Below are positions 1-51,766 of a DNA stretch of 51,766 nucleotides, piece by piece. Within the stretch, counting starts at the first letter, position 1; each line of letters starts with the position of its first letter. The stretch spans positions 1 through 51,766 of the forward strand of contig JAPCJR010000014.1 of the NCBI GenBank assembly GCA_027886865.1. The letters run 5' to 3'. Position numbers and translations under genes: made by a program. The stretch comes from Nitrososphaerota archaeon. Its GTDB lineage: Archaea > Thermoproteota > Nitrososphaeria > Nitrososphaerales > UBA183. Under the pieces are notes generated by a model that did no database searches, had not been told where the DNA came from, and worked only from the letters and a program-made list of their open reading frames with translations.

Positions 1-276
1 TCGGATCCGCAGAGGCGTAGGGAGTGGATTTCGGCCTTGGACAAGATCGAGTCACTCAAACCTCACGCTGTGATATCGGGCCACAAGCGGCCTGGAACTG
101 ATAACGGACCGGAGACCATCGAAGAGACCCGGCAGTATATCCGTGATTTCGATATGGTCGCCGGAAGAACTTCAACGCCCAGAGAGCTTTATGACGAGAT
201 GCTGAAGCTGTATCCGGAGCGGCTTAACCGCTTCATGCTCTGGTCCTCGGCGAGCGCCGTGAAAGCAGGGGCCTGA
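1..276 (+). CDS. Metallo-beta-lactamase-fold hydrolase, C-terminal part
   Basis: The reading frame is open from base 1, so only the last 91 residues lie in the window. The visible part includes a KPHAVISGH stretch, which matches the position of the last metal-ligand histidine in MBL-fold hydrolases, followed by an alpha-helical tail (ETIEETRQYIRDF) and a LYPERLNRFMLWSSA ending that I know from stand-alone MBL-fold hydrolases of soil prokaryotes. The HxHxDH metal motif would be upstream of the window. Substrate is unknown. The SnoaL-like gene starts 19 bp downstream on the same strand, so the two may be co-transcribed. Confidence 0.7.
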   Translation, partial: SDPQRRREWISALDKIESLKPHAVISGHKRPGTDNGPETIEETRQYIRDFDMVAGRTSTPRELYDEMLKLYPERLNRFMLWSSASAVKAGA

Positions 277-295
277 TCATGGGAGCACTTCGCAG

Positions 296-706
296 ATGGT
301 AGGCTCAGGGTCCGAATCGCGCAACAAGTCCGTCATTGTTGAAGTATTGACGAGTGCTTATGCAAGACGCGACTTCACCGCACTGGAGAAGTGGTTCTCG
401 CCAGATTACATCCAGCACAATCCTCTCATCCCAGGCAAGCGGGACGGATTGCAAAATTATGTTAAGAATCTCCCCGAGGGACGGCACTATGAGCCAAGTA
501 TGGTCCTCGCTGAGGGAAATATCGTCATGATCTACGGTCGTTACGTAGGTGGCGCGAAAAAGACGCTTGTAGGCGCGGACATATTCCGATTTGAGAAAGA
601 TTTGGTCGTCGAGCACTGGGATGTGCTTCAGGAAGAGGTTCCCGTGGAAAGAACGGTGGCTGGCAACCCAATGTTCACGAAAATCGAAGACCTTCCTTCC
701 TGCTGA
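296..706 (+). CDS. SnoaL-like / NTF2-fold small protein
   Basis: A 136-residue protein with the pattern of the SnoaL-like branch of the NTF2 fold: an N-terminal helix with AYARRDFTALEKWFSPDYIQHNP, a central GNIVMIYGRYVG strand pair, and FEKDLVVEHWDVLQE near the end. Members with the YIQHNP and EHWDVLQ signatures are usually called predicted SnoaL-like polyketide or aldol-condensing enzymes, but most have no proven reaction. No signal peptide or membrane segment is visible. It follows the MBL-fold gene closely and converges on the Lrp-type regulator. The family call is fairly safe; the function is not known. Confidence 0.7.
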   Translation: MVGSGSESRNKSVIVEVLTSAYARRDFTALEKWFSPDYIQHNPLIPGKRDGLQNYVKNLPEGRHYEPSMVLAEGNIVMIYGRYVGGAKKTLVGADIFRFEKDLVVEHWDVLQEEVPVERTVAGNPMFTKIEDLPSC

Positions 707-762
707 AGAGAGAGGAAGCTTGGGCTTTCTCGCCCGAAGGACGCATCTTAACTAAATTACCG

Positions 763-1791
763 TCAATCGGCGGCTCGAAAGGACCCTACCCTCTGCAACG
801 ACCTTCTCTCACTCAGACCCTCAAGACGCTCCATGAGCTTCTCGGGAAAGCTGAACTGCTCAGTGGGGATGTCGACCCGGGCGCTCACGATGCCCGGTTG
901 TAGTTTTGCCCACTCAAGGAACTCCTGAACATAGACCATCGACGACGCACTTAGCATGACGAATCCGTTTTCCGGGTCCGAATACCCAGCCCACAGGTAG
1001 CTTCCCTCAAAGTGCGACGTAATCGCGCGGTCGACCGTGCCTTTGGCCCCGTCCTTCGAATAGGCGTAGGAGAGCAATACCGGGATGAGTCCGCGCACCC
1101 GCCCAACGTTCAGGCTCGGGAGGGCGAAAATCGTGTTCTCCTTCCGCAACCTGTCGACTCGCTTCTTCACCGTCTTGGTCGAGAGCCCTAGCTCCTTAGC
1201 GACGAGGACGTAGGACTTGTGAGCTTCCTTGGAGAGCGCCCGGATTATCGCCACGTCAGTCTCCGTGAGGCGCTCAGTCTCGGATGAGGGAAGCGCCATC
1301 CTGGCCTTTGTCACCTTCTCTGCGTTTGTAATCCGCGAGATCAGCTCGACGGTCCGGGAGTACGACTCGTCGCTGTTGTACACCACGTAAATCTTCATGA
1401 CCCTCCCATAGAAATTCATCAACATGATGACGTTCTCCACAAGTTTCAGCTTGCGGATCATGTCAGCCTTGGCAGACTCCGGCTCAACGTCCACCATGAT
1501 GTCCCCCATTCTACAGGCGAAGAACGTGGGATTGATCATGAGCTGCCAACCCGACATCGCGCCCGACTCCCGCAGCCTCTTGTAGCGGTTCCACACAGTC
1601 GAATCATCGGCCCCGAGGCGTGACGCGATGGTCTTCAGGTTCGACCTGAACTGAGCGCCGGAGCCGCCAATCGTGCTTTCGGACATGAGGGCCCTGAAGA
1701 TTTTAACGTCGAGTTCGTCCATGTTCGTCTCGGGTGCCCCAGGTAATCTCGCAAGGATGCGCGTTCTATTTATCCGTCTCTTCCCTTTCAT
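763..1791 (-). CDS. Two-domain Lrp/AsnC-type transcriptional regulator
   Basis: A 342-residue protein containing two AsnC-type winged helix-turn-helix units, at about residues 27-85 (LKTIASRLGADDSTVWNRYK) and 165-225 (YVLVAKELGLSTKTVKKRVD). Each is followed by a ligand-binding or dimerisation-like segment. Ordinary Lrp proteins have one HTH, so this is a tandem-duplicated form, a layout I know from Thaumarchaeota. No obvious target gene sits beside it; it faces away from the VOC gene. An internal ATG at base 1722 (MDELDVKIF) is an alternative start that removes only a basic N-terminal tail. Confidence 0.75.
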   Translation of the reverse strand: MKGKRRINRTRILARLPGAPETNMDELDVKIFRALMSESTIGGSGAQFRSNLKTIASRLGADDSTVWNRYKRLRESGAMSGWQLMINPTFFACRMGDIMVDVEPESAKADMIRKLKLVENVIMLMNFYGRVMKIYVVYNSDESYSRTVELISRITNAEKVTKARMALPSSETERLTETDVAIIRALSKEAHKSYVLVAKELGLSTKTVKKRVDRLRKENTIFALPSLNVGRVRGLIPVLLSYAYSKDGAKGTVDRAITSHFEGSYLWAGYSDPENGFVMLSASSMVYVQEFLEWAKLQPGIVSARVDIPTEQFSFPEKLMERLEGLSERRSLQRVGSFRAAD

Positions 1792-1855
1792 CTCGTTGGT
1801 CTAAGACAGTCCTCAAGTAAGCTGCCCGCTCGGTAAATTCTGAGGAGCATCTTCA

Positions 1856-2296
1856 ATGATAAAGAAACTGACGCTGTTCGTGACCGTCAAGGACCAAGAC
1901 AAAGCCCTTGAATTCTATGGAAAGGCACTGGGATTCGAAAAGCTCGCCGACTACTCGCCCCCGGGGAATCCAAGGTGGCTGACCGTCGCACCAAAAGTCC
2001 AAAACATCGAACTGGCGCTTTACCCACCTCAGCCGGAGGACAGAGCTGTGACTTGGACGCTCGTGACGGATGACATTCACAAAGACTTCGATGAGCTAAA
2101 ATCCCGCGGGATACAGTTTAACGAAGCTGAACCTAAGGAATCTCCCTGGGGGAAGAGTGCAACGTTCAGCGATCCGGATGGCAACAAGTTTTCGCTTTAC
2201 CAGCAAAATCCTCTATACGTGGGCGCTGTGAAGGCCGGAGTCTCGTTCATCGCAAACAAGCTTCATTCCTCCAATTCTACGGACAAGCAATCCTGA
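1856..2296 (+). CDS. VOC-family (glyoxalase/bleomycin-resistance-like) protein
   Basis: A 146-residue single VOC module. The N-terminus (KLTLFVTVKDQDKALEFYGK, then LGFEKLADYSPPG) and the C-terminal SATFSDPDGNKFSLYQ stretch are diagnostic of the fold. Such proteins bind a divalent metal and act as lyases, isomerases or resistance proteins. The substrate cannot be told from sequence. The last 30 residues after the fold look unstructured. It is divergent from the Lrp-type regulator with about 60 bp between starts, which is enough for a shared control region. Confidence 0.75.
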   Translation: MIKKLTLFVTVKDQDKALEFYGKALGFEKLADYSPPGNPRWLTVAPKVQNIELALYPPQPEDRAVTWTLVTDDIHKDFDELKSRGIQFNEAEPKESPWGKSATFSDPDGNKFSLYQQNPLYVGAVKAGVSFIANKLHSSNSTDKQS

Positions 2297-2342
2297 CCCA
2301 TTCGGGAGGGACGCAAGAGGCATAACGAGGTTCAACCGTCGG

Positions 2343-2361
2343 TTCGGACAAAACTATTAAT
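2343..2361 (+). repeat. Dispersed 19-bp motif, copy A
   Basis: TTCGGACAAAACTATTAAT, identical over all 19 bases to the copy at 20166-20184. It is preceded by GTTCAACCGTCGG, which resembles the GTTCAATCAA before the copy at 18591. It lies 35 bp before an ATG at 2396 that opens a decayed reading frame. The TATTAA core could be a TATA box, but the conserved bases extend well beyond a normal archaeal promoter. Confidence 0.6.
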
Positions 2362-2395
2362 CAAGAAAAGCGCTCCTAAGCTTGAGGAAGAGACG

Positions 2396-2500
2396 ATGGT
2401 TCGTACCTACATCTGCGCCTGAAGATAGACATCGACGCAGCACAAAGGGGGTTGGAGATTCCTTACCGATTCAGCGGTGAGAGTGTAGACAGACGGAGGG
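2396..2500 (+). pseudogene. Possible frameshifted 5' fragment, polysaccharide-deacetylase-like
   Basis: An ATG at 2396 opens MVRTYICA and then hits TGA. A one-frame shift restores LKIDIDAAQRGLE, a pattern resembling the start of archaeal polysaccharide deacetylase-like proteins (LKIDIDT..RGLEEG). After that the similarity fades. The segment sits just downstream of motif copy A and is followed by the 3' end of the oppositely oriented TPR gene. The assignment rests on a very short match recalled from memory and may be wrong. Confidence 0.25.
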
Positions 2501-2529
2501 CCGGGAACGTCGCTGAAGCTAGGAAAGTG

Positions 2530-4350
2530 TCAAGGAACGAGCTCGTTCACCTTGTCCGGGTCTGCGACTACGTGAAGCGGGAATTTGGCTCCTGCCAGCC
2601 ATACTTTGTATTCCTTCATGTCGCTCGGGACCTCGCGCTCCGAGAGCATCACCCCCATCCTGACCTTGTAATCGAAGTTCGAGCTCGCCAGCTCGTTCAA
2701 TTTGTCGATGAACTCGTCGATTGTCGCCTTGGTGGCCCGTTCGCAGTAATCACAGACGATGTACTCGTCGGTGACCTTTTTGTAGGTCACCAGCTGGAAG
2801 GAGACGGTCTCCCCCAGTGTGATTGAGAACTTGTTCTCGACGCGACGGTACCCAGATTTGAGGAGGTTCGACGCTAGCCTCGCAGCCCTGTCTTCTTTGG
2901 CCGCCTGCTCACGGGTTTCCGGCACCGAGGTCTGACCTAGACCGATCCTCTGCAGCATAGCGGCGTATCGCGGGTCTGACCTCACCGCGTCGAACTCTGA
3001 ATCGATTCCCATGCGCGTCACCGAGAAATCATCGTCGCCGTACGCCCTCTCGAGCCAGTTGAAACCAACGTCTCTGTCGCCCAGCAAGAAGTGGACGCGC
3101 GCTACCCAGTAGGGACTCAGGATCTCCTTGTCGATCCCCGCCTCGACCTCGGTCATCAGCCCCCTAGATCCCTCCTTGTTGCCCATTGCCGCGTACACGA
3201 AAGCCGTCATGAGCTTTCTGTTAAGAGGCAGGAGGCCTTGCAGGAGAGGGTCCTCGACTGTCTTCAGCGCCTCAGCATACATGGAATTCCTCACGAAGGT
3301 CTGAATGAGTACGGTCTGAGGAACCACATAGTTGGGGCTCATTCGCGTGGTTCTCTCGAGTTGTTCGATTGCTTTGTCGTACTCCCCTAGATAACACAGT
3401 GAGGTTCCCAGGAACATGTTTGCAATCGCAGAGAGCGGGTCAAGCTGCACCGCTTTTTCTGCTTCCGCAAGAGCTTCCGAGAGGCGGCGGACGGACAGTA
3501 GAAGAGTGGCGTACCACATGTGGGCCTCCGCATACCCGGGATTCAGCGCGATCGCGCGCTTCAATTCCTCCTCCCCGCGAACCGGGTCGCGCTTGTAGGA
3601 GAACAGCACGGTGCCCAAGACGGCGCGAGCCTCTCCCAGGTCCGGGTCTAGCTCCAGTGCCCTCAGAGCAAATGTCAACGCTTTCGGGTAGGCAGCTGCG
3701 GGACGGACCAATCCGACCCTGGCCAGCGCGACCCAGGCGTTCGCGAGTCCGGCGTAACCGAGGGCGAACGCAGGGTCCTGCTCGACCGATTTCTCATAGA
3801 ATCTTATTGCTTCCTCGAACCCCTGCTTGCCCGCCCGGTTCCAGGAGTACCGGCCCTTCAGGTAGAGCGTATAAGCCTCCGAGCTCGAGGTCGGGGTCTT
3901 CATCAGAATGCGTCTCTCGGAGTCGAGCAGCTCTATCTTCAGGGCCTCGACGACCTTCTCCGCTATCTCGCTCTGAACGGCGAAGATATCGTCGAGTTCC
4001 TTGTCGTAAGTCCGCGTCCATAAGTGTCCCTCATCCCTTCCGTCGATGAGCTCGACGGCGATCCTGACCCTGTTGACAGCCTTCCTGACGCTCCCCTCGA
4101 CCAGGGTATCGGTGGAGAGCTCTCTAGCGATCTCGATCATCCCTTTCGTACTGCTCTTGTACTGCATGACCGAGGTCCTCGATATGACCTTGAGGCCGTC
4201 GACGGCCGACAGCGCTGTTATGAGCTCCTCAGTGATTCCGTCCGAAAAGTACTCGTTCTCCGGGTCGGAACTCATGTTCTTGAACGGGAGAATCGCTACA
4301 GTGGGCCTGCCCGATCTATAGTCAGCAGGCTTGCTTTCTCCAGAGAGCAA
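2530..4350 (-). CDS. TolB-N-like / TPR protein
   Basis: A 606-residue soluble protein. Residues 15-130 (PTVAILPFKNMSSDPENEYF, SDGITEELITALS) match the TolB N-terminal-like domain found attached to adenylate cyclases and TPR proteins. Residues about 155-440 form repeated TPR helices, with units such as DPAFALGYAGLANAW, NPGYAEAHMWYATLL and DPLSAIANMFLGTSL. The last 130 residues form a separate region with a CDYC pair. It probably works as a scaffold or signalling module; no catalytic domain is visible. The sequence gives no membrane segment. The start is the ATG at 4350; about 170 bp separate it from the YVTN gene upstream. Confidence 0.7.
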   Translation of the reverse strand: MLSGESKPADYRSGRPTVAILPFKNMSSDPENEYFSDGITEELITALSAVDGLKVISRTSVMQYKSSTKGMIEIARELSTDTLVEGSVRKAVNRVRIAVELIDGRDEGHLWTRTYDKELDDIFAVQSEIAEKVVEALKIELLDSERRILMKTPTSSSEAYTLYLKGRYSWNRAGKQGFEEAIRFYEKSVEQDPAFALGYAGLANAWVALARVGLVRPAAAYPKALTFALRALELDPDLGEARAVLGTVLFSYKRDPVRGEEELKRAIALNPGYAEAHMWYATLLLSVRRLSEALAEAEKAVQLDPLSAIANMFLGTSLCYLGEYDKAIEQLERTTRMSPNYVVPQTVLIQTFVRNSMYAEALKTVEDPLLQGLLPLNRKLMTAFVYAAMGNKEGSRGLMTEVEAGIDKEILSPYWVARVHFLLGDRDVGFNWLERAYGDDDFSVTRMGIDSEFDAVRSDPRYAAMLQRIGLGQTSVPETREQAAKEDRAARLASNLLKSGYRRVENKFSITLGETVSFQLVTYKKVTDEYIVCDYCERATKATIDEFIDKLNELASSNFDYKVRMGVMLSEREVPSDMKEYKVWLAGAKFPLHVVADPDKVNELVP

Positions 4351-4520
4351 CGAGACTTGGAACTTGACTTGTGATTAGATATGTCTTTGGACTTGATCTA
4401 TCCCCCGTACCTCACCAACCTTTTCTCCTCGCGGAAAACGCCGAGCACTCTCGCCGAATCTTGTGAGCCACAAACCCAGCTGTTGACAGTACGCATAGAC
4501 CGAGAACTCGACAGGACGGG

Positions 4521-5747
4521 CTACCTGGTCAGAGGTTTGTTCCTCTTTCTTCCCAGAGGTGAGCTCGCCACCGCAAGAATCACTCCGATCTGGACGAACA
4601 GTAGCACTATGTAGGAGACCGGGAGTGATGAGCTGGAAGCTGCGCTTGTTGTAGTAGACGGAGCGGAGGAGGTGACCTCAGTGGACGTCGAGGAGGCAAC
4701 TGAGCCGGAGACCACAAAGACCTCGCTGGAGCCATCACTCACGAACAGCTCGCCCTTACCCGAGTCGTAAGCCACGCCGTCCGCACCGCCTGTACCGTAC
4801 ACGCCGCCTAGAGTCAGGTTCCCTATGACCGCGTTTGTAGAGTCGGATATCATGTAGACGACGGCGCCTACGCCAGTGGTCGCGAGGACTTCTCCGCTGG
4901 CAGGGTCGTACGCCATGTTGTAGAGAGTAGGCCCCAAGACCAGGTTAGCCACCACTGTGTTCGTGGCGTCCGAAATCACTGTGACGTTGTTTGGAGCGGC
5001 ACCGCCGTAGTTTGTGCCGACAAACATCTCGTCTCTAGCCGCGTCATACGCCATGGTTGAAGGCCATTCCCCTACAGTCACGTTCGCAACGACCTTGTTT
5101 TCGCTGTCAGAGATTACCGATACCGTATTGGACGATATCGGGCAATAACCATTGCAGGAGTCGGAATCGGCTACGTACAACTCTCCCTTGGTTGGATCGT
5201 ACGCGATACCGGCAGGCCCGCTTCCCCCTGTCCCACTGCTCGCTATCGTAACGTTTGTGACTACGGTGTTCGTGCTATCCGAGATTACGGACACGGTGTT
5301 CGAGCCGTAGTTGGATACGAATATTTCGCCCTTGGCTGAGTCATACGCTAGACCGGCAGGCCCGCTCCCCACCTTAACGGTTGAGACTACAGCGTTGGTA
5401 CTGTCCGAGATCACGGACACGGTGTTTGAGCCGTAGTCGGCTACGAAGACCTCGCCCTTGCCCGAATCATACGCCACTTGGACGGGGTCGCTCCCCACGC
5501 TCACGTTCGCCACCACTGAGTTGGTGGCGTCGGATATCACGGCTACAGAGTTCGCGTCATATGCAGAGTCGGCTACGAAGACCTCGCCCTTGGCTGAATC
5601 GTATGCTAGGCCCCCGGGCCCGCCATGGACCGTCACGCTCGCAACCACACTCATGCTCGCTGCTCTGGCCAACGGGACCTCAGCCGAAGCAAAGACCAGA
5701 AGTAGGAGGACTGTCAGGACGACCGCTGCGCGACCTGCGAGACGCAC
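4521..5747 (-). CDS. Membrane-anchored YVTN beta-propeller surface protein
   Basis: A 408-residue exported protein. Residues 1-30 are a signal peptide (LTVLLLLVFASAEVPLARA). Seven imperfect repeats of about 43-50 residues follow, each built as AYDSGKGEVFVAD then NTVSVISDSTNTVVANV, which is the YVTN beta-propeller repeat; seven units make one closed propeller. A Ser/Thr-rich linker (SSTSTEVTSSAPSTTTSAAS) leads to a C-terminal membrane helix (YIVLLFVQIGVILAVA) and a basic tail. The layout places the propeller outside the cell. Such proteins are common in soil Thaumarchaeota; the binding partner is unknown. A TATA-like CTTAAA lies about 32 bp before the ATG. Confidence 0.85.
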   Translation of the reverse strand: MRLAGRAAVVLTVLLLLVFASAEVPLARAASMSVVASVTVHGGPGGLAYDSAKGEVFVADSAYDANSVAVISDATNSVVANVSVGSDPVQVAYDSGKGEVFVADYGSNTVSVISDSTNAVVSTVKVGSGPAGLAYDSAKGEIFVSNYGSNTVSVISDSTNTVVTNVTIASSGTGGSGPAGIAYDPTKGELYVADSDSCNGYCPISSNTVSVISDSENKVVANVTVGEWPSTMAYDAARDEMFVGTNYGGAAPNNVTVISDATNTVVANLVLGPTLYNMAYDPASGEVLATTGVGAVVYMISDSTNAVIGNLTLGGVYGTGGADGVAYDSGKGELFVSDGSSEVFVVSGSVASSTSTEVTSSAPSTTTSAASSSSLPVSYIVLLFVQIGVILAVASSPLGRKRNKPLTR

Positions 5748-5778
5748 CTACCGTCGTGCCAGACCCCAGTTATTATCG

Positions 5779-5784
5779 TTTAAG
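5779..5784 (-). promoter_or_regulatory. TATA-like element of the YVTN gene
   Basis: CTTAAA read on the minus strand, 32 bp before the ATG at 5747. This spacing fits a leaderless archaeal transcript starting a few bases before the start codon. The rest of the 250-bp gap up to the encapsulin gene holds no convincing gene; a short plus-strand frame ending at 6001 was considered and not called. Confidence 0.4.
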
Positions 5785-5998
5785 GTACTTGCCGCTGCCG
5801 CCGAATTTGACCTCGTTGCTTCCTTCTTTAGCGCGGATGACCCCGCTATCAATTCCGCAGGGTCAGACCCCTCGGTTTTTTGGTGCGTTAGAGAAACCCC
5901 ACAGGCTTCCAGCCAGGGTGCATAGAGAAGGTGGGCCAGCCGAACGGGATAATCATCGAAGTTGGTGGGAACTTTAACGTCGACTGGGTCCTGAAGAG

Positions 5999-7228
5999 CT
6001 AACTATCCAGGAAGAGTAACAGAATAACAGCGGTTGGGTCTTTCAATCGTAAGGCAAAGCGCTGGGCCACCCGGAAGCGATACTGCTCGTTCTGATCCTT
6101 CTGGTCGAATATCACTGAGACGTCCAACGAATCTTCCGTGACGCCCCGCACCAGATCCATCGTATTTCCGCTCAACGATACGAGGACGCCTGTGTAGAGC
6201 ACAGCCGCCGGCCCGGGAGTAGACCCAGCAGGGAGCAACAACGGAGAGCTGTTGAACTGTACCATCGAACTAAGAAGTGTGGTGCCAGCAGGCGTTGTAG
6301 ACGTAGCAGGAGTGACTATCCCCGTCGGTAGACCAGATAGGACAGGAACTGATCCCGGGGCAGACCCCGAAGTCACTGGGGCAAATGGAGGTAAGGCACT
6401 TGTTCCATAGATACCTGCTTTGACAAGGTGACTGATCGGTTCTGCCGGCTCAATCAAAGTGTCGGGGAGTGCCTGATAGATGTCAGCGTAGGGAACAGTG
6501 TGCAGGACTAGTGCATAATTCTCGTAATGCCCCAACCCTTGGAGTGCGGAAATTCCCTGGGATACTACGTTGAGCGTGTTCTCGGCGTAACGGGGCGCCG
6601 AACCTGCATTCCCCAGGACCGATGGATGTACCGGAATGACCTGAGTAACAGGCAGCAATATGTTATTCTCGACCGATGATACTACTGGTTGCACCGGCCG
6701 GACCTTCAACAGACCGCAATCAAGGTCCAAGTTCAGGTTCCTGTCCGAGTACTGAACGTTTTCTCCAGTAAACAATGGACTGTTAACAGCCGCATTCTGG
6801 CCATTAAAGAGAACCAAATCTTCAGCCTGCGCAAGAATGTTGGCCGCTCTCAACGCCAGAGAAACTGCCGTGCTAGGCCCTCGATTGTTGGGTTGCATCT
6901 CCTCATGCTCTTCCGCTTGCACTTGCGCCGCTGACAAACGAAACGCAGTCCAATACTCTTGGATACGATTGGTCTGCGACTCGTCGACGCTAAGCGCCGA
7001 ATCGAACGCCGCACCTGCTTTCTCGGCGGCAGCTGCACTCAGCGGAACAATCACAACATTGGCTTCCACCGTAGTTTGCTTCTCGGGCACATGAACGAGT
7101 GGGAGAAATTTTGCACCCACTCTCGTCCGCTTCATCTCTTCAAGGACAGCCTGATCGAGAGCTTTCCAGACCCCATCGCTCCATTGAACCTGACCCTTTC
7201 CACGACTACTCTTGACCGTTGGGGACAT
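5999..7228 (-). CDS. Encapsulin-like (linocin M18/HK97-fold) shell protein with long insertions
   Basis: A 409-residue protein whose order of motifs follows encapsulin: an N-terminal helix (WSDGVWKALDQAVLEEMKRT), a spine-helix segment (ALRAANILAQAEDLVLFNGQ, compare the VAEFEDEVIFRG of Thermotoga), a P-domain core (NYALVLHTVPYADIYQALPD) and a C-terminal block (TMDLVRGVTEDSLDVSVIFD, QYRFRVAQRFALRLKDPTAV) matching the usual GQDLSIGY...F.F.V..PEA ending. Family 1 encapsulins have about 265-280 residues; the excess here lies mainly at residues about 150-215 and a Gly/Ser/Pro/Thr-rich insert at about 275-330. Encapsulins self-assemble into nanocompartments around cargo enzymes. No ferritin-like protein or peroxidase sits next to it, and no other phage genes are present. 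A degenerate capsid-derived protein is the alternative. Confidence 0.75.
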   Translation of the reverse strand: MSPTVKSSRGKGQVQWSDGVWKALDQAVLEEMKRTRVGAKFLPLVHVPEKQTTVEANVVIVPLSAAAAEKAGAAFDSALSVDESQTNRIQEYWTAFRLSAAQVQAEEHEEMQPNNRGPSTAVSLALRAANILAQAEDLVLFNGQNAAVNSPLFTGENVQYSDRNLNLDLDCGLLKVRPVQPVVSSVENNILLPVTQVIPVHPSVLGNAGSAPRYAENTLNVVSQGISALQGLGHYENYALVLHTVPYADIYQALPDTLIEPAEPISHLVKAGIYGTSALPPFAPVTSGSAPGSVPVLSGLPTGIVTPATSTTPAGTTLLSSMVQFNSSPLLLPAGSTPGPAAVLYTGVLVSLSGNTMDLVRGVTEDSLDVSVIFDQKDQNEQYRFRVAQRFALRLKDPTAVILLLFLDS

Positions 7229-7293
7229 CTCCGGCGAGCCTGTTGCTGGTGTTGCTATAGGCCCTTCTATTTGTCCGCGGTCGAACCGAACCT

Positions 7294-7311
7294 CTCGGAC
7301 AAAACTATCAG
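7294..7311 (+). repeat. Dispersed motif, copy B
   Basis: CTCGGACAAAACTATCAG, matching the 2343 copy at 16 of 18 positions. Here the CGGACAA (7296-7302) also pairs with TTGTCCG at 7271-7277, giving a 7-bp inverted repeat around the segment. It lies between the divergent encapsulin and AbrB-VapC genes; an ATG at 7316 in frame with the antitoxin follows directly. Confidence 0.5.
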
Positions 7312-7420
7312 TCCAATGAAATCAACAGTCGATATCCTCCCGAGGCGAGATGAACTCTATGCAGGCAAGAACACGCCACAGGTATCCTTAAGTGTAGATT
7401 CCCACTATGTGAATGGGAAA

Positions 7421-7654
7421 ATGGAGACCGTTGTCGACGAACGTGGGAGAGTGCTTATTCCTCAGGAACTGAGGCGAGAGTTAGGGCTCGAAGAGGGCAC
7501 GGTCGTAGACATCGAAAAGTCAGAAGGAGGCATAATCATGACGCCCGCCCGAAGGAAACATCTTTCGTGGAAAGAGTTGAACGGAATCAAGCCCAAGAGG
7601 ACGGCGAGACCACAATGGCCAACATCCGAAGACATCAAGAGCATCTGGGAATAG
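7421..7654 (+). CDS. vapB: AbrB-type (SpoVT/MazE-like) antitoxin
   Basis: A 77-residue protein beginning METVVDERGRVLIPQELRRE, followed by LGLEEGTVVDIEKSEGGI: the swapped-hairpin AbrB DNA-binding domain occupies the first 45 residues. The tail (PQWPTSEDIKSIWE) is the type of C-terminal extension that docks into the partner toxin's active site. It overlaps the PIN toxin gene by 40 bp, the usual arrangement of a VapBC pair, and probably represses its own operon. A TATA-like CTTAAG lies at 7387-7392. In-frame starts exist at GTG 7409 and ATG 7316; the latter would add 35 residues without known homology. Confidence 0.8.
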   Translation: METVVDERGRVLIPQELRRELGLEEGTVVDIEKSEGGIIMTPARRKHLSWKELNGIKPKRTARPQWPTSEDIKSIWE

Positions 7655-8049
7655 ACACCAACGTCCTCGTCGCATACTTGGACAAAGACCATCCGTCACA
7701 CAAGCGAACCGAAAGACTGTCGCGTGAGACGGTGGCGCTCAATCCTACGATAATCCACGAGGCGTATCATACTCTCGTCTTCAAGATGAAATGGACGCCC
7801 CATGAGGCCTCGACAGTTCTCATCGGCGCCTCCAGCGACAGGGATAATCTGTTCATCAACCAGACACTCACAACAACTAGGGTCGGCCTACACATCGCCA
7901 CTCGGCACGGTCTCGGAGGGAGAGATGCCCTCATTCTGGCGAACTTCCTGGCCGCCGGGATATCTGAACTTGTCACTCTCGATGAAGAGTTGATCAATCT
8001 CAAGAGCGTGGCTTACGGAAGGCGGACTATGTCAATCCGGCCCCTCTAG
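7615..8049 (+). CDS. vapC: VapC-type PIN-domain ribonuclease toxin
   Basis: A 144-residue PIN protein starting MANIRRHQ. The acidic active-site residues are visible: Asp in LGIDTNVLVAYLD, Glu in IIHEAYHTL, Asp in LGGRDALILANFL and Asp in LVTLDEEL. PIN toxins cut RNA with Mg2+ and are held inactive by the cognate antitoxin, here the AbrB-type protein encoded just upstream with overlap. The ATG at 7615 is chosen because the conserved IDTNVL strand follows after 12 residues. Length and all four acidic positions look intact, so the toxin is likely functional. Confidence 0.85.
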   Translation: MANIRRHQEHLGIDTNVLVAYLDKDHPSHKRTERLSRETVALNPTIIHEAYHTLVFKMKWTPHEASTVLIGASSDRDNLFINQTLTTTRVGLHIATRHGLGGRDALILANFLAAGISELVTLDEELINLKSVAYGRRTMSIRPL

Positions 8050-8116
8050 TCGCTCACCAGACGTACTGGCCTTATTATCCGTCTATACCAAACATGATTG
8101 AAGGCTATCGCCGCTT

Positions 8117-8307
8117 TCAGGTACGTTCGCCCGCGAGTTTCGGGTCGATTCGCTTGAGCCACGGAACCTTGTCGAATTCCATGTCCGCTGAGACTATCTC
8201 GTCCAGGCCGTTCCTCTTCATCACGGCTGCGTGGACGCAATCGTAGGGGCTAATCCTCGACGCGGCATAGATCGCTGCAGCTTCCTGGGCGTCCGTCGGG
8301 TTCAGCC
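8117..8307 (-). pseudogene. 3' remnant of a second VapC-type PIN gene
   Basis: Reading the minus strand from about 8307 to the TGA at 8117-8119 gives LNPTDAQEAAAIYAASR, ISPYDCVHAAVMKRNGLDEI and VSADMEFDKVPWLKRIDP. This is the C-terminal half of a PIN toxin with its third and fourth acidic positions (YD and SAD). The N-terminal half with the first Asp and Glu is absent, because the coding sequence runs directly into the alpha/beta hydrolase gene on the same strand. No antitoxin gene accompanies it. It is probably the stump left by a deletion or insertion that brought the hydrolase operon here. Confidence 0.65.
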
Positions 8308-9078
8308 CGAGCTTGCGAAGTCGCGGATGAGTCTGAGAACCTCTTCGGGCTTCTCGATCTGCGGAAAATGTCCTGCTTCCGTGATGACCTCCATGCGCGA
8401 CCCGGGGATGCTCTCGGCAAAGCGACGGCCGTAATCGACGTCCACGACCTTGTCGCTAGCGCCCCAGAGCAGGAGCACCGGCACGTCGACCGCGGAGAGG
8501 CGAGCCCTCAGCGTGGGGTCGTGCATGTACGGTTGGCTGGCGTAGGCTATCAGAGCCTTCGAGTTGGCAGCCATCATGACCAGCCCTTCAGGACCCAGAT
8601 TGGCAAAGGGAGACTTCTTTGGGTCATAGAAGGACAGGGCCGCCCTCTTCTCCGGAGGAACATCTGCGGGGTTTACGATCTTCTTGTCTTCTGACCCTGT
8701 ATCGATGCCGACAGCGTTGAGGAGAATTACAGACGAAATCCGCGGGGAGCGCCTCAGCGCTATCTCCGACGCAATCCATCCGCCTATCGAGTTGCCAACG
8801 ACGACCACGTCTCGCACGTCCATGCGCTCAAGCAGAGCGAGATAAGCCAAGGCGACATCGTCGATGCGGCGGAACCAGTCCGGTCTGGAAGAGCCTGCGA
8901 AGCCAGGGAGGGTCGGTGCTATCGCCCTTTCTTCCTTCGATATCGCGCCGGCCAGGCCAGCGATTGACGCCGGGCCTGCGCCTCCGTGGAGGAGCAAGAA
9001 CGCGCGGCCCTTTCCCCGGTCATCGACCGAGAGTTCCAGACTTTCCGAGAACAGTTTGACCGTCTTCATGGTGCTCAT
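8302..9078 (-). CDS. Alpha/beta-fold hydrolase
   Basis: A 258-residue alpha/beta hydrolase with a complete catalytic triad: nucleophile Ser in VVVGNSIGGW, acid Asp in LLWGASDKVVDVD and His in TEAGHFPQIEKP. The oxyanion-hole LLHGGAGPAS motif lies near residue 30. Family members cleave esters, C-C bonds or lactones; the substrate is not evident. It follows the ArsR-type gene with an 11-bp gap, so the regulator probably controls its expression. Its 3' end abuts the PIN remnant, and the last residues overlap the remnant's open frame. Confidence 0.8.
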   Translation of the reverse strand: MSTMKTVKLFSESLELSVDDRGKGRAFLLLHGGAGPASIAGLAGAISKEERAIAPTLPGFAGSSRPDWFRRIDDVALAYLALLERMDVRDVVVVGNSIGGWIASEIALRRSPRISSVILLNAVGIDTGSEDKKIVNPADVPPEKRAALSFYDPKKSPFANLGPEGLVMMAANSKALIAYASQPYMHDPTLRARLSAVDVPVLLLWGASDKVVDVDYGRRFAESIPGSRMEVITEAGHFPQIEKPEEVLRLIRDFASSG

Positions 9079-9089
9079 CTCAATCTACC

Positions 9090-9395
9090 TCAGAGAGGCT
9101 CCCGCGCGCTCAGTACCGCCTTGAGCAGGCCGGGAAACCTCGCATTCAGGTCCTTCTCCCTCAGGGTGGAGATGCGACGCGTCCCCTCTAACCTCGTCCG
9201 GGTTATCCCGGCTTCCCTTAAGACCCTAAAATGATGCGACATCGTGGACTTTGTGAGCTGGCCCATCTCACCGCAAGTCCTCTCTTTGCCGTTCTGAAGA
9301 GACCTCACTATCTGCAGCCGGGCAGGGTCGCAGAGCGCGTTCAAGACACCCGTAAGCGTGATTGCCTCCGTCTCGGGATGCTGAAGAGGCCTCAT
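9090..9395 (-). CDS. ArsR-family winged-helix regulator
   Basis: A 101-residue winged-helix protein. The core reads LCDPARLQIVRSLQNG, then GEMGQLTKSTMSHHFRVLRE as recognition region, then the wing (ARLEGTRR-like TRLEGTRRISTL). The metal-binding ELCVCDL motif of metal sensors is replaced by RTCGEMGQ with a single Cys, so it is probably not a classical metal sensor. The ATG at 9395 is preferred over upstream starts because a TATA box lies 24-31 bp before it. It is the first gene of an operon with the alpha/beta hydrolase, and an inverted repeat over its promoter suggests autoregulation. Confidence 0.8.
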   Translation of the reverse strand: MRPLQHPETEAITLTGVLNALCDPARLQIVRSLQNGKERTCGEMGQLTKSTMSHHFRVLREAGITRTRLEGTRRISTLREKDLNARFPGLLKAVLSAREPL

Positions 9396-9417
9396 GGTCT
9401 TTGTGACCGGAAGGTCG

Positions 9418-9456
9418 TTATTTAAATGTTCGATAGTTCGATTATAATGGAACATT
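9418..9456 (-). promoter_or_regulatory. Promoter and palindromic operator of the ArsR operon
   Basis: On the minus strand a TATA-like TTTAAATA occupies about 9419-9426, 24-31 bp before the ATG at 9395. It overlaps an inverted repeat with arms AATGTTC (9425-9431) and GAACATT (9450-9456) separated by 18 bp; two TTCGAT/AGTTCGAT half-repeats lie inside. A dyad over the TATA box is where an ArsR dimer would block TBP. Binding has not been shown. Confidence 0.55.
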
Positions 9457-9491
9457 CAATTATCCCTAAGCATCCACGTTTCCCGTTCATC

Positions 9492-9726
9492 ATGACCAGG
9501 TCTCGGCCATCAGGCAGCTCGCAGAGGGAGAGGCTGGAACTGATGGCGGAGCAATCTGTATCCTATGTCATCACTGACTACAGGTCCAAGACACAAGCGA
9601 TAGAGAGTGAAACCGGTCGAGCTTCTGGAATTAGGTACCAGATACGACGAAGAAAGGCACGTCGAGCTTCTGCTGGATGGCATTACCTCCACCTTCAACC
9701 GTTCGGCATCGATAAACTTGCCTTGA
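9492..9726 (+). pseudogene. Small frameshifted gene of unknown family
   Basis: From the ATG at 9492 the frame reads SGSSQRERLELMAEQSVSYV and then ITDYRSKTQAIE. Near 9600 it loses its protein-like character, while the neighbouring frame continues as RVKPVELLELGTRYDEERHV and ELLLDGITSTFNRSASINLP up to a TGA at 9724. Joining the two halves gives a plausible charged protein of about 78 residues. I do not recognise the family. It could be one decayed gene or a sequencing error. It shares the intergenic region with the ArsR operator. Confidence 0.35.
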
Positions 9727-9839
9727 AGGAGACTCCTACGTACCCGAGCTAGCTACAGGCCTAGCCGTCTCGGGCTTGACCGCCAATTGCACATTCATCA
9801 TCATCGTTCTTAACCAACCTCACCTTTTGTCCCAAAGCC

Positions 9840-10142
9840 ATGACGCCGAAGACTAGGGTCGGAGCTGCCACATGGGTTGCGGCCGTAGCCTTGTTCTTTG
9901 TTGCTCTGATGGGGTCCGCTCTGTTTGTGGGATTCTTAACTTTGGCCAGTCCTTGGATCTATCAAAACTATCCCGTATTGTACTTCCTCTTCGCAGCAGC
10001 TCTGTTCATTGGATTGATGTTACTCAGATCATATCGCAACCCTCCACCGAAACGAAATGAAGTTCAACCAACGCTCACTAAGAGACTCTCTCGTAAGTTG
10101 ATGGACCATTCCTCAAGATTTTCGAGTGTGAATCAATCATGA
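9840..10142 (+). CDS. Small two-helix membrane protein
   Basis: A 100-residue protein with two hydrophobic segments: WVAAVALFFVALMGSALFVG (about residues 12-35) and VLYFLFAAALFIGLMLL (about 46-62). A basic cytoplasmic tail (RSYRNPPPKRNE) follows, so the positive-inside rule puts the C-terminus in the cytoplasm. No family is recognised. Its stop overlaps the start of the downstream acetyltransferase by four bases (ATGA), so the two are translationally coupled. Confidence 0.6.
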   Translation: MTPKTRVGAATWVAAVALFFVALMGSALFVGFLTLASPWIYQNYPVLYFLFAAALFIGLMLLRSYRNPPPKRNEVQPTLTKRLSRKLMDHSSRFSSVNQS

Positions 10143-10684
10143 ACACCGACGTCCGAGTTTCAATCCGTCCATATGGAGAGGGAGACCTTTGGATATTGGA
10201 GAGGACGATGGGGGACCCGGCTCAAACGACATATCTCAACGGGCCTGAAACTGCGGAGAAAATCGAGAAGCGTCATAGGAAATACCTTGCACTGTCTGCT
10301 GACTCGCATGCCGGGTGCATGTTCACGGTCCTGGCAGGCTCTGACAGTGCCCCCGCAGGCAATGTCGGATATTGGGAGAGCGAGTGGAAAGGACAGAAGG
10401 GTTGGGAGGTGGGATGGCTCGTGATACCTGAGTTTCAAGGGCGTGGCGTCGCAACTGCTGCGACTAAACTCGTGATAGAGTCGCTTGCAAGGCTTCAGGG
10501 CTATAGATTCGTCTTTGCCTTTCCCTCGGTGGATAATCGCCCGTCCAATGCCGTCTGCAGAAAACTCGGGTTCGCTTTGATCGGGGATGTAATCAGCGAG
10601 TATCCGCCCGATAGCGGGCGCTCATTGCACGTCAATGTTTGGAAACTTGCCCTTCCGGTCAGCGGAATAGAAAACTCAGTCTGA
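10139..10684 (+). CDS. GNAT acetyltransferase, RimJ/RimL-like
   Basis: A 181-residue GNAT protein. The start VSIRPYGEGDLWILERTMGD, the GWLVIPEFQGRGVATAA acetyl-CoA pyrophosphate-binding loop and PSNAVCRKLGFALIGD are the usual order for acetyltransferases acting on protein N-termini, antibiotics or small amines. The substrate is unknown. The gene overlaps the upstream membrane-protein gene by ATGA. About 170 bp follow without a gene before the next coding region on the other strand. Confidence 0.8.
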   Translation: MNTDVRVSIRPYGEGDLWILERTMGDPAQTTYLNGPETAEKIEKRHRKYLALSADSHAGCMFTVLAGSDSAPAGNVGYWESEWKGQKGWEVGWLVIPEFQGRGVATAATKLVIESLARLQGYRFVFAFPSVDNRPSNAVCRKLGFALIGDVISEYPPDSGRSLHVNVWKLALPVSGIENSV

Positions 10685-10851
10685 GATTAAGCTGGAGACC
10701 GTTGAAGAAAATCCTGAAGGAAACCTGACCCTGTCTACCAATTCAATACGGATACCTACTCCTTTCGTCGGTTTCGCATCCATTGGGCAGCCCTGACTCC
10801 AGACAGCTCTCCGCGAGGACAGATCGAACGGGGGTACCGTGGGCGAGAGCC

Positions 10852-11676
10852 CTACCCCACGTCCATTGTGACGCCGTCGCGCGTGTACCCGGGGGCAACC
10901 GCGGTCATCTTGACGCGCCCGGCCTTGCTTCCTATCCTCGCTCTTGTGGTCCCCCAGCTCGAGCCCGCCGGTATCCAGATTTCACTCGGGGGCACCATCT
11001 CCATGTCAGAGGTCATGACGCTGACCAGGAGGCCCGAGGACCCGGCGGGACAGCTTATTGACGCGCCCAACTCCACCTCGCTCCCGCTCCTCAGCGCCGC
11101 TCCCTCGACGACCAGGGAGAGCACCGGGTATCTCCTTACCTCAAGGGTCAGGTCGGAGAACCTTCCCTTCGGGTCTCCGGGGAGCCATGCGCGTCTGGTG
11201 TACTTCTTGCTGTCTCTGGCGAAGACTCGAAGGGTGCCCTGCGCTGGCAACCCTTCGCCGACGACATCCCCATCCGAGACCACGGAGACCGTCGAGCTGC
11301 TTGGAGCAATCCAGGAAAGCGTCACCTGCTGGCAAGACGAGGTAACGCAGAGCGGATAATCACCGTCCGCCTCGAACGCGACCCCTGAATCGTCCTCCAC
11401 TTCGGCGACGCCGAAACCTACTACGTCCTTTCCTAAAAAACCCACGACGGGTGGCGACAACAGGTCTGCGGCAGTCAGCTCTATGGTCTCGACCACAGAC
11501 CCACCAGCACCAAAGAGTTCGATAGCGGTCTTCTCCTCCGCTGCGGCGTCCCATCTCAGAAGAAATCTTCCTGCGCTGTCCGTGGTCGAAGAATCCAACA
11601 CGCGCCCGTTTGCCCGCGCCTGCACGACGTGACCCCTGAGCTCCTTCCTCGATGCGATGACCTTCAGCCTTCCCAT
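10852..11676 (-). CDS. Beta-rich protein with Ig/carboxypeptidase-regulatory-like repeats
   Basis: A protein of about 274 residues with no strong family match. The first 70 residues (LRGHVVQARANGRVLDSSTT, DSAGRFLLRWDA) look like a carboxypeptidase-regulatory or bacterial Ig-like domain. The middle has a Cys pair (CVTSSC) and the end (IWIPAGSSWGTTRARIGSKA) resembles another beta-sandwich. There is no signal peptide in the assigned frame, which is odd for an Ig-like protein. The ATG at 11676 is chosen; an earlier start at 11712 would add 12 residues. Function unknown. Confidence 0.5.
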   Translation of the reverse strand: MGRLKVIASRKELRGHVVQARANGRVLDSSTTDSAGRFLLRWDAAAEEKTAIELFGAGGSVVETIELTAADLLSPPVVGFLGKDVVGFGVAEVEDDSGVAFEADGDYPLCVTSSCQQVTLSWIAPSSSTVSVVSDGDVVGEGLPAQGTLRVFARDSKKYTRRAWLPGDPKGRFSDLTLEVRRYPVLSLVVEGAALRSGSEVELGASISCPAGSSGLLVSVMTSDMEMVPPSEIWIPAGSSWGTTRARIGSKAGRVKMTAVAPGYTRDGVTMDVG

Positions 11677-11918
11677 GACGTGTCTAGTGGTGCCCGCTGC
11701 TACCGGTTCCAACGACGAGACTCGATTCCGCGGGAAGAATAGTGTTTCCTATTGAAGAGAATCACTCGAACCGAGCAACTCGATTCCGACTAGCTAGGTG
11801 GGCTTTGGAATCGAAAGCCATTATTCGTATCTTACTTTACATATTATACGGATTAGTAATATCGGAATGCTTCTTTCAGCACCCCTTATCTACAGAAGCG
11901 GGGCCGAGCACAAAACTC

Positions 11919-13508
11919 ATGACCTCAACGCAAGGCACGTTCGTCCGGCAATCGACCGGGCTGGTCAGGAGTCTCGGCTTCTTTGACCAGTTCATCGTAT
12001 CACAGTCTATCATCATATTCCTGAACAGCTTCGTCCTCACCTCGCTGTATGCCCCGATTTTCTTCCCCGGAGCCGACCTCGTCGTAGTATTCGCCTTGGG
12101 TTCCGTTCCCGCCTTCGCAATGGCGGCAGTGTACTCGATCATGAGCGGTGCGATTCCTCGCAGCGGCGGTGATTACGTCTGGTCCACCCGCATCCTCGGC
12201 CCTCTATACGGGACGGTCCAGTTCGTCTTCGTGCTCGTCACAGCTGTCATAGGCGGCCTGGCCTACCCGACCTACTACGCGGTGAGCATAGCGCTGTCCC
12301 AGTTGGCGTTCGCGCTCGGGGTTACCACCAATAACGGGCCTCTGATCAACGCGGCTTCAAGCGTCACGGACCCGAACACCGCATTCGCGATATCAATCGT
12401 CATCATAGCGATCGGGACCATCGTGGTCTTGCTGGGCCTCAAGGTGTTTTCGTCTTTCCAGAAGATAGCCACCGTATTCTTCTTGGCGGTCGCCGGAGTA
12501 TTCGTGATACTACTCGTCACGATAAACCCATCGACCATACCCGCTCTGTTCAACAACGCCATGGCGACTGCAGGGTCGAACACGACCTACTCCAGCATAA
12601 TCTCGCAGGCAGGAGCATCGTCCAACTTCAACTGGAACAATACTCTCCTTGCCTCTATCCCATGGGGTTTCCTCGCTTTCACGGGGTTCAACTACGGCTC
12701 GTATCTGTCCGGCGAGACACGGAACACAAAGTCCTCGGTCACCAAGGCGCTCTTCCTATCGGTCATTCTGGCGACCCTACTAATGGTCCTGATGAGCGCC
12801 CTATCCTACAATGACTTTGGAGTGAAATTCCTCAACTCAGTGAGCTATGTCGAGGCCAACAACGGCTCGGCCCTGCCTACCCTGCTTACGACAAGCCTCC
12901 TCGTCTCCTTGGAGAGCCCGGCCATCGCCGCCTTCATAGGCATCGGCCTGTTGGTGGGATTCATCGTTGTCAGCATATCCTACCTGATGACTATCTCTAG
13001 AATGATCTTCGCTGCCTCTTTCGACAGACTTCTACCATCGAAGTTCGCCGAGGTGAATGAGAGGTTCCACTCCCCGGTCTACGCCGTATCGCTGCTGGCC
13101 GCCCTCTGGGTGGTCATCACTGCCATCATCTGGTACGGCGGATTCATCTCGACGCTCCTGAATACGTCGCTGATCGCGCCGATAGGCTACTCGCTGCCCT
13201 TGGTCGCGACGTTCGCCTTCTGCTGGCGCAAGAGGGAACTCTTCAACAAGAGCATATCGGCCGTAGGCAGACCGAGCACACTGATAATATCGTCGCTGGT
13301 GGGAATAGCGGCTTTTGTCTTTTACATCTTTGCGGAGACGTTCCCAATCATCAGCGGGACCTTCCTGGGCGCCAGCCTCTCACTGGCCTACGAGCTGGTG
13401 GGCGCGTTCCTCGTGATAGGCATCCTGATCTATGCTATAGCAAGGACGCGTCTGCGAAGATCTGGCGTCGATTTCAGACAGGTATACAATGACATACCTC
13501 CGGAGTAG
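11919..13508 (+). CDS. APC-superfamily amino-acid permease
   Basis: A 529-residue integral membrane protein with about 12 hydrophobic helices. The first helix (SQSIIIFLNSFVLTSL) and the conserved GAIPRSGGDYVWSTRILG motif between helices 2 and 3 are typical of the amino acid-polyamine-organocation superfamily. NYGSYLSGETRNTKSSVTKA in the middle is the cytoplasmic loop after helix 6. It should move an amino acid or related amine with H+ or by exchange. The ATG at 11919 (MTSTQGTF) fits the family start; an in-frame ATG at 11742 would add an unlikely N-terminal helix. The 180 bp before it are AT-rich and hold the promoter. Confidence 0.85.
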   Translation: MTSTQGTFVRQSTGLVRSLGFFDQFIVSQSIIIFLNSFVLTSLYAPIFFPGADLVVVFALGSVPAFAMAAVYSIMSGAIPRSGGDYVWSTRILGPLYGTVQFVFVLVTAVIGGLAYPTYYAVSIALSQLAFALGVTTNNGPLINAASSVTDPNTAFAISIVIIAIGTIVVLLGLKVFSSFQKIATVFFLAVAGVFVILLVTINPSTIPALFNNAMATAGSNTTYSSIISQAGASSNFNWNNTLLASIPWGFLAFTGFNYGSYLSGETRNTKSSVTKALFLSVILATLLMVLMSALSYNDFGVKFLNSVSYVEANNGSALPTLLTTSLLVSLESPAIAAFIGIGLLVGFIVVSISYLMTISRMIFAASFDRLLPSKFAEVNERFHSPVYAVSLLAALWVVITAIIWYGGFISTLLNTSLIAPIGYSLPLVATFAFCWRKRELFNKSISAVGRPSTLIISSLVGIAAFVFYIFAETFPIISGTFLGASLSLAYELVGAFLVIGILIYAIARTRLRRSGVDFRQVYNDIPPE

Positions 13509-13660
13509 ACGTCGCCATGTCCGGAAAGCATCCTATGTAACTCCATGACCCATGGCTCCGGCTGTCTCCAACCTGACCACTAACTGCGCCTTCACCATCA
13601 ACAACACAGGAGCCTGGACTGCGTGAGAGCTTGCGCGATTTTCATCGGTCTTGCTTCGCA

Positions 13661-13984
13661 CTACTTCTTGCCTTTGAACTGCGCCTTCAGATACTCCAAG
13701 TCGTCCTCGATTCTCCTGTGGTTCTCCTTATGATTCTTGTTCATCACGGCAAGAGCGTTGACCTTCTCGACCGTCTCGGCATACCCGTAATGGTGGACGG
13801 CCTTGTTCAGAGCAGTTCTCCTTCTGTCCTGTCCCTCTTCGACTCGGTAGCCTTCTTCGATTAGCGACCCCGCGTGCTTGATCCCTGCGCTTGGATATTC
13901 ATTGTGTCGGTCTTCCTTCCTCTTCGCTCTTTCGCCCTGTCTCTTTTCTGCCTGAGTCTCCTTCTTCTTTTCGGCCTTGCTCAT
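13661..13984 (-). CDS. Charged protein resembling DUF5771
   Basis: A 107-residue, very charged protein. The N-terminus (MSKAEKKKETQAEKRQGE) is a lysine-rich tail. The core (AGSLIEEGYRV, then RRRTALNKAVHHYGYAETVE and KVNALAVMNKNHKENHRRIE) reproduces the R..AL..AV...G...V...LNAL..LNKN pattern that I remember from the DUF5771 family, best known from giant viruses and also present in archaea. Its role is unknown; the basic tail would suit nucleic-acid binding. A TATA-like TAAATA lies 27-33 bp before the ATG at 13984. A GTG two codons upstream is an alternative start. Confidence 0.55.
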   Translation of the reverse strand: MSKAEKKKETQAEKRQGERAKRKEDRHNEYPSAGIKHAGSLIEEGYRVEEGQDRRRTALNKAVHHYGYAETVEKVNALAVMNKNHKENHRRIEDDLEYLKAQFKGKK

Positions 13985-14220
13985 GCGCACAAGAATGAAG
14001 ATTGCAGCAATATTTAGCCCTTAAACCACACAAAATCATTATCCTTGTCGTTCGTCGTTACGACGGCTTTTGGCGCCGTTGAGCTTCGACCAGTTTACAT
14101 TCATTGGGTGGATTTGTACTATTTATCGCGAATAGGCTCAGTCCTAGATAGCGCCATAGCATCACACTTAACATTAAAGATGATATGGGATCGAAGTAGA
14201 GCCATTGGGAGGGAGATATT

Positions 14221-15180
14221 CTGCCTGATATTCTGGGTCTACACCATGTGACGGCGATAGGAGGGGAGCCACAGCAAAACATCGATTTCTATGCTGGAAT
14301 TATGGGTCTCCGGCTCGTCAAGCTGACCGTCAACTATGACGACCCGCAGACATACCACATCTACTATGGTGACGAAGACGGTCACCCTGGAACGATTCTC
14401 ACTTTCTTCCCATGGCCGGGAGCGCCAAAGGGCAGAAAGGGATCCGGACAGCTTACCGTCACCTCATTTTCCATACCTCGTGAGAGCATGAACTACTGGG
14501 TTGGGCGCCTAAAAGAACACGGAATCAAGTTCACCGGACCCACGGTCCGCTTCGAGGAGCAGGTGATCTCCCTATCCGACCCCGACGGCCTCAACCTAGA
14601 GCTGGTAGCGCACCCTGAGGCAGATGAACGGAGCGGTTGGGGCGGCGGACAGGTGCCGAAGGAACACGCCATCCGGGGTTTCTTCGGCGTTACTCTATCC
14701 GAAGAGGGCTATGAGAAAACCGCCTCTCTCCTGGTCAAGACGATGGGTTTCGCCCTTGTCAAGGAAGAGGGGAATCGGTTCAGGTATGAGGTGGGGAATG
14801 GCGGGCCTGGGGCCTTGGTCGATGTCCTCTGCCAGCCTGACGCCCCGCCGGGCCTCGTGAGCGTGGGAACTGTCCACCATGTGGCTTGGCGTACCCCAAC
14901 CAACGGTCAGCAGAAAGAGTGGAGAAAGGAGCTCATTCAGGCCAATCTGAACGTCACCCCGATAATAGATCGCAAGTACTTCCATTCCATCTATTTCAGG
15001 GAGCCAGGTGGAGTCCTGTTCGAGATTGCGACCGACCCTCCAGGTTTCGCCATCGACGAACGCAAGGAAGAGCTCGGGACGAAGCTGATGCTACCTGCGG
15101 CGCTCGAACCCTTCAGGGCGGAACTGACCCAGGCCTTGCCGCCAGTGAAACTGCCTACGGCAAGAGCGTCAGGGAAGTAA
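14221..15180 (+). CDS. VOC ring-cleaving dioxygenase (MhqO/YkcA-like), non-AUG start
   Basis: A protein of about 319 residues with two VOC modules: GLHHVTAIGGEPQQNIDFYA and YYGDEDGHPGTILTFFPWPG in the first, HHVAWRTPTNGQQKEW and YFREPGGVLFEIATDPPGF in the second. This is the MhqO/YkcA-type hydroquinone-specific ring-cleaving dioxygenase family. The family starts M..ILGLHHVTAI, and the first His is a metal ligand. The only canonical in-frame start is GTG 14248, which removes that His. The frame is open back to 14200, and GGGAGGGAG at 14207-14215 is placed right for CTG 14221 or ATT 14218. I therefore assign CTG 14221. Confidence 0.75.
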   Translation: MPDILGLHHVTAIGGEPQQNIDFYAGIMGLRLVKLTVNYDDPQTYHIYYGDEDGHPGTILTFFPWPGAPKGRKGSGQLTVTSFSIPRESMNYWVGRLKEHGIKFTGPTVRFEEQVISLSDPDGLNLELVAHPEADERSGWGGGQVPKEHAIRGFFGVTLSEEGYEKTASLLVKTMGFALVKEEGNRFRYEVGNGGPGALVDVLCQPDAPPGLVSVGTVHHVAWRTPTNGQQKEWRKELIQANLNVTPIIDRKYFHSIYFREPGGVLFEIATDPPGFAIDERKEELGTKLMLPAALEPFRAELTQALPPVKLPTARASGK

Positions 15181-15359
15181 GCTATTCTTTCCTGCTGACT
15201 TTGCGTCCTGAATCACCCTTCGTCTGGTTTCAATGCGCGCACCGTAGACGGGTAGGTCCCGGCAGTCAAGTTGTGTCACCATGTCGCAGAGAATCACATA
15301 GAATCTTCAAAGTACCGAACCCGCTGACTCACCTCATCTTTAGGGTCCGAACCCTCTAT

Positions 15360-16549
15360 TCATGTCCCACATTGGATAATGTGGGAGCGCGACCCCTCCG
15401 GGTCAGTCACGAACATCTTCGTCTGTTCGACAGAGTCACGTCCTCTTTGCTTGGCCGCGACGCTTGGTTCCCGTCTGCCTAGCGCCGGAGCAACGCTGCC
15501 GGCCCGTATGACCCCTTCTGGTGGGCCCATCCCCTGTCCGAGAACCGATTCACCATCCTTCTGCAGAGCAAATATGGCTCCGAGCGCTGACCGTAGGCCT
15601 CGGACCTTGGCCGGTCCAAACTTCTCTTTCCATCCTTTCTCGATTTCGCTTGTCAGCGTGTAGTAGGTCTTCTTGGCCTTCAGTCCCGCGGGCGACAACT
15701 TCGCAACATTTCCTCGCTTGCCATTTGGGTCGCTCTCGACCACGACGAACGGCTTGAGGAACCACCCAACATCGCTCGCCTCAGGGGAGCAACCGGTCAG
15801 TCTGGGAAGATCCCCGAGTCGGACGCCGGTATTTTCGTTCAGGACACGTATTGTGTTGGCGCATAGCGCAATCGGTACGCTGGAGCTTTGATTGAACTCA
15901 ATCGTGAAAATGAGAAGCACCCGAGACAAAAGTGCGGAAAGCGGGATGTTAACCTCTTCTTTCTGGGATTTGCGCGGCGGATACAATTCGCTCCGCGGCA
16001 AGTACCCGCCAGGCAGACCCAGAGGCAACTCTAGTTCTCGGTGCTGTCCGATTTCTTGCAGGGCGTCATAGAGTTTGGCGTAACGGGCACCGAACCTCTG
16101 CTTCCATCGCTCTTCGACCTGGGGTCACACTTTTGACCAGATGCTTTCTGCGAGTCTCCCACGCGGGGCTAGACCTAGAATCCATGTCTGCTTGATGCCT
16201 CGCCCGCTTCCCCAGCCGTCACGTTTGACCTCGGAACGTGCCTGGAACTCTGCGGGGCCGTTCTTGTCCTGCTGAAAGTAGATGAACCCCACCTTTCGAG
16301 GCAACCCAGCTGAAACCTGAGCCGCTCCTCGGGGCCAAGTGAACTGGCCTGCAGGTCGCGGACGGAGATTCCGTCTTCAGGAATGAATCGAAGGAGGTTC
16401 GTCCAAACGACGAGCGAGAGGCGTGCCCCCGGAAAGCCTGCGCGTGACATGCCAAGCTCAAAATTATTGTCGAGCTCAACCGTGTATGCGACTAGGACCT
16501 GTGAAAGAAGGGCGGAGAGCGGTCGAAGCCCATCATCATCGTTCGACAT
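15360..16549 (-). pseudogene. Tandem MarR-like winged-helix gene with frameshift and stop
   Basis: The minus strand encodes two copies of one winged-helix unit. Copy 1 starts at 16549 (RPLSALLSQVLVAYTVELDN, FIPEDGISVRDLQASS). Copy 2 reads IPLSALLSRVLLIFTIEFNQ, then GVRLGDLPRLTGCSPEASD. They resemble the MarR-like regulators with a PLSALLSQVLVAFTIEFDNE start common in Actinobacteria. Near 16285 a one-base loss breaks the frame; the next frame continues FIYFQQDKNGPAEFQARSEV and then meets TGA at 16125-16127, after which VEERWKQRFGARYAKLYDAL leads to copy 2. So one original gene of about 395 codons carries two lesions. The 222-residue second half still forms an open frame and could be made as a separate protein. 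Confidence 0.65.
15365..15386. repeat. Perfect 9-bp inverted repeat
   Basis: TCCCACATT and AATGTGGGA separated by GGAT, giving a 9-bp stem with a 4-base loop. It lies across the last codons of the decayed MarR-type gene. It has no T-run, so a terminator role is not obvious; it could be an operator-like dyad. Confidence 0.5.
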
Positions 16550-16663
16550 CCTATTTTGGGATCATCGGCGCGTTGAAAAAGATATACATGTTTAGATTGC
16601 GTGGACTCGACAAGTAAACTCAATAGGGATGGCTCAAGTAGTCTTGCGTAACGGGATGAGGAG

Positions 16664-17392
16664 TTGAAGCTCGAGGTCCAGGCTATAGTATTCGACCTGT
16701 TTCACACGTTGGTCGACCCCGAGGACTTCAGGCCGAAAGACTTCCGAAGGGCGGATGTGGCAGCCGAGATCACAGGGTTGGACAAAGACCAGTTCGCGAC
16801 CTACTGGAAGGATAGCTGGAAACTGAGAATGTCGAGCTCTAAACCGGAGATTGAATATCTGAAGGAGTATGCTCTCAAATCAGGCGTCTCGCCGTCACAA
16901 TCCTCGTTCGATGAAGCTGACAGAGCATTGAGGCGCTATCAGGATATCGCCATCCTAAACCCACGAGAGGAGGTCATAGACTCTCTCAGGTCGCTTAAGC
17001 AAGAGGGCTACAAGCTGGGGCTCCTCTCGAACACCTTTGAGGGTGACGTTCGACAATGGAATCGCTCAAGACTGGCACCTTGCTTTGATGCGGTAGCCTT
17101 CTCTCATGAAATCGGGATCGTCAAACCCGAGCAGGGCGCCTTCAATATCATACTGGAGCGGCTCGGAGTCAGCGGTTCTCACTCCATCTTTGTCGGCGAC
17201 GGCGGAAGCGAGGAGTTGATTGGTGCCAAGAGAGCCGGTTTCGCAAGAGCGGTGTTCATGCGAAGGTTCGTACTGACCAACGGTATGCGGACCAAAGAAG
17301 AGCTGGAAGAAATTGCCAAGTATGCCGACGCTAGCGCCGATACGTTCGAGGAACTTCCCAGCATCATCGTCCATATGCAGAACGGCTTTTAA
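16664..17392 (+). CDS. HAD-superfamily hydrolase (subfamily IA)
   Basis: A 242-residue HAD phosphatase or haloacid-dehalogenase-like protein. Motif I is VFDLFHTLVDPE, with the nucleophile Asp followed by Leu-Phe rather than a second Asp, as in several IA members. Motif II is LLSNT, motif III the Lys in IVKPEQGAF, motif IV VGDGGSEE. An alpha-helical cap lies at about residues 20-100. The substrate is unknown. The start is TTG 16664, behind a purine-rich GGATGAGGAG; no ATG is available in frame before the fold. It is followed after about 23 bp by TrpRS. Confidence 0.8.
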   Translation: MKLEVQAIVFDLFHTLVDPEDFRPKDFRRADVAAEITGLDKDQFATYWKDSWKLRMSSSKPEIEYLKEYALKSGVSPSQSSFDEADRALRRYQDIAILNPREEVIDSLRSLKQEGYKLGLLSNTFEGDVRQWNRSRLAPCFDAVAFSHEIGIVKPEQGAFNIILERLGVSGSHSIFVGDGGSEELIGAKRAGFARAVFMRRFVLTNGMRTKEELEEIAKYADASADTFEELPSIIVHMQNGF

Positions 17393-17415
17393 GACTCAGG
17401 ACAGGAATCGGGTTT

Positions 17416-18558
17416 GTGGTACCGGACGCGGTCGTTACGCCGTGGGAAGTGAGCGGCGCAATTGATTACGACAAGCTGATCAAGCAGTTCGGTACCCATC
17501 TGCTCACCCCGGAGCTCAAGGCGAGACTCACCCGTGATGCGGCAGAGAGCAATATACTTCTTGACAGAGAGGTGTACTTCTCGCACAGAGACCTCGACCT
17601 GGTCTTGCAGGACCACGAAACCGGAAAGGGGTTCTTCCTCTACACAGGAAGGGGCCCGTCGAACAAGATGCACGTGGGCCATCTGCTTCCGTTTCTTCTG
17701 ACGAAATGGTTGCAGGAGAGATTCGACGTGAACGTGTACCTGGAGGTCACCGATGACGAGAAGTTCGCGTTCAACAGCTCCAAGACCCTTGATCAGGTCA
17801 GGGCCCAAGCGAATCAGGACATCCTGGACATAATCGCCATAGGCTTCGACCCGGATAGGACGTTCATCTTTCAGGATACCGAATACATCAGGAACGTCTA
17901 CCCTCTCGCCCTGAGGATAGCCAAGAAGATCAACTTCTCGACGGTGAAGGCCGTCTTCGGGTTCGAGAACGCCACGAACATCGGGATGCTCTTCTATCCT
18001 GCCATGCAAATAGTGCCTACCATGTTCGAGAAGAAACGCTGCCTGATACCCGCTGCGATAGACCAGGACCCGTACTGGAGGATACAGCGAGACATCGCAG
18101 AAAGCCTCGGATACCACCGCGCGGCCGAGATCCACAGCAAGTTCATCCCTCCCCTCACCGGCATAGAAGGCAAGATGAGCTCCTCGCAGCCTGAGACCGC
18201 GGTCTACCTTTCCGACAACCAGAAGACCGTCAGGAACAAGATCATGAAGTACGCTTTCTCCGGCGGCCAGGACACCGTCGAGAAGCACAGAAAGCTGGGC
18301 GGGAACACAGACGTGGACGTCTCATATCAGTGGCTGCACTCGCTCTTTGAGCCGGACGATAGGAAAATCGAGGCGATAGGACGGGACTATCGTTCAGGAA
18401 AGATGCTGACCGGGGAGCTCAAGGAGATACTCGTCGGCAAGCTCAATCGCTTCCTCGAGGAACACCAGGAAGGCGTGGAGAAAGCGAGGGACTCCGTAGA
18501 CACCTTCAAGCACTCAGGAAAGCTCGCAAGACACATGTGGGAAACCACTTTCGAGTAG
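17416..18558 (+). CDS. trpS: Tryptophan--tRNA ligase
   Basis: A 380-residue class Ic synthetase of the archaeal/eukaryotic type. The nucleotide-binding signature is GPSNKMHVGHLLPFLL (HIGH equivalent HVGH, about residue 90), the second signature is GIEGKMSSSQPETAVYLS (KMSSS). AIDQDPYWRIQRDIAESLGY lies between, as in archaeal TrpRS. It charges tRNA-Trp with tryptophan in the cytoplasm. The start is GTG 17416. Both motifs are intact, the length is normal for the family, and the call is secure. Confidence 0.95.
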   Translation: MVPDAVVTPWEVSGAIDYDKLIKQFGTHLLTPELKARLTRDAAESNILLDREVYFSHRDLDLVLQDHETGKGFFLYTGRGPSNKMHVGHLLPFLLTKWLQERFDVNVYLEVTDDEKFAFNSSKTLDQVRAQANQDILDIIAIGFDPDRTFIFQDTEYIRNVYPLALRIAKKINFSTVKAVFGFENATNIGMLFYPAMQIVPTMFEKKRCLIPAAIDQDPYWRIQRDIAESLGYHRAAEIHSKFIPPLTGIEGKMSSSQPETAVYLSDNQKTVRNKIMKYAFSGGQDTVEKHRKLGGNTDVDVSYQWLHSLFEPDDRKIEAIGRDYRSGKMLTGELKEILVGKLNRFLEEHQEGVEKARDSVDTFKHSGKLARHMWETTFE

Positions 18559-18590
18559 TCAAAATAGGCTGGAGGTAGCGTTCAATCAAG

Positions 18591-18609
18591 TTCGGACAAA
18601 ACCATTGAA
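18591..18609 (+). repeat. Dispersed motif, copy C
   Basis: TTCGGACAAAACCATTGAA, two mismatches from the 2343 copy, preceded by GTTCAATCAA. It lies in the gap between the convergent trpS and haloalkane-dehalogenase-like genes. No plus-strand gene follows, which argues against a simple promoter role for this copy. Confidence 0.5.
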
Positions 18610-18672
18610 GCCCTGCACGATAGCGCCACCCACACGAGGCCAGAAGGTGCCCAATCACAAAAGGTCCTGATA

Positions 18673-19563
18673 CTAACTGCGCTGCGAGGTTCTTTCAAGG
18701 ACTCTACGGATGGATGCCACTACCCGGTCCGGCCGGTCCTCTTGCACAGAATGCGAGGCGTCGTCAAGCGTCTCGGTCTCGCTCAATTTGAGATATCCCT
18801 GCCATTTCGCCATCTCTTTGAGCGGAAAACCGGGGTCGTCGTGCGTTCCCCAAAGGATTTGCGTGGGCAGGTCAGAGAGGTTCGGCAGTTTGGATTCGAT
18901 ATCAGCGAGCCACGAGCGAGCTTTACGAATCTGTCTCGGAAAAATCCAGGTCGGTCTTCTTGATTCGGGAGTCGGGAATGGGTCGGTGTAGGCATTCCTG
19001 AAGCCCTCCGTGACTTTTTCCGAATCATAGATGCCGCTCGGAAACATGGATTTCGCGAAATAGTTTCTCCGCGTCTGAAGCCAGTATCCAAGGGGCCATC
19101 CTCCCATCACAACCGAGAACAGTTTTTGAGGAATCGATGCTGGCCACGCCCAAGTGTTCATCACGACAAGGCCACGCAGGTTTGCCCTGTTTCGAACCGC
19201 ATAGTTCATTCCAATGGGGCCGCCCCAGTCTTGAACCGCCAACACGATGTTTTCTAGTTTCAAGTGACTGATCAACTGAGCGACAGTAGCAGATTGCTCT
19301 TGGGGAGTAAACCCATACTGAGAGGGTGCCTTTGACATACCAAAGCCGGGGTAATCAAGGGCGACCAGATGACATTCTCCGCGCAGACCTTTGATGACGT
19401 TCCTGTAGATGTAAGACCACGTTGGGTTTCCGTGAAGCAGAAGAACAGTGGAGCCTTGTCCTTCGTCGATGTAGTGGACATACCCATCACGATAAGGCAA
19501 CCAATGGTCCTGAAACGGGTACTCTGAGGAATCCACCTCAAACGGCCTAGTGAAAGTTTCCAT
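18673..19563 (-). CDS. Haloalkane-dehalogenase-like alpha/beta hydrolase
   Basis: A 296-residue alpha/beta hydrolase. HGNPTWSYIYRNVI carries the oxyanion-hole Asn next to His-Gly, and the nucleophile elbow is AVQDWGGPIGMNYA with Asp instead of Ser. Both are signatures of haloalkane dehalogenases and related enzymes that cleave carbon-halogen or ester bonds with an Asp nucleophile. The acid lies near ILWGTHDDPGFP and the catalytic His in LDDASHSVQEDRPD. Trp in QDWGG and the Asn of HGNP could bind halide. The start at 19563 fits the family. Substrate in this organism unknown; it stands alone. Confidence 0.8.
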   Translation of the reverse strand: METFTRPFEVDSSEYPFQDHWLPYRDGYVHYIDEGQGSTVLLLHGNPTWSYIYRNVIKGLRGECHLVALDYPGFGMSKAPSQYGFTPQEQSATVAQLISHLKLENIVLAVQDWGGPIGMNYAVRNRANLRGLVVMNTWAWPASIPQKLFSVVMGGWPLGYWLQTRRNYFAKSMFPSGIYDSEKVTEGFRNAYTDPFPTPESRRPTWIFPRQIRKARSWLADIESKLPNLSDLPTQILWGTHDDPGFPLKEMAKWQGYLKLSETETLDDASHSVQEDRPDRVVASIRRVLERTSQRS

Positions 19564-19663
19564 AATCGTATATCTAGCGCGGCGTCTCTCAATTACACTT
19601 AATATTATTGGAGGAGTTCGAGCATGGCACAGCCGTAGTCGATAAACGACCTCCAGGTGATCG

Positions 19664-19909
19664 CTATCGGCCCTTCGAGTACATCAGGCCGTCCACCCGC
19701 ATCGCGTAACCGTCAATATTCTTCATCCTGCTCGCCACGTTCGGCTGGGCCCAGAACTCTACCGCGTCCATGTAGTCAAGGTCGAACTCGACGACATTGC
19801 CGCACCTGCAGCCGGCAGCCCACAGCTTCTCCCCGAGCCTTCTCGCCTTCTCGCTCGAAGCCATGAACATGTTCAGGCACCTGGGGCACTCGAGGACGAC
19901 GTTGTTCAT
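19664..19909 (-). CDS. Small zinc-ribbon protein
   Basis: An 81-residue protein with CPRC at residues 8-11 and CRCG around residue 34, spaced like the two knuckles of a zinc ribbon. The rest (NVVEFDLDYMDAVEFWAQPN) is unlike any family I recognise. It may bind nucleic acid or act as an adaptor. A short open frame ending CRTCEG with its TGA directly before this ATG lies upstream on the same strand (see the region entry). Confidence 0.55.
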   Translation of the reverse strand: MNNVVLECPRCLNMFMASSEKARRLGEKLWAAGCRCGNVVEFDLDYMDAVEFWAQPNVASRMKNIDGYAMRVDGLMYSKGR

Positions 19910-20228
19910 TCAGCCTTCACACGTCCGGCATCTGTCTGCCATGAGGAAGTGAATCACTCCAGAACTGTCCTGATAAATCACAAAGTCTTCCAGTTCCGCT
20001 TGCTGTTCGGGTTCGTCCTTCAGGACCATAACACTTACGCGGCACGGTAAGCTATAACATGCAAGGGAGCACTGAACGTAAATGGAAGTGAAAGAGGTGG
20101 CAGGAAGTAATGCGACCTACGGAAGAGTGAACAACCTAGACCACTTCCTGCGAACTGCTCAGTTCTTCGGACAAAACTATTAATTAAAACGCGAGCCTGC
20201 TTAGATCTAAAATGGGTACATTTGTTCT
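19910..20228. other. Intergenic region with a small-protein remnant and motif copy D
   Basis: No clear intact gene is visible in this 319-bp stretch. On the minus strand an ATG at 20031 opens MVLKDEPEQQAELEDFV and stops; the next frame continues VIYQDSSGVIHFLMADRCRT and CEG, ending in a TGA that touches the ATG of the zinc-ribbon gene. This looks like a 39-residue gene broken by one indel, or a short protein starting at an internal GTG. The plus-strand end carries motif copy D and the promoter of the acetyltransferase. Confidence 0.35.
20166..20184 (+). repeat. Dispersed 19-bp motif, copy D
   Basis: TTCGGACAAAACTATTAAT, identical to the 2343 copy. It ends 44 bp before the ATG of the acetyltransferase at 20229, a distance compatible with a promoter plus a short leader. 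Beyond the motif the two copies share only a loose AA-rich, GCG-containing stretch. Confidence 0.6.
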
Positions 20229-20684
20229 ATGGAAGTAAGAATCGACGACCTGAAGGGTCATAAAATTCAGCTATTCCTGAAAGATCACCTGGAAGACATG
20301 ACGCTGCACTCTCCTCCGGAGAGCACACACGCACTGAATCTTGGAGGATTGCTCAAACCCGAGATTACTTTCTGGAGCATATGGGACGAGGATGAGTTGA
20401 TGGGCTGTGGCGCTCTGAAAGAATTGACCCCACAGCACGGAGAAATCAAGTCGATGCGCACTGCACCCGCGCATAGAAGCAAGGGGGTAGCTACTATGAT
20501 GCTCAACCACATATTGGAGGAGGCCAAAAGACGAAGCTACAGCAGAGTGAGCCTTGAGACTGGTTCGATGGGTGCCTTCGTTCCCGCCCACAGATTGTAT
20601 GCCAAGTTCGGGTTCAAAGAGTGCGGGCCGTTCGCAGACTATGTCGAGGATTCGAATAGCGTGTTCATGACAAAGGAATTATGA
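20229..20684 (+). CDS. GNAT acetyltransferase, YsnE/PhnO-like
   Basis: A 151-residue GNAT protein. The strand GCGALKELTPQHGEIKSMRT leads into the acetyl-CoA loop APAHRSKGVATMMLNHILEE, followed by YSRVSLETGSM and AHRLYAKFGFKECGPFADY. This order and the ALKEL...GEIKSMR signature are typical of YsnE-type acetyltransferases. The acceptor is unknown. Its promoter region holds motif copy D. It stands alone between two minus-strand genes. Confidence 0.8.
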   Translation: MEVRIDDLKGHKIQLFLKDHLEDMTLHSPPESTHALNLGGLLKPEITFWSIWDEDELMGCGALKELTPQHGEIKSMRTAPAHRSKGVATMMLNHILEEAKRRSYSRVSLETGSMGAFVPAHRLYAKFGFKECGPFADYVEDSNSVFMTKEL

Positions 20685-20802
20685 AAGACGGCGACCGGCT
20701 ACACAACTACTGCGTCGGCCATCGGGCATGAGGCTGTCTTCGGGTGCCGGTGCCATGGCATGATAGACTGCGACCACAAGTATCAGGGCCACGCTTTCCG
20801 CG

Positions 20803-21318
20803 CTATGTTAGGGACTTCAGAACGGTCTGAGCTGCCTCCGAAGTGTTTGTCTGTAGGGTGTCTAAGACCACCTGCGGTAGCCCTAGCTTCTTGGCAAAGT
20901 CGATGAAATTCGGGTCATACCTGTAGCAGTTCCATGATCCTACCGTGAACGCATCTGTCCAATCTGCCCTGGTTGCAGTCCTCTTTCTCAATTCATCCAG
21001 CGTGGCCTCCAGAAGAAAGAGGTAAACGGCATAGCCCTGAGAAGTGAGTTTATCGACCCATTTCTGGGGATTCCTTGTGGCATCGCCCCCATCTCCAAGT
21101 TCGACGAGGATACAATCCTCCGACAAAGAGTCCAAATTATGATAGCTACGCGGGCGATGGTTGCTGGACACGCCCGAATGACGGTCCAGGATTATGCACC
21201 TAACGCGTATCTCCTTCGAGAGATTTCTGGTGAGTTCCTTGATCAAAGGAGTTTTTCCAGCCCCTGATGGACCTCTAATCACAACCGCTATCTTTTTTCC
21301 GAATTTCAAGCTAATCAC
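20803..21318 (-). CDS. P-loop nucleoside/adenylylsulfate-kinase-like protein
   Basis: A 171-residue P-loop protein with Walker A VIRGPSGAGKTPLIKELT near the N-terminus. CILVELGDGGD could carry the Walker B strand and YAVYLFLLEATLDELRKRTA the lid-adjacent helix. The layout is that of small kinases such as APS or zeta-toxin-like kinases, but the substrate motifs do not allow a choice. No antitoxin-like gene is adjacent, which speaks against zeta toxin. Cytoplasmic, single-gene unit. Confidence 0.6.
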   Translation of the reverse strand: MISLKFGKKIAVVIRGPSGAGKTPLIKELTRNLSKEIRVRCIILDRHSGVSSNHRPRSYHNLDSLSEDCILVELGDGGDATRNPQKWVDKLTSQGYAVYLFLLEATLDELRKRTATRADWTDAFTVGSWNCYRYDPNFIDFAKKLGLPQVVLDTLQTNTSEAAQTVLKSLT

Positions 21319-21511
21319 GTAATCTGGTTGGACAGCTTTTCATCCCGGGTCTCAACGGTAAGATGCACGCTGCACATTCAGGCTATAATAGCACCACTTA
21401 ATCGGGAGAAGTAATCATGATCAAGTAACCTGGTCGAGCTCCGCAGAACGCGAAGGGTTTCCAAGCCTTATATGCAGATTCTAAAAAAGAACACCAGTGT
21501 CCGGTCCAACC

Positions 21512-21643
21512 ATGAGTTTGGATGTGAATTCCCACCTAAGCCTTTCTGACACAGCGACGATAATCGATCTAATCCATTGCCAAGCTGTTCATGGCAGCAA
21601 TCGTCGTCCTACCCGCGCCGAGACATCTCAAGTGAGAACATGA
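21512..21643 (+). CDS. 43-residue small protein coupled to the next gene
   Basis: An ATG at 21512 opens MSLDVNSHLSLSDTATIIDL and continues IHCQAVHGSNRRPTR to a TGA at 21641-21643, which overlaps the ATG of the next gene (ATGA). A TATA-like CTTATATGC lies at about 21465-21473, 39-47 bp upstream. Position, promoter and overlap all support a real gene. Its sequence is unknown to me; it might be a partner or a leader peptide for the downstream protein. Confidence 0.45.
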   Translation: MSLDVNSHLSLSDTATIIDLIHCQAVHGSNRRPTRAETSQVRT

Positions 21644-21972
21644 GCCGCATGAAAGGCCAGATGGAAGAGGACTTCAACACTATGTTCGTGGAGTCGATAG
21701 GAGACGGCCTCGCAGTCGTCTTGGGGGTAGAGAGCGCGAAGGCCTTGACTTTCATGCTGGATCCGCACATAGCTGTGGCGGACCCCGACATCTATGTCGC
21801 ATCCGTCACTAAACTACTCGGGACAGCGACAGGAACGGAGGTCCTGTTCGCCACCATACTCGATAATCTCCGCCGTAAGACGGGTGTTCCCACAGGTGAC
21901 GTGAAGAGCTTCGGGGATGCTGTGGCAGAAAACAGGCGAAAGTTTCAGCAGCGCAGCCAAATCAGAACATAA
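21640..21972 (+). CDS. NitrOD5-like small protein
   Basis: A 110-residue protein (EEDFNTMFVESIGDGLAVVL, ESAKALTFMLDPHIAVADPD, KLLGTATGTEVLFATILDNL). The DGL..VLG...A....L.....I...DP......LLG..TGTEVLF..IL pattern resembles the NitrOD5 output domain described in Nitrososphaeria, usually found as a stand-alone or signalling-linked helical domain. That name comes from memory and should be checked. The ATG at 21640 is chosen because it overlaps the stop of the 43-residue gene; ATGs at 21652 and 21661 are alternatives. Confidence 0.5.
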   Translation: MSRMKGQMEEDFNTMFVESIGDGLAVVLGVESAKALTFMLDPHIAVADPDIYVASVTKLLGTATGTEVLFATILDNLRRKTGVPTGDVKSFGDAVAENRRKFQQRSQIRT

Positions 21973-22063
21973 TTCACGGATTTCGGAACCATGACTCGGT
22001 CAGCCCGGTCGGACTCTTACCTCAGAACTTTGGGTTACTGCGCCGAAAATACCCAGGCGAGGG

Positions 22064-22087
22064 CTTATCTAACCAGTGTTTCCACTG
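22064..22087 (+). promoter_or_regulatory. orc1/cdc6 promoter with ORB-core-like sequence
   Basis: A TATA-like CTTATCTA sits at 22064-22071, 24-31 bp before the ATG at 22095. GTTTCCACTG at 22078-22087 matches the core of the archaeal origin recognition box (complement CAGTGGAAAC) over 10 bases and lies between TATA and start, where Orc1 binding could repress transcription. The C/G-rich flank of a full ORB is missing. Confidence 0.35.
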
Positions 22088-22094
22088 CACCACC

Positions 22095-23285
22095 ATGGTG
22101 GACGCCATAGACACGATCTTCAACAAGACGAAGAAAGGGAGAGCCCTATTCCAGGACAGGAACGCCCTCTCAACAGAGTTCGTCCCCGACCGCCTTCCTT
22201 TCAGAGATGCGCAGACCACTAACATCGCGGAAATCCTCGCCCCAGCCCTGCTCGGCTCGAAGCCCTCGAATCTACTCCTCTATGGAAAGACCGGGACGGG
22301 GAAGACGGCCGTGGCAAAACTCGTCGTCCGCAAACTCCTGGTCAAGGACGACACAAAACGTATCTTGACAGTTTACGTGAATTGCAGGCTGGCTGGAACG
22401 GAGTATCTGACGCTCGCGAAGATCGCCGAAGGTCTTCCCATGGACGAAGATAAGAAAATCCCGCTGACCGGGCTCTCCTTAGGAGAAGTCGTCGGCCGGA
22501 TATTCAAGACAATCTCCAAACACGCAATCCATCTTATACTCGTCCTGGATGAAATCGATTACCTCGTCAACACGAATGATGACACGCTTTACAAGTTCAC
22601 AAGGTCAGGCGAATCTACAACCCCGGGCTTCCTGACTATCATCGGAATCTCCAACGATTTGAGGTTCAAGGATGGCCTGGATCCCAGGGTGCTCAGCAGT
22701 CTGGGCGAGGAGGAGCTGGTCTTTCCACCCTATACCACCGAGGAACTACGTTCGATCCTGGAAGAAAGGACCAAAGTTGCCTTCAGGCCCGGAGTGGTGC
22801 CGGAATCCACGATAAACCTATGCGCCGCCCTAGCCGCATCCGAACACGGGGACGCGCGCAGGGCGATCGACATGCTGAGGGTAGCCGGAGAGGTCGCAGA
22901 ACGCGAGGGCCGCCAGCACGTGGATGAGGAAAGCATCCGCAAGGCGTCTGACAAGATTGAACGTGACACCGTGGAAGAGGCGCTCCAATCGCTCCCACTG
23001 CAGACCAAGATAATAGTCATGGCCACCTCTAAGTTCCCCGGCGGGACCAACACAGGGGAGCTATACCTTGCTTACACCAACCTCGCCAGGAAATCCGGCG
23101 TGGAGGTCCTGACACAAAGGAGGGTGAGCGGTATCCTGGCCGAACTCGACGTGCTAGGGCTGGTAGAAGCCGCCGTCGTCAGCAAGGGAAGGAGGGGAAG
23201 GTCAAAACGAATCAAGCTGCTCATCGACAATGAGACTCTTGAACGGGTGATAGGGGAAGACGCGCGGCTGCTGGACCTGGTATAG
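22095..23285 (+). CDS. cdc6: Orc1/Cdc6 replication initiator
   Basis: A 396-residue AAA+ initiator. Walker A is LLLYGKTGTGKTAVAKL (about residue 55), Walker B LILVLDEIDYLV (about residue 155), sensor 1 ISNDLRF and sensor 2 HGDARRAIDMLRVAGE. The C-terminal third holds the winged helix that reads origin DNA (TNTGELYLAYTNLARKSG, RRVSGILAELDVLGL). It binds origin recognition boxes and loads MCM. It converges on the PolD small-subunit gene with 9 bp between stops. In some archaea cdc6 and DP1 lie beside the origin, so an origin here is possible. Confidence 0.95.
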   Translation: MVDAIDTIFNKTKKGRALFQDRNALSTEFVPDRLPFRDAQTTNIAEILAPALLGSKPSNLLLYGKTGTGKTAVAKLVVRKLLVKDDTKRILTVYVNCRLAGTEYLTLAKIAEGLPMDEDKKIPLTGLSLGEVVGRIFKTISKHAIHLILVLDEIDYLVNTNDDTLYKFTRSGESTTPGFLTIIGISNDLRFKDGLDPRVLSSLGEEELVFPPYTTEELRSILEERTKVAFRPGVVPESTINLCAALAASEHGDARRAIDMLRVAGEVAEREGRQHVDEESIRKASDKIERDTVEEALQSLPLQTKIIVMATSKFPGGTNTGELYLAYTNLARKSGVEVLTQRRVSGILAELDVLGLVEAAVVSKGRRGRSKRIKLLIDNETLERVIGEDARLLDLV

Positions 23286-23294
23286 CGATGGCGC

Positions 23295-24764
23295 CTATAC
23301 CCCGAAGACCTGTTTCGTGAAACTCCGCTTTATCACGCTGAGGGTAGAGAGGTCGACTATGGGCGCTATCGAGACCGTCGGCTCCATTCCCATATTTGCC
23401 TGGAAGGGCGTCTGCGCCTGGAACGTCCCAGAATTTACCACCAAAGTGCCCCTGTAGTCGAGCACGTCGATAGCGTGTACATGTCCCGCATGGAAGACAT
23501 CCGGCACGGGGTCGATCACCAGCATGTCTCTCAGCTCCGGAGACAGAGCGGTTCTCTTTCCATACATGGGCGCAAGGTGTCTTGACTTGAGCAGGACCTG
23601 CATCGCGGCACCCGGCCTGCTGTAACTCAGGTCCGGGATTGTCGCAATGATGTCGTCCAGGCTTCTACCGTGGTAGACCAGGAAGTTTACTCCGTCCAGC
23701 TTGACATAGGACGGGTTACCGACACCCTTGACGTTCTCCAGCGCATAGAGTTCACTCGCCAGGTCGGTCGACACGGCCGGCTGCGGCAGTGCCTGCCGCA
23801 CCGGGTCATGGTTACCGGGAGAAACGAGTATCTTCACGTGTTTTGGAATCTGGGCAATCAGTTCAGCGGCGAGCGAGTACTGTTTCTTCAGGTCCCTCTC
23901 CACCAGCTGGTTCTCCTGACCGGGATACACCCCTATCCCGTCGATGACGTCTCCCGCTATCACCACATACTTCACGCGGCTGACTACGTCAAGGTCCCCG
24001 AGTTTGCCGTTCAACCATAGGATGAACCGCTGGAAGTCATCGCGCAGGAACATCTTGCTCCCAATATGGAGGTCCGACAGCAAAACCGCATATGCCCGGT
24101 GGGACGAGGTTCCGGCCTTGTGATTGGGCACGTCGGGCATGCTCAGCGATGTCGCGAAGAGCTGCCCACCCTTCGCCCGACTCACCTCTGCGAGCACGAA
24201 GCTATCGAGAGGTATCCGCATGGCGTCGTCGGCGCAATCTTCCCGGCACTGGATCCTGACGCTACCTGTAGGGTCATCTATCGTGAGCTCGACATTCCCT
24301 CGCCTGCTGTCCCTGGAAGAAATCAGCCCCCCGACCTTCACCTTCTCGACCTTCTGACCCTTCACAGATTCTATGCTCACCATGTTCTTCGAATCGGGTC
24401 TCCTTCTGGCAACGCCGAGCAGTCTCCAGTACCTGTCCTGGAAGAGTTTCTTGAAACCCAAATCTGCTTCCGCGGGAGCTATCTGGGTGGTCGGGTCGCT
24501 CACGACCTCGATCTCTCCGGGCTCGACGGATATCACCAGAGCCGGTTCACCCGGGGAGAGGATCTCTTTGGGTATGAACTCCTCCACATCGGCCTTGGTC
24601 AGCGTCCGCTCTCCACTCTCAGCCTTCCTGCGGATTACATGGTAGACGAGCAATTCTACGTCCACGTCCGGGGGAAGCTTTGAGAGCAGCTCGAACGCCC
24701 CCCCGTCTATCTGATATCCTTCAGAAAGCGCCTTTGAAACGGCCCTCATTATCTCGGAGGACAT
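23295..24764 (-). CDS. polB: DNA polymerase D small subunit (DP1)
   Basis: A 489-residue protein with an OB fold (residues 110-210, VSRAKGGQLFATS at its end) and a calcineurin-like phosphoesterase domain. The phosphoesterase motifs are complete: SDLHIGSKMF, VIAGDVIDGIG, LVSPGNHDPVRQ, VYHGRSLDD and HAGHVHAIDV. Intact metal ligands mean the 3'-5' proofreading nuclease should be active. DP1 pairs with the catalytic DP2 to make the replicative PolD; DP2 is not in this window. The gene follows phosphoglucosamine mutase by 6 bp and is probably co-transcribed with it. Confidence 0.93.
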   Translation of the reverse strand: MSSEIMRAVSKALSEGYQIDGGAFELLSKLPPDVDVELLVYHVIRRKAESGERTLTKADVEEFIPKEILSPGEPALVISVEPGEIEVVSDPTTQIAPAEADLGFKKLFQDRYWRLLGVARRRPDSKNMVSIESVKGQKVEKVKVGGLISSRDSRRGNVELTIDDPTGSVRIQCREDCADDAMRIPLDSFVLAEVSRAKGGQLFATSLSMPDVPNHKAGTSSHRAYAVLLSDLHIGSKMFLRDDFQRFILWLNGKLGDLDVVSRVKYVVIAGDVIDGIGVYPGQENQLVERDLKKQYSLAAELIAQIPKHVKILVSPGNHDPVRQALPQPAVSTDLASELYALENVKGVGNPSYVKLDGVNFLVYHGRSLDDIIATIPDLSYSRPGAAMQVLLKSRHLAPMYGKRTALSPELRDMLVIDPVPDVFHAGHVHAIDVLDYRGTLVVNSGTFQAQTPFQANMGMEPTVSIAPIVDLSTLSVIKRSFTKQVFGV

Positions 24765-24770
24765 ACGGAA

Positions 24771-26117
24771 TCAGCGCGGCTTCGACCTGTTGGTCGAAAG
24801 ATCTTCGAGCACGTTCTTTCCTACCTGAAGGAGTTCATCGAGCCTCACGGGATCGAGCGATTCGCAGTAAATCCGGGTCTTCGGTTCGGTACCTGAAGCC
24901 CTGAACATTATCCACGACCTGTCTCTGAACACCAGCTTCAACCCATCAAGGCGTCGTACCTCGGATATCTTGAACCGTCCGAAGTCCTCCTGGGCCTGTT
25001 TCGAAAGCGCGACCATGTCCACCGAGTAAGGCAGGTTGAGCTGCCTGTAGTGCCAGGTCGGCTCTGAGCTCACAAAGTCGAGGAGGCTCCGGTCCCTGGC
25101 TATCGCATCCGCTATCAGTACCGCCGCATACATCCCATCTTCCCACATCCCCCACTCGGGGTCGACCACCTTGCTAGGCTCCGTAGCAAATACAGCGCCC
25201 TCCTTCTCAATCTCTGCAAAGGTCTTTCCGATTCTGCTCCTCACTACCTTCATGCCGAGCTTGAGTGCCTCCTCCTCCACAGCCGTCGAAGTGTTCTCAG
25301 AGAGTATCACGGTCCCTGGCTTCCTGACCAGGGCCTTCATCGCCACGATCGACACGAGCGAATCGGGGAGAACCCGCCCCGCAGAGCTGATCATCACGAG
25401 CCTATCCGCGTCTCCGTCGTGCGCGAAGCCAATGTCAGCGCCGACGGCCCCCACTATTGCCGCCGTCTCCGACAGGTTCTGGGCAGTCGGCTCGGGCAAC
25501 CTGGCGGGGAAACGCCAGGACACGTGCGCGTTCATCGGAACCACACGATGGCCCAGGGTCCCGAGCACTCTCGGGGTCACAAATGCGCCCGGACCATTGG
25601 AGCAGTCCACGACCACCTTCAGCCCATCACGCAACACCTCGAACTTTGCCAGCATGGAATCAAGATAAGGGGTCAAGGTCTCGGCGTCCGCTATCCCTCC
25701 CAGATTCCTGGACTCCATATTCGCTCCGACAATCATGGCTCTTTCGATCCTGGCTTCATCCTGCTTGGACAATTCCATTCCCATATTGCTGAAGATCTTC
25801 ACGCCGGAGTACTCTGGTGGGTTGTGCGAAGCCGTAACTGAGAAACCGAGCTTACAACCGCTCTCCCGAGCACCGTAGGCCGTTACCGGAGTAGGAACAA
25901 GTCCGAAAAGAAGAGCTTCGCTTCCCGCAGCGGCAATACCAGCCGCTGCGACTTGAGACAAGACCGCTGAACTTTTGCGACCGTCCCACCCGACACCGTA
26001 CTTCCCCTTGCCGAAGGCGAATGCGGACGTCAATACCAGTCCGTAAACCTGCTCCGGCGTCTGGCTAGCGTTGAACACACCCCTCACCCCCGCAGTGCCG
26101 AAGGCCTTCAAACACAA
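24771..26117 (-). CDS. glmM: Phosphoglucosamine/phosphomannomutase
   Basis: A 448-residue alpha-D-phosphohexomutase. The N-terminal FGTAGVRGVFN sugar/phosphate motif, the active-site phosphoserine loop GFSVTASHNPPEYSGVKIF, the metal loop FAHDGDADRLVM and the C-terminal phosphate-binding FRASGTEPKTRIYCE are all present. It interconverts hexose 6- and 1-phosphates, most likely glucosamine or mannose phosphate for UDP-GlcNAc, glycan and S-layer precursors. The exact sugar cannot be told by eye. It is upstream of DP1 in the same operon. Confidence 0.88.
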   Translation of the reverse strand: MCLKAFGTAGVRGVFNASQTPEQVYGLVLTSAFAFGKGKYGVGWDGRKSSAVLSQVAAAGIAAAGSEALLFGLVPTPVTAYGARESGCKLGFSVTASHNPPEYSGVKIFSNMGMELSKQDEARIERAMIVGANMESRNLGGIADAETLTPYLDSMLAKFEVLRDGLKVVVDCSNGPGAFVTPRVLGTLGHRVVPMNAHVSWRFPARLPEPTAQNLSETAAIVGAVGADIGFAHDGDADRLVMISSAGRVLPDSLVSIVAMKALVRKPGTVILSENTSTAVEEEALKLGMKVVRSRIGKTFAEIEKEGAVFATEPSKVVDPEWGMWEDGMYAAVLIADAIARDRSLLDFVSSEPTWHYRQLNLPYSVDMVALSKQAQEDFGRFKISEVRRLDGLKLVFRDRSWIMFRASGTEPKTRIYCESLDPVRLDELLQVGKNVLEDLSTNRSKPR

Positions 26118-26256
26118 TCTGCCTCATACAAGTAGTGGCACGCCGGACAAGAACTCACCAGCGAAGGACAAGTAAGCGAGTTCGCGATGACCAGACCAGC
26201 TCAGCCCCAAACCCCATCTACACGTTAATTAATGTAACAGGCTAAGCCAAGGGAGA

Positions 26257-27051
26257 ATGAAGTTCGTCGAGCCACAGGTCTACATGATAGGCGAGACAAA
26301 GGTAGACCTAGCTCAGGTAAAGCAGATGCTCAAGGGTCTGGGCGGGAGCACTGCATTGGGTTGGTTATCGAAGACCCTGCCGGGCGCACAGTCAGAAGGC
26401 GAGCTCCTGACTGAAATCGCCGGGAGGATATGTTACAAGAGTTTCGGCGTCGGGCTTAACCCCAACGTGACGAAAATCCGTCAAAGCTCACAGGACTATA
26501 TTCAGAACACCCTGTCAAAAGGTGACGGATCGATCTTTGAGCACGCAACCTGCACGTTCGGCTTCCTTAACGTGAGCAGGGTGTTCACGCACGAGTTGGT
26601 CAGACACAGGGTCGGGGTCGCGATAAGCCAGGAATCGCTCAGGTATGTTCGGCCTACCGATCTGGGTCTTTGGCTCCCGCCGGACTTGGCCGACAAGAAG
26701 GTAAAGTTCAAGGCGATCATCGAACGGATTGAGGATGGGTACAGGGACCTCGAAGGGAGTTACGACTGGGACAGCATGAACTTCGACGCTAAGAAGCGGA
26801 TCACTTCAGGCCTCAGACGTGTCATGCCAGACGGGATGGCGACATCGATAATCTGGACCGCGAATCACAGGACGATACGGCACGTCATAGCGATGAGGAC
26901 CGCAGAGCCCGCCGAGGTTGAGATACGTTACGTCTTCGACAAGGTAGCGAGGATCATGAAGAAGAAGTTCCCTCTGATCTATGCCGATTTCGAGTACACA
27001 AAGCTGCCCGACAAGACCAGAAGCTGGCGCCCGAAATACGCTAAGGTCTAG
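26257..27051 (+). CDS. thyX: Flavin-dependent thymidylate synthase
   Basis: A 264-residue ThyX. The signature is ELVRHRVGVAISQESLRYVR, the RHR..S..S.R motif that binds FAD and dUMP, preceded by FEHATCTFGFLNVSRVFTHE. It makes dTMP from dUMP using methylene-tetrahydrofolate and FADH2. No thyA is seen. A TATA-like TTAATTAATG at 26225-26234 is 23-32 bp before the ATG, so the transcript is probably leaderless. A tRNA-Ser gene follows on the same strand. Confidence 0.93.
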   Translation: MKFVEPQVYMIGETKVDLAQVKQMLKGLGGSTALGWLSKTLPGAQSEGELLTEIAGRICYKSFGVGLNPNVTKIRQSSQDYIQNTLSKGDGSIFEHATCTFGFLNVSRVFTHELVRHRVGVAISQESLRYVRPTDLGLWLPPDLADKKVKFKAIIERIEDGYRDLEGSYDWDSMNFDAKKRITSGLRRVMPDGMATSIIWTANHRTIRHVIAMRTAEPAEVEIRYVFDKVARIMKKKFPLIYADFEYTKLPDKTRSWRPKYAKV

Positions 27052-27127
27052 TCGAACGCGCTCTGGTGCCCTGTGCAAATCGGACGGCATCCTAAAGGAT
27101 AAGAGCACATTACTAGCTAGGTGCTTC

Positions 27128-27296
27128 GCCGGGGTGGCGGAGTCTGGCTAACGCGCGGGCAATTCGTTTAGGCACGAGCGAATCCGCAACTCGAGATCGA
27201 ACGACTAGTCAGCCCGTGACCTAACGGTCATGTGGGTTCAAAACTCGACGGAAATCCCATAAAGGGGCTCCTCGAGTGAAAGTCCCACCCCCGGCG
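27128..27296 (+). tRNA. tRNA-Ser(CGA) with three introns
   Basis: Acceptor GCCGGGG (27128-27134) pairs with CCCCGGC (27289-27295), followed by G73, the serine discriminator. The anticodon stem is CGGGC (27156-27160) with GCCCG (27212-27216). A variable arm TGACC-TAAC-GGTCA makes it type II. The 51 bases between the stem halves give the serine loop CTCGAGA (27190-27196, anticodon CGA) only if 27161-27189 (29 nt) and 27197-27211 (15 nt) are removed. The T-stem GTGGG/CCCAC is also split by about 40 nt (27242-27281); removal gives TTCAAGT. The mature form is 85 nt. Boundaries may slide by a base or two. No CCA is encoded. Confidence 0.85.
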
Positions 27297-27303
27297 CTTC
27301 GAA

Positions 27304-27663
27304 CTACGCCGTCTTGAACGACTCGCCGCAGCCGCAAGTGGAGACCGCGTTTGGATTCTTGACGACGAATCCTCCACCCATCAGCTTGTCCGACTGGAAG
27401 TCAATCTGGGAACCCGCTATGAACGGCATGCTCGACTTGTCGACGATGAGCTTCGCGCCGTACTGGACTATGACGTAGTCGTCATCGGTGCTCTTGTCCT
27501 CCGGGACCATGCCGTAAGACAGCCCGGAACAGCCACCTGCAGAGACGAACACCCGTAGTCCGCCACCCTGCTTACCCTGCTTCTCAAGGTAGACCTTGAG
27601 CTCTTGGGCCGCGCTCGGGGTAATCTCGACCACTGGCTTGATCTCCTTGACTTCCTGGGACAT
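27304..27663 (-). CDS. IscA/ErpA-type iron-sulfur carrier
   Basis: A 119-residue HesB/IscA-family protein. The core GLRVFVSAGGCSGLSYGMVP and the C-terminal STCGCGESF supply the three conserved cysteines that hold a [2Fe-2S] or [4Fe-4S] cluster for transfer to client proteins. Length and cysteine spacing match the A-type carriers. It lies at the end of a minus-strand cluster behind the peroxiredoxin gene and ends 7 bp after the tRNA-Ser gene, which it converges on. Confidence 0.92.
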   Translation of the reverse strand: MSQEVKEIKPVVEITPSAAQELKVYLEKQGKQGGGLRVFVSAGGCSGLSYGMVPEDKSTDDDYVIVQYGAKLIVDKSSMPFIAGSQIDFQSDKLMGGGFVVKNPNAVSTCGCGESFKTA

Positions 27664-27705
27664 TTTCTAACTTTGTCTCCCTCAGGCTTCTATAAAAACA
27701 AGCTT

Positions 27706-28182
27706 CTAGTTGGCCTTGCTGACCGCCGCTGTCACCAGCGCGTACGGAGGCTCTTCGCCCGGGTCTTCAGTGACCCATCTATAGCGCAACACTCCCTTAC
27801 GGTCTACCACAAAGACAGCCCGCTTAGCCACGCCCTTGTAGCCTAGGTCCACCCAAGGGTCCTGCAAAACGTCGAACGCCTTCGCGACCTTCTTGTTGAA
27901 ATCGCTCAAGACCGGGAATCCCAGGTTGTACGTCTCCGAGTATATCTTCAGGGTGAAGACACTGTCCACGCTAATCCCTATCACGCTCCCCTCCAGCGAC
28001 CCAGCCCCGACCAGGCTGTCCCTGAACACGCACATCTCTCTATCACACGTGCGCGAGAACGCGAACGGGAAGAAGGCGATAGTCAGGCTCCCTTTCTGGG
28101 TGAACTCGGAAAGTTTCCGCTCCTTCCTTTCGGAGTCGAAAAGCGAAAAATCTGGGACTTTCTGGCCTATTCTCAGGACCAC
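27706..28182 (-). CDS. Peroxiredoxin (AhpC/TSA, BCP-AhpE-like)
   Basis: A 158-residue thioredoxin-fold peroxidase. The active-site segment is IAFFPFAFSRTCDREMCVF, with the peroxidatic Cys at about residue 46 after Thr and a second Cys five residues later that could resolve it, as in atypical two-Cys enzymes. VIGISVDSVFTLKIYSE and FPVLSDFNKKVAKAF are family-typical. It reduces hydroperoxides in the cytoplasm with thiol donors. It lies between the p27-like protein and IscA genes, which suggests an oxidative-stress and Fe-S repair context. Confidence 0.9.
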   Translation of the reverse strand: MVLRIGQKVPDFSLFDSERKERKLSEFTQKGSLTIAFFPFAFSRTCDREMCVFRDSLVGAGSLEGSVIGISVDSVFTLKIYSETYNLGFPVLSDFNKKVAKAFDVLQDPWVDLGYKGVAKRAVFVVDRKGVLRYRWVTEDPGEEPPYALVTAAVSKAN

Positions 28183-28206
28183 GCTCAGTACAGCAATCCC
28201 AGAAAC

Positions 28207-28566
28207 TTAAGTCCTTTGTGATGCCTCGAGTTTGTTCAGGAGGTCCACGCACTTGGCGAGCAGCGACACTATCTCATCCTGCTTGCCCAGGTCCTTCTCG
28301 TTCTCGAGCAGCGCAGCGTTCTCCTTCAACTTCACAAGGACTAGGTCCTTGAGGCTTGAAGCGACGTCGCCGTAGGTTATCTCTTTCGAGGTCAGTGCAG
28401 CATCGAGGTCGTCATGAGTGGTGCAGTAGACCTTCCCTTTGTATCTGATCTGGACGCCGTTGTCAATCGGGCAGGCCTCCTTCATCATGACACCGCCACG
28501 CCTCATTAGCTCAACCGTGAGCTGCATCTTCTCACGCGACTTGCTCATTTGCGGCGTTTTCGACAT
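28207..28566 (-). CDS. Autoantigen p27 (SSSCA1)-like zinc protein
   Basis: A 119-residue protein. The first half (MQLTVELMRRGGVMMKEACP, then GVQIRYKGKVYCTTHDD) is the Sjogren's syndrome/scleroderma autoantigen 1 domain, in which a Cys..Cys..His cluster binds zinc. The second half (LVLVKLKENAALLENEKDLG) is a helical region. The family is widespread in archaea without a proven role. It is the first gene of a cluster with peroxiredoxin and IscA (gaps 24 and 42 bp). The ATG at 28566 is used; an internal ATG seven codons later is possible. Confidence 0.82.
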   Translation of the reverse strand: MSKTPQMSKSREKMQLTVELMRRGGVMMKEACPIDNGVQIRYKGKVYCTTHDDLDAALTSKEITYGDVASSLKDLVLVKLKENAALLENEKDLGKQDEIVSLLAKCVDLLNKLEASQRT

Positions 28567-28669
28567 CCGCTCTATTAATCATTCTGGATGCCTGCGAAGT
28601 TCACCACGGGTCTGCATTCCCACGAGGGAAAGCCAAATATGCCTCCCAAGGGAGGCTGAAGAATCTACC

Positions 28670-28972
28670 TTGGCTACCGGTGTTCACAATTTGAGCAGTA
28701 AAGCGAAAAAGCAACAAGAAAACGACGGTAAGCTGATCAAGGCATCCGCCAGTCTCCAGCAGATAGCGGACTCCAACATCACTCCAAGGAACATACGCAA
28801 GATAGTCAAGGACTCCATCACGACCCTGCAGGACACGAAGATCAGCGTCGCTGTGAGGGCCGCAAATGCGATTAGCATGCTCGACGAAGTCGCCCAAGAC
28901 CCGAACATGCCATCTTTCGCCAGGGTCACTCTCTGGTCTGCCGTGTCCGAACTGGAATCCATCCGCGAGTAG
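28670..28972 (+). CDS. UPF0147 family protein
   Basis: A protein of about 100 residues. After a lysine-rich lead, SASLQQIADSNITPRNIRKI and MLDEVAQDPNMPSFARVTLW match UPF0147, a small helical family conserved across archaea with unknown function. The start is uncertain: TTG 28670 lies about 30 bp after a TATA-like AAATAT, and TTG 28691 gives the shorter, family-like MSSKAKKQQEN. A CCTCCCAAGGGAGG palindrome lies just upstream at 28643-28656. There is no ATG at a suitable position. Confidence 0.8.
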   Translation: MATGVHNLSSKAKKQQENDGKLIKASASLQQIADSNITPRNIRKIVKDSITTLQDTKISVAVRAANAISMLDEVAQDPNMPSFARVTLWSAVSELESIRE

Positions 28973-29014
28973 CAAGACTTAACACAACAGGCTACTAGAT
29001 GCTGGTGCCCAGAC

Positions 29015-29440
29015 TTGCCAGCATGCCCCAGCTGTGGAACGCGGACCGACACCCCTACCAAGGTCTTCTCGGTCATCGTCGAGCCGAAGGAGGGCGAAAG
29101 GGGCCTGACACAGCGGAAGGTCGGGATGTACCAATGCTCGAAGTGCGACACCAAATTCCCAATCATCGTGAGCCGGGAGAAGTACCTGGTGGTCGCAGAG
29201 GATCAGCTGAAGAAGATACAGAACGACGTCAAGGACCTGAAGAAGACCAACACTGACCTGGTGCAGAGCATAGACGGGCTGAGGAAGGATCAGGAAGAGC
29301 TGCACGAGACAATAAAAAGAAATGAAAAGGAATCACAGATGAAGCAGCTTGAGGTAAAGCTGCACGCACTAGAGGGTCAGGTCTCCTATCTCAAGAAAGA
29401 GAAGGGAGAGCTCGAAGAGAAGGTATCGAAGTATCGTTAG
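29015..29440 (+). CDS. Zinc-ribbon/coiled-coil protein
   Basis: A 141-residue protein. The N-terminal ribbon uses CPSCG (residues 4-8) and CSKCDTKFP (around residue 41), giving a four-Cys zinc site. From residue 60 to the end the sequence is a continuous coiled coil (QLKKIQNDVKDLKKTNTDLV, LEVKLHALEGQVSYLKKEKG). It likely forms a dimer and could tether a nucleic acid or protein. The start is TTG 29015, the only codon that keeps the first Cys pair intact. A TATA-like ACTTAAC lies about 35 bp upstream. Its stop overlaps that of the next, convergent gene. Confidence 0.65.
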   Translation: MPACPSCGTRTDTPTKVFSVIVEPKEGERGLTQRKVGMYQCSKCDTKFPIIVSREKYLVVAEDQLKKIQNDVKDLKKTNTDLVQSIDGLRKDQEELHETIKRNEKESQMKQLEVKLHALEGQVSYLKKEKGELEEKVSKYR

Positions 29441-29694
29441 ACCTGATATCCTTCACTCGAAGCGACGGATTCCACTGAATAGGAAGAGATCTTCTCCTCC
29501 AGAACAGCCTTCTCCGTGCGGAGTGCTTCAACTTCGTTGGCGAGTGAAGAGGCGTGCCTCTCCATCTCCAGCGTCGTTAGTCTCTCCTTCAAGGATGAGA
29601 TGTCGCTTATCAGTGAAGCCTGCTCTGTTTCCAGCGCAGCGATGTGTTCCTCGAGCTCTGTCCTAGGGTCGGCGTATTGTGTAATTACTTCCAT
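29437..29694 (-). CDS. Short coiled-coil protein
   Basis: An 85-residue protein that is almost entirely coiled coil: TELEEHIAALETEQASLISD, SLKERLTTLEMERH and EVEALRTEKAVLEEKISSYS show regular heptads. No catalytic residues are visible. The ATG at 29694 (MEVITQYADPR) is preferred over 29733 because the extra N-terminal residues have no structure in common with the rest. It converges on the zinc-ribbon coiled-coil gene with a 4-bp overlap, and the two could be partners, though this is only suggested by shape and position. Confidence 0.55.
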   Translation of the reverse strand: MEVITQYADPRTELEEHIAALETEQASLISDISSLKERLTTLEMERHASSLANEVEALRTEKAVLEEKISSYSVESVASSEGYQV

Positions 29695-29821
29695 CAAAGA
29701 CCAAGCAAGAAGATGCCGCGGATGGGATTTCACCGACCAAACTTAAAACAATTGATACAATCGTTAAACCGTTTCAATCACTTCAAAGTCTTATGAGTGT
29801 CCGGGTTTCTGCCTCGTCGAA

Positions 29822-30118
29822 ATGAAAGGCGTCTGGCTGTGGCCCGAGAAGGACAGGAAAGGCGCTCTGGAGAAGCTCAGGACTCCCCACATCCTGAGGA
29901 TTCTGAAGGCGCTAAAAGAGAAAGGGGGAGACGGCCTCTCCAACGCCGAGATGGACTCTCTTTTGGGGACGGCCTCACAGTGGTTGATATTTTGGGATCT
30001 ACGCGAACTCACGGCACTAGGCATCATCGAGTTTGAAGTCCAGTTGTTCGGCGAAGCCGGGAAGTATCGCCTGACCCAGGATGGCCTCTCCGTACTTCAA
30101 GAGATTAAGGAAGCCTGA
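29822..30118 (+). CDS. Winged-helix DNA-binding protein
   Basis: A 98-residue winged-helix protein: HILRILKALKEKGGDGLSNA, then EMDSLLGTASQWLIFWDLRE as helix-turn-helix, and a wing around GEAGKYRLTQDG. It resembles small archaeal MarR/PadR-like or DUF-type regulators of about 100 residues that act as dimers. A TATA-like CTTATGA lies about 30 bp before the ATG, so it is leaderless. The effector and targets are unknown; it is a single gene before the tRNA cluster. Confidence 0.7.
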   Translation: MKGVWLWPEKDRKGALEKLRTPHILRILKALKEKGGDGLSNAEMDSLLGTASQWLIFWDLRELTALGIIEFEVQLFGEAGKYRLTQDGLSVLQEIKEA

Positions 30119-30164
30119 TTCATCGAAGTTTCGACTGACCGGCCATAGCCTCGCACGAGGATGT

Positions 30165-30252
30165 TGGTGCGGGGGGTGGGATTCGAACCCACGAACCCCT
30201 AAGGGACGAGGTCCTGAGCCTCGCGCCGTTGACCAGGCTGGGCGACCCCCGC
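30165..30252 (-). tRNA. tRNA-Leu(CAG)
   Basis: Read on the minus strand: acceptor GCGGGGG with CCCCCGC, A73 and an encoded CCA (30165-30167). The anticodon stem CGAGG/CCTCG encloses CTCAGGA, anticodon CAG. A long variable arm (TCCC-TTA-GGGG) and the T-arm GTGGG-TTCGAAT-CCCAC complete a type II leucine tRNA. No intron. A TATA-like CTTTAAAA lies about 27-35 bp upstream at 30279-30287. Confidence 0.95.
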
Positions 30253-30352
30253 AGATGGCGCTTCGGCTGGAAAAGTGGTTTTAAAGTATCTCCCTGAGTC
30301 TCGCGACGCTCGGAAAACGACGGAGCATGCCGGTGGCTCAGTTGAGAAGAAG

Positions 30353-30439
30353 AGCCTCGGCCGGGATTTGATCCCGGGACCCCTGCCTGTTTGGATTTGT
30401 TTACCAAGGCAGTGCTCTACCAGGCTGAGCTACCGAGGC
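30353..30439 (-). tRNA. tRNA-Thr(GGT) with a 13-nt canonical intron
   Basis: Minus strand: acceptor GCCTCGG/CCGAGGC with T73, as in archaeal tRNA-Thr. The D-stem is GCTC/GAGC. The anticodon stem CTGCC/GGCAG holds 20 bases; removing 13 nt at the canonical 37/38 site (30389-30401) leaves TTGGTAA, anticodon GGT. The T-arm is CCGGG-ATCAAAT-CCCGG. No CCA is encoded. A TATA-like CTAAAAAATC lies at 30464-30473. Confidence 0.88.
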
Positions 30440-30593
30440 TGGGTGGACAGCACACCAATTTGTGCGATTTTTTAGTGTTTGGTAAGACCAAGGGGGCATC
30501 AGCGTCAAAAATCGCCCGGTTACGGTCGGGAAGGATGCTGGCACACAAGACATAGAGTGATTTAAAAGACGATGAATCATCGGCCGGAACGGT

Positions 30594-30728
30594 GCCGGGG
30601 TAGCATAGCTTGGCTTATTGCGCCGGGCACGACCCTTAAGTGGGCGAAACTCATAATCCCAAGCTCGGATGCGAAATCCGGAGGTCGCGGGCTCGAAAGT
30701 ACGGAGCACGAGAATCCCGCCCCCGGCA
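30594..30728 (+). tRNA. tRNA-Met(CAT), elongator, with three introns
   Basis: Acceptor GCCGGGG (30594-30600) pairs with CCCCGGC (30721-30727), then A73. A classic archaeal elongator-Met core (CCGGG-CTCATAA-TCCGG-AGGTC) appears only after removing 22 nt (about 30629-30650, at 32/33), 20 nt (about 30660-30679, inside the 3' anticodon stem) and 17 nt (about 30697-30713, in the T-loop; GCGGG-CTCGAAT-CCCGC results). The mature form is 76 nt. Exact cut sites can slide where flanking bases repeat. T-loop position 54 is C, which is unusual. A TATA-like TTTAAAAG lies at 30561-30568. Confidence 0.85.
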
Positions 30729-30774
30729 CTTCAGAAAACTTATACCCCACCGCTCTTGACCGGCGCAAGCGCAA

Positions 30775-30909
30775 ATGATACCACTCCTCAGTACGACCAG
30801 TTACTACAACTTCCTGAGTGGGACTATGATAACCCTGTTCGCCGTGACGCTCGTGATAATCTTCATCTACGAATACGAAGTGCTAAGAAGACCGAAGACC
30901 CAGAATTAG
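30775..30909 (+). CDS. 44-residue single-helix membrane protein
   Basis: The ATG at 30775 opens a 44-codon frame: MIPLLSTTSYYNFLSGTMIT, then a hydrophobic helix LFAVTLVIIFIYEYEVL and a basic end RRPKTQN. One membrane helix with a cytoplasmic basic tail is predicted. A TATA-like ACTTATAC at 30738-30745 sits 30-37 bp upstream, which supports real transcription. Its stop overlaps the stop of the RPA gene on the other strand. Family and role unknown; such short proteins often attach to larger membrane complexes. Confidence 0.5.
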   Translation: MIPLLSTTSYYNFLSGTMITLFAVTLVIIFIYEYEVLRRPKTQN

Positions 30910-32081
30910 CTCGGCACCTTCTCGATTCCGGACCCGTCTTCCAGTTCCAGCGTCAAAGTCCCCAGCCTGGACGTCTGTGCAGTCGCGCCTGTTATCCTGA
31001 CCTTCTCGCCTACGCTGACCTTCGCAAGCCTCTCTACCAGCGCTCTCCAGCTCACCACGGTGATCTCGCCCGTGTCATCCCCGAAGACGACCTCGGCCTT
31101 CTGAACTGAGCTGCCATCCTTCAACTGGACATCGCGGATAGCCGGTATCGACAGCGCCATGACCTCGATGCTGTACTTCTGGTGTGCGCTCTTCACTTGA
31201 TTTACCTTGACAAGTTTCTGAACGAGGGGACCCTTGCTTTCGCCGACAGCCCTCACGACGCTACCGCTGTCGCCGTGCAACTCACGTTCTCCGTTCATGC
31301 TCTTCTTGAGCCTGATGTTGGTCGCCATGACCTTCTGACCCGGCTTGACCTCCACGTCGACAGCATCCCAGACCACCATCCTGATCCTAACCTTCTCCGA
31401 CTCTCCACCCAGCTCAAACTGAGTGAGTGAACCTGGTGAGCCGTCTTTCCTGGTAAAATTCGAGCTCCTGCTGCCGGTGAGCGCGATGCCTTCCACAGCC
31501 GCCAGCTCCTGGAGTTCGCCGATTTCGTCGACCTTCTTCGAGAAGCTGGACAGCGGAACCAGCAACGAGACGAGCTTCTCGTCTCCGAGGAGTTCTATCT
31601 TTCCCCTCCTGCCGAGGTTCAGATTGGGTTTTCCATCGAGGCCCTGCCTCACATATCCGTTCAGGACTCTGACCGGGCTATCGACCGATATCCCCTCGAG
31701 TTTGATCGCTTCAGCGTTATCGTCCCAGATGGTGAGCTTCGACAGGTTGTTCTTGTCGAAGAGGACCAGTCGCCTGTATCTTCCTATTCCTCCTCCATCC
31801 TTCTTGTTGTATTCCGATACCGGATAGATGGCCAGTATCCTCGCCACTATGGTGATGTCGTTCGCCCCTACATACAAGTCCTTCAAAGTGAGGTCCGTCG
31901 TCGTAACGTGCTGAAGCTGAACACCAAGCTCTCCGGCTATCAAGAAGAGGGCGCCTTGATCTGTGAGGAAGCCGGCCCCCACGGTCTGCTTCTTCTCCTG
32001 AATCATGCTCATCAGCTCCTCCCTCGTAATTTCTGGCTTGTTCCTCAGAACCTCATCTGTCAAGGATTCGAAATCGTACAT
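30906..32081 (-). CDS. Replication protein A-like single-stranded DNA-binding protein
   Basis: A 391-residue protein with a short helical N-terminal region (TREELMSMIQEKKQTVGAGF, then DQGALFLIAGELGVQL) followed by three OB-fold segments at about residues 65-170, 180-280 and 290-385. Typical OB strands are VARILAIYPVSEYNKKDGGG, KLTIWDDNAEAIKL and AEVVFGDDTGEITVVSWRAL. No zinc finger is visible. It coats single-stranded DNA in replication and repair. It follows Alba on the same strand with a 111-bp gap. Confidence 0.88.
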   Translation of the reverse strand: MYDFESLTDEVLRNKPEITREELMSMIQEKKQTVGAGFLTDQGALFLIAGELGVQLQHVTTTDLTLKDLYVGANDITIVARILAIYPVSEYNKKDGGGIGRYRRLVLFDKNNLSKLTIWDDNAEAIKLEGISVDSPVRVLNGYVRQGLDGKPNLNLGRRGKIELLGDEKLVSLLVPLSSFSKKVDEIGELQELAAVEGIALTGSRSSNFTRKDGSPGSLTQFELGGESEKVRIRMVVWDAVDVEVKPGQKVMATNIRLKKSMNGERELHGDSGSVVRAVGESKGPLVQKLVKVNQVKSAHQKYSIEVMALSIPAIRDVQLKDGSSVQKAEVVFGDDTGEITVVSWRALVERLAKVSVGEKVRITGATAQTSRLGTLTLELEDGSGIEKVPS

Positions 32082-32192
32082 GTCTGACCATCACGCGGCG
32101 CTATTCATGGTATAGCATCCCCAATCATATCAAGACCAATCCCCAGAATGACTTTGATCAGGAACGCATCGCATCATAATGCGCAGTGTCAC

Positions 32193-32492
32193 TCAGGTCT
32201 TAGTCTGCGGCTTGGGCATCGACAGCTCGATCTCCAGCACAGGAAGACTCAGCTGCCTCCCATCTCTGGACACTACGTTCTCACCATCGATCTGAATCTT
32301 TGAAATCTGGACTTGGCTGAAGAACCTCTTCCTGAGAAGCTGCGCTACGTCGACGGCCATGTTGATGGCTTCGCCCCTCGAGCGAAGGACCACGTGGTCT
32401 GCGCCGCTGTTGAACATGGTTATGCACGCTGTGACGTAATTCAATAGGGGTTTTGATTGACCAACGATTACAGTTTTCGTAGCTTCCGGCAT
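32193..32492 (-). CDS. albA: Alba chromatin protein
   Basis: A 99-residue protein with the Alba fold: KTVIVGQSKPLLNYVTACIT at the N-terminus contains the conserved Lys of the DNA/RNA-binding loop, and VVLRSRGEAINMAVDVAQLL is the central helix. Lys in GQSKP is the residue acetylated in Sulfolobus. Alba dimers coat DNA and RNA. Position next to RPA, Dpo4 and tRNA genes is common housekeeping context. Length and motifs are complete. Confidence 0.95.
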   Translation of the reverse strand: MPEATKTVIVGQSKPLLNYVTACITMFNSGADHVVLRSRGEAINMAVDVAQLLRKRFFSQVQISKIQIDGENVVSRDGRQLSLPVLEIELSMPKPQTKT

Positions 32493-32600
32493 AGAATGGA
32501 CGTGGAACTATCCTGCTTATAATGCCTACGCGCTCACCGTCTCTTTGAACAGGTTACCACAGATTGAGATATAACCACCCGTTTACGTCGGGCCGTCAGC

Positions 32601-32679
32601 GGGGTCGTCGGCTAGTCTGGTCAAGGCTTCAAGCCTCGGGCGCTTGAGAGCGCCGGTTCAAATCCGGCCGACCCCACCA
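32601..32679 (+). tRNA. tRNA-Pro(CGG)
   Basis: Acceptor GGGGTCG/CGACCCC with A73 and encoded CCA (32677-32679). The anticodon stem CAAGC/GCTTG encloses CTCGGGC, anticodon CGG. V-loop AGAGC and T-arm GCCGG-TTCAAAT-CCGGC are standard. No intron. A TATA-like GATATAAC lies about 26-33 bp upstream at about 32567-32574. Confidence 0.93.
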
Positions 32680-32718
32680 ACAACGCTCTTAAGCTGAGAG
32701 CGGCAATCTCCTGAAACC

Positions 32719-33807
32719 TTGGCTCGCGTGGTAGGCCATCTCGACCTCGACTACTTCTATGCCCAAGTTGAAGAGGTTGAGGACCCATCCCTGAGAGCAC
32801 TGCCCGTGGTGGTGTGCGTGTATTCCGGACGCACCGAGGACAGCGGAGTGGTGAGCACTGCCAACTACAAGGCTAGGGAGCTGGGCGTGAGGTCTGGAAT
32901 CCCGATAGTGCTCGCCAAGAGGAGGCTCGAGGGCAAGGGTGCGAAGCTCATCCGGATGGACCGCGCGAAGTACCAGGCTTACTCTGAACGGGTGATGGAG
33001 ATTGTCAAGGAAGGCGTCGATGTGATGGAGCAGACGGGGATAGACGAGACATTCTTCGACATAACTAAGAGGTCGAGAGAAGATTACGACGCGGCGGTTG
33101 GCATAGCCATCGAGATAAAGCGCAACATCCTGGACCACGAGAAGCTGACCTGCTCAATAGGATTAGCCCCGAACAAGGTCGTAGCGAAGCTGGCTTCAGA
33201 TTTCAAGAAACCCGACGGTCTCACTGTGGTGCCGCCGGTCGACCTTCATCGATTCATGCGAACCATGCCTGTTGAGAAGCTCTATGGGATAGGCCCCAAG
33301 AGCGCTAAGATATTGAAAGAAGCTGGCGTAGTGACCATCGGAGACCTTGCCGGCAAGGACATGCTCATGCTCGACCAGCTCTTCGGTCAGAAGTTCGCGG
33401 TCTACCTGCATAACGCCTCCAACGGGACCGACGACGAACCGGTCGTGGGGACTGGGGCGGTCAAACAGTTCAGCAGGATCATCACCCTCAAGCGCGATTC
33501 CCGGAACCTTGAAGAGATAACCGCTGAACTCTCGCTTGCGATCGACGATGTCCACAAGCGCGTCCTCGAGAAAGGACTCTTCTTCCGTTCAATCTCCGTC
33601 ATCGGGATACTGACCGACCTCTCCACCAAGACAAGGAGCAAGACCCTCGAGGCTCCCACCGCCGACCTTCTCTCGCTCAAGCGGACTGCGACTGAACTGT
33701 TCTCCTCGCTGCTGAATGAGACGGGGGAGCTCAGGCGAGTTGGAATAAGGGTGAGCGATTTCTCCGAAGCAAAGACTCAGAGCTCCTTGGCCGAGTTTCT
33801 CCGGTGA
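32719..33807 (+). CDS. dinB: Y-family translesion DNA polymerase (Dpo4-like)
   Basis: A 362-residue polymerase IV. The catalytic motifs are HLDLDYFYAQVEEVEDPSLR (first Asp and steric-gate Tyr), SGIPIVLAKRRLEGKGAKLI and TGIDETFFDIT (the Asp-Glu pair). Helix-hairpin-helix segments follow (KLYGIGPKSAKILKEAGVVT) and the little-finger domain ends the protein. It copies past damaged bases at low fidelity. The start TTG 32719 gives MARVVGHLDLDYF; GTG 32728 is also possible. A SWIM-domain gene follows after 9 bp on the same strand. Confidence 0.95.
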   Translation: MARVVGHLDLDYFYAQVEEVEDPSLRALPVVVCVYSGRTEDSGVVSTANYKARELGVRSGIPIVLAKRRLEGKGAKLIRMDRAKYQAYSERVMEIVKEGVDVMEQTGIDETFFDITKRSREDYDAAVGIAIEIKRNILDHEKLTCSIGLAPNKVVAKLASDFKKPDGLTVVPPVDLHRFMRTMPVEKLYGIGPKSAKILKEAGVVTIGDLAGKDMLMLDQLFGQKFAVYLHNASNGTDDEPVVGTGAVKQFSRIITLKRDSRNLEEITAELSLAIDDVHKRVLEKGLFFRSISVIGILTDLSTKTRSKTLEAPTADLLSLKRTATELFSSLLNETGELRRVGIRVSDFSEAKTQSSLAEFLR

Positions 33808-33816
33808 GAGTGCCGC

Positions 33817-34227
33817 ATGCAACCTCAATCTCCAAGGGACGAGTTGATAGAGAAGTTCACCCAGCATTCCAAGAGCAGGAAGTATCTCGAAAGGGCGGTT
33901 GACACCGTATTGCAAGGACGTGTGAAGAGACACGTGTTCGTCCCGAGCGGCAGGGTGATCTACACGGTTGTGGGCAGAAGCGGAGACGAGTTCATAGACC
34001 CGGAGAAGCCTTTCTGTTCATGCCAGCACTTCTTCTTCAGCGTGCTAGGCGGCAGAGACCAAACATGCTATCATCTTCTTGCCGACTCCATTGCCACCCA
34101 GGCGCACCGATTCACCCAGATTGAATTCCATGATGAGGAGTTCAGAGACTTTCTGAAGCTGTTGTCTTCCGACCTGCTCTCCCGCTCAGGAGGAAAGGGA
34201 GACGTGGATCAGGGCGAAGACTGTTAG
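33817..34227 (+). CDS. SWIM zinc-finger protein
   Basis: A 136-residue protein. The segment FCSCQHFFFSVLGGRDQTCY followed by HLLA has the CxC..H...CxH spacing of a SWIM finger, a zinc module that binds DNA or proteins. The N-terminus (SKSRKYLERAVDTVLQGRVK) is the usual approach to the finger in archaeal members. It is downstream of the Dpo4 gene with 9 bp between, so the two are one transcription unit. SWIM proteins are linked to recombination repair in other organisms, which suits this pairing. Confidence 0.82.
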   Translation: MQPQSPRDELIEKFTQHSKSRKYLERAVDTVLQGRVKRHVFVPSGRVIYTVVGRSGDEFIDPEKPFCSCQHFFFSVLGGRDQTCYHLLADSIATQAHRFTQIEFHDEEFRDFLKLLSSDLLSRSGGKGDVDQGEDC

Positions 34228-34256
34228 GAAGGAAGGGACTATTTTGATGAGTTGAG

Positions 34257-34348
34257 AGCCACGGATGGGATTTGATCCCACGACCGCCTGGTCGTAGCCG
34301 CTTCGGCTCTTACAAGGCAGGTGCTCTACCAGACTGAGCTACCGTGGC
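34257..34348 (-). tRNA. tRNA-Thr(TGT) with an 18-nt intron in the 3' anticodon stem
   Basis: Minus strand: acceptor GCCACGG/CCGTGGC with T73. The loop CTTGTAA (anticodon TGT) is followed by G and then 18 nt (34291-34308) before CAGG; only their removal gives the stem CCTGC/GCAGG. The intron itself folds as AGCCG-AAG-CGGCT. The T-arm is GTGGG-ATCAAAT-CCCAT with a G.U end pair. No CCA. The boundaries may slide by a base. Confidence 0.85.
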
Positions 34349-34484
34349 GCAACCATTGCCCGCGTAAACGACACCTTATCTCCTTTGTTGCCTTGAGTCG
34401 AAGGCGGAGCGTATCCAGGCCGCTCAAGCAATCCATTGCAACCAGCTGCTGCGGAAGGCCGACAGGACGCCCGGTTGAGGCTCT

Positions 34485-35450
34485 TTACCCCGAAGTGAGC
34501 ATGTAGGACTTTACCTTGTCCTTATCCACGTCACACAGGAGCCCCTTCAAGATGCCCGAGTTGTACTCGCTGCCCGGGTTGAAGCAGACAGTCTGCCCGA
34601 TCTTGACCATACCCCTCGACTCATGTATGTGACCGTGAATACCTGCGAGCGGCTGGTACTTCTCGATGGCGGCCCTTACCGCGGTGCTCCCGGCCGACGT
34701 CATGACGATGCTGCCTCCCGAGATGATGGGTTTGAGGTTCGGGTCGAGCTTCGGCGCTTGGTCGATTATCGTATTGATCGGAGGGACGTGCAGGTTGAAG
34801 AGGGCCTTCTTCATGTCTTTGACCTGAGCGGCCATCTTCTCTATCTTCTGCTCTAGGACGTCTTCGTCCACCTCCCGCGGGCTGTTCCACGGAGTGTGGT
34901 TGGCGTACCCGAGAGTGATCATCTCGTGCTCGCCGTCTATGTCGATCGTCTTCTCTTCCGGGTTTATCACATAGGTCGCCGAGTCCAGCGCCTTGTCAAT
35001 CTCGAAGTAGTCGTCATTGCCCGGAGAGACGTAGCACTTGATACCGGTGCCCTTCAGCCTCTCCTCTGCCAGCTTCATCCATCCCTCGATGCTCTCGGTC
35101 ATCAACTTCTTGAAGAGCTCGTGGACCAGCTCGGGCTTTGCAGTCAACTCCTCGACGTCCTTCGGCTCGGCCATGTACGGATAGAAGCCAGAATCTTTGA
35201 TGTTCTTCACCACTTCTGCGAGCTGTTCCGGAGACTTCAGGACGTATGCGGTGCCGCCAAACTCACACTTCGAGGTGCCGTCGGGCTGCTTCACGATGGG
35301 GACTATCATCTTCCCGGTGATGTCGCCCCCGAGTATCAGTATGCTCGCATTGTAAAACTTGCCAGCGTTTACGAACTTGCGGAAGCACCTGTCTGATCCG
35401 TGAACGTCGGTGACGAAGAACAGCCTGGTTTTGACCAATATGCGGCTCAC
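34485..35450 (-). CDS. Calcineurin-like metallophosphoesterase
   Basis: A 321-residue phosphoesterase with the usual metal motifs: FFVTDVHGSDRCFRKF, LILGGDITGK, YVSPGNDDYFEID, FNLHVPP and GIHGHIHESRG. Asp-His, Asp, Asn and the two C-terminal His sites are all present, so it should be an active two-metal enzyme. The Asn-Asp-Asp in place of Asn-His-Asp is a small departure from the standard motif. An insert of about 90 residues lies between the second and third motifs. Substrate unknown; such archaeal enzymes act on nucleotides or phosphodiesters. It follows the nucleotidyltransferase-like gene on the same strand. Confidence 0.82.
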   Translation of the reverse strand: MSRILVKTRLFFVTDVHGSDRCFRKFVNAGKFYNASILILGGDITGKMIVPIVKQPDGTSKCEFGGTAYVLKSPEQLAEVVKNIKDSGFYPYMAEPKDVEELTAKPELVHELFKKLMTESIEGWMKLAEERLKGTGIKCYVSPGNDDYFEIDKALDSATYVINPEEKTIDIDGEHEMITLGYANHTPWNSPREVDEDVLEQKIEKMAAQVKDMKKALFNLHVPPINTIIDQAPKLDPNLKPIISGGSIVMTSAGSTAVRAAIEKYQPLAGIHGHIHESRGMVKIGQTVCFNPGSEYNSGILKGLLCDVDKDKVKSYMLTSG

Positions 35451-35472
35451 GCTAACTCGAGGTTTTAAAACC

Positions 35473-36270
35473 TCACGGAGCCGGTGACCCGTCTGCAGTG
35501 GCCACTCGAGAGTCCACGACTTCCTTGTCCGCTTCGGGCAGCTCGTACCATTGGACGCGTTCGCCCATCCTGGCGCGCATCTTCCATCCCATGCTCTTGG
35601 GGGCGTCCTCTATCATCTTCTTGAGCCTGGTAACCCTCTCCGTCACCAGGCTCTTCTCGTTGTCCTCCAGTCCGAACTCGTTGAGTATGCCCAAGACGCG
35701 GTCTAGATTGATTCCGAATGTCTTGTAGACGCCCCATTCGTTGCCGCAGAGCTTCGCTAGGTATGCTCCGTTGATTACCTCTGGCGCGTCGGTGGTACCC
35801 ACGTCATGGTCCACGAACATGCTGACTATGTCCTTGAGGTCTTTCTGGTTGATTTCGACGATCTGCAGCTTGGTCGCCAGCATATCTGCAAGGGAGATGG
35901 TGTATTGGTCAATTTCCAGCCTGTCCTTGAAGTTGAACTTGTGGCACATCTCGAAGACGTCAAGGAAGATGTCCACACGTCTCTGGTGCGCGAGGTCGTT
36001 GAAGATTAGACGCCTATAGCCCTGCATCGCGTTGAATCTGTCCCTCGGCGCATACCCGAGGTCTATGAAGAGCTGTTTGATGTCCTTGGATTGCTTCGCA
36101 CGACCCATGAAGTCCACGTCCACGTAGTTCCTCTGAAGGCTCCTGTGCTTGGCCGACGGACATCGGAAATAGAACGACACGCCCCCGAACAGTCGCAGCG
36201 TTATTTTCTTCTTCTGTGCGACCTCGATTATTCTCTTAGCTTCATCAGTAGGGCTCTCGAGAATGGACAT
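35473..36270 (-). CDS. Nucleotidyltransferase-fold protein
   Basis: A 265-residue protein. TLRLFGGVSFYFRCPSAKHR followed by NYVDVDFMGRAKQSKDIKQL has the GG/S and DxD arrangement of the minimal nucleotidyltransferase fold, as in AbiEii-like proteins, and RRVDIFLDVFEMCHKF could supply the third acidic residue. The C-terminal half is helical. Reaction and partner are unknown. The ATG at 36270 is favoured because a TATA-like GGTTAAAAG lies about 26-34 bp before it; the earlier ATG at 36375 would overlap the divergent aldo/keto reductase gene. Confidence 0.6.
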   Translation of the reverse strand: MSILESPTDEAKRIIEVAQKKKITLRLFGGVSFYFRCPSAKHRSLQRNYVDVDFMGRAKQSKDIKQLFIDLGYAPRDRFNAMQGYRRLIFNDLAHQRRVDIFLDVFEMCHKFNFKDRLEIDQYTISLADMLATKLQIVEINQKDLKDIVSMFVDHDVGTTDAPEVINGAYLAKLCGNEWGVYKTFGINLDRVLGILNEFGLEDNEKSLVTERVTRLKKMIEDAPKSMGWKMRARMGERVQWYELPEADKEVVDSRVATADGSPAP

Positions 36271-36375
36271 TCGTCCCTCGTCAAGCTTTCGGTTTTCTTT
36301 TAACCTTTTATCGGCACGTTCATGGCGTTTCTTCGTATCAGATAGACTAAAACAAGGGTGATTCGGCGCGGCCAC

Positions 36376-37185
36376 GTGGACTTTCGGCCGCTCGGACGGA
36401 CAGGGGAGAGGATACCAATCGTCGGCATGGGGACATATTCACTAGGAAACTCTGAGGGGAATCAGCGCGTACAGGAGATCAAGGCGCTTCAAAGAGGGAT
36501 AGAGCTTGGGATGAAGTTCATAGACACGGCCGAGATGTACGGCCACGGACGTTCTGAGACGCTGGTCGGTAAGGCGATCGAAGACTCCCGGGAGGACGTC
36601 TTCTTGGCGACCAAAGTCTCCCCCGAACACTTCGGCTACGATGATGTGATCAAGTCGTGCGAGGCAAGCATCCAGAGACTGGGGGTTAAGTTCGTCGACC
36701 TCTATCAGCTTCACTGGCCGAGCCCGCGTATCCCAATACAGGAGACCATGAGGGCCATGGAAGAACTCGTGGCCACTGGCAAGACGAGGTACATCGGGGT
36801 GAGTAACTTTTCGGTCGAGCAGACGATGCAGGCACAGGAGTCTCTGCCGAGGAGCGAGCTGGCGTCTAACCAGGTAAGATACAGCATCACTTCACGTTCG
36901 ATCGAGGCCGACATCCTACCCTTCTGCGAGAAGGAGAAGATAGCTATCATAGCCTATAGCCCGCTCGACACCGGAAACATACCGATCAGCAGGATTCCCA
37001 AGGACATCCTAGAAAAGTACGACATGACCCCGGCTCAACTGATGCTCAACTGGGTGACGTACCCCGACTCCGTGGTCACCATCCCAAAGGCCGGAAGGGT
37101 CTCGCACGTGGAGGAAAACGCAAGGGCGGTCGACATGCGGATCTCTCAGGCTGACTATCAGGCTCTCTCCAGAAGGTTCGAATAA
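36376..37185 (+). CDS. Aldo/keto reductase
   Basis: A 269-residue AKR barrel. Catalytic residues are visible: Asp and Tyr in FIDTAEMYGHGRSE, Lys in FLATKVSPEHFG and His in DLYQLHWPSP. The NADPH-binding C-terminal loop is TIPKAGRVSHVEENARA. The start DFRPLGRTGERIP at GTG 36376 agrees with the family; GTG 36358 would add six residues. It reduces carbonyl compounds with NADPH; the physiological substrate is unclear. It converges on valS with 5 bp between stops. Confidence 0.87.
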   Translation: MDFRPLGRTGERIPIVGMGTYSLGNSEGNQRVQEIKALQRGIELGMKFIDTAEMYGHGRSETLVGKAIEDSREDVFLATKVSPEHFGYDDVIKSCEASIQRLGVKFVDLYQLHWPSPRIPIQETMRAMEELVATGKTRYIGVSNFSVEQTMQAQESLPRSELASNQVRYSITSRSIEADILPFCEKEKIAIIAYSPLDTGNIPISRIPKDILEKYDMTPAQLMLNWVTYPDSVVTIPKAGRVSHVEENARAVDMRISQADYQALSRRFE

Positions 37186-37190
37186 CCTAG

Positions 37191-39530
37191 CTAGCTCGTG
37201 ATGTGGTGCATCCGGGTGAGGTCGGGAAGATAAGGTCTGAGCTTCTTCGGAACCTCGATCTGGATGGGCTCCTTCAGCGCGAGTCCCTTGTCGCGTTTCG
37301 CCTTCCAGACCTGGACGTTGAAATCGATCAGGGTCTGCGTGACCCCTGCAGGGACCTTGTAACCACTGACCTTCGGGAACTGTTCCAGGTGGATGGTCGC
37401 CGTGCCGTAGAGCTTCCGCCAGATGTAGTCGGTGACGTGGGGGATTATCGGCGCCAGCAGGAGCAGGATGCTCCTCATGACGCGGTGGAGCGTGTACCTG
37501 GCCGCCTCACGGTCCTTTTCGTTGCCGGTATCGCCATACGCCCTTCCCTTGGTCATCTCGATGTATTGGGCCGCGAACACATTCCATAGGAACTCCCTTA
37601 TCTTCGTAGCAGGCACGAACATGTTGAAGTCTTCGTAGCCCTCCGCACATTCGACGATCAGTTTATTCAGCTCCGCCATGATCCACTTGTCAGTCTCCGT
37701 CAGCGTGGCGGATTCCGGCTCAGGGAATGAGCCCAGGTAGCGCGCGGTGTTCCACAGTTTGGTCAGGAACTTCCCGGCACCAGCTATCCTGTCCTCGCTC
37801 AGCCTGAAGTCTTGGCCAAGGTTGGCTTCGGACGCTCCCCAGAAACGGAAGTTGTCGGTCCCGTACTTCTGCAGGAGAGGCTCCGGGTCGACGAAGTTAC
37901 CCAGACTCTTCCTCATAGCACGCCCCTTCGCGTCCTGCCCAAGACCGCCTATCCATGCATGCTTGAAGGGAGCCTTTCCTGTGAGCAGGTAGCATCTCAG
38001 GAGCGAGTAGTACAACCATGTCCTCACGATGTCCTTCCCCTGGGTCCTGATGGTGGTGGGATAGGTGGAACGGAAGAACCTGAGATTCTTCGTCCGCTTT
38101 GTTATGTACAGAGCCGAGATGCTGGAGTCCATCCAAGTGTCAAACGTCTTCGTCTCCCCTACGAATTTCGTGTTGCCACATTTCTTGCATTTCTTGAACG
38201 GCGCTGGGTCTCTCCAGGGTCTGTAGTACTTTCCAGGTTTCGGCAGGTGCGGCTCGTTGCACTTGCCGCAGTACCATATAGGAATCTCAGTGGCGTAGTA
38301 CCTTCTTCGCGAGATCGGATAATCTGTGGTGAGGGAGTTCATCCAGTTGAACAATATCTGTCTGTGTGCCTCCGGATGGAACTCTATCTCCTTGGCCAAC
38401 TTCCTCAGCTTCGGGAGAAACTCGAGCTGCTTGAGGTAGAACTCCTCCATCGGGATTATCTCGATCGCCGTGTGGCTTCGTTCGCACAGAGGAGTCCTGT
38501 GCTGGATCTGCTCCACTTTGACCGCTATCTTGGCCTCCTGAAGGTCCTGGATTATCTGGGAGCGGGCGTCCTTTATGCTCATCCCCGCGTACTTGCCTGC
38601 CGAGGAGGTCATCTTGCCGTCGATGTCTATCGCCACCGTCTCCTTCAGTTTGAACTCCCTGAACAGCTGGACATCATGATAGTCGCCGTAGCTGCAGATC
38701 ATGACCGCGCCTGTCCCGAACGTCATGTCGACGCTCTTGTGGGCGGCTACCGCAACTTCGTTCCCGAAGATGGGGACGATAACGTTCTTGCCGATGAGCT
38801 TCTTGTAACGGTCGTCGTCCGGGTTGACCACGACCAACTGGCAGGCCTCCAGTAGCTCGGGCCTGGTCGTAGCGACCATGAGATCGTCGTCGGTCCCTTT
38901 CACCTTGAATCTGTTAGTGACCAGGTACGTCGGGAGCTCTTCGTACTCTATCTCGGCGTCGGCTATCGTCGTGCCGCAATCGGTGCAGTAGTTGTTAGGC
39001 CTGTTCGCTATGTGAATCAGCCCCTTGTTCCATAGCTCGATGAACGACCACTGGGTCACCTTCCTGTACTCTTCAGAATCGGTCCGATACTTGTTCTCGA
39101 AGTCGCCGGATACCCCCATCCGCTTCAGCAGGTCGATCATGTACGCTTCGATGTCGTCGAGAGCGTGTTTGCAAAGCGCTATGAACTCATCACGAGGCGT
39201 CTTCCTCAGCTGTATCCTGTACTTGCGCTCTGTGGCGATCTCGACCGGGAGGCCGTTCCTGTCAATCCCGACGGGATATAGTACGTTGAAGCCTCTCATG
39301 CGCGCAGAACGCGCTATCATGTCAATCTGAGAGTACTGAGTCAGAGCGCCAGGGTGCCAGGGCTTACCTGAAGGATACGGTGGTGGAGTGTCCAGCACAA
39401 AATTCCGTTTCTTATCGCTATTTGGTTGGAAAACAAAACTATTTTCCAATTCCCAAATCTTTCTTATTTCTTCTTCGAGGACCGGATTCCAACTTGTTGC
39501 CTCTAGCTTGGGCACAGCTGGGGTCTCCAA
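37191..39530 (-). CDS. valS: Valine--tRNA ligase
   Basis: A 779-residue class Ia synthetase. The HIGH-equivalent is DTPPPYPSGKPWHPGALTQY, the editing domain lies around ATTRPELLEACQLVVVNPDD, two zinc-knuckle-like Cys sets occur at CTDCG and CGKCNEPH/CKKCG. The second signature reads GRAMRKSLGNFVDPEPLLQK instead of KMSKS. RFWGASEANLGQDFRLSEDR is diagnostic of archaeal ValRS. The start TTG 39530 is chosen because a TATA-like GGCTAAATA lies about 26-33 bp upstream; the longer frame to 39716 has no conserved sequence. It charges tRNA-Val. Confidence 0.93.
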   Translation of the reverse strand: METPAVPKLEATSWNPVLEEEIRKIWELENSFVFQPNSDKKRNFVLDTPPPYPSGKPWHPGALTQYSQIDMIARSARMRGFNVLYPVGIDRNGLPVEIATERKYRIQLRKTPRDEFIALCKHALDDIEAYMIDLLKRMGVSGDFENKYRTDSEEYRKVTQWSFIELWNKGLIHIANRPNNYCTDCGTTIADAEIEYEELPTYLVTNRFKVKGTDDDLMVATTRPELLEACQLVVVNPDDDRYKKLIGKNVIVPIFGNEVAVAAHKSVDMTFGTGAVMICSYGDYHDVQLFREFKLKETVAIDIDGKMTSSAGKYAGMSIKDARSQIIQDLQEAKIAVKVEQIQHRTPLCERSHTAIEIIPMEEFYLKQLEFLPKLRKLAKEIEFHPEAHRQILFNWMNSLTTDYPISRRRYYATEIPIWYCGKCNEPHLPKPGKYYRPWRDPAPFKKCKKCGNTKFVGETKTFDTWMDSSISALYITKRTKNLRFFRSTYPTTIRTQGKDIVRTWLYYSLLRCYLLTGKAPFKHAWIGGLGQDAKGRAMRKSLGNFVDPEPLLQKYGTDNFRFWGASEANLGQDFRLSEDRIAGAGKFLTKLWNTARYLGSFPEPESATLTETDKWIMAELNKLIVECAEGYEDFNMFVPATKIREFLWNVFAAQYIEMTKGRAYGDTGNEKDREAARYTLHRVMRSILLLLAPIIPHVTDYIWRKLYGTATIHLEQFPKVSGYKVPAGVTQTLIDFNVQVWKAKRDKGLALKEPIQIEVPKKLRPYLPDLTRMHHITS

Positions 39531-39554
39531 GTCCCCGAAATCTCCTGAACAGGG

Positions 39555-39582
39555 GTATTTAGCCTTGGAGCAATGTATATAC
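39555..39582. promoter_or_regulatory. Divergent promoters of valS and the CBS-protein gene
   Basis: On the minus strand GGCTAAATA (about 39555-39562) is placed for valS at 39530. On the plus strand TATATAC (39576-39582) is 30-36 bp before the ATG at 39612. The two TATA boxes lie within 28 bp, so the genes share one control region. Confidence 0.45.
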
Positions 39583-39611
39583 TCGGACGGTTGCTTCACT
39601 CTGGCTGCATC

Positions 39612-40142
39612 ATGGAAAAGTGGGAATGCTACCGGTGCTCCTACGTGATAGAAAGCGAGAATCCTCCAGAGGAGTGCCCCAGTTGTCACTACTCGGTGAC
39701 ATTCTGGATCGGTCACGTCGAGGAGAGCCAGCTCACGGTGAAGAATTTCGTAAGGGCCAACCTGTTGAAGCTCGAAGCGAACAACAGCGTGCTCGACGCG
39801 GCGAAGCTCATGAAGGAGAACGACGCCGGCAGCGTCCTCGTCACGCTGAACGGAAATACGGCCGGAATCGTGACGGAGAGGGATGTCCTCTACAAGGTTG
39901 CGGCAGCCGACCTGTCCGCTTCGATGACTCCTCTCAAGGACGTGATGTCGACTACCATAGTCTCCACGACGTCAGATACACCGATAACCGAGGCCCTGAA
40001 GCTAATGGCGAAGCACCACATTCGCCGGTTGCTCGTCACAGACGGCGGAAAACCTATCGGCATGGTGAGCCAAAGGTCTATCCTGGGTGGCAGCTTCAGG
40101 GTGGCCAAGGACTCGGGCGAAGCCATGACGGAAGAGAGTTAG
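39612..40142 (+). CDS. Zinc-ribbon plus CBS-pair protein
   Basis: A 176-residue protein. Residues 1-35 (KWECYRCSYVIESENPPEEC, CPSC) form a rubredoxin/zinc-ribbon-like four-Cys site. Two CBS motifs follow: NNSVLDAAKLMKENDAGSVL with GIVTERDVLYK, and DTPITEALKLMAKHHIRRLL with GMVSQRSIL. CBS pairs bind adenosine nucleotides and sense energy state. The combination of ribbon and CBS pair is common in Thaumarchaeota, with unknown target. The ATG at 39612 is chosen; an upstream in-frame ATG at 39573 overlaps the TATA box. It converges on queC with a 4-bp overlap. Confidence 0.8.
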   Translation: MEKWECYRCSYVIESENPPEECPSCHYSVTFWIGHVEESQLTVKNFVRANLLKLEANNSVLDAAKLMKENDAGSVLVTLNGNTAGIVTERDVLYKVAAADLSASMTPLKDVMSTTIVSTTSDTPITEALKLMAKHHIRRLLVTDGGKPIGMVSQRSILGGSFRVAKDSGEAMTEES

Positions 40143-40918
40143 AGCTTCGCATAGACTGAAGGGTCTTTCACACCCGCTTCTGCGAACGCTAGCTTCCTTC
40201 TCTTGCAATTCGAGCAGGTCCCACACTGTACCGGGAGCTTTCTGCCGCCGACCGTCCTGAATCCGTGCCCGGCGTAGCAGCTGTACGTGTACTCCCACGG
40301 CACTCCAAGCTCTTCGCCCAGCTTGACTACCATGTCCTTGTCATAGGTTATCAGGGGCGCCCTAACATGATAATCGCCGAAATGGGTGGACTGCTGCGCT
40401 ACCTTGTCCATCAGCTCTAGAAACTCCGGGGTGTTGTCCTTCATCGCGACGGGCGTCTCGCGCCTGATCCCGATGTGCACGTCCCAGATGTCCCGCTTAC
40501 CCGTCGACAGGTACTCGTTGAGGTCGATCGACTCTGCGTGCGCAAGGCCGACGGTGATGAGCTGTAGGTTACGCACTACATCCCACCATTTCAGTATGCG
40601 CTGCTTCGCTTTGTCAGGGTCCCACAGGTCTGCTTCCTTGGTCTCTGTGATGGGTATCTTCGGCTTGGTAAGGACGCTTGTGCTCAGCTTACCGAGCCAT
40701 CTGAGGTCGATCAGCTTCACGGGCGAGTCCAGGGCTTTACCTATCGCCTTGATGCAGAATCCTTCGTAGTCGTACGTCCTCTGGCCGTAATCGGCGAACA
40801 CGAGTATCATGTTAGGTGATTTGAGCCGATGCTTCACGTAGTACGCAGTGGTGACCGAATCCACGCCACCCGACGTCAGCATTACCGCCGAACGGGGTTG
40901 CGAGTCGACCTTCATCAT
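40139..40918 (-). CDS. queC: 7-cyano-7-deazaguanine synthase
   Basis: A 259-residue QueC. The PP-loop is VMLTSGGVDSVTTAYYV, the substrate segment includes LVFADYGQRTYDYE, and the zinc site is CGTCSNCKRRKLAF near the C-terminus with an upstream Cys in YSCYAGHG. It makes preQ0 from 7-carboxy-7-deazaguanine with ATP and ammonia, for archaeosine in tRNA. The start overlaps the stop of queE by 4 bp. QueD is not in this window. All catalytic motifs are intact. Confidence 0.92.
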   Translation of the reverse strand: MMKVDSQPRSAVMLTSGGVDSVTTAYYVKHRLKSPNMILVFADYGQRTYDYEGFCIKAIGKALDSPVKLIDLRWLGKLSTSVLTKPKIPITETKEADLWDPDKAKQRILKWWDVVRNLQLITVGLAHAESIDLNEYLSTGKRDIWDVHIGIRRETPVAMKDNTPEFLELMDKVAQQSTHFGDYHVRAPLITYDKDMVVKLGEELGVPWEYTYSCYAGHGFRTVGGRKLPVQCGTCSNCKRRKLAFAEAGVKDPSVYAKL

Positions 40919-41676
40919 GTTCCCCTCTTGTTACCGAACAGGAGGATATGAAGGCGCGGCGTGAAACGGAAGCCCCTCTCCTTGCATATATCGACGAGCC
41001 ACTTGCTCCGTTCGATGAGCGTGGCCGAGTCTATCCCTTCTGGCATCAACATCACTCGGTCGCGGGGCACCGAAAATTCATCGATTAAGTCTTCCACCTC
41101 GGAGAGGTCCTGCGAGTCGCTGACGACGAACTTGAACCAGGTCTTATGAGAGGCTACGAGGACTTCCAGAGCACCACGGCGGGTCCTGACCCTCCGGTCC
41201 ACCAAGCTGTTCGAGGTCTTCGGAGAGACGTTAAAGCAGTCGATGAGTTCGAACATCTCCGCGGTAGGCGCTATCGTGCCGTTGGTCTCAACCTCGATGT
41301 ACACGCCCTCCTTCTTCAGTCCCGAGAGAATCGGTGCGAGGAGCTTCTGATGCAAGAGCGGCTCGCCCCCGGTCAGGACAAGGTGCTTGCAATCGAAGTT
41401 CATCACTTTGTCAAACACGGCTTCGGCCGTCATGGACTGATACTCGACCCCCGCTTTCGACTGATCCTGGTTCAGCCAGGTGTATTTGGAATCGCACCAG
41501 GTACACGTCAGGTTACAGAAGTAGGTCCTGAGAAAGACGCTAGGAGTGCCCGCATTAATCCCCTCCCCCTGCACGCTGATGAACACCTCAGACACCGGTA
41601 ACTCGTTTTCTACTTTTTGCGTTTTTTTCTCCTCCAACACCGGGGTTTGCTTTGGCGGAACGGGTCGGAGGCCCAC
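40915..41676 (-). CDS. queE: 7-carboxy-7-deazaguanine synthase (radical SAM)
   Basis: A 253-residue radical SAM enzyme. SVQGEGINAGTPSVFLRTYF and CNLTCTWCDSKYTW carry the CxxxCxxC cluster that binds [4Fe-4S]; HLVLTGGEPLLHQ is the SAM motif. The start of the fold (SEVFISVQGEG) and the cluster match QueE, which turns carboxy-tetrahydropterin into carboxy-deazaguanine. The first 28 residues form a charged tail that is not conserved, so the true start may be later. It is upstream of queC with 4-bp overlap. Confidence 0.92.
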   Translation of the reverse strand: MGLRPVPPKQTPVLEEKKTQKVENELPVSEVFISVQGEGINAGTPSVFLRTYFCNLTCTWCDSKYTWLNQDQSKAGVEYQSMTAEAVFDKVMNFDCKHLVLTGGEPLLHQKLLAPILSGLKKEGVYIEVETNGTIAPTAEMFELIDCFNVSPKTSNSLVDRRVRTRRGALEVLVASHKTWFKFVVSDSQDLSEVEDLIDEFSVPRDRVMLMPEGIDSATLIERSKWLVDICKERGFRFTPRLHILLFGNKRGT

Positions 41677-41727
41677 TCACCCGCCAGAGCAGACGAACAA
41701 GAATCGTCGATTATAACCGTTGCAGCG

Positions 41728-42696
41728 CTAGCTTCCACCCGGCGGCTTGTACCTCTGGACAATCTCTCTTGGGAGCAGGGAGTAGATGTCGGGGTGCTCC
41801 GCTTTCAGCTTGCTCAGAGTCGGAGGCATCAGGCCGTTCCTCTTCGCCCGCTTCACGTTATATTCGATGAACCTTTTCATCGAGCTGGTCTCACCCTTCG
41901 CAGCGACGAAGGCACGTATCCTGTCCACGGCATCATTCTCTTCGAGGTTCTTCACGTTGACCAGATACGGCGCCAGCACGAGCCAGGTCAGCCTGTGCCT
42001 CCCGTCTGACACCGGATTTTTTAGCAGCTCCTCGATGTACAGGTATCCGCGCGTCGACCTCGTCTTCGGGGGCGGAAGGTACGGGACGATTCCTTCTCGG
42101 ACCGCGACGAGCTGCTTCGGAAACGCCACCTTGCGGAGGTTCTTGACCCCACCGTAGATCATCTTCTCAGAAAGCTCGCCGAAGAAGTCGTTGAGGTCGT
42201 TCTCCGTGAAGTAAACTATCCCGTCAGCGAGCGGGCGGTTCACCAACTTCCATCTCTGGGACCTTAGCTCGAACCGCGTCGATCCCCGCAGATACTCGAC
42301 CACAGGTATGCTGTATGCGTACGACGGGACCTCGGAGCGAACGACCCTGACCTCAAAGCACTCTCTAAGTATCGTCGGCTTGTCCTGGGGCCTCTCTCCT
42401 GCGAAGTAATCCTTGGCAGAAACGCTCTCGGTCTCTGCGAACTTCTGCCCGAGGAACTGGTCCTGGCTCGCGATCAGCGCGGAGACGAAGAAGCTTGAGA
42501 ACTCGATCAGCTCGGACATGTGCCTCTCGTATCTTTGCCTCTTGATCGCCCCCAGCAACCGGCTCTCCGCCTGCCTCAGCACTTCGGCGCTGGAGAAGCT
42601 CTCCTCAATCGACAGCTTGTCGAAGAACCGCCTAGAACCCGGCGTAAACGGATACCTTACCATCAGCTGGGAAAGCGCGGGTCCCTCCTGCGACAA
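41728..42696 (-). CDS. Probable DNA primase large-subunit-like protein
   Basis: A 322-residue protein. The start LMVRYPFTPGSRRFFDKLSI resembles the PriL N-terminus (YPF..EA..F). The end GRHRLTWLVLAPYLVNVKNL, followed by PPTLSKLKAEHPDIYSLLPR, resembles the PriX/primase C-terminal helical module. The four Fe-S cysteines of canonical PriL are missing; only a single Cys is present. In archaea PriL guides the catalytic PriS, which is not in this window. I infer a primase accessory subunit with moderate confidence, from recalled patterns. A novel thaumarchaeal replication protein is the alternative. Confidence 0.5.
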   Translation of the reverse strand: MSQEGPALSQLMVRYPFTPGSRRFFDKLSIEESFSSAEVLRQAESRLLGAIKRQRYERHMSELIEFSSFFVSALIASQDQFLGQKFAETESVSAKDYFAGERPQDKPTILRECFEVRVVRSEVPSYAYSIPVVEYLRGSTRFELRSQRWKLVNRPLADGIVYFTENDLNDFFGELSEKMIYGGVKNLRKVAFPKQLVAVREGIVPYLPPPKTRSTRGYLYIEELLKNPVSDGRHRLTWLVLAPYLVNVKNLEENDAVDRIRAFVAAKGETSSMKRFIEYNVKRAKRNGLMPPTLSKLKAEHPDIYSLLPREIVQRYKPPGGS

Positions 42697-42777
42697 GCGA
42701 TGAAAAATCAGGAATTTTGCTAATAAAAGTTGCTATGCGCCGAGGACCATACCAGCCAGTTACCGAGTCGCGAGATT

Positions 42778-43995
42778 CTAGCCTCTTCGGGCTGTGGAGA
42801 CGATCGAGAGCACATCTCTGTCTCTCAAGACATAGTCCTTCGGGAGATGAATTCCCGTCCTGACGTCGACCGCGTAGAGCAGGCCCTTGTGCAGGTCTGT
42901 GTGGACGGTCCTCGCCAAGTCGTCCAGCGTGGAGCCCGTCGGCAGCAGGTATACGTCAGGCAGAACATTCCCGCTTTTGTCGGTCAGCTTCTGAGGGTCT
43001 GCGACCGGGTAGACGGCGTTCATCCTGAGCAGCTTGAACACGGTTACACTGAGCGCGAACTGGACGCCTGTTCTCAGATACTCTCCGAAGACCTTCCTCT
43101 TGATGTAGGCGAGGGCGGTACGCTGGGCCACGCTCAAATCCTGCGGCTTCACAACATCGAACCTCTCTTCGCCGGGAACGTACTTGATCAACCCCTTCTG
43201 TTCCGCCCTTCTCAGGGAGAGTTCCGCCTCCCCGCTGGTGGGAACCACTATCAGGTCCTTGTAGTGGTCCCTGAGCTTCTGGAAGTTCTCTGCAGCGTTA
43301 GGCAGGTCCATCTTGTTCGCTATGATCAGTGTAGGCTTCGACACGTCGCGGAGGATCCAGCAGAAATTCTGGGTGTCCTTCTCGCTCCAGTTCTCGATGT
43401 CCTTCCCCTCGAGGAGCCCTTCCTTCAGCGCGTACGCAGCATGTTCCTTCCTTACCCCAATCCCCTGCATCACTTCAGCCACCGCAGTGGGTAGGTCAGC
43501 GCCAGGCAGCTTCGACAGCTTCGCTACCTTTCCCATGTTGCTCGAGAAGAGCTTGGTATACCAGAGGACGAGCTCGAGTTCCACATCGGCGACGTCGGCC
43601 AAGGGGTCGCCCGTACCTGCTTCAGTGACCCTCCCATCCTTGTCTACGCTGCCCGAAGCGTCGACAACGTGCAGCAGGGCGTCTGACTGTGCCGCCACCG
43701 AAAGGAACTGGTTGCCGAGTCCCTTACCCATCCAAGCGCCCTTGATGAGGCCGGGGAGGTCGGTCACCTCTATGGGTATGAATCTCCATCCGTCCTCACA
43801 ACGGGAATTCTTCGGGTTGTCCTGTACGTCAAATTCCTTGTGGACGCATAACGTCACTGCCTGCGCCATGCCTGAGTTAGGAGACTTGGTGGTAAATGGA
43901 TAGTTGGAGATCTCCGCCGTCTGAAGCGTCATCGAGTTGAATAATGTCGTCTTACCTGCGTTGGTCTTCCCGATTAATCCGATACGGATGGCCAT
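42778..43995 (-). CDS. YchF/Obg-family GTPase with TGS domain
   Basis: A 405-residue P-loop GTPase/ATPase. G1 is IGLIGKTNAGKTTLFNSMTL, G3 VTDLPGLIKGA, G4 IIANKMDLPNA, and a C-terminal TGS domain runs from DVYLLPTGSTLDDLARTVHT to VLRDRDVLSIVSTARR. This is the archaeal branch annotated as redox-regulated ATPase YchF; members associate with ribosomes. The Asn-Lys-Met-Asp G4 motif is the GTP-type, which differs from the ATP-preferring NMxE of YchF proper. It lies in a run of translation genes with aRF1. Confidence 0.87.
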   Translation of the reverse strand: MAIRIGLIGKTNAGKTTLFNSMTLQTAEISNYPFTTKSPNSGMAQAVTLCVHKEFDVQDNPKNSRCEDGWRFIPIEVTDLPGLIKGAWMGKGLGNQFLSVAAQSDALLHVVDASGSVDKDGRVTEAGTGDPLADVADVELELVLWYTKLFSSNMGKVAKLSKLPGADLPTAVAEVMQGIGVRKEHAAYALKEGLLEGKDIENWSEKDTQNFCWILRDVSKPTLIIANKMDLPNAAENFQKLRDHYKDLIVVPTSGEAELSLRRAEQKGLIKYVPGEERFDVVKPQDLSVAQRTALAYIKRKVFGEYLRTGVQFALSVTVFKLLRMNAVYPVADPQKLTDKSGNVLPDVYLLPTGSTLDDLARTVHTDLHKGLLYAVDVRTGIHLPKDYVLRDRDVLSIVSTARRG

Positions 43996-44099
43996 GAGGT
44001 TTCGATTTGTTAGGAACGCCGCTCTACTTATAGTTGCAGGAGCGGCTCATGTCTCTTCGCGCCATCTCCGTTAACCACGTCTGCAGGAGAACGTCTCTC

Positions 44100-45347
44100 C
44101 TACATCTTGTATCTCAGGAACCCGGCAGCCCCACCGAACGATTTGAGCATGGCCCCCTCCTCGGTCCCGGAGGAAATCATCTCCACCTTCGCTCCTATCT
44201 GCACTGCTTTCTCCTCCAGCATGTCAACGACGTCTGATTCGTCCACCTCATAATCGGTCGCACGGCAGTTGGAGCACGGCTCCGAGAGCATTTCCTGCAT
44301 GACCTGTATCTTCTTGTGGTTCTCCGCTATCTTCTCCTTGACCGTCTGGCAGTTCTTGCAGGTCATCTTGATCTTGGTAGTGTTGATGTCGTCTGAGATG
44401 AGGATGACGTCGATGTTGCTCCGGTTCAGGGCCTCGACTATCCTCGGGAGACCATAGACGGCCAAACCATTGGGCTTGTTCGCTTCTCCGAGGAACTTCT
44501 GGACGAGCTTCTTCTCCTCGAGGAGCCTGACGTCCTCGAGCTTGTCAGCTGACTTCTCGACCATCTCGCGCACGCCCTCCCGGCCCGAGTATGAGGTGTC
44601 GAGCACCGCAATGATGTTGTTCTGGAGCCGGTAGTCAAGATAACCTCCCTTGAGGAAGTTGTCCTTCGTCGGGCCGGGACCTCCTACGATGATCCCGTTG
44701 ACCTTGTGGTCTGTGATGAAGATCCTGGTGACGTGCTCGGCAACCCTGTTGAAGAAGTAGGTGATCTCCATCTCGCGTCCCCGTTCGTACCTCCGGGCGC
44801 TCTGACCTCCCTTCCTCGTCTTCCCGGAGATGCCGGAGGTCATGACGTCCTCCACGTCCATCCTGTCTCCAGAGAGGATGCCTATCCCAACGTCGTTGGA
44901 GTCGAGGGCGAGGATACCGTAGACCTTCTCCGCCTTCAGCATGTCCCTGAGATACTCTACGTGGAAGTGGTCGTCGCACATGTACAGGAACGTCGTGACG
45001 GCCTTCGGAGGGACGATCTCGTTCAACCTGATCACTTCGCTCCCCGGTCCGTTGGTCGGGAGAGCGCCGGAGAAGATGACCAACCCGGTCTCCGGGGTCT
45101 CCCTGTAGAGCTTGAGACGCTGCATCGTCCTGGTCAAAGCGTCCTGGACGTGGTTCCTGGTCGTATCTGACTTTATGTTGCCAGCGGTCCCCCATTCGTT
45201 CCTCAGATACGCGATGACTTCGTGGACGGGCTTCTTCGGAGGGATGTACAGGGAGACAAGTTCCGTCCCTCTCCCCTCCTTGCTTGACAGCTCCGATATG
45301 GCCTTCCTTATCTTGTATAATCTGACAGAATCAGCCTTGCTAAGCAA
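44100..45347 (-). CDS. prf1: Peptide chain release factor aRF1
   Basis: A 415-residue archaeal release factor. The stop-codon reading motif NIKS is in GTAGNIKSDTTRNHVQ, the catalytic GGQ is in KTRKGGQSARRYERGREMEI. The C-terminal domain has a small zinc-like insert with CKNCQ and CSNCR. It reads all three stop codons and releases the polypeptide. Length and motifs are complete, and the gene is a single unit divergent from UMP kinase. Confidence 0.95.
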   Translation of the reverse strand: MLSKADSVRLYKIRKAISELSSKEGRGTELVSLYIPPKKPVHEVIAYLRNEWGTAGNIKSDTTRNHVQDALTRTMQRLKLYRETPETGLVIFSGALPTNGPGSEVIRLNEIVPPKAVTTFLYMCDDHFHVEYLRDMLKAEKVYGILALDSNDVGIGILSGDRMDVEDVMTSGISGKTRKGGQSARRYERGREMEITYFFNRVAEHVTRIFITDHKVNGIIVGGPGPTKDNFLKGGYLDYRLQNNIIAVLDTSYSGREGVREMVEKSADKLEDVRLLEEKKLVQKFLGEANKPNGLAVYGLPRIVEALNRSNIDVILISDDINTTKIKMTCKNCQTVKEKIAENHKKIQVMQEMLSEPCSNCRATDYEVDESDVVDMLEEKAVQIGAKVEMISSGTEEGAMLKSFGGAAGFLRYKM

Positions 45348-45490
45348 ATCTATGATAACCTCTGTGTCAGCTCAGGTAATCAGCATCAAACAAGCGACAG
45401 ATGGCTGTCACGGACGAGGTTTGGACCCATTACTGCTTTATAAGAACTATCATTACGTTGAATAACCATGGTTTCGCTCTTCGGGCTGGC

Positions 45491-46153
45491 TTGAAGATTG
45501 TCATGCGTCTGGGCGGCTCGATTCTGGGCTCTCCACCAGATGCCGATGTCGTCAGGCGCTACTCGGATGTCATATCCAGGGTCTTGAAGCAGAAACACAA
45601 AGTGGTGGTGGTCGTGGGTGGGGGGGTTACGGCCAGGCAATACATCGACGCGGCGAGGGGTATCGGGTTGCCGCACGACCAGCAGGATTCTATAGCGATA
45701 CAGGCCTCTCGCCTAAACGCGAGGCTAGTAGGGATGGCGCTGGGCGTCGACAGGGTGGCGATAACGCTTCGCGGTGCTGTCTCAGGCGTCGAGAAGCACC
45801 GAGTGGCTGTGATGGCAGGGCTGAAGCCCGGTATCACTACCGACACGGTGGCCGCACTGGTGGCCGAGATCTGGCACTCCGACCTCATCGTCAAGGCCTC
45901 CGATCAGGACGGAATCTATACTGCGGACCCGCGCAAGTATCCTGATGCCAGGCTCCTCCCGAAGATGTCTTACGCGATGGTCGTCGCGATACTCGGCGGT
46001 AAGCATTCACCTGGGATTCATAGCATAGTGGATCCTGTCGCCGTGGAGCGAATAGCGAAAAACAAGCTCAGGCTCGTCGTGGTGAAGGGAGACAACCCGG
46101 AGAACGTCATCCGAGCCATAAACGGGGAGAAGATCGGCACGCTGGTCGGCTAG
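45491..46153 (+). CDS. pyrH: Uridylate kinase, archaeal type
   Basis: A 220-residue amino-acid-kinase-fold enzyme. The start MKIVMRLGGSILG (TTG 45491), KVVVVVGGGVTARQYIDAAR, the GMALGVDRVAITL segment and VKASDQDGIYTADPRKYPDA match archaeal UMP kinase, which makes UDP from UMP and ATP. The longer frame starting at 45401 has no conserved residues before this point. The stop overlaps that of glycerate kinase on the other strand. Confidence is high for the family; isopentenyl phosphate kinase was considered but lacks its His motif. Confidence 0.88.
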   Translation: MKIVMRLGGSILGSPPDADVVRRYSDVISRVLKQKHKVVVVVGGGVTARQYIDAARGIGLPHDQQDSIAIQASRLNARLVGMALGVDRVAITLRGAVSGVEKHRVAVMAGLKPGITTDTVAALVAEIWHSDLIVKASDQDGIYTADPRKYPDARLLPKMSYAMVVAILGGKHSPGIHSIVDPVAVERIAKNKLRLVVVKGDNPENVIRAINGEKIGTLVG

Positions 46154-47520
46154 ACCATCACAGCTATGGCGATATCGTTGACGTTCGTCCCAGTCGGACC
46201 GGTTATCACGAGGTCCCGGAGCCCCCTGAAGAAACCATAGCTGTCGTTTCGCAGCAGAGACTCCTCCAGGGAGAGGCCGAGGCCCACACTCCTTCTGACA
46301 GTCGAGCCATCTACCAAAGCCCCTGCGGCATTCGTGGGGCCATCCAGCCCGTCCGTACCCAGCGAAACGAGTGCAATTCCTTGGTTTCCATTGATTTTCA
46401 TCGACGCGCCGAGAGCGAACTCCTGGTTTCTACCCCCTCTACCGCCTCCCTTGACCGCCACCGTGGTCTCGCCTCCGGCTACGTAGCTTCTGGGGCGCTG
46501 CCTAGACGCTGCGTACTGCACTACCGAGCCCATGAACATGCCAGCGGACTTCGCCTCGCCTTCGTAGCTCGTGGTCAGCAGTGTCGACCTGCACTTGGCC
46601 AGTTTAAGCTGCCTCGCCGCTGCTTCGCAGGCGTCCTTGTTGCTCCCGATTATCACGTTGGAGACCCTTGCGAAGTACTTCGACCCGGGCTTCGGAGTCT
46701 CCGGTATGTCCCCATGGAGCCCCTTGCGGAACATCTCCTCTACTCTTGCGGGCAGGGTCTCCCAGACAGCATACTTCTTCAAGACAAGTTCCGCATCTCG
46801 GAAGGTGCTTGGGTCGGGATAGAGCAGCCCCGAAGCTATGGAGTCGAGCCGGTCCCCGACGACATCGGATATCACAAGGGAAAGGACCTTGCTGGGATAC
46901 AGTGTCTGTGCCAGCCGACCTCCTTTGATGGCCGACAGGTGCTTTCTCACGACGTTCAGCTCCTGTATGGTAGCACCTGCGCGCAGGAGGGCCTTCGTCA
47001 CCTCTATCTTGTCGGAGAGCTGCATACCCTGCCCGGGGAGAGGAAGCAGGGAAGACCCTCCGCCGGAGATTAGGCATATCACGAGAGTCCGCCTATCCGG
47101 CTCGCCAACGAGCTCGAGCATCTCCAGCACGCCTTCCTGTCCGGCGACGCTCGGCAACGGGTGGGTGGCTCCATGAAGCTTGATTAACCGACCACGCCTC
47201 TTGCCTCGTAGCTGAGAGTTGGGCACGTTAACCAGGCCGTCAGAGATCGCGTCACCGAGGATAGACTCCAGCGCGTCAGCCATGGAAAGAGCCGCCTTTC
47301 CTCCACCTATCACGAGCACCCTTCTGAACTTGGTCAGGTCAGTTCGCGTCCTGCCGACGAGAATCTCTTTCCCCTCGAGCCTGACCATGGATTTCATCAG
47401 CCTCGACGGTTCGACGGCCTTTAACGCCGCTTCCGCCGCGTCGAGAGACAGGCGTCTGGCTAGCTTCTCGGCCTTCGTCTGACCGTTCTCGATCAGCGCA
47501 GAAGCGTTCTTGATGTACAT
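46150..47520 (-). CDS. Glycerate 2-kinase (MOFRL family)
   Basis: A 456-residue protein. VLVIGGGKAALSMADALES, HGATHPLPSVAGQEG and ICLISGGGSSLLPLPGQGMQ form the DUF4147 kinase domain, and the C-terminal MOFRL domain ends with VSLGTDGLDGPTNAAGALVD and the TGPTGTNVNDIAIA stretch. It makes 2-phosphoglycerate from glycerate, feeding the non-phosphorylative Entner-Doudoroff type or serine-linked route. The ATG at 47520 (MYIKNASALI) fits the family; the open frame upstream to 47715 has no family sequence. Confidence 0.92.
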   Translation of the reverse strand: MYIKNASALIENGQTKAEKLARRLSLDAAEAALKAVEPSRLMKSMVRLEGKEILVGRTRTDLTKFRRVLVIGGGKAALSMADALESILGDAISDGLVNVPNSQLRGKRRGRLIKLHGATHPLPSVAGQEGVLEMLELVGEPDRRTLVICLISGGGSSLLPLPGQGMQLSDKIEVTKALLRAGATIQELNVVRKHLSAIKGGRLAQTLYPSKVLSLVISDVVGDRLDSIASGLLYPDPSTFRDAELVLKKYAVWETLPARVEEMFRKGLHGDIPETPKPGSKYFARVSNVIIGSNKDACEAAARQLKLAKCRSTLLTTSYEGEAKSAGMFMGSVVQYAASRQRPRSYVAGGETTVAVKGGGRGGRNQEFALGASMKINGNQGIALVSLGTDGLDGPTNAAGALVDGSTVRRSVGLGLSLEESLLRNDSYGFFRGLRDLVITGPTGTNVNDIAIAVMV

Positions 47521-47554
47521 CCAGCCTTCTCTTCCCGCGGTTCGGTGGCTAAGG

Positions 47555-47561
47555 TAATTAA
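47555..47561. promoter_or_regulatory. Two-way TATA-like element
   Basis: TAATTAA reads as a TATA-like box on both strands. On the plus strand it lies 23-29 bp before GTG 47584; on the minus strand 35-41 bp before the ATG at 47520. A single shared TBP site for two divergent genes would be economical but is only inferred. Confidence 0.35.
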
Positions 47562-47583
47562 GGTGCCCCGAGCCCAACACGTC

Positions 47584-48057
47584 GTGGAAATCAGGTCCAT
47601 CGTGGCTGAGAAGTACGGCCAGCTCGAGAAGTGCTACGGGCACTGCGAGCAGCCCGCGACGCTCAAGTTCCTCAACACCGACGGGAGGACGATTGTCACG
47701 GGGTACTCCTGCCATCAGGCATACCTGTCCAGGATCATGCTCTACTCCGAGTCACTCGAACTGCATGATTCCCTCGACACCATAGCGAGGCTGGTTGGGA
47801 AGGATCAGGAAGTGAAGGAAGACGACGTGCGCATCGCCAGCAGGTATCCGTGGGACCTTGGAATCGAAGGCGGCGACGGGCAGAAAGTGATGATGGTCGC
47901 CTACTGGACGCAGAACTATCGGCGAACGAAGAGTGAAGACCCGAACCGCAATGCCTTGTTCCTGTGCGAGAAGTGCCGTGCTGTCTTCTCGCATCCTCTG
48001 ACCGAGAAGCAGGTGCTGTGTCCGGGCTGCAGGCCTAACCCGTCGCCAGGCTCTTGA
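47584..48057 (+). CDS. Cysteine-rich small protein of unknown function
   Basis: A 157-residue protein with Cys at KCYGHCEQ, at GYSCHQAY and a terminal CEKC...CPGC pair that looks like a zinc ribbon (ALFLCEKCRAVFSHPLTEKQ, then VLCPGCRPN). I do not recognise the family. The GTG at 47584 is chosen from TATA spacing; GTG 47545 would add 13 residues. Its 3' end overlaps that of the thioredoxin-like gene on the other strand by 23 bp. Confidence 0.6.
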   Translation: MEIRSIVAEKYGQLEKCYGHCEQPATLKFLNTDGRTIVTGYSCHQAYLSRIMLYSESLELHDSLDTIARLVGKDQEVKEDDVRIASRYPWDLGIEGGDGQKVMMVAYWTQNYRRTKSEDPNRNALFLCEKCRAVFSHPLTEKQVLCPGCRPNPSPGS

Positions 48058-48370
48058 AGAAGTCGCTCTTCAACAGGTTGTCGATGGCCTGCCTCGTGTA
48101 CGCGACCCCTTGAGATTGCCCGGTAAGGACGTGCCTCACCTCTCCATCCTCGAGTTCGAAGAAGACCTGCGGGATGATATAATCCGGGGACCAATCTCCG
48201 TACTTCTTCACTAGCTCATCAGCCTTCTTCTCGTCGGCTGTGTCGATATCATAGAGGTTGATCGGGACACCCAGTTCAGCTGCCACTTTCTTCATCGGCT
48301 CCACGGCGGTCGGCACGCAGTGTGGGCACCAGTTAGCGTAGACCACATCGATTGCCTTGACCTTGCTCAT
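48035..48370 (-). CDS. Thioredoxin/glutaredoxin-like protein
   Basis: A 111-residue thioredoxin-fold protein. DVVYANWCPHCVPTAVEPMK carries the CPHC redox pair at residues 15-18; YIIPQVFFELEDGEVRHVL includes the cis-Pro. It is likely a cytoplasmic thiol-disulfide reductase. The ATG at 48370 is preferred; an ATG three codons earlier is equally readable. It is the last gene of the cysS operon-like cluster. Confidence 0.8.
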   Translation of the reverse strand: MSKVKAIDVVYANWCPHCVPTAVEPMKKVAAELGVPINLYDIDTADEKKADELVKKYGDWSPDYIIPQVFFELEDGEVRHVLTGQSQGVAYTRQAIDNLLKSDFFKSLATG

Positions 48371-48418
48371 GGAAATCACGAGGGCGCCGACCTGCGACGA
48401 TATAAAATCTTCAGTCCT

Positions 48419-48937
48419 CTACGCACCAGATTTCTTGGGTCGTTCGGGCGTCTTCTTCGGCTTTACCCCGACGCTCGCCAGGAGCCTGCCGAACTCCTCC
48501 TCTGTTATCCACTCGACTCTCAGATACTCTAGGACTTCGTCGTTCTCCATCCCTATCTTCCTGCCCTCGGCCACGCATGCCTGATACGCCTCAATCTCGG
48601 TGGGCCTGTCGACGTAGCTATACCTCCTGTCGAACAGCTCCTTGCCCTCGATGAATTGTCTCACGTGGACCAGCTCATGGACCACATCGAGATACAGGTA
48701 CCTTTCGTCTCCCGTCCGGAGGTACTCTCCGCTGACGACGATGTTGCCTGTTTCGTCGTCCACCCGAAGATATCCGGGCCTGGCCTGGATGTCCACCCTC
48801 AGGTCAGTCAGAACTTTTTCGGTCTTGTCGCCGAACATGGACCTGACGGCCTCGAGGGCCTCGAAACCCATGAAGACATCCAAGAACGGGAACGAGCCGG
48901 TAGTTGCATCCCTCTTCATCTGGACGTCGCTTAGCAT
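48419..48937 (-). CDS. HExxH zinc-metallopeptidase-like protein
   Basis: A 172-residue protein with the zinc motif VVHELVHVRQFIEGKELFDR (HELVH) and PTEIEAYQACVAEG downstream, where the Glu could be the third ligand as in gluzincin-like proteins. No signal peptide is seen, so it acts in the cytoplasm. I know similar uncharacterised proteins in Thaumarchaeota; the substrate is unknown. It sits between the acetyltransferase and thioredoxin-like genes with short gaps, so it is part of the same unit. Confidence 0.65.
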   Translation of the reverse strand: MLSDVQMKRDATTGSFPFLDVFMGFEALEAVRSMFGDKTEKVLTDLRVDIQARPGYLRVDDETGNIVVSGEYLRTGDERYLYLDVVHELVHVRQFIEGKELFDRRYSYVDRPTEIEAYQACVAEGRKIGMENDEVLEYLRVEWITEEEFGRLLASVGVKPKKTPERPKKSGA

Positions 48938-48956
48938 CGCGATGCCCGCGCCTCTT

Positions 48957-49733
48957 TTACGATTTAAGGGTGCGCCCGGAGTCCCTTACGAACAACTCTT
49001 TCAGATACGCTCTCCTGAACCCCAGCTTCAGGTAGAACGATTCCACCGAATCAGAGAGGATCGTCTGCAGGATGAGTTTCCTTCCCTCATTGATTGCCAA
49101 CCTGTTCGAGAAGTCGAGCATAGTGCTCGCGACGTGCGCCCCCCTCATGTCGGGAATTGTACCGACGCAGTAGACCCCTAACATGCCCGGACTCCTAAAC
49201 AGAGCGAGAGCACCAACCGGCCTGTCACCCAAGCTCGCAAGCAGAAGACTCGCCTCCTTGTTCTTCGAGACGCGTTCGAGCACGGCGAGGACCGCCTTGC
49301 TGAGCTTGGTGTCCCCGTAGAACGCCTTCAGGTACACGTCAGCCCACCGCTCGAGCTTGCCATCGACCCCCATCTCAAGCGTCAGCTTTGGATTGACCTT
49401 GAACGAAGGGCTTTCGGCCTCCATCACGGACATCTGGTCCGCTATCCTGTACCCTTTCTTGGCGAAGTTCTGCAGAAGTCGGGTGGTGAGCGAGTCGCTC
49501 TGGACGAAGACATGGGGAATAAGGCCGTGGGCCGCGAATTCAACCTCCATCGTATCGACCAGGCCCGCTGCGCGGCCGGTCATCCTCAGGAAGCCGCCAC
49601 GGTTGAAGAAATACTCCTTGAAATCGTGAGAGAACAGCAGGTACGCGTCCTTACCGAGCCATACCGTGTCGGTCCAGTTCGACCACCATGAGACTTCATT
49701 GAGTTCGAACGTACCTTCATCGGTATCTGCCAA
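48957..49733 (-). CDS. GNAT-fold acetyltransferase
   Basis: A 258-residue protein. The C-terminal half is a GNAT domain: EASLLLASLGDRPVGALALF, then VYCVGTIPDMRGAHVASTML as the acetyl-CoA loop, then SVESFYLKLGFRRAYLKELF. The first 100 residues form a divergent N-terminal GNAT-like half, so this may be a double-GNAT protein. The start overlaps the end of cysS by 17 bp, which points to co-translation. The acceptor is unknown. Confidence 0.72.
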   Translation of the reverse strand: MADTDEGTFELNEVSWWSNWTDTVWLGKDAYLLFSHDFKEYFFNRGGFLRMTGRAAGLVDTMEVEFAAHGLIPHVFVQSDSLTTRLLQNFAKKGYRIADQMSVMEAESPSFKVNPKLTLEMGVDGKLERWADVYLKAFYGDTKLSKAVLAVLERVSKNKEASLLLASLGDRPVGALALFRSPGMLGVYCVGTIPDMRGAHVASTMLDFSNRLAINEGRKLILQTILSDSVESFYLKLGFRRAYLKELFVRDSGRTLKS

Positions 49734-50946
49734 AGATGTTCACGCCGAGGATGTTCGAGGTGATCCGGAGCGCCTCGTAGTATAACTCGACCTGGTTCTG
49801 GTCCTTCTCCGAAGCCCCATCGTCGAGCATCTTCCTGATGAACGCTATGGCCCCTGGAGTGTCCACGTCGTCGTTGAGACGCGCATAGAACTCCCCCAGG
49901 ACCTTCCCGGAGTCGCGCCGGCGAGCCTTGGTGGCCCTCCTCTCCTCGATGGAATTGGCCTTGTCCTTCATCGCGAGGTAGACGGTGTGCATCTGCTTCA
50001 AGCCCTTCTCTTCGAAGTCCATGTCCTGCCTATAGTGGTGCGATAACAGGTACAGCCTGAGGGTGTCGGGGCCATACTCCTTCAGCATGTCTCGCAGAGT
50101 CAGCGCATTCCCTGCCGACTTTGACATCTTGCCGCCAACGGTGTTGACGAGGGCCGTGTGTACCCAGTACTTGACCGAGGGCTTGATCCCCGTAAGCGAC
50201 TCCGCCTGGGCTATCTCTGCCTCGTGGTGGGGATAGATCAGGTCGTACGCGCCGCCATGGATGTCGTACTGGGCGCCGAAGTTCGTCATGGTCACGGCGG
50301 TGTCCTGTATGTGCCATCCGGGAGAGCCTCTGCCCCACGGGCTGTCCCACCTGCCCTTCACCAGCTCCACCGGTCGCCAGAGTGCGAAGTCCAGGAGATG
50401 CTTCTTCTTCACGGAGAGCTCCAGCGGGACTAGCGAGAGTTCCTTCGGCGTCTGATGAGACAGCATCCCAAAGTCAGGGAACTTGCTGGTATCGAAATAG
50501 ACCGTCCCGTCCACGACGTATGCGTGCCCGCTCCTGATCAAGGACGCGACCTCGCTGACCGTCTCCTGCACGTAGTTGGAGACCCGTTCGTACTTTGTGA
50601 CCGTGTAAATCTTGAGGCTCTCCATGTCTTCCAGGAACGCCTTGGTGTACTTCTCGGCGAGCCGCATTGGTTCGACACCCTCCTGCGCGGCAGCCTCGGT
50701 GACCCGCTCGTCGATATCGGTCACGTTCATGAGGAAGTTGACCTCGTATCCGAGGTGGGAGAGATACCTCGCCACGATGTCGTAGAAGTTGTACGTCCTT
50801 GCGTGCCCGACGTGCAGATAGCCCTGGACCGTCGGCCCGCACACGAACATCGTCACCTTTCCCGGGATACGCGTCTGGAAAGGTTCCTTCTGCATCGTCA
50901 TCGTATTGAATATCTTGAGGTCTGGCTGCTTGAAGTAACTGGCCAC
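49717..50946 (-). CDS. cysS: Cysteine--tRNA ligase
   Basis: A 409-residue class Ia synthetase. The first motif is FVCGPTVQGYLHVGHARTYN (HVGH), with zinc ligands Cys in VCGPT and the PHHEAE segment; the second is NTVGGKMSKSAGNALTLRDM (KMSKS). The catalytic domain is complete. It is shorter than bacterial CysRS (about 460) because the C-terminal anticodon region is reduced, as in other archaeal forms. It charges tRNA-Cys. It heads a cluster with an acetyltransferase, an HExxH protein and a thioredoxin-like protein. Confidence 0.93.
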   Translation of the reverse strand: MASYFKQPDLKIFNTMTMQKEPFQTRIPGKVTMFVCGPTVQGYLHVGHARTYNFYDIVARYLSHLGYEVNFLMNVTDIDERVTEAAAQEGVEPMRLAEKYTKAFLEDMESLKIYTVTKYERVSNYVQETVSEVASLIRSGHAYVVDGTVYFDTSKFPDFGMLSHQTPKELSLVPLELSVKKKHLLDFALWRPVELVKGRWDSPWGRGSPGWHIQDTAVTMTNFGAQYDIHGGAYDLIYPHHEAEIAQAESLTGIKPSVKYWVHTALVNTVGGKMSKSAGNALTLRDMLKEYGPDTLRLYLLSHHYRQDMDFEEKGLKQMHTVYLAMKDKANSIEERRATKARRRDSGKVLGEFYARLNDDVDTPGAIAFIRKMLDDGASEKDQNQVELYYEALRITSNILGVNIFGRYR

Positions 50947-51009
50947 AGGCTCTTCCTGAACTTACCTTAGTTTTTGAAGTATAAATGTGAGTAAAACGAA
51001 CCGAGGCCG

Positions 51010-51300
51010 TTGATTTACGAGAAGAAGCTCAATTCCTTCCCCGAGATTGTGACGGAACTGGGCATCCTCGACCTGGACGCCGGGATAAGGGCCGTCGGGA
51101 AATACAAGGCCAAAAAGTGTTTCGTCTTCGTGACAAGGTCGGCGAACGGTTTCACCTCGCTGGTGTACAGCATCAAGAGTTCGAAGAAGGAGAGCCTGCC
51201 AGACAAGCGCCTCCTTGCCAAGGAGTTCCCTGACCTCAAGGCCACCGAGGAGTTCCTCGCGCAGATAGTCGCCAAGCCGGTCAAGGCGTCGGCCTACTAG
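51010..51300 (+). CDS. Small conserved-looking protein of unknown function
   Basis: A 96-residue protein: SFPEIVTELGILDLDAGIRA, KKCFVFVTRSANGFTSLVYS, then helical KEFPDLKATEEFLAQIVAKP. Beta-hairpin followed by helices, compact and charged. No family recognised. The start is TTG 51010. It faces cysS across a short shared promoter region and overlaps the 3' end of the methyltransferase by 20 bp. Confidence 0.55.
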   Translation: MIYEKKLNSFPEIVTELGILDLDAGIRAVGKYKAKKCFVFVTRSANGFTSLVYSIKSSKKESLPDKRLLAKEFPDLKATEEFLAQIVAKPVKASAY

Positions 51301-51766
51301 GCCGCTGCTCTGCTATCCTCCGCTCGCTGAGCTGCACGTACTTCGGGTCTATCTCGTAGCCGACGTAGTGCCTGCCCGTCCTGACCGAAGCGATTGCAGT
51401 CTGGCCTGAACCCATGAACGGGTCCAGGACCACGTCGCCCTTGAACGTGTAGAGCTGTATGCACCGGTAGGGCAGCTCTACCGGGAACGGAGCAGGGTGC
51501 CCCACCTTCCTCGCGGGTTCCGCATCGAAACGCCAGACGCTCTTGGTGAACTCCAAGAATTCGTCTCTCTTAATCGTGCTTGCCTTGCCCGTCCGGTCCC
51601 TTGAGAACGAGTCCTTCGAGAATATGAGGATGTACTCGTGCGTGTCCCTCAGCGTCGGGTTGCTGGCGGAGAGCCAGCTCCCCCACGCGGTCGAAGGACT
51701 GCTGCTGGCGTCCTTCGCCCAGATGATCTCGCCTCGCATAAGGAAACCGAGCTCGAGCATATCCTC
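51281..51766 (-). CDS. Site-specific DNA methyltransferase, C-terminal part
   Basis: The frame is open to the right edge, so only the last 161 residues are present. LDPFMGSGQTAIASVRTGRH is motif I (the SAM-binding FxGxG), and YVGYEIDPKYVQLSERRIAE follows as motif II. EIIWAKDASSSPSTAWGSWL and EYILIFSKD match the region after the DPPY motif IV, which lies outside the window. This order (IV then I) is the beta class of N4-cytosine/N6-adenine methyltransferases. No restriction endonuclease is seen on this side, so it could be an orphan or part of a system beyond the edge. Confidence 0.85.
   Translation of the reverse strand, partial: EDMLELGFLMRGEIIWAKDASSSPSTAWGSWLSASNPTLRDTHEYILIFSKDSFSRDRTGKASTIKRDEFLEFTKSVWRFDAEPARKVGHPAPFPVELPYRCIQLYTFKGDVVLDPFMGSGQTAIASVRTGRHYVGYEIDPKYVQLSERRIAEQRPSRPTP

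What the first reader, a model, noticed from the sequence alone, without database searches (positions are those of the whole stretch)
5999..7228. Encapsulin-like shell protein with long insertions and no adjacent cargo
The motif order of encapsulin is recognisable, but the protein is about 130 residues longer than classical family 1 members. It carries a Gly/Ser/Pro/Thr-rich insert where the shell surface or pore loops would lie. No ferritin-like protein, DyP peroxidase or other usual cargo is next to it. Its neighbours are a YVTN surface protein and a VapBC pair. This could be an undescribed archaeal nanocompartment type.
Basis: partly seen in the sequence, partly recalled or inferred. Interest (0 to 1): 0.75.

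Follow-up and report, generated by a model that had tools for sequence, protein, structure and literature searches.

The report
Archaeal encapsulin-like shell, toxin-linked bacterial kin
An archaeal gene encodes a virus-capsid-like shell protein from a divergent branch of the encapsulins, and most of the bacterial relatives examined sit beside genes for a giant injection-type toxin complex, a partnership not found described in the papers searched.

Summary

'Undescribed archaeal nanocompartment type' is partly supported. The protein belongs to a long-loop clade, separate from two classical encapsulins on a 61-row tree and below NCBI's family 1 cut-off, but the clade is not only archaeal.

The surprise lies in bacterial relatives. 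In 8 of 9 bacterial loci the next gene downstream, 81-170 bp away, is TcA-like (6) or starts with the same 125-residue domain on a cut contig (2); TcB/TcC-like genes lie upstream in 4 of 9. In 291 genomes of one cyanobacterial order that domain occurs only in the 3 with the shell gene, although 27 have TcA. The window has no detectable Tc gene; its partner is unknown.

The parts
5999..7228 (-). Encapsulin-like (predicted HK97-fold) shell protein, 409 aa
7124..7177 (-). N-terminal helix (residues 18-35), where family 1 encapsulins form part of the cargo-peptide cleft
   Evidence: DSSP on the model; role of this helix in family 1 from passages of PMC11202242 and PMC8346489
7034..7060 (-). Small insert, residues 57-65
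   Evidence: no counterpart in classical L018, alignment A3
6872..6907 (-). Insert before the long (spine) helix, residues 108-119; 12 aa here, median 33 and up to 54 aa in the 42-row alignment, often His-rich in relatives
6677..6760 (-). Insert, residues 157-184
   Evidence: no counterpart in classical L018
6584..6637 (-). Insert, residues 198-215
   Evidence: no counterpart in classical L018
6194..6394 (-). Hypervariable Gly/Ala/Ser/Pro/Thr-rich insert, residues 279-345 (7 to 107 aa between positions 281 and 344 in the 42-row alignment)
4521..5747 (-). Neighbour: YVTN/NHL beta-propeller protein, hydrophobic N- and C-terminal segments seen by eye; 251 bp downstream; no shown link to the shell
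7430..7555 (+). Neighbour: MazE/AbrB-type antitoxin-like domain (within an ORF ending at 7654)
   Evidence: PF04014 4.5e-9
7567..8049 (+). Neighbour: PIN-domain (VapC-like) protein
   Evidence: PF01850 2e-8

Best explanation
The gene encodes a shell protein of a divergent, long-loop encapsulin clade related to family 1. Shown: homology to encapsulins, a predicted HK97 fold with the family 1 type N-terminal helix, conserved core blocks with hypervariable loops, and linkage of the shell gene to Tc-toxin-like genes in most bacterial loci examined. Inferred: subunits self-assemble into a closed shell; the hypervariable inserts lie on exposed or pore-proximal loops and set what the shell meets. Cargo or partner attachment in this clade runs through a folded N-terminal domain of a very large partner protein (in bacteria, TcA-like) rather than through the short C-terminal targeting peptide of classical systems. 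In the archaeon the partner is not next to the gene; it is encoded elsewhere or has been replaced, and its identity is unknown.
Against: No assembly data. The window has no detectable Tc gene and no N-domain, so the partner inference rests on relatives that share 25-35% identity with the window protein (63% in L006, over a short C-terminal piece only). One of 9 bacterial loci (L002, Acidobacteriaceae) shows no Tc-like match in 1.6 kb upstream and 0.7 kb downstream, its genome has no N-domain, and the tree puts it nearer the window's group than the cyanobacterial and Halochromatium Tc-linked rows. The Nitrosospira TcA lacks the N-domain, so the domain is not obligatory. The N-domain model resembles carbohydrate-binding and Ig-like beta-sandwiches, so it may bind glycans instead of the shell. 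Two of eight large N-domain proteins have other domains and no TcA match. On the tree the N-domain label is no more clustered than shuffled labels (2 changes, reached by 130 of 500 shuffles).
Confidence: 0.6

Rival explanations
1. An ordinary family 1 encapsulin whose ferritin-like or peroxidase cargo is encoded elsewhere in the genome and carries a normal C-terminal targeting peptide; the long loops are decoration.
For: Same predicted fold and Pfam family; N-terminal helix kept. Halochromatium has both a classical encapsulin and the Tc-linked one, so both types can occur in one cell.
Against: 62 bits, below NCBI's family 1 cut-off of 100, as are 9 of 9 other relatives tested (38.5-91.9 bits), while the classical L018 scores 246; separate branch on the tree. 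A loose targeting-peptide pattern at the C-termini of window frames of 60 aa or more gave only 7 short frames (62-109 aa), none a credible gene. The rest of the genome could not be searched.
Confidence: 0.2
2. An HK97-fold protein that no longer forms closed shells but assembles into patches or fibres, perhaps at the cell surface with the YVTN propeller protein next to it.
For: Surface-type neighbour in the same orientation 251 bp downstream; P0110, a relative, carries a C-terminal extension that looks Ig-like by eye (no Pfam hit).
Against: No hydrophobic signal-like start in the shell protein, by eye; well-conserved core; whether the neighbour is kept in other archaeal genomes was not testable.
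Confidence: 0.1
3. The major capsid protein of a virus or decayed provirus.
For: Predicted HK97 fold; structural matches to viral capsid models (Foldseek E down to 1.2e-11, TM by query at most 0.50 in the 50 rows listed).
Against: Encapsulins outrank phage capsids in VIA-align; no PHROGs family at E<=1; no match in 50,697 phage records and none in two scans of viral contigs; the window carries archaeal replication and translation genes. Portal, terminase and tail genes were not searched for systematically; none was noticed in the ORF lists.
Confidence: 0.04
4. In bacteria the shell gene is only a hitchhiker on mobile Tc loci, and the TcA N-terminal domain is a glycan-binding receptor module with no contact to the shell.
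Against: N-domain and shell gene match one to one in 291 genomes while 27 have TcA, and keep the same order and a short gap in cyanobacterial, Halochromatium, Desulfuromonadales and Myxococcales contigs.
Confidence: 0.3

Closest known systems
Family 1 (classical) encapsulins, PF04454, e.g. Myxococcus xanthus EncA, Thermotoga maritima encapsulin
   Same: Predicted HK97 fold, N-terminal helix, Pfam family, overall core.
   Different: 140 residues longer than the classical L018; five inserts of nine or more residues; below the NCBI encap_f1 cut-off; no adjacent ferritin-like or peroxidase cargo found; own branch on the tree.
Family 4 (A-domain) encapsulins of archaea
   Same: Archaeal, encapsulin-related.
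   Different: Family 4 proteins are about 100 residues (passage in PMC8346489); this one is a full HK97-fold protein of 409 by prediction.
Family 2 encapsulins
   Same: HK97-fold shells with extra inserted segments.
Tc (ABC) toxin complexes
   Same: In most bacterial loci examined the shell gene lies beside TcA-like genes, in four also with TcB/TcC-like genes upstream.
   Different: A shell gene beside Tc genes was not found in the papers searched; the window has no detectable Tc gene.

Membership tests
Family 1 encapsulin | Pfam PF04454 above its curated cut-off | tested here: met
   45.9 bits against 24.3
Family 1 encapsulin | NCBIfam NF041155 encap_f1 above its curated cut-off | tested here: not met
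   62 bits against 100; 9 of 9 other relatives tested also below, classical L018 at 246
Family 1 encapsulin | HK97 fold with an N-terminal helix instead of an N-arm | tested here: met
Family 1 encapsulin | Cargo gene with C-terminal targeting peptide beside the shell gene | tested here: not met
   no cargo family among 12 neighbouring ORFs scanned; no credible targeting-peptide motif in window frames
Family 1 encapsulin | Self-assembly into an icosahedral shell | not testable with these tools
   needs expression and EM
Family 4 (A-domain) encapsulin | Truncated HK97 fold of about 100 residues | tested here: not met
   409 aa; matches to full-length shells span residues 6-409
Virus capsid | Homologues in phage or viral collections or phage protein families | tested here: not met
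   no match by sequence
Tc-toxin-linked encapsulin group | TcA-like or N-domain gene directly downstream | tested here: not met
   window has no hit to TcA, TcB/TcC (tblastn E<=1e-4) or the N-domain profile above chance; met by 8 of 9 bacterial loci
Tc-toxin-linked encapsulin group | Same clade as the Tc-linked shell proteins | tested here: met
   one side of a branch of 59 rows apart from 2 classical rows, support 100/100; rooting uncertain, Nitrosospira protein not in the tree

The most novel reading that the evidence does not exclude
In the bacterial members the encapsulin-like shell is a physical part of a Tc-type machine. TcA forms a homopentamer (abstract of PMC7861375 in the listing; the same listing gives 5:1:1 for Photorhabdus and 4:1:1 for a Xenorhabdus toxin), and five copies of its N-terminal domain could dock a TcA pentamer on a five-fold vertex of the shell. 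The result would be a protein container with injector channels. The archaeal protein would be a member of that clade which has kept the shell and exchanged or relocated the partner.
Probability: 0.15. Interest if true: 0.92.

Novelty: new variant of a known kind. Interest (0 to 1): 0.7.

Why it matters
Encapsulins are known as boxes for enzymes of iron storage, peroxide stress and small-molecule metabolism. A clade in which the shell gene is wired to Tc-type injection toxins would be a new use of the fold and a possible route between virus capsids and toxin delivery. It also gives a testable guess for orphan archaeal encapsulins: look for a large partner with a folded N-terminal docking domain, not only for a short tail peptide.

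Tried and rejected
Whole genome of the window: none is held, so a proteome-wide targeting-peptide scan was impossible.

Archaeal gene neighbourhoods: the single genome-contig scan returned 6 loci, all bacterial; two viral scans returned no relative; the genome search needs a genome handle as centre, which I could obtain only for bacteria. So the context of other archaeal members is untested. In the list of 120 homologues only P0008 bears an organism name (Nitrososphaerales archaeon).

Wider genome samples: order of Halochromatium 1 of 147 (the query genome itself); phylum of the Myxococcales MAG 3 of 329, the query genome and two weak ones (one carries a classical-looking encapsulin by eye, the other was not identified); phylum of the Acidobacteriaceae MAG 3 of 347, the query genome and two weak ones not followed beyond reading one contig; phylum of the Desulfuromonadales MAG 1 of 277 (the query genome). 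These groups were sampled, not exhausted. The cyanobacterial search used one cyanobacterial protein, so distant copies may be missed. The clade is rare in what I sampled.

TcA controls: 16 of the 36 TcA matches were fetched; in 13 of the 16 the TcB/TcC-like gene upstream is also within the fetched piece, in 3 (L074, L076, L079) it is not, so the TcA start may be missed there. The whole-genome search does not have this gap.

Plasmids: the window protein hits one record; Halochromatium's protein hits three. Two Ruegeria records have other neighbours and no annotated Tc gene within 10 kb and were set aside as encapsulins of another type; they are not in the count of nine loci. A search with the Nitrosospira protein found only itself.

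A 286-aa window ORF (10852-11712 minus) faintly resembles the carboxypeptidase-regulatory-like segment of TcA N-termini (home-made profile, E = 0.057): too weak to use. The family 2 and family 4 readings were set aside on length and structure ranking. Some of my notes say 7 of 7 loci with the N-domain; with L002 and Nitrosospira counted it is 7 of 9.

Literature: 'encapsulin' with 'Tc toxin' 0 papers, with 'insecticidal toxin' 0, with 'Nitrososphaer' 0, with 'archaea', 'HK97' and 'Thaumarchaeota' 0. 'linocin', 'TcdB', 'toxin complex' (two of three): 104 papers, 20 listed, none of the 20 with linocin. A looser search listed 15 of 1,517 papers and the 15 hold no mention of encapsulin. 'Tc toxin', 'archaea', 'TcA': 8 papers, listing only. 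PMC8346489, the large encapsulin survey, has no 'toxin', 'Rhs' or 'insecticidal' in its main text (abstract, outline and passages seen; supplements not open to me, and its 'Minor' operon types are in a supplementary figure). PMC7861908, a Tc-toxin survey, has no 'encapsulin', 'linocin' or 'capsid' (abstract start and one passage seen). PMC11202242: passages only. The library holds open-licence papers only.

Full report
What was claimed and what is there. The ORF is exactly at 5999-7228 on the minus strand with an ATG start. Pfam gives Linocin_M18 at 45.9 bits over a cut-off of 24.3; NCBIfam's family 1 model gives 62 bits, under its cut-off of 100. A search of 5.8 billion proteins (7997 candidates scored) found 179 at E<=1e-3, the window's own included, of which 120 were listed; the nearest other one has 88% identity over the full length. 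The window looks like an archaeal chromosome piece: an orc1/cdc6 protein, the small subunit of DNA polymerase II (PolD) and aRF-1 are on it.

The inserts. Against a classical encapsulin from Halochromatium (L018, 269 aa), the extra window stretches of nine or more residues fall at 57-65, 108-119, 157-184, 198-215 and 279-345. In the 42-row family alignment the core blocks have 0.69-0.78 mean majority identity; the 282-343 stretch has 0.29, and the segment between positions 281 and 344 is 7 to 107 residues long, with 64% Ala/Gly/Ser/Pro/Thr and 4% charged residues. The insert before the spine helix is 9 to 54 residues; in 31 of the 78 proteins that my expression could parse (of 120) it holds four or more histidines. 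The model does not call the large insert plainly disordered (pLDDT 71-90 in blocks of ten).

The clade. A tree of 61 rows (window, 50 database relatives, 8 bacterial loci, 2 classical encapsulins) separates the 59 from the 2 classical rows at 100/100. The two classical rows have very long branches, so the root is uncertain. The window lies in a 32-row group (100/100); the group's organisms are mostly unnamed, P0008 being the one named as a Nitrososphaerales archaeon. The window protein and 9 of 9 other relatives tested (one of them, Nitrosospira's, not on the tree) fall below the family 1 cut-off of NCBIfam (38.5-91.9 bits), while L018 scores 246.

Bacterial relatives and Tc genes. The genome scan returned six loci, all bacterial. 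In Halochromatium glycolicum the shell gene stands between a 2457-aa protein with SpvB, TcdB-middle and RHS matches and a 2802-aa protein with the TcA C-terminal TcB-binding domain. I examined nine bacterial loci in eight genomes: L001 to L006 (L001 and L004 from one MAG), L029 and L030 from two further cyanobacterial genomes, and a Nitrosospira plasmid. Downstream of the shell gene: a TcA-like protein is shown in six (L001, L003, L005, L029, L030, Nitrosospira); in two (L004, L006) the contig ends early and only the N-terminal domain described below is seen; in one (L002, Acidobacteriaceae) 0.7 kb of downstream and 1.6 kb of upstream sequence show no Tc-like match and that genome has no N-domain. 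The gaps are 81 to 170 bp in the eight. Upstream: TcB/TcC- or Rhs-like in four (L001, L003, L029 and, with one small gene between, Nitrosospira); genes that look like transposases by eye in two (L004, L005); too little sequence or other genes in three (L002, L006, L030).

What this means for the window. The window has no match to TcA or TcB/TcC at E<=1e-4 and no better than chance scores for the marker domain. The Tc linkage is therefore a property of relatives, at 25-35% identity to the window protein for most of them. Tc-linked or domain-linked members lie near the base of the clade as drawn and, in L006, in the group next to the window's. A simple history would be an old association with such large partners, lost or moved in the archaeal line; independent gains fit the tree as well, the label is not more clustered than shuffled ones, and the context of the 50 database relatives is unknown. 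I rate the shell reading high, the unusual-partner reading moderate, and the docking of TcA pentamers on shell vertices as a bold but open idea.

Novelty. No paper in the open library holds both 'encapsulin' and 'Tc toxin' or 'insecticidal toxin', nor 'encapsulin' and 'Nitrososphaer'; the main text of the large encapsulin survey PMC8346489 has no 'toxin', 'Rhs' or 'insecticidal', though its supplementary figure of minor operon types was not available to me. The protein keeps the predicted fold and Pfam family of known encapsulins, so I file it as a new variant of a known kind.

Noticed in passing
window 10852-11712 (-): 286-aa ORF without a Pfam family; its start faintly resembles the carboxypeptidase-regulatory-like segment found in TcA N-termini (home-made profile E = 0.057).
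   Followed up: partly
L006 1754-3340: Myxococcales shell protein of 528 aa with a His-rich N-terminus and a repeat-like Gly-rich stretch in the hypervariable insert; the contig ends in what looks like adapter-derived sequence (recalled, by eye).
   Followed up: no
L018 1447-2256 (G003:C20): Halochromatium carries a classical family 1 encapsulin as well as the Tc-linked one.
   Followed up: partly
L088 and L089, about 10001-10880: Two Ruegeria plasmids pair an annotated family 1 encapsulin with an adenylate cyclase-domain protein upstream and a DUF3237 protein downstream, with an annotated FAD-dependent oxidoreductase next in L088.
   Followed up: no
L087 4788-5399: A 203-aa hypothetical protein sits between the TcB/TcC-like gene and the shell gene on the Nitrosospira plasmid; could be an immunity protein or chaperone (inference).
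   Followed up: no
L001 5826-11865: The cyanobacterial TcA-like protein carries WD40-like repeats and a laminin-G/concanavalin-like domain.
   Followed up: no
P0110 (protein database): A shell-protein relative with a C-terminal extension that looks Ig-like by eye, no Pfam hit.
   Followed up: no
P0125 and P0130 (protein database): Large proteins that start with the TcA N-terminal domain but carry Peptidase_C70 or DUF2272 domains instead of TcA domains.
   Followed up: partly
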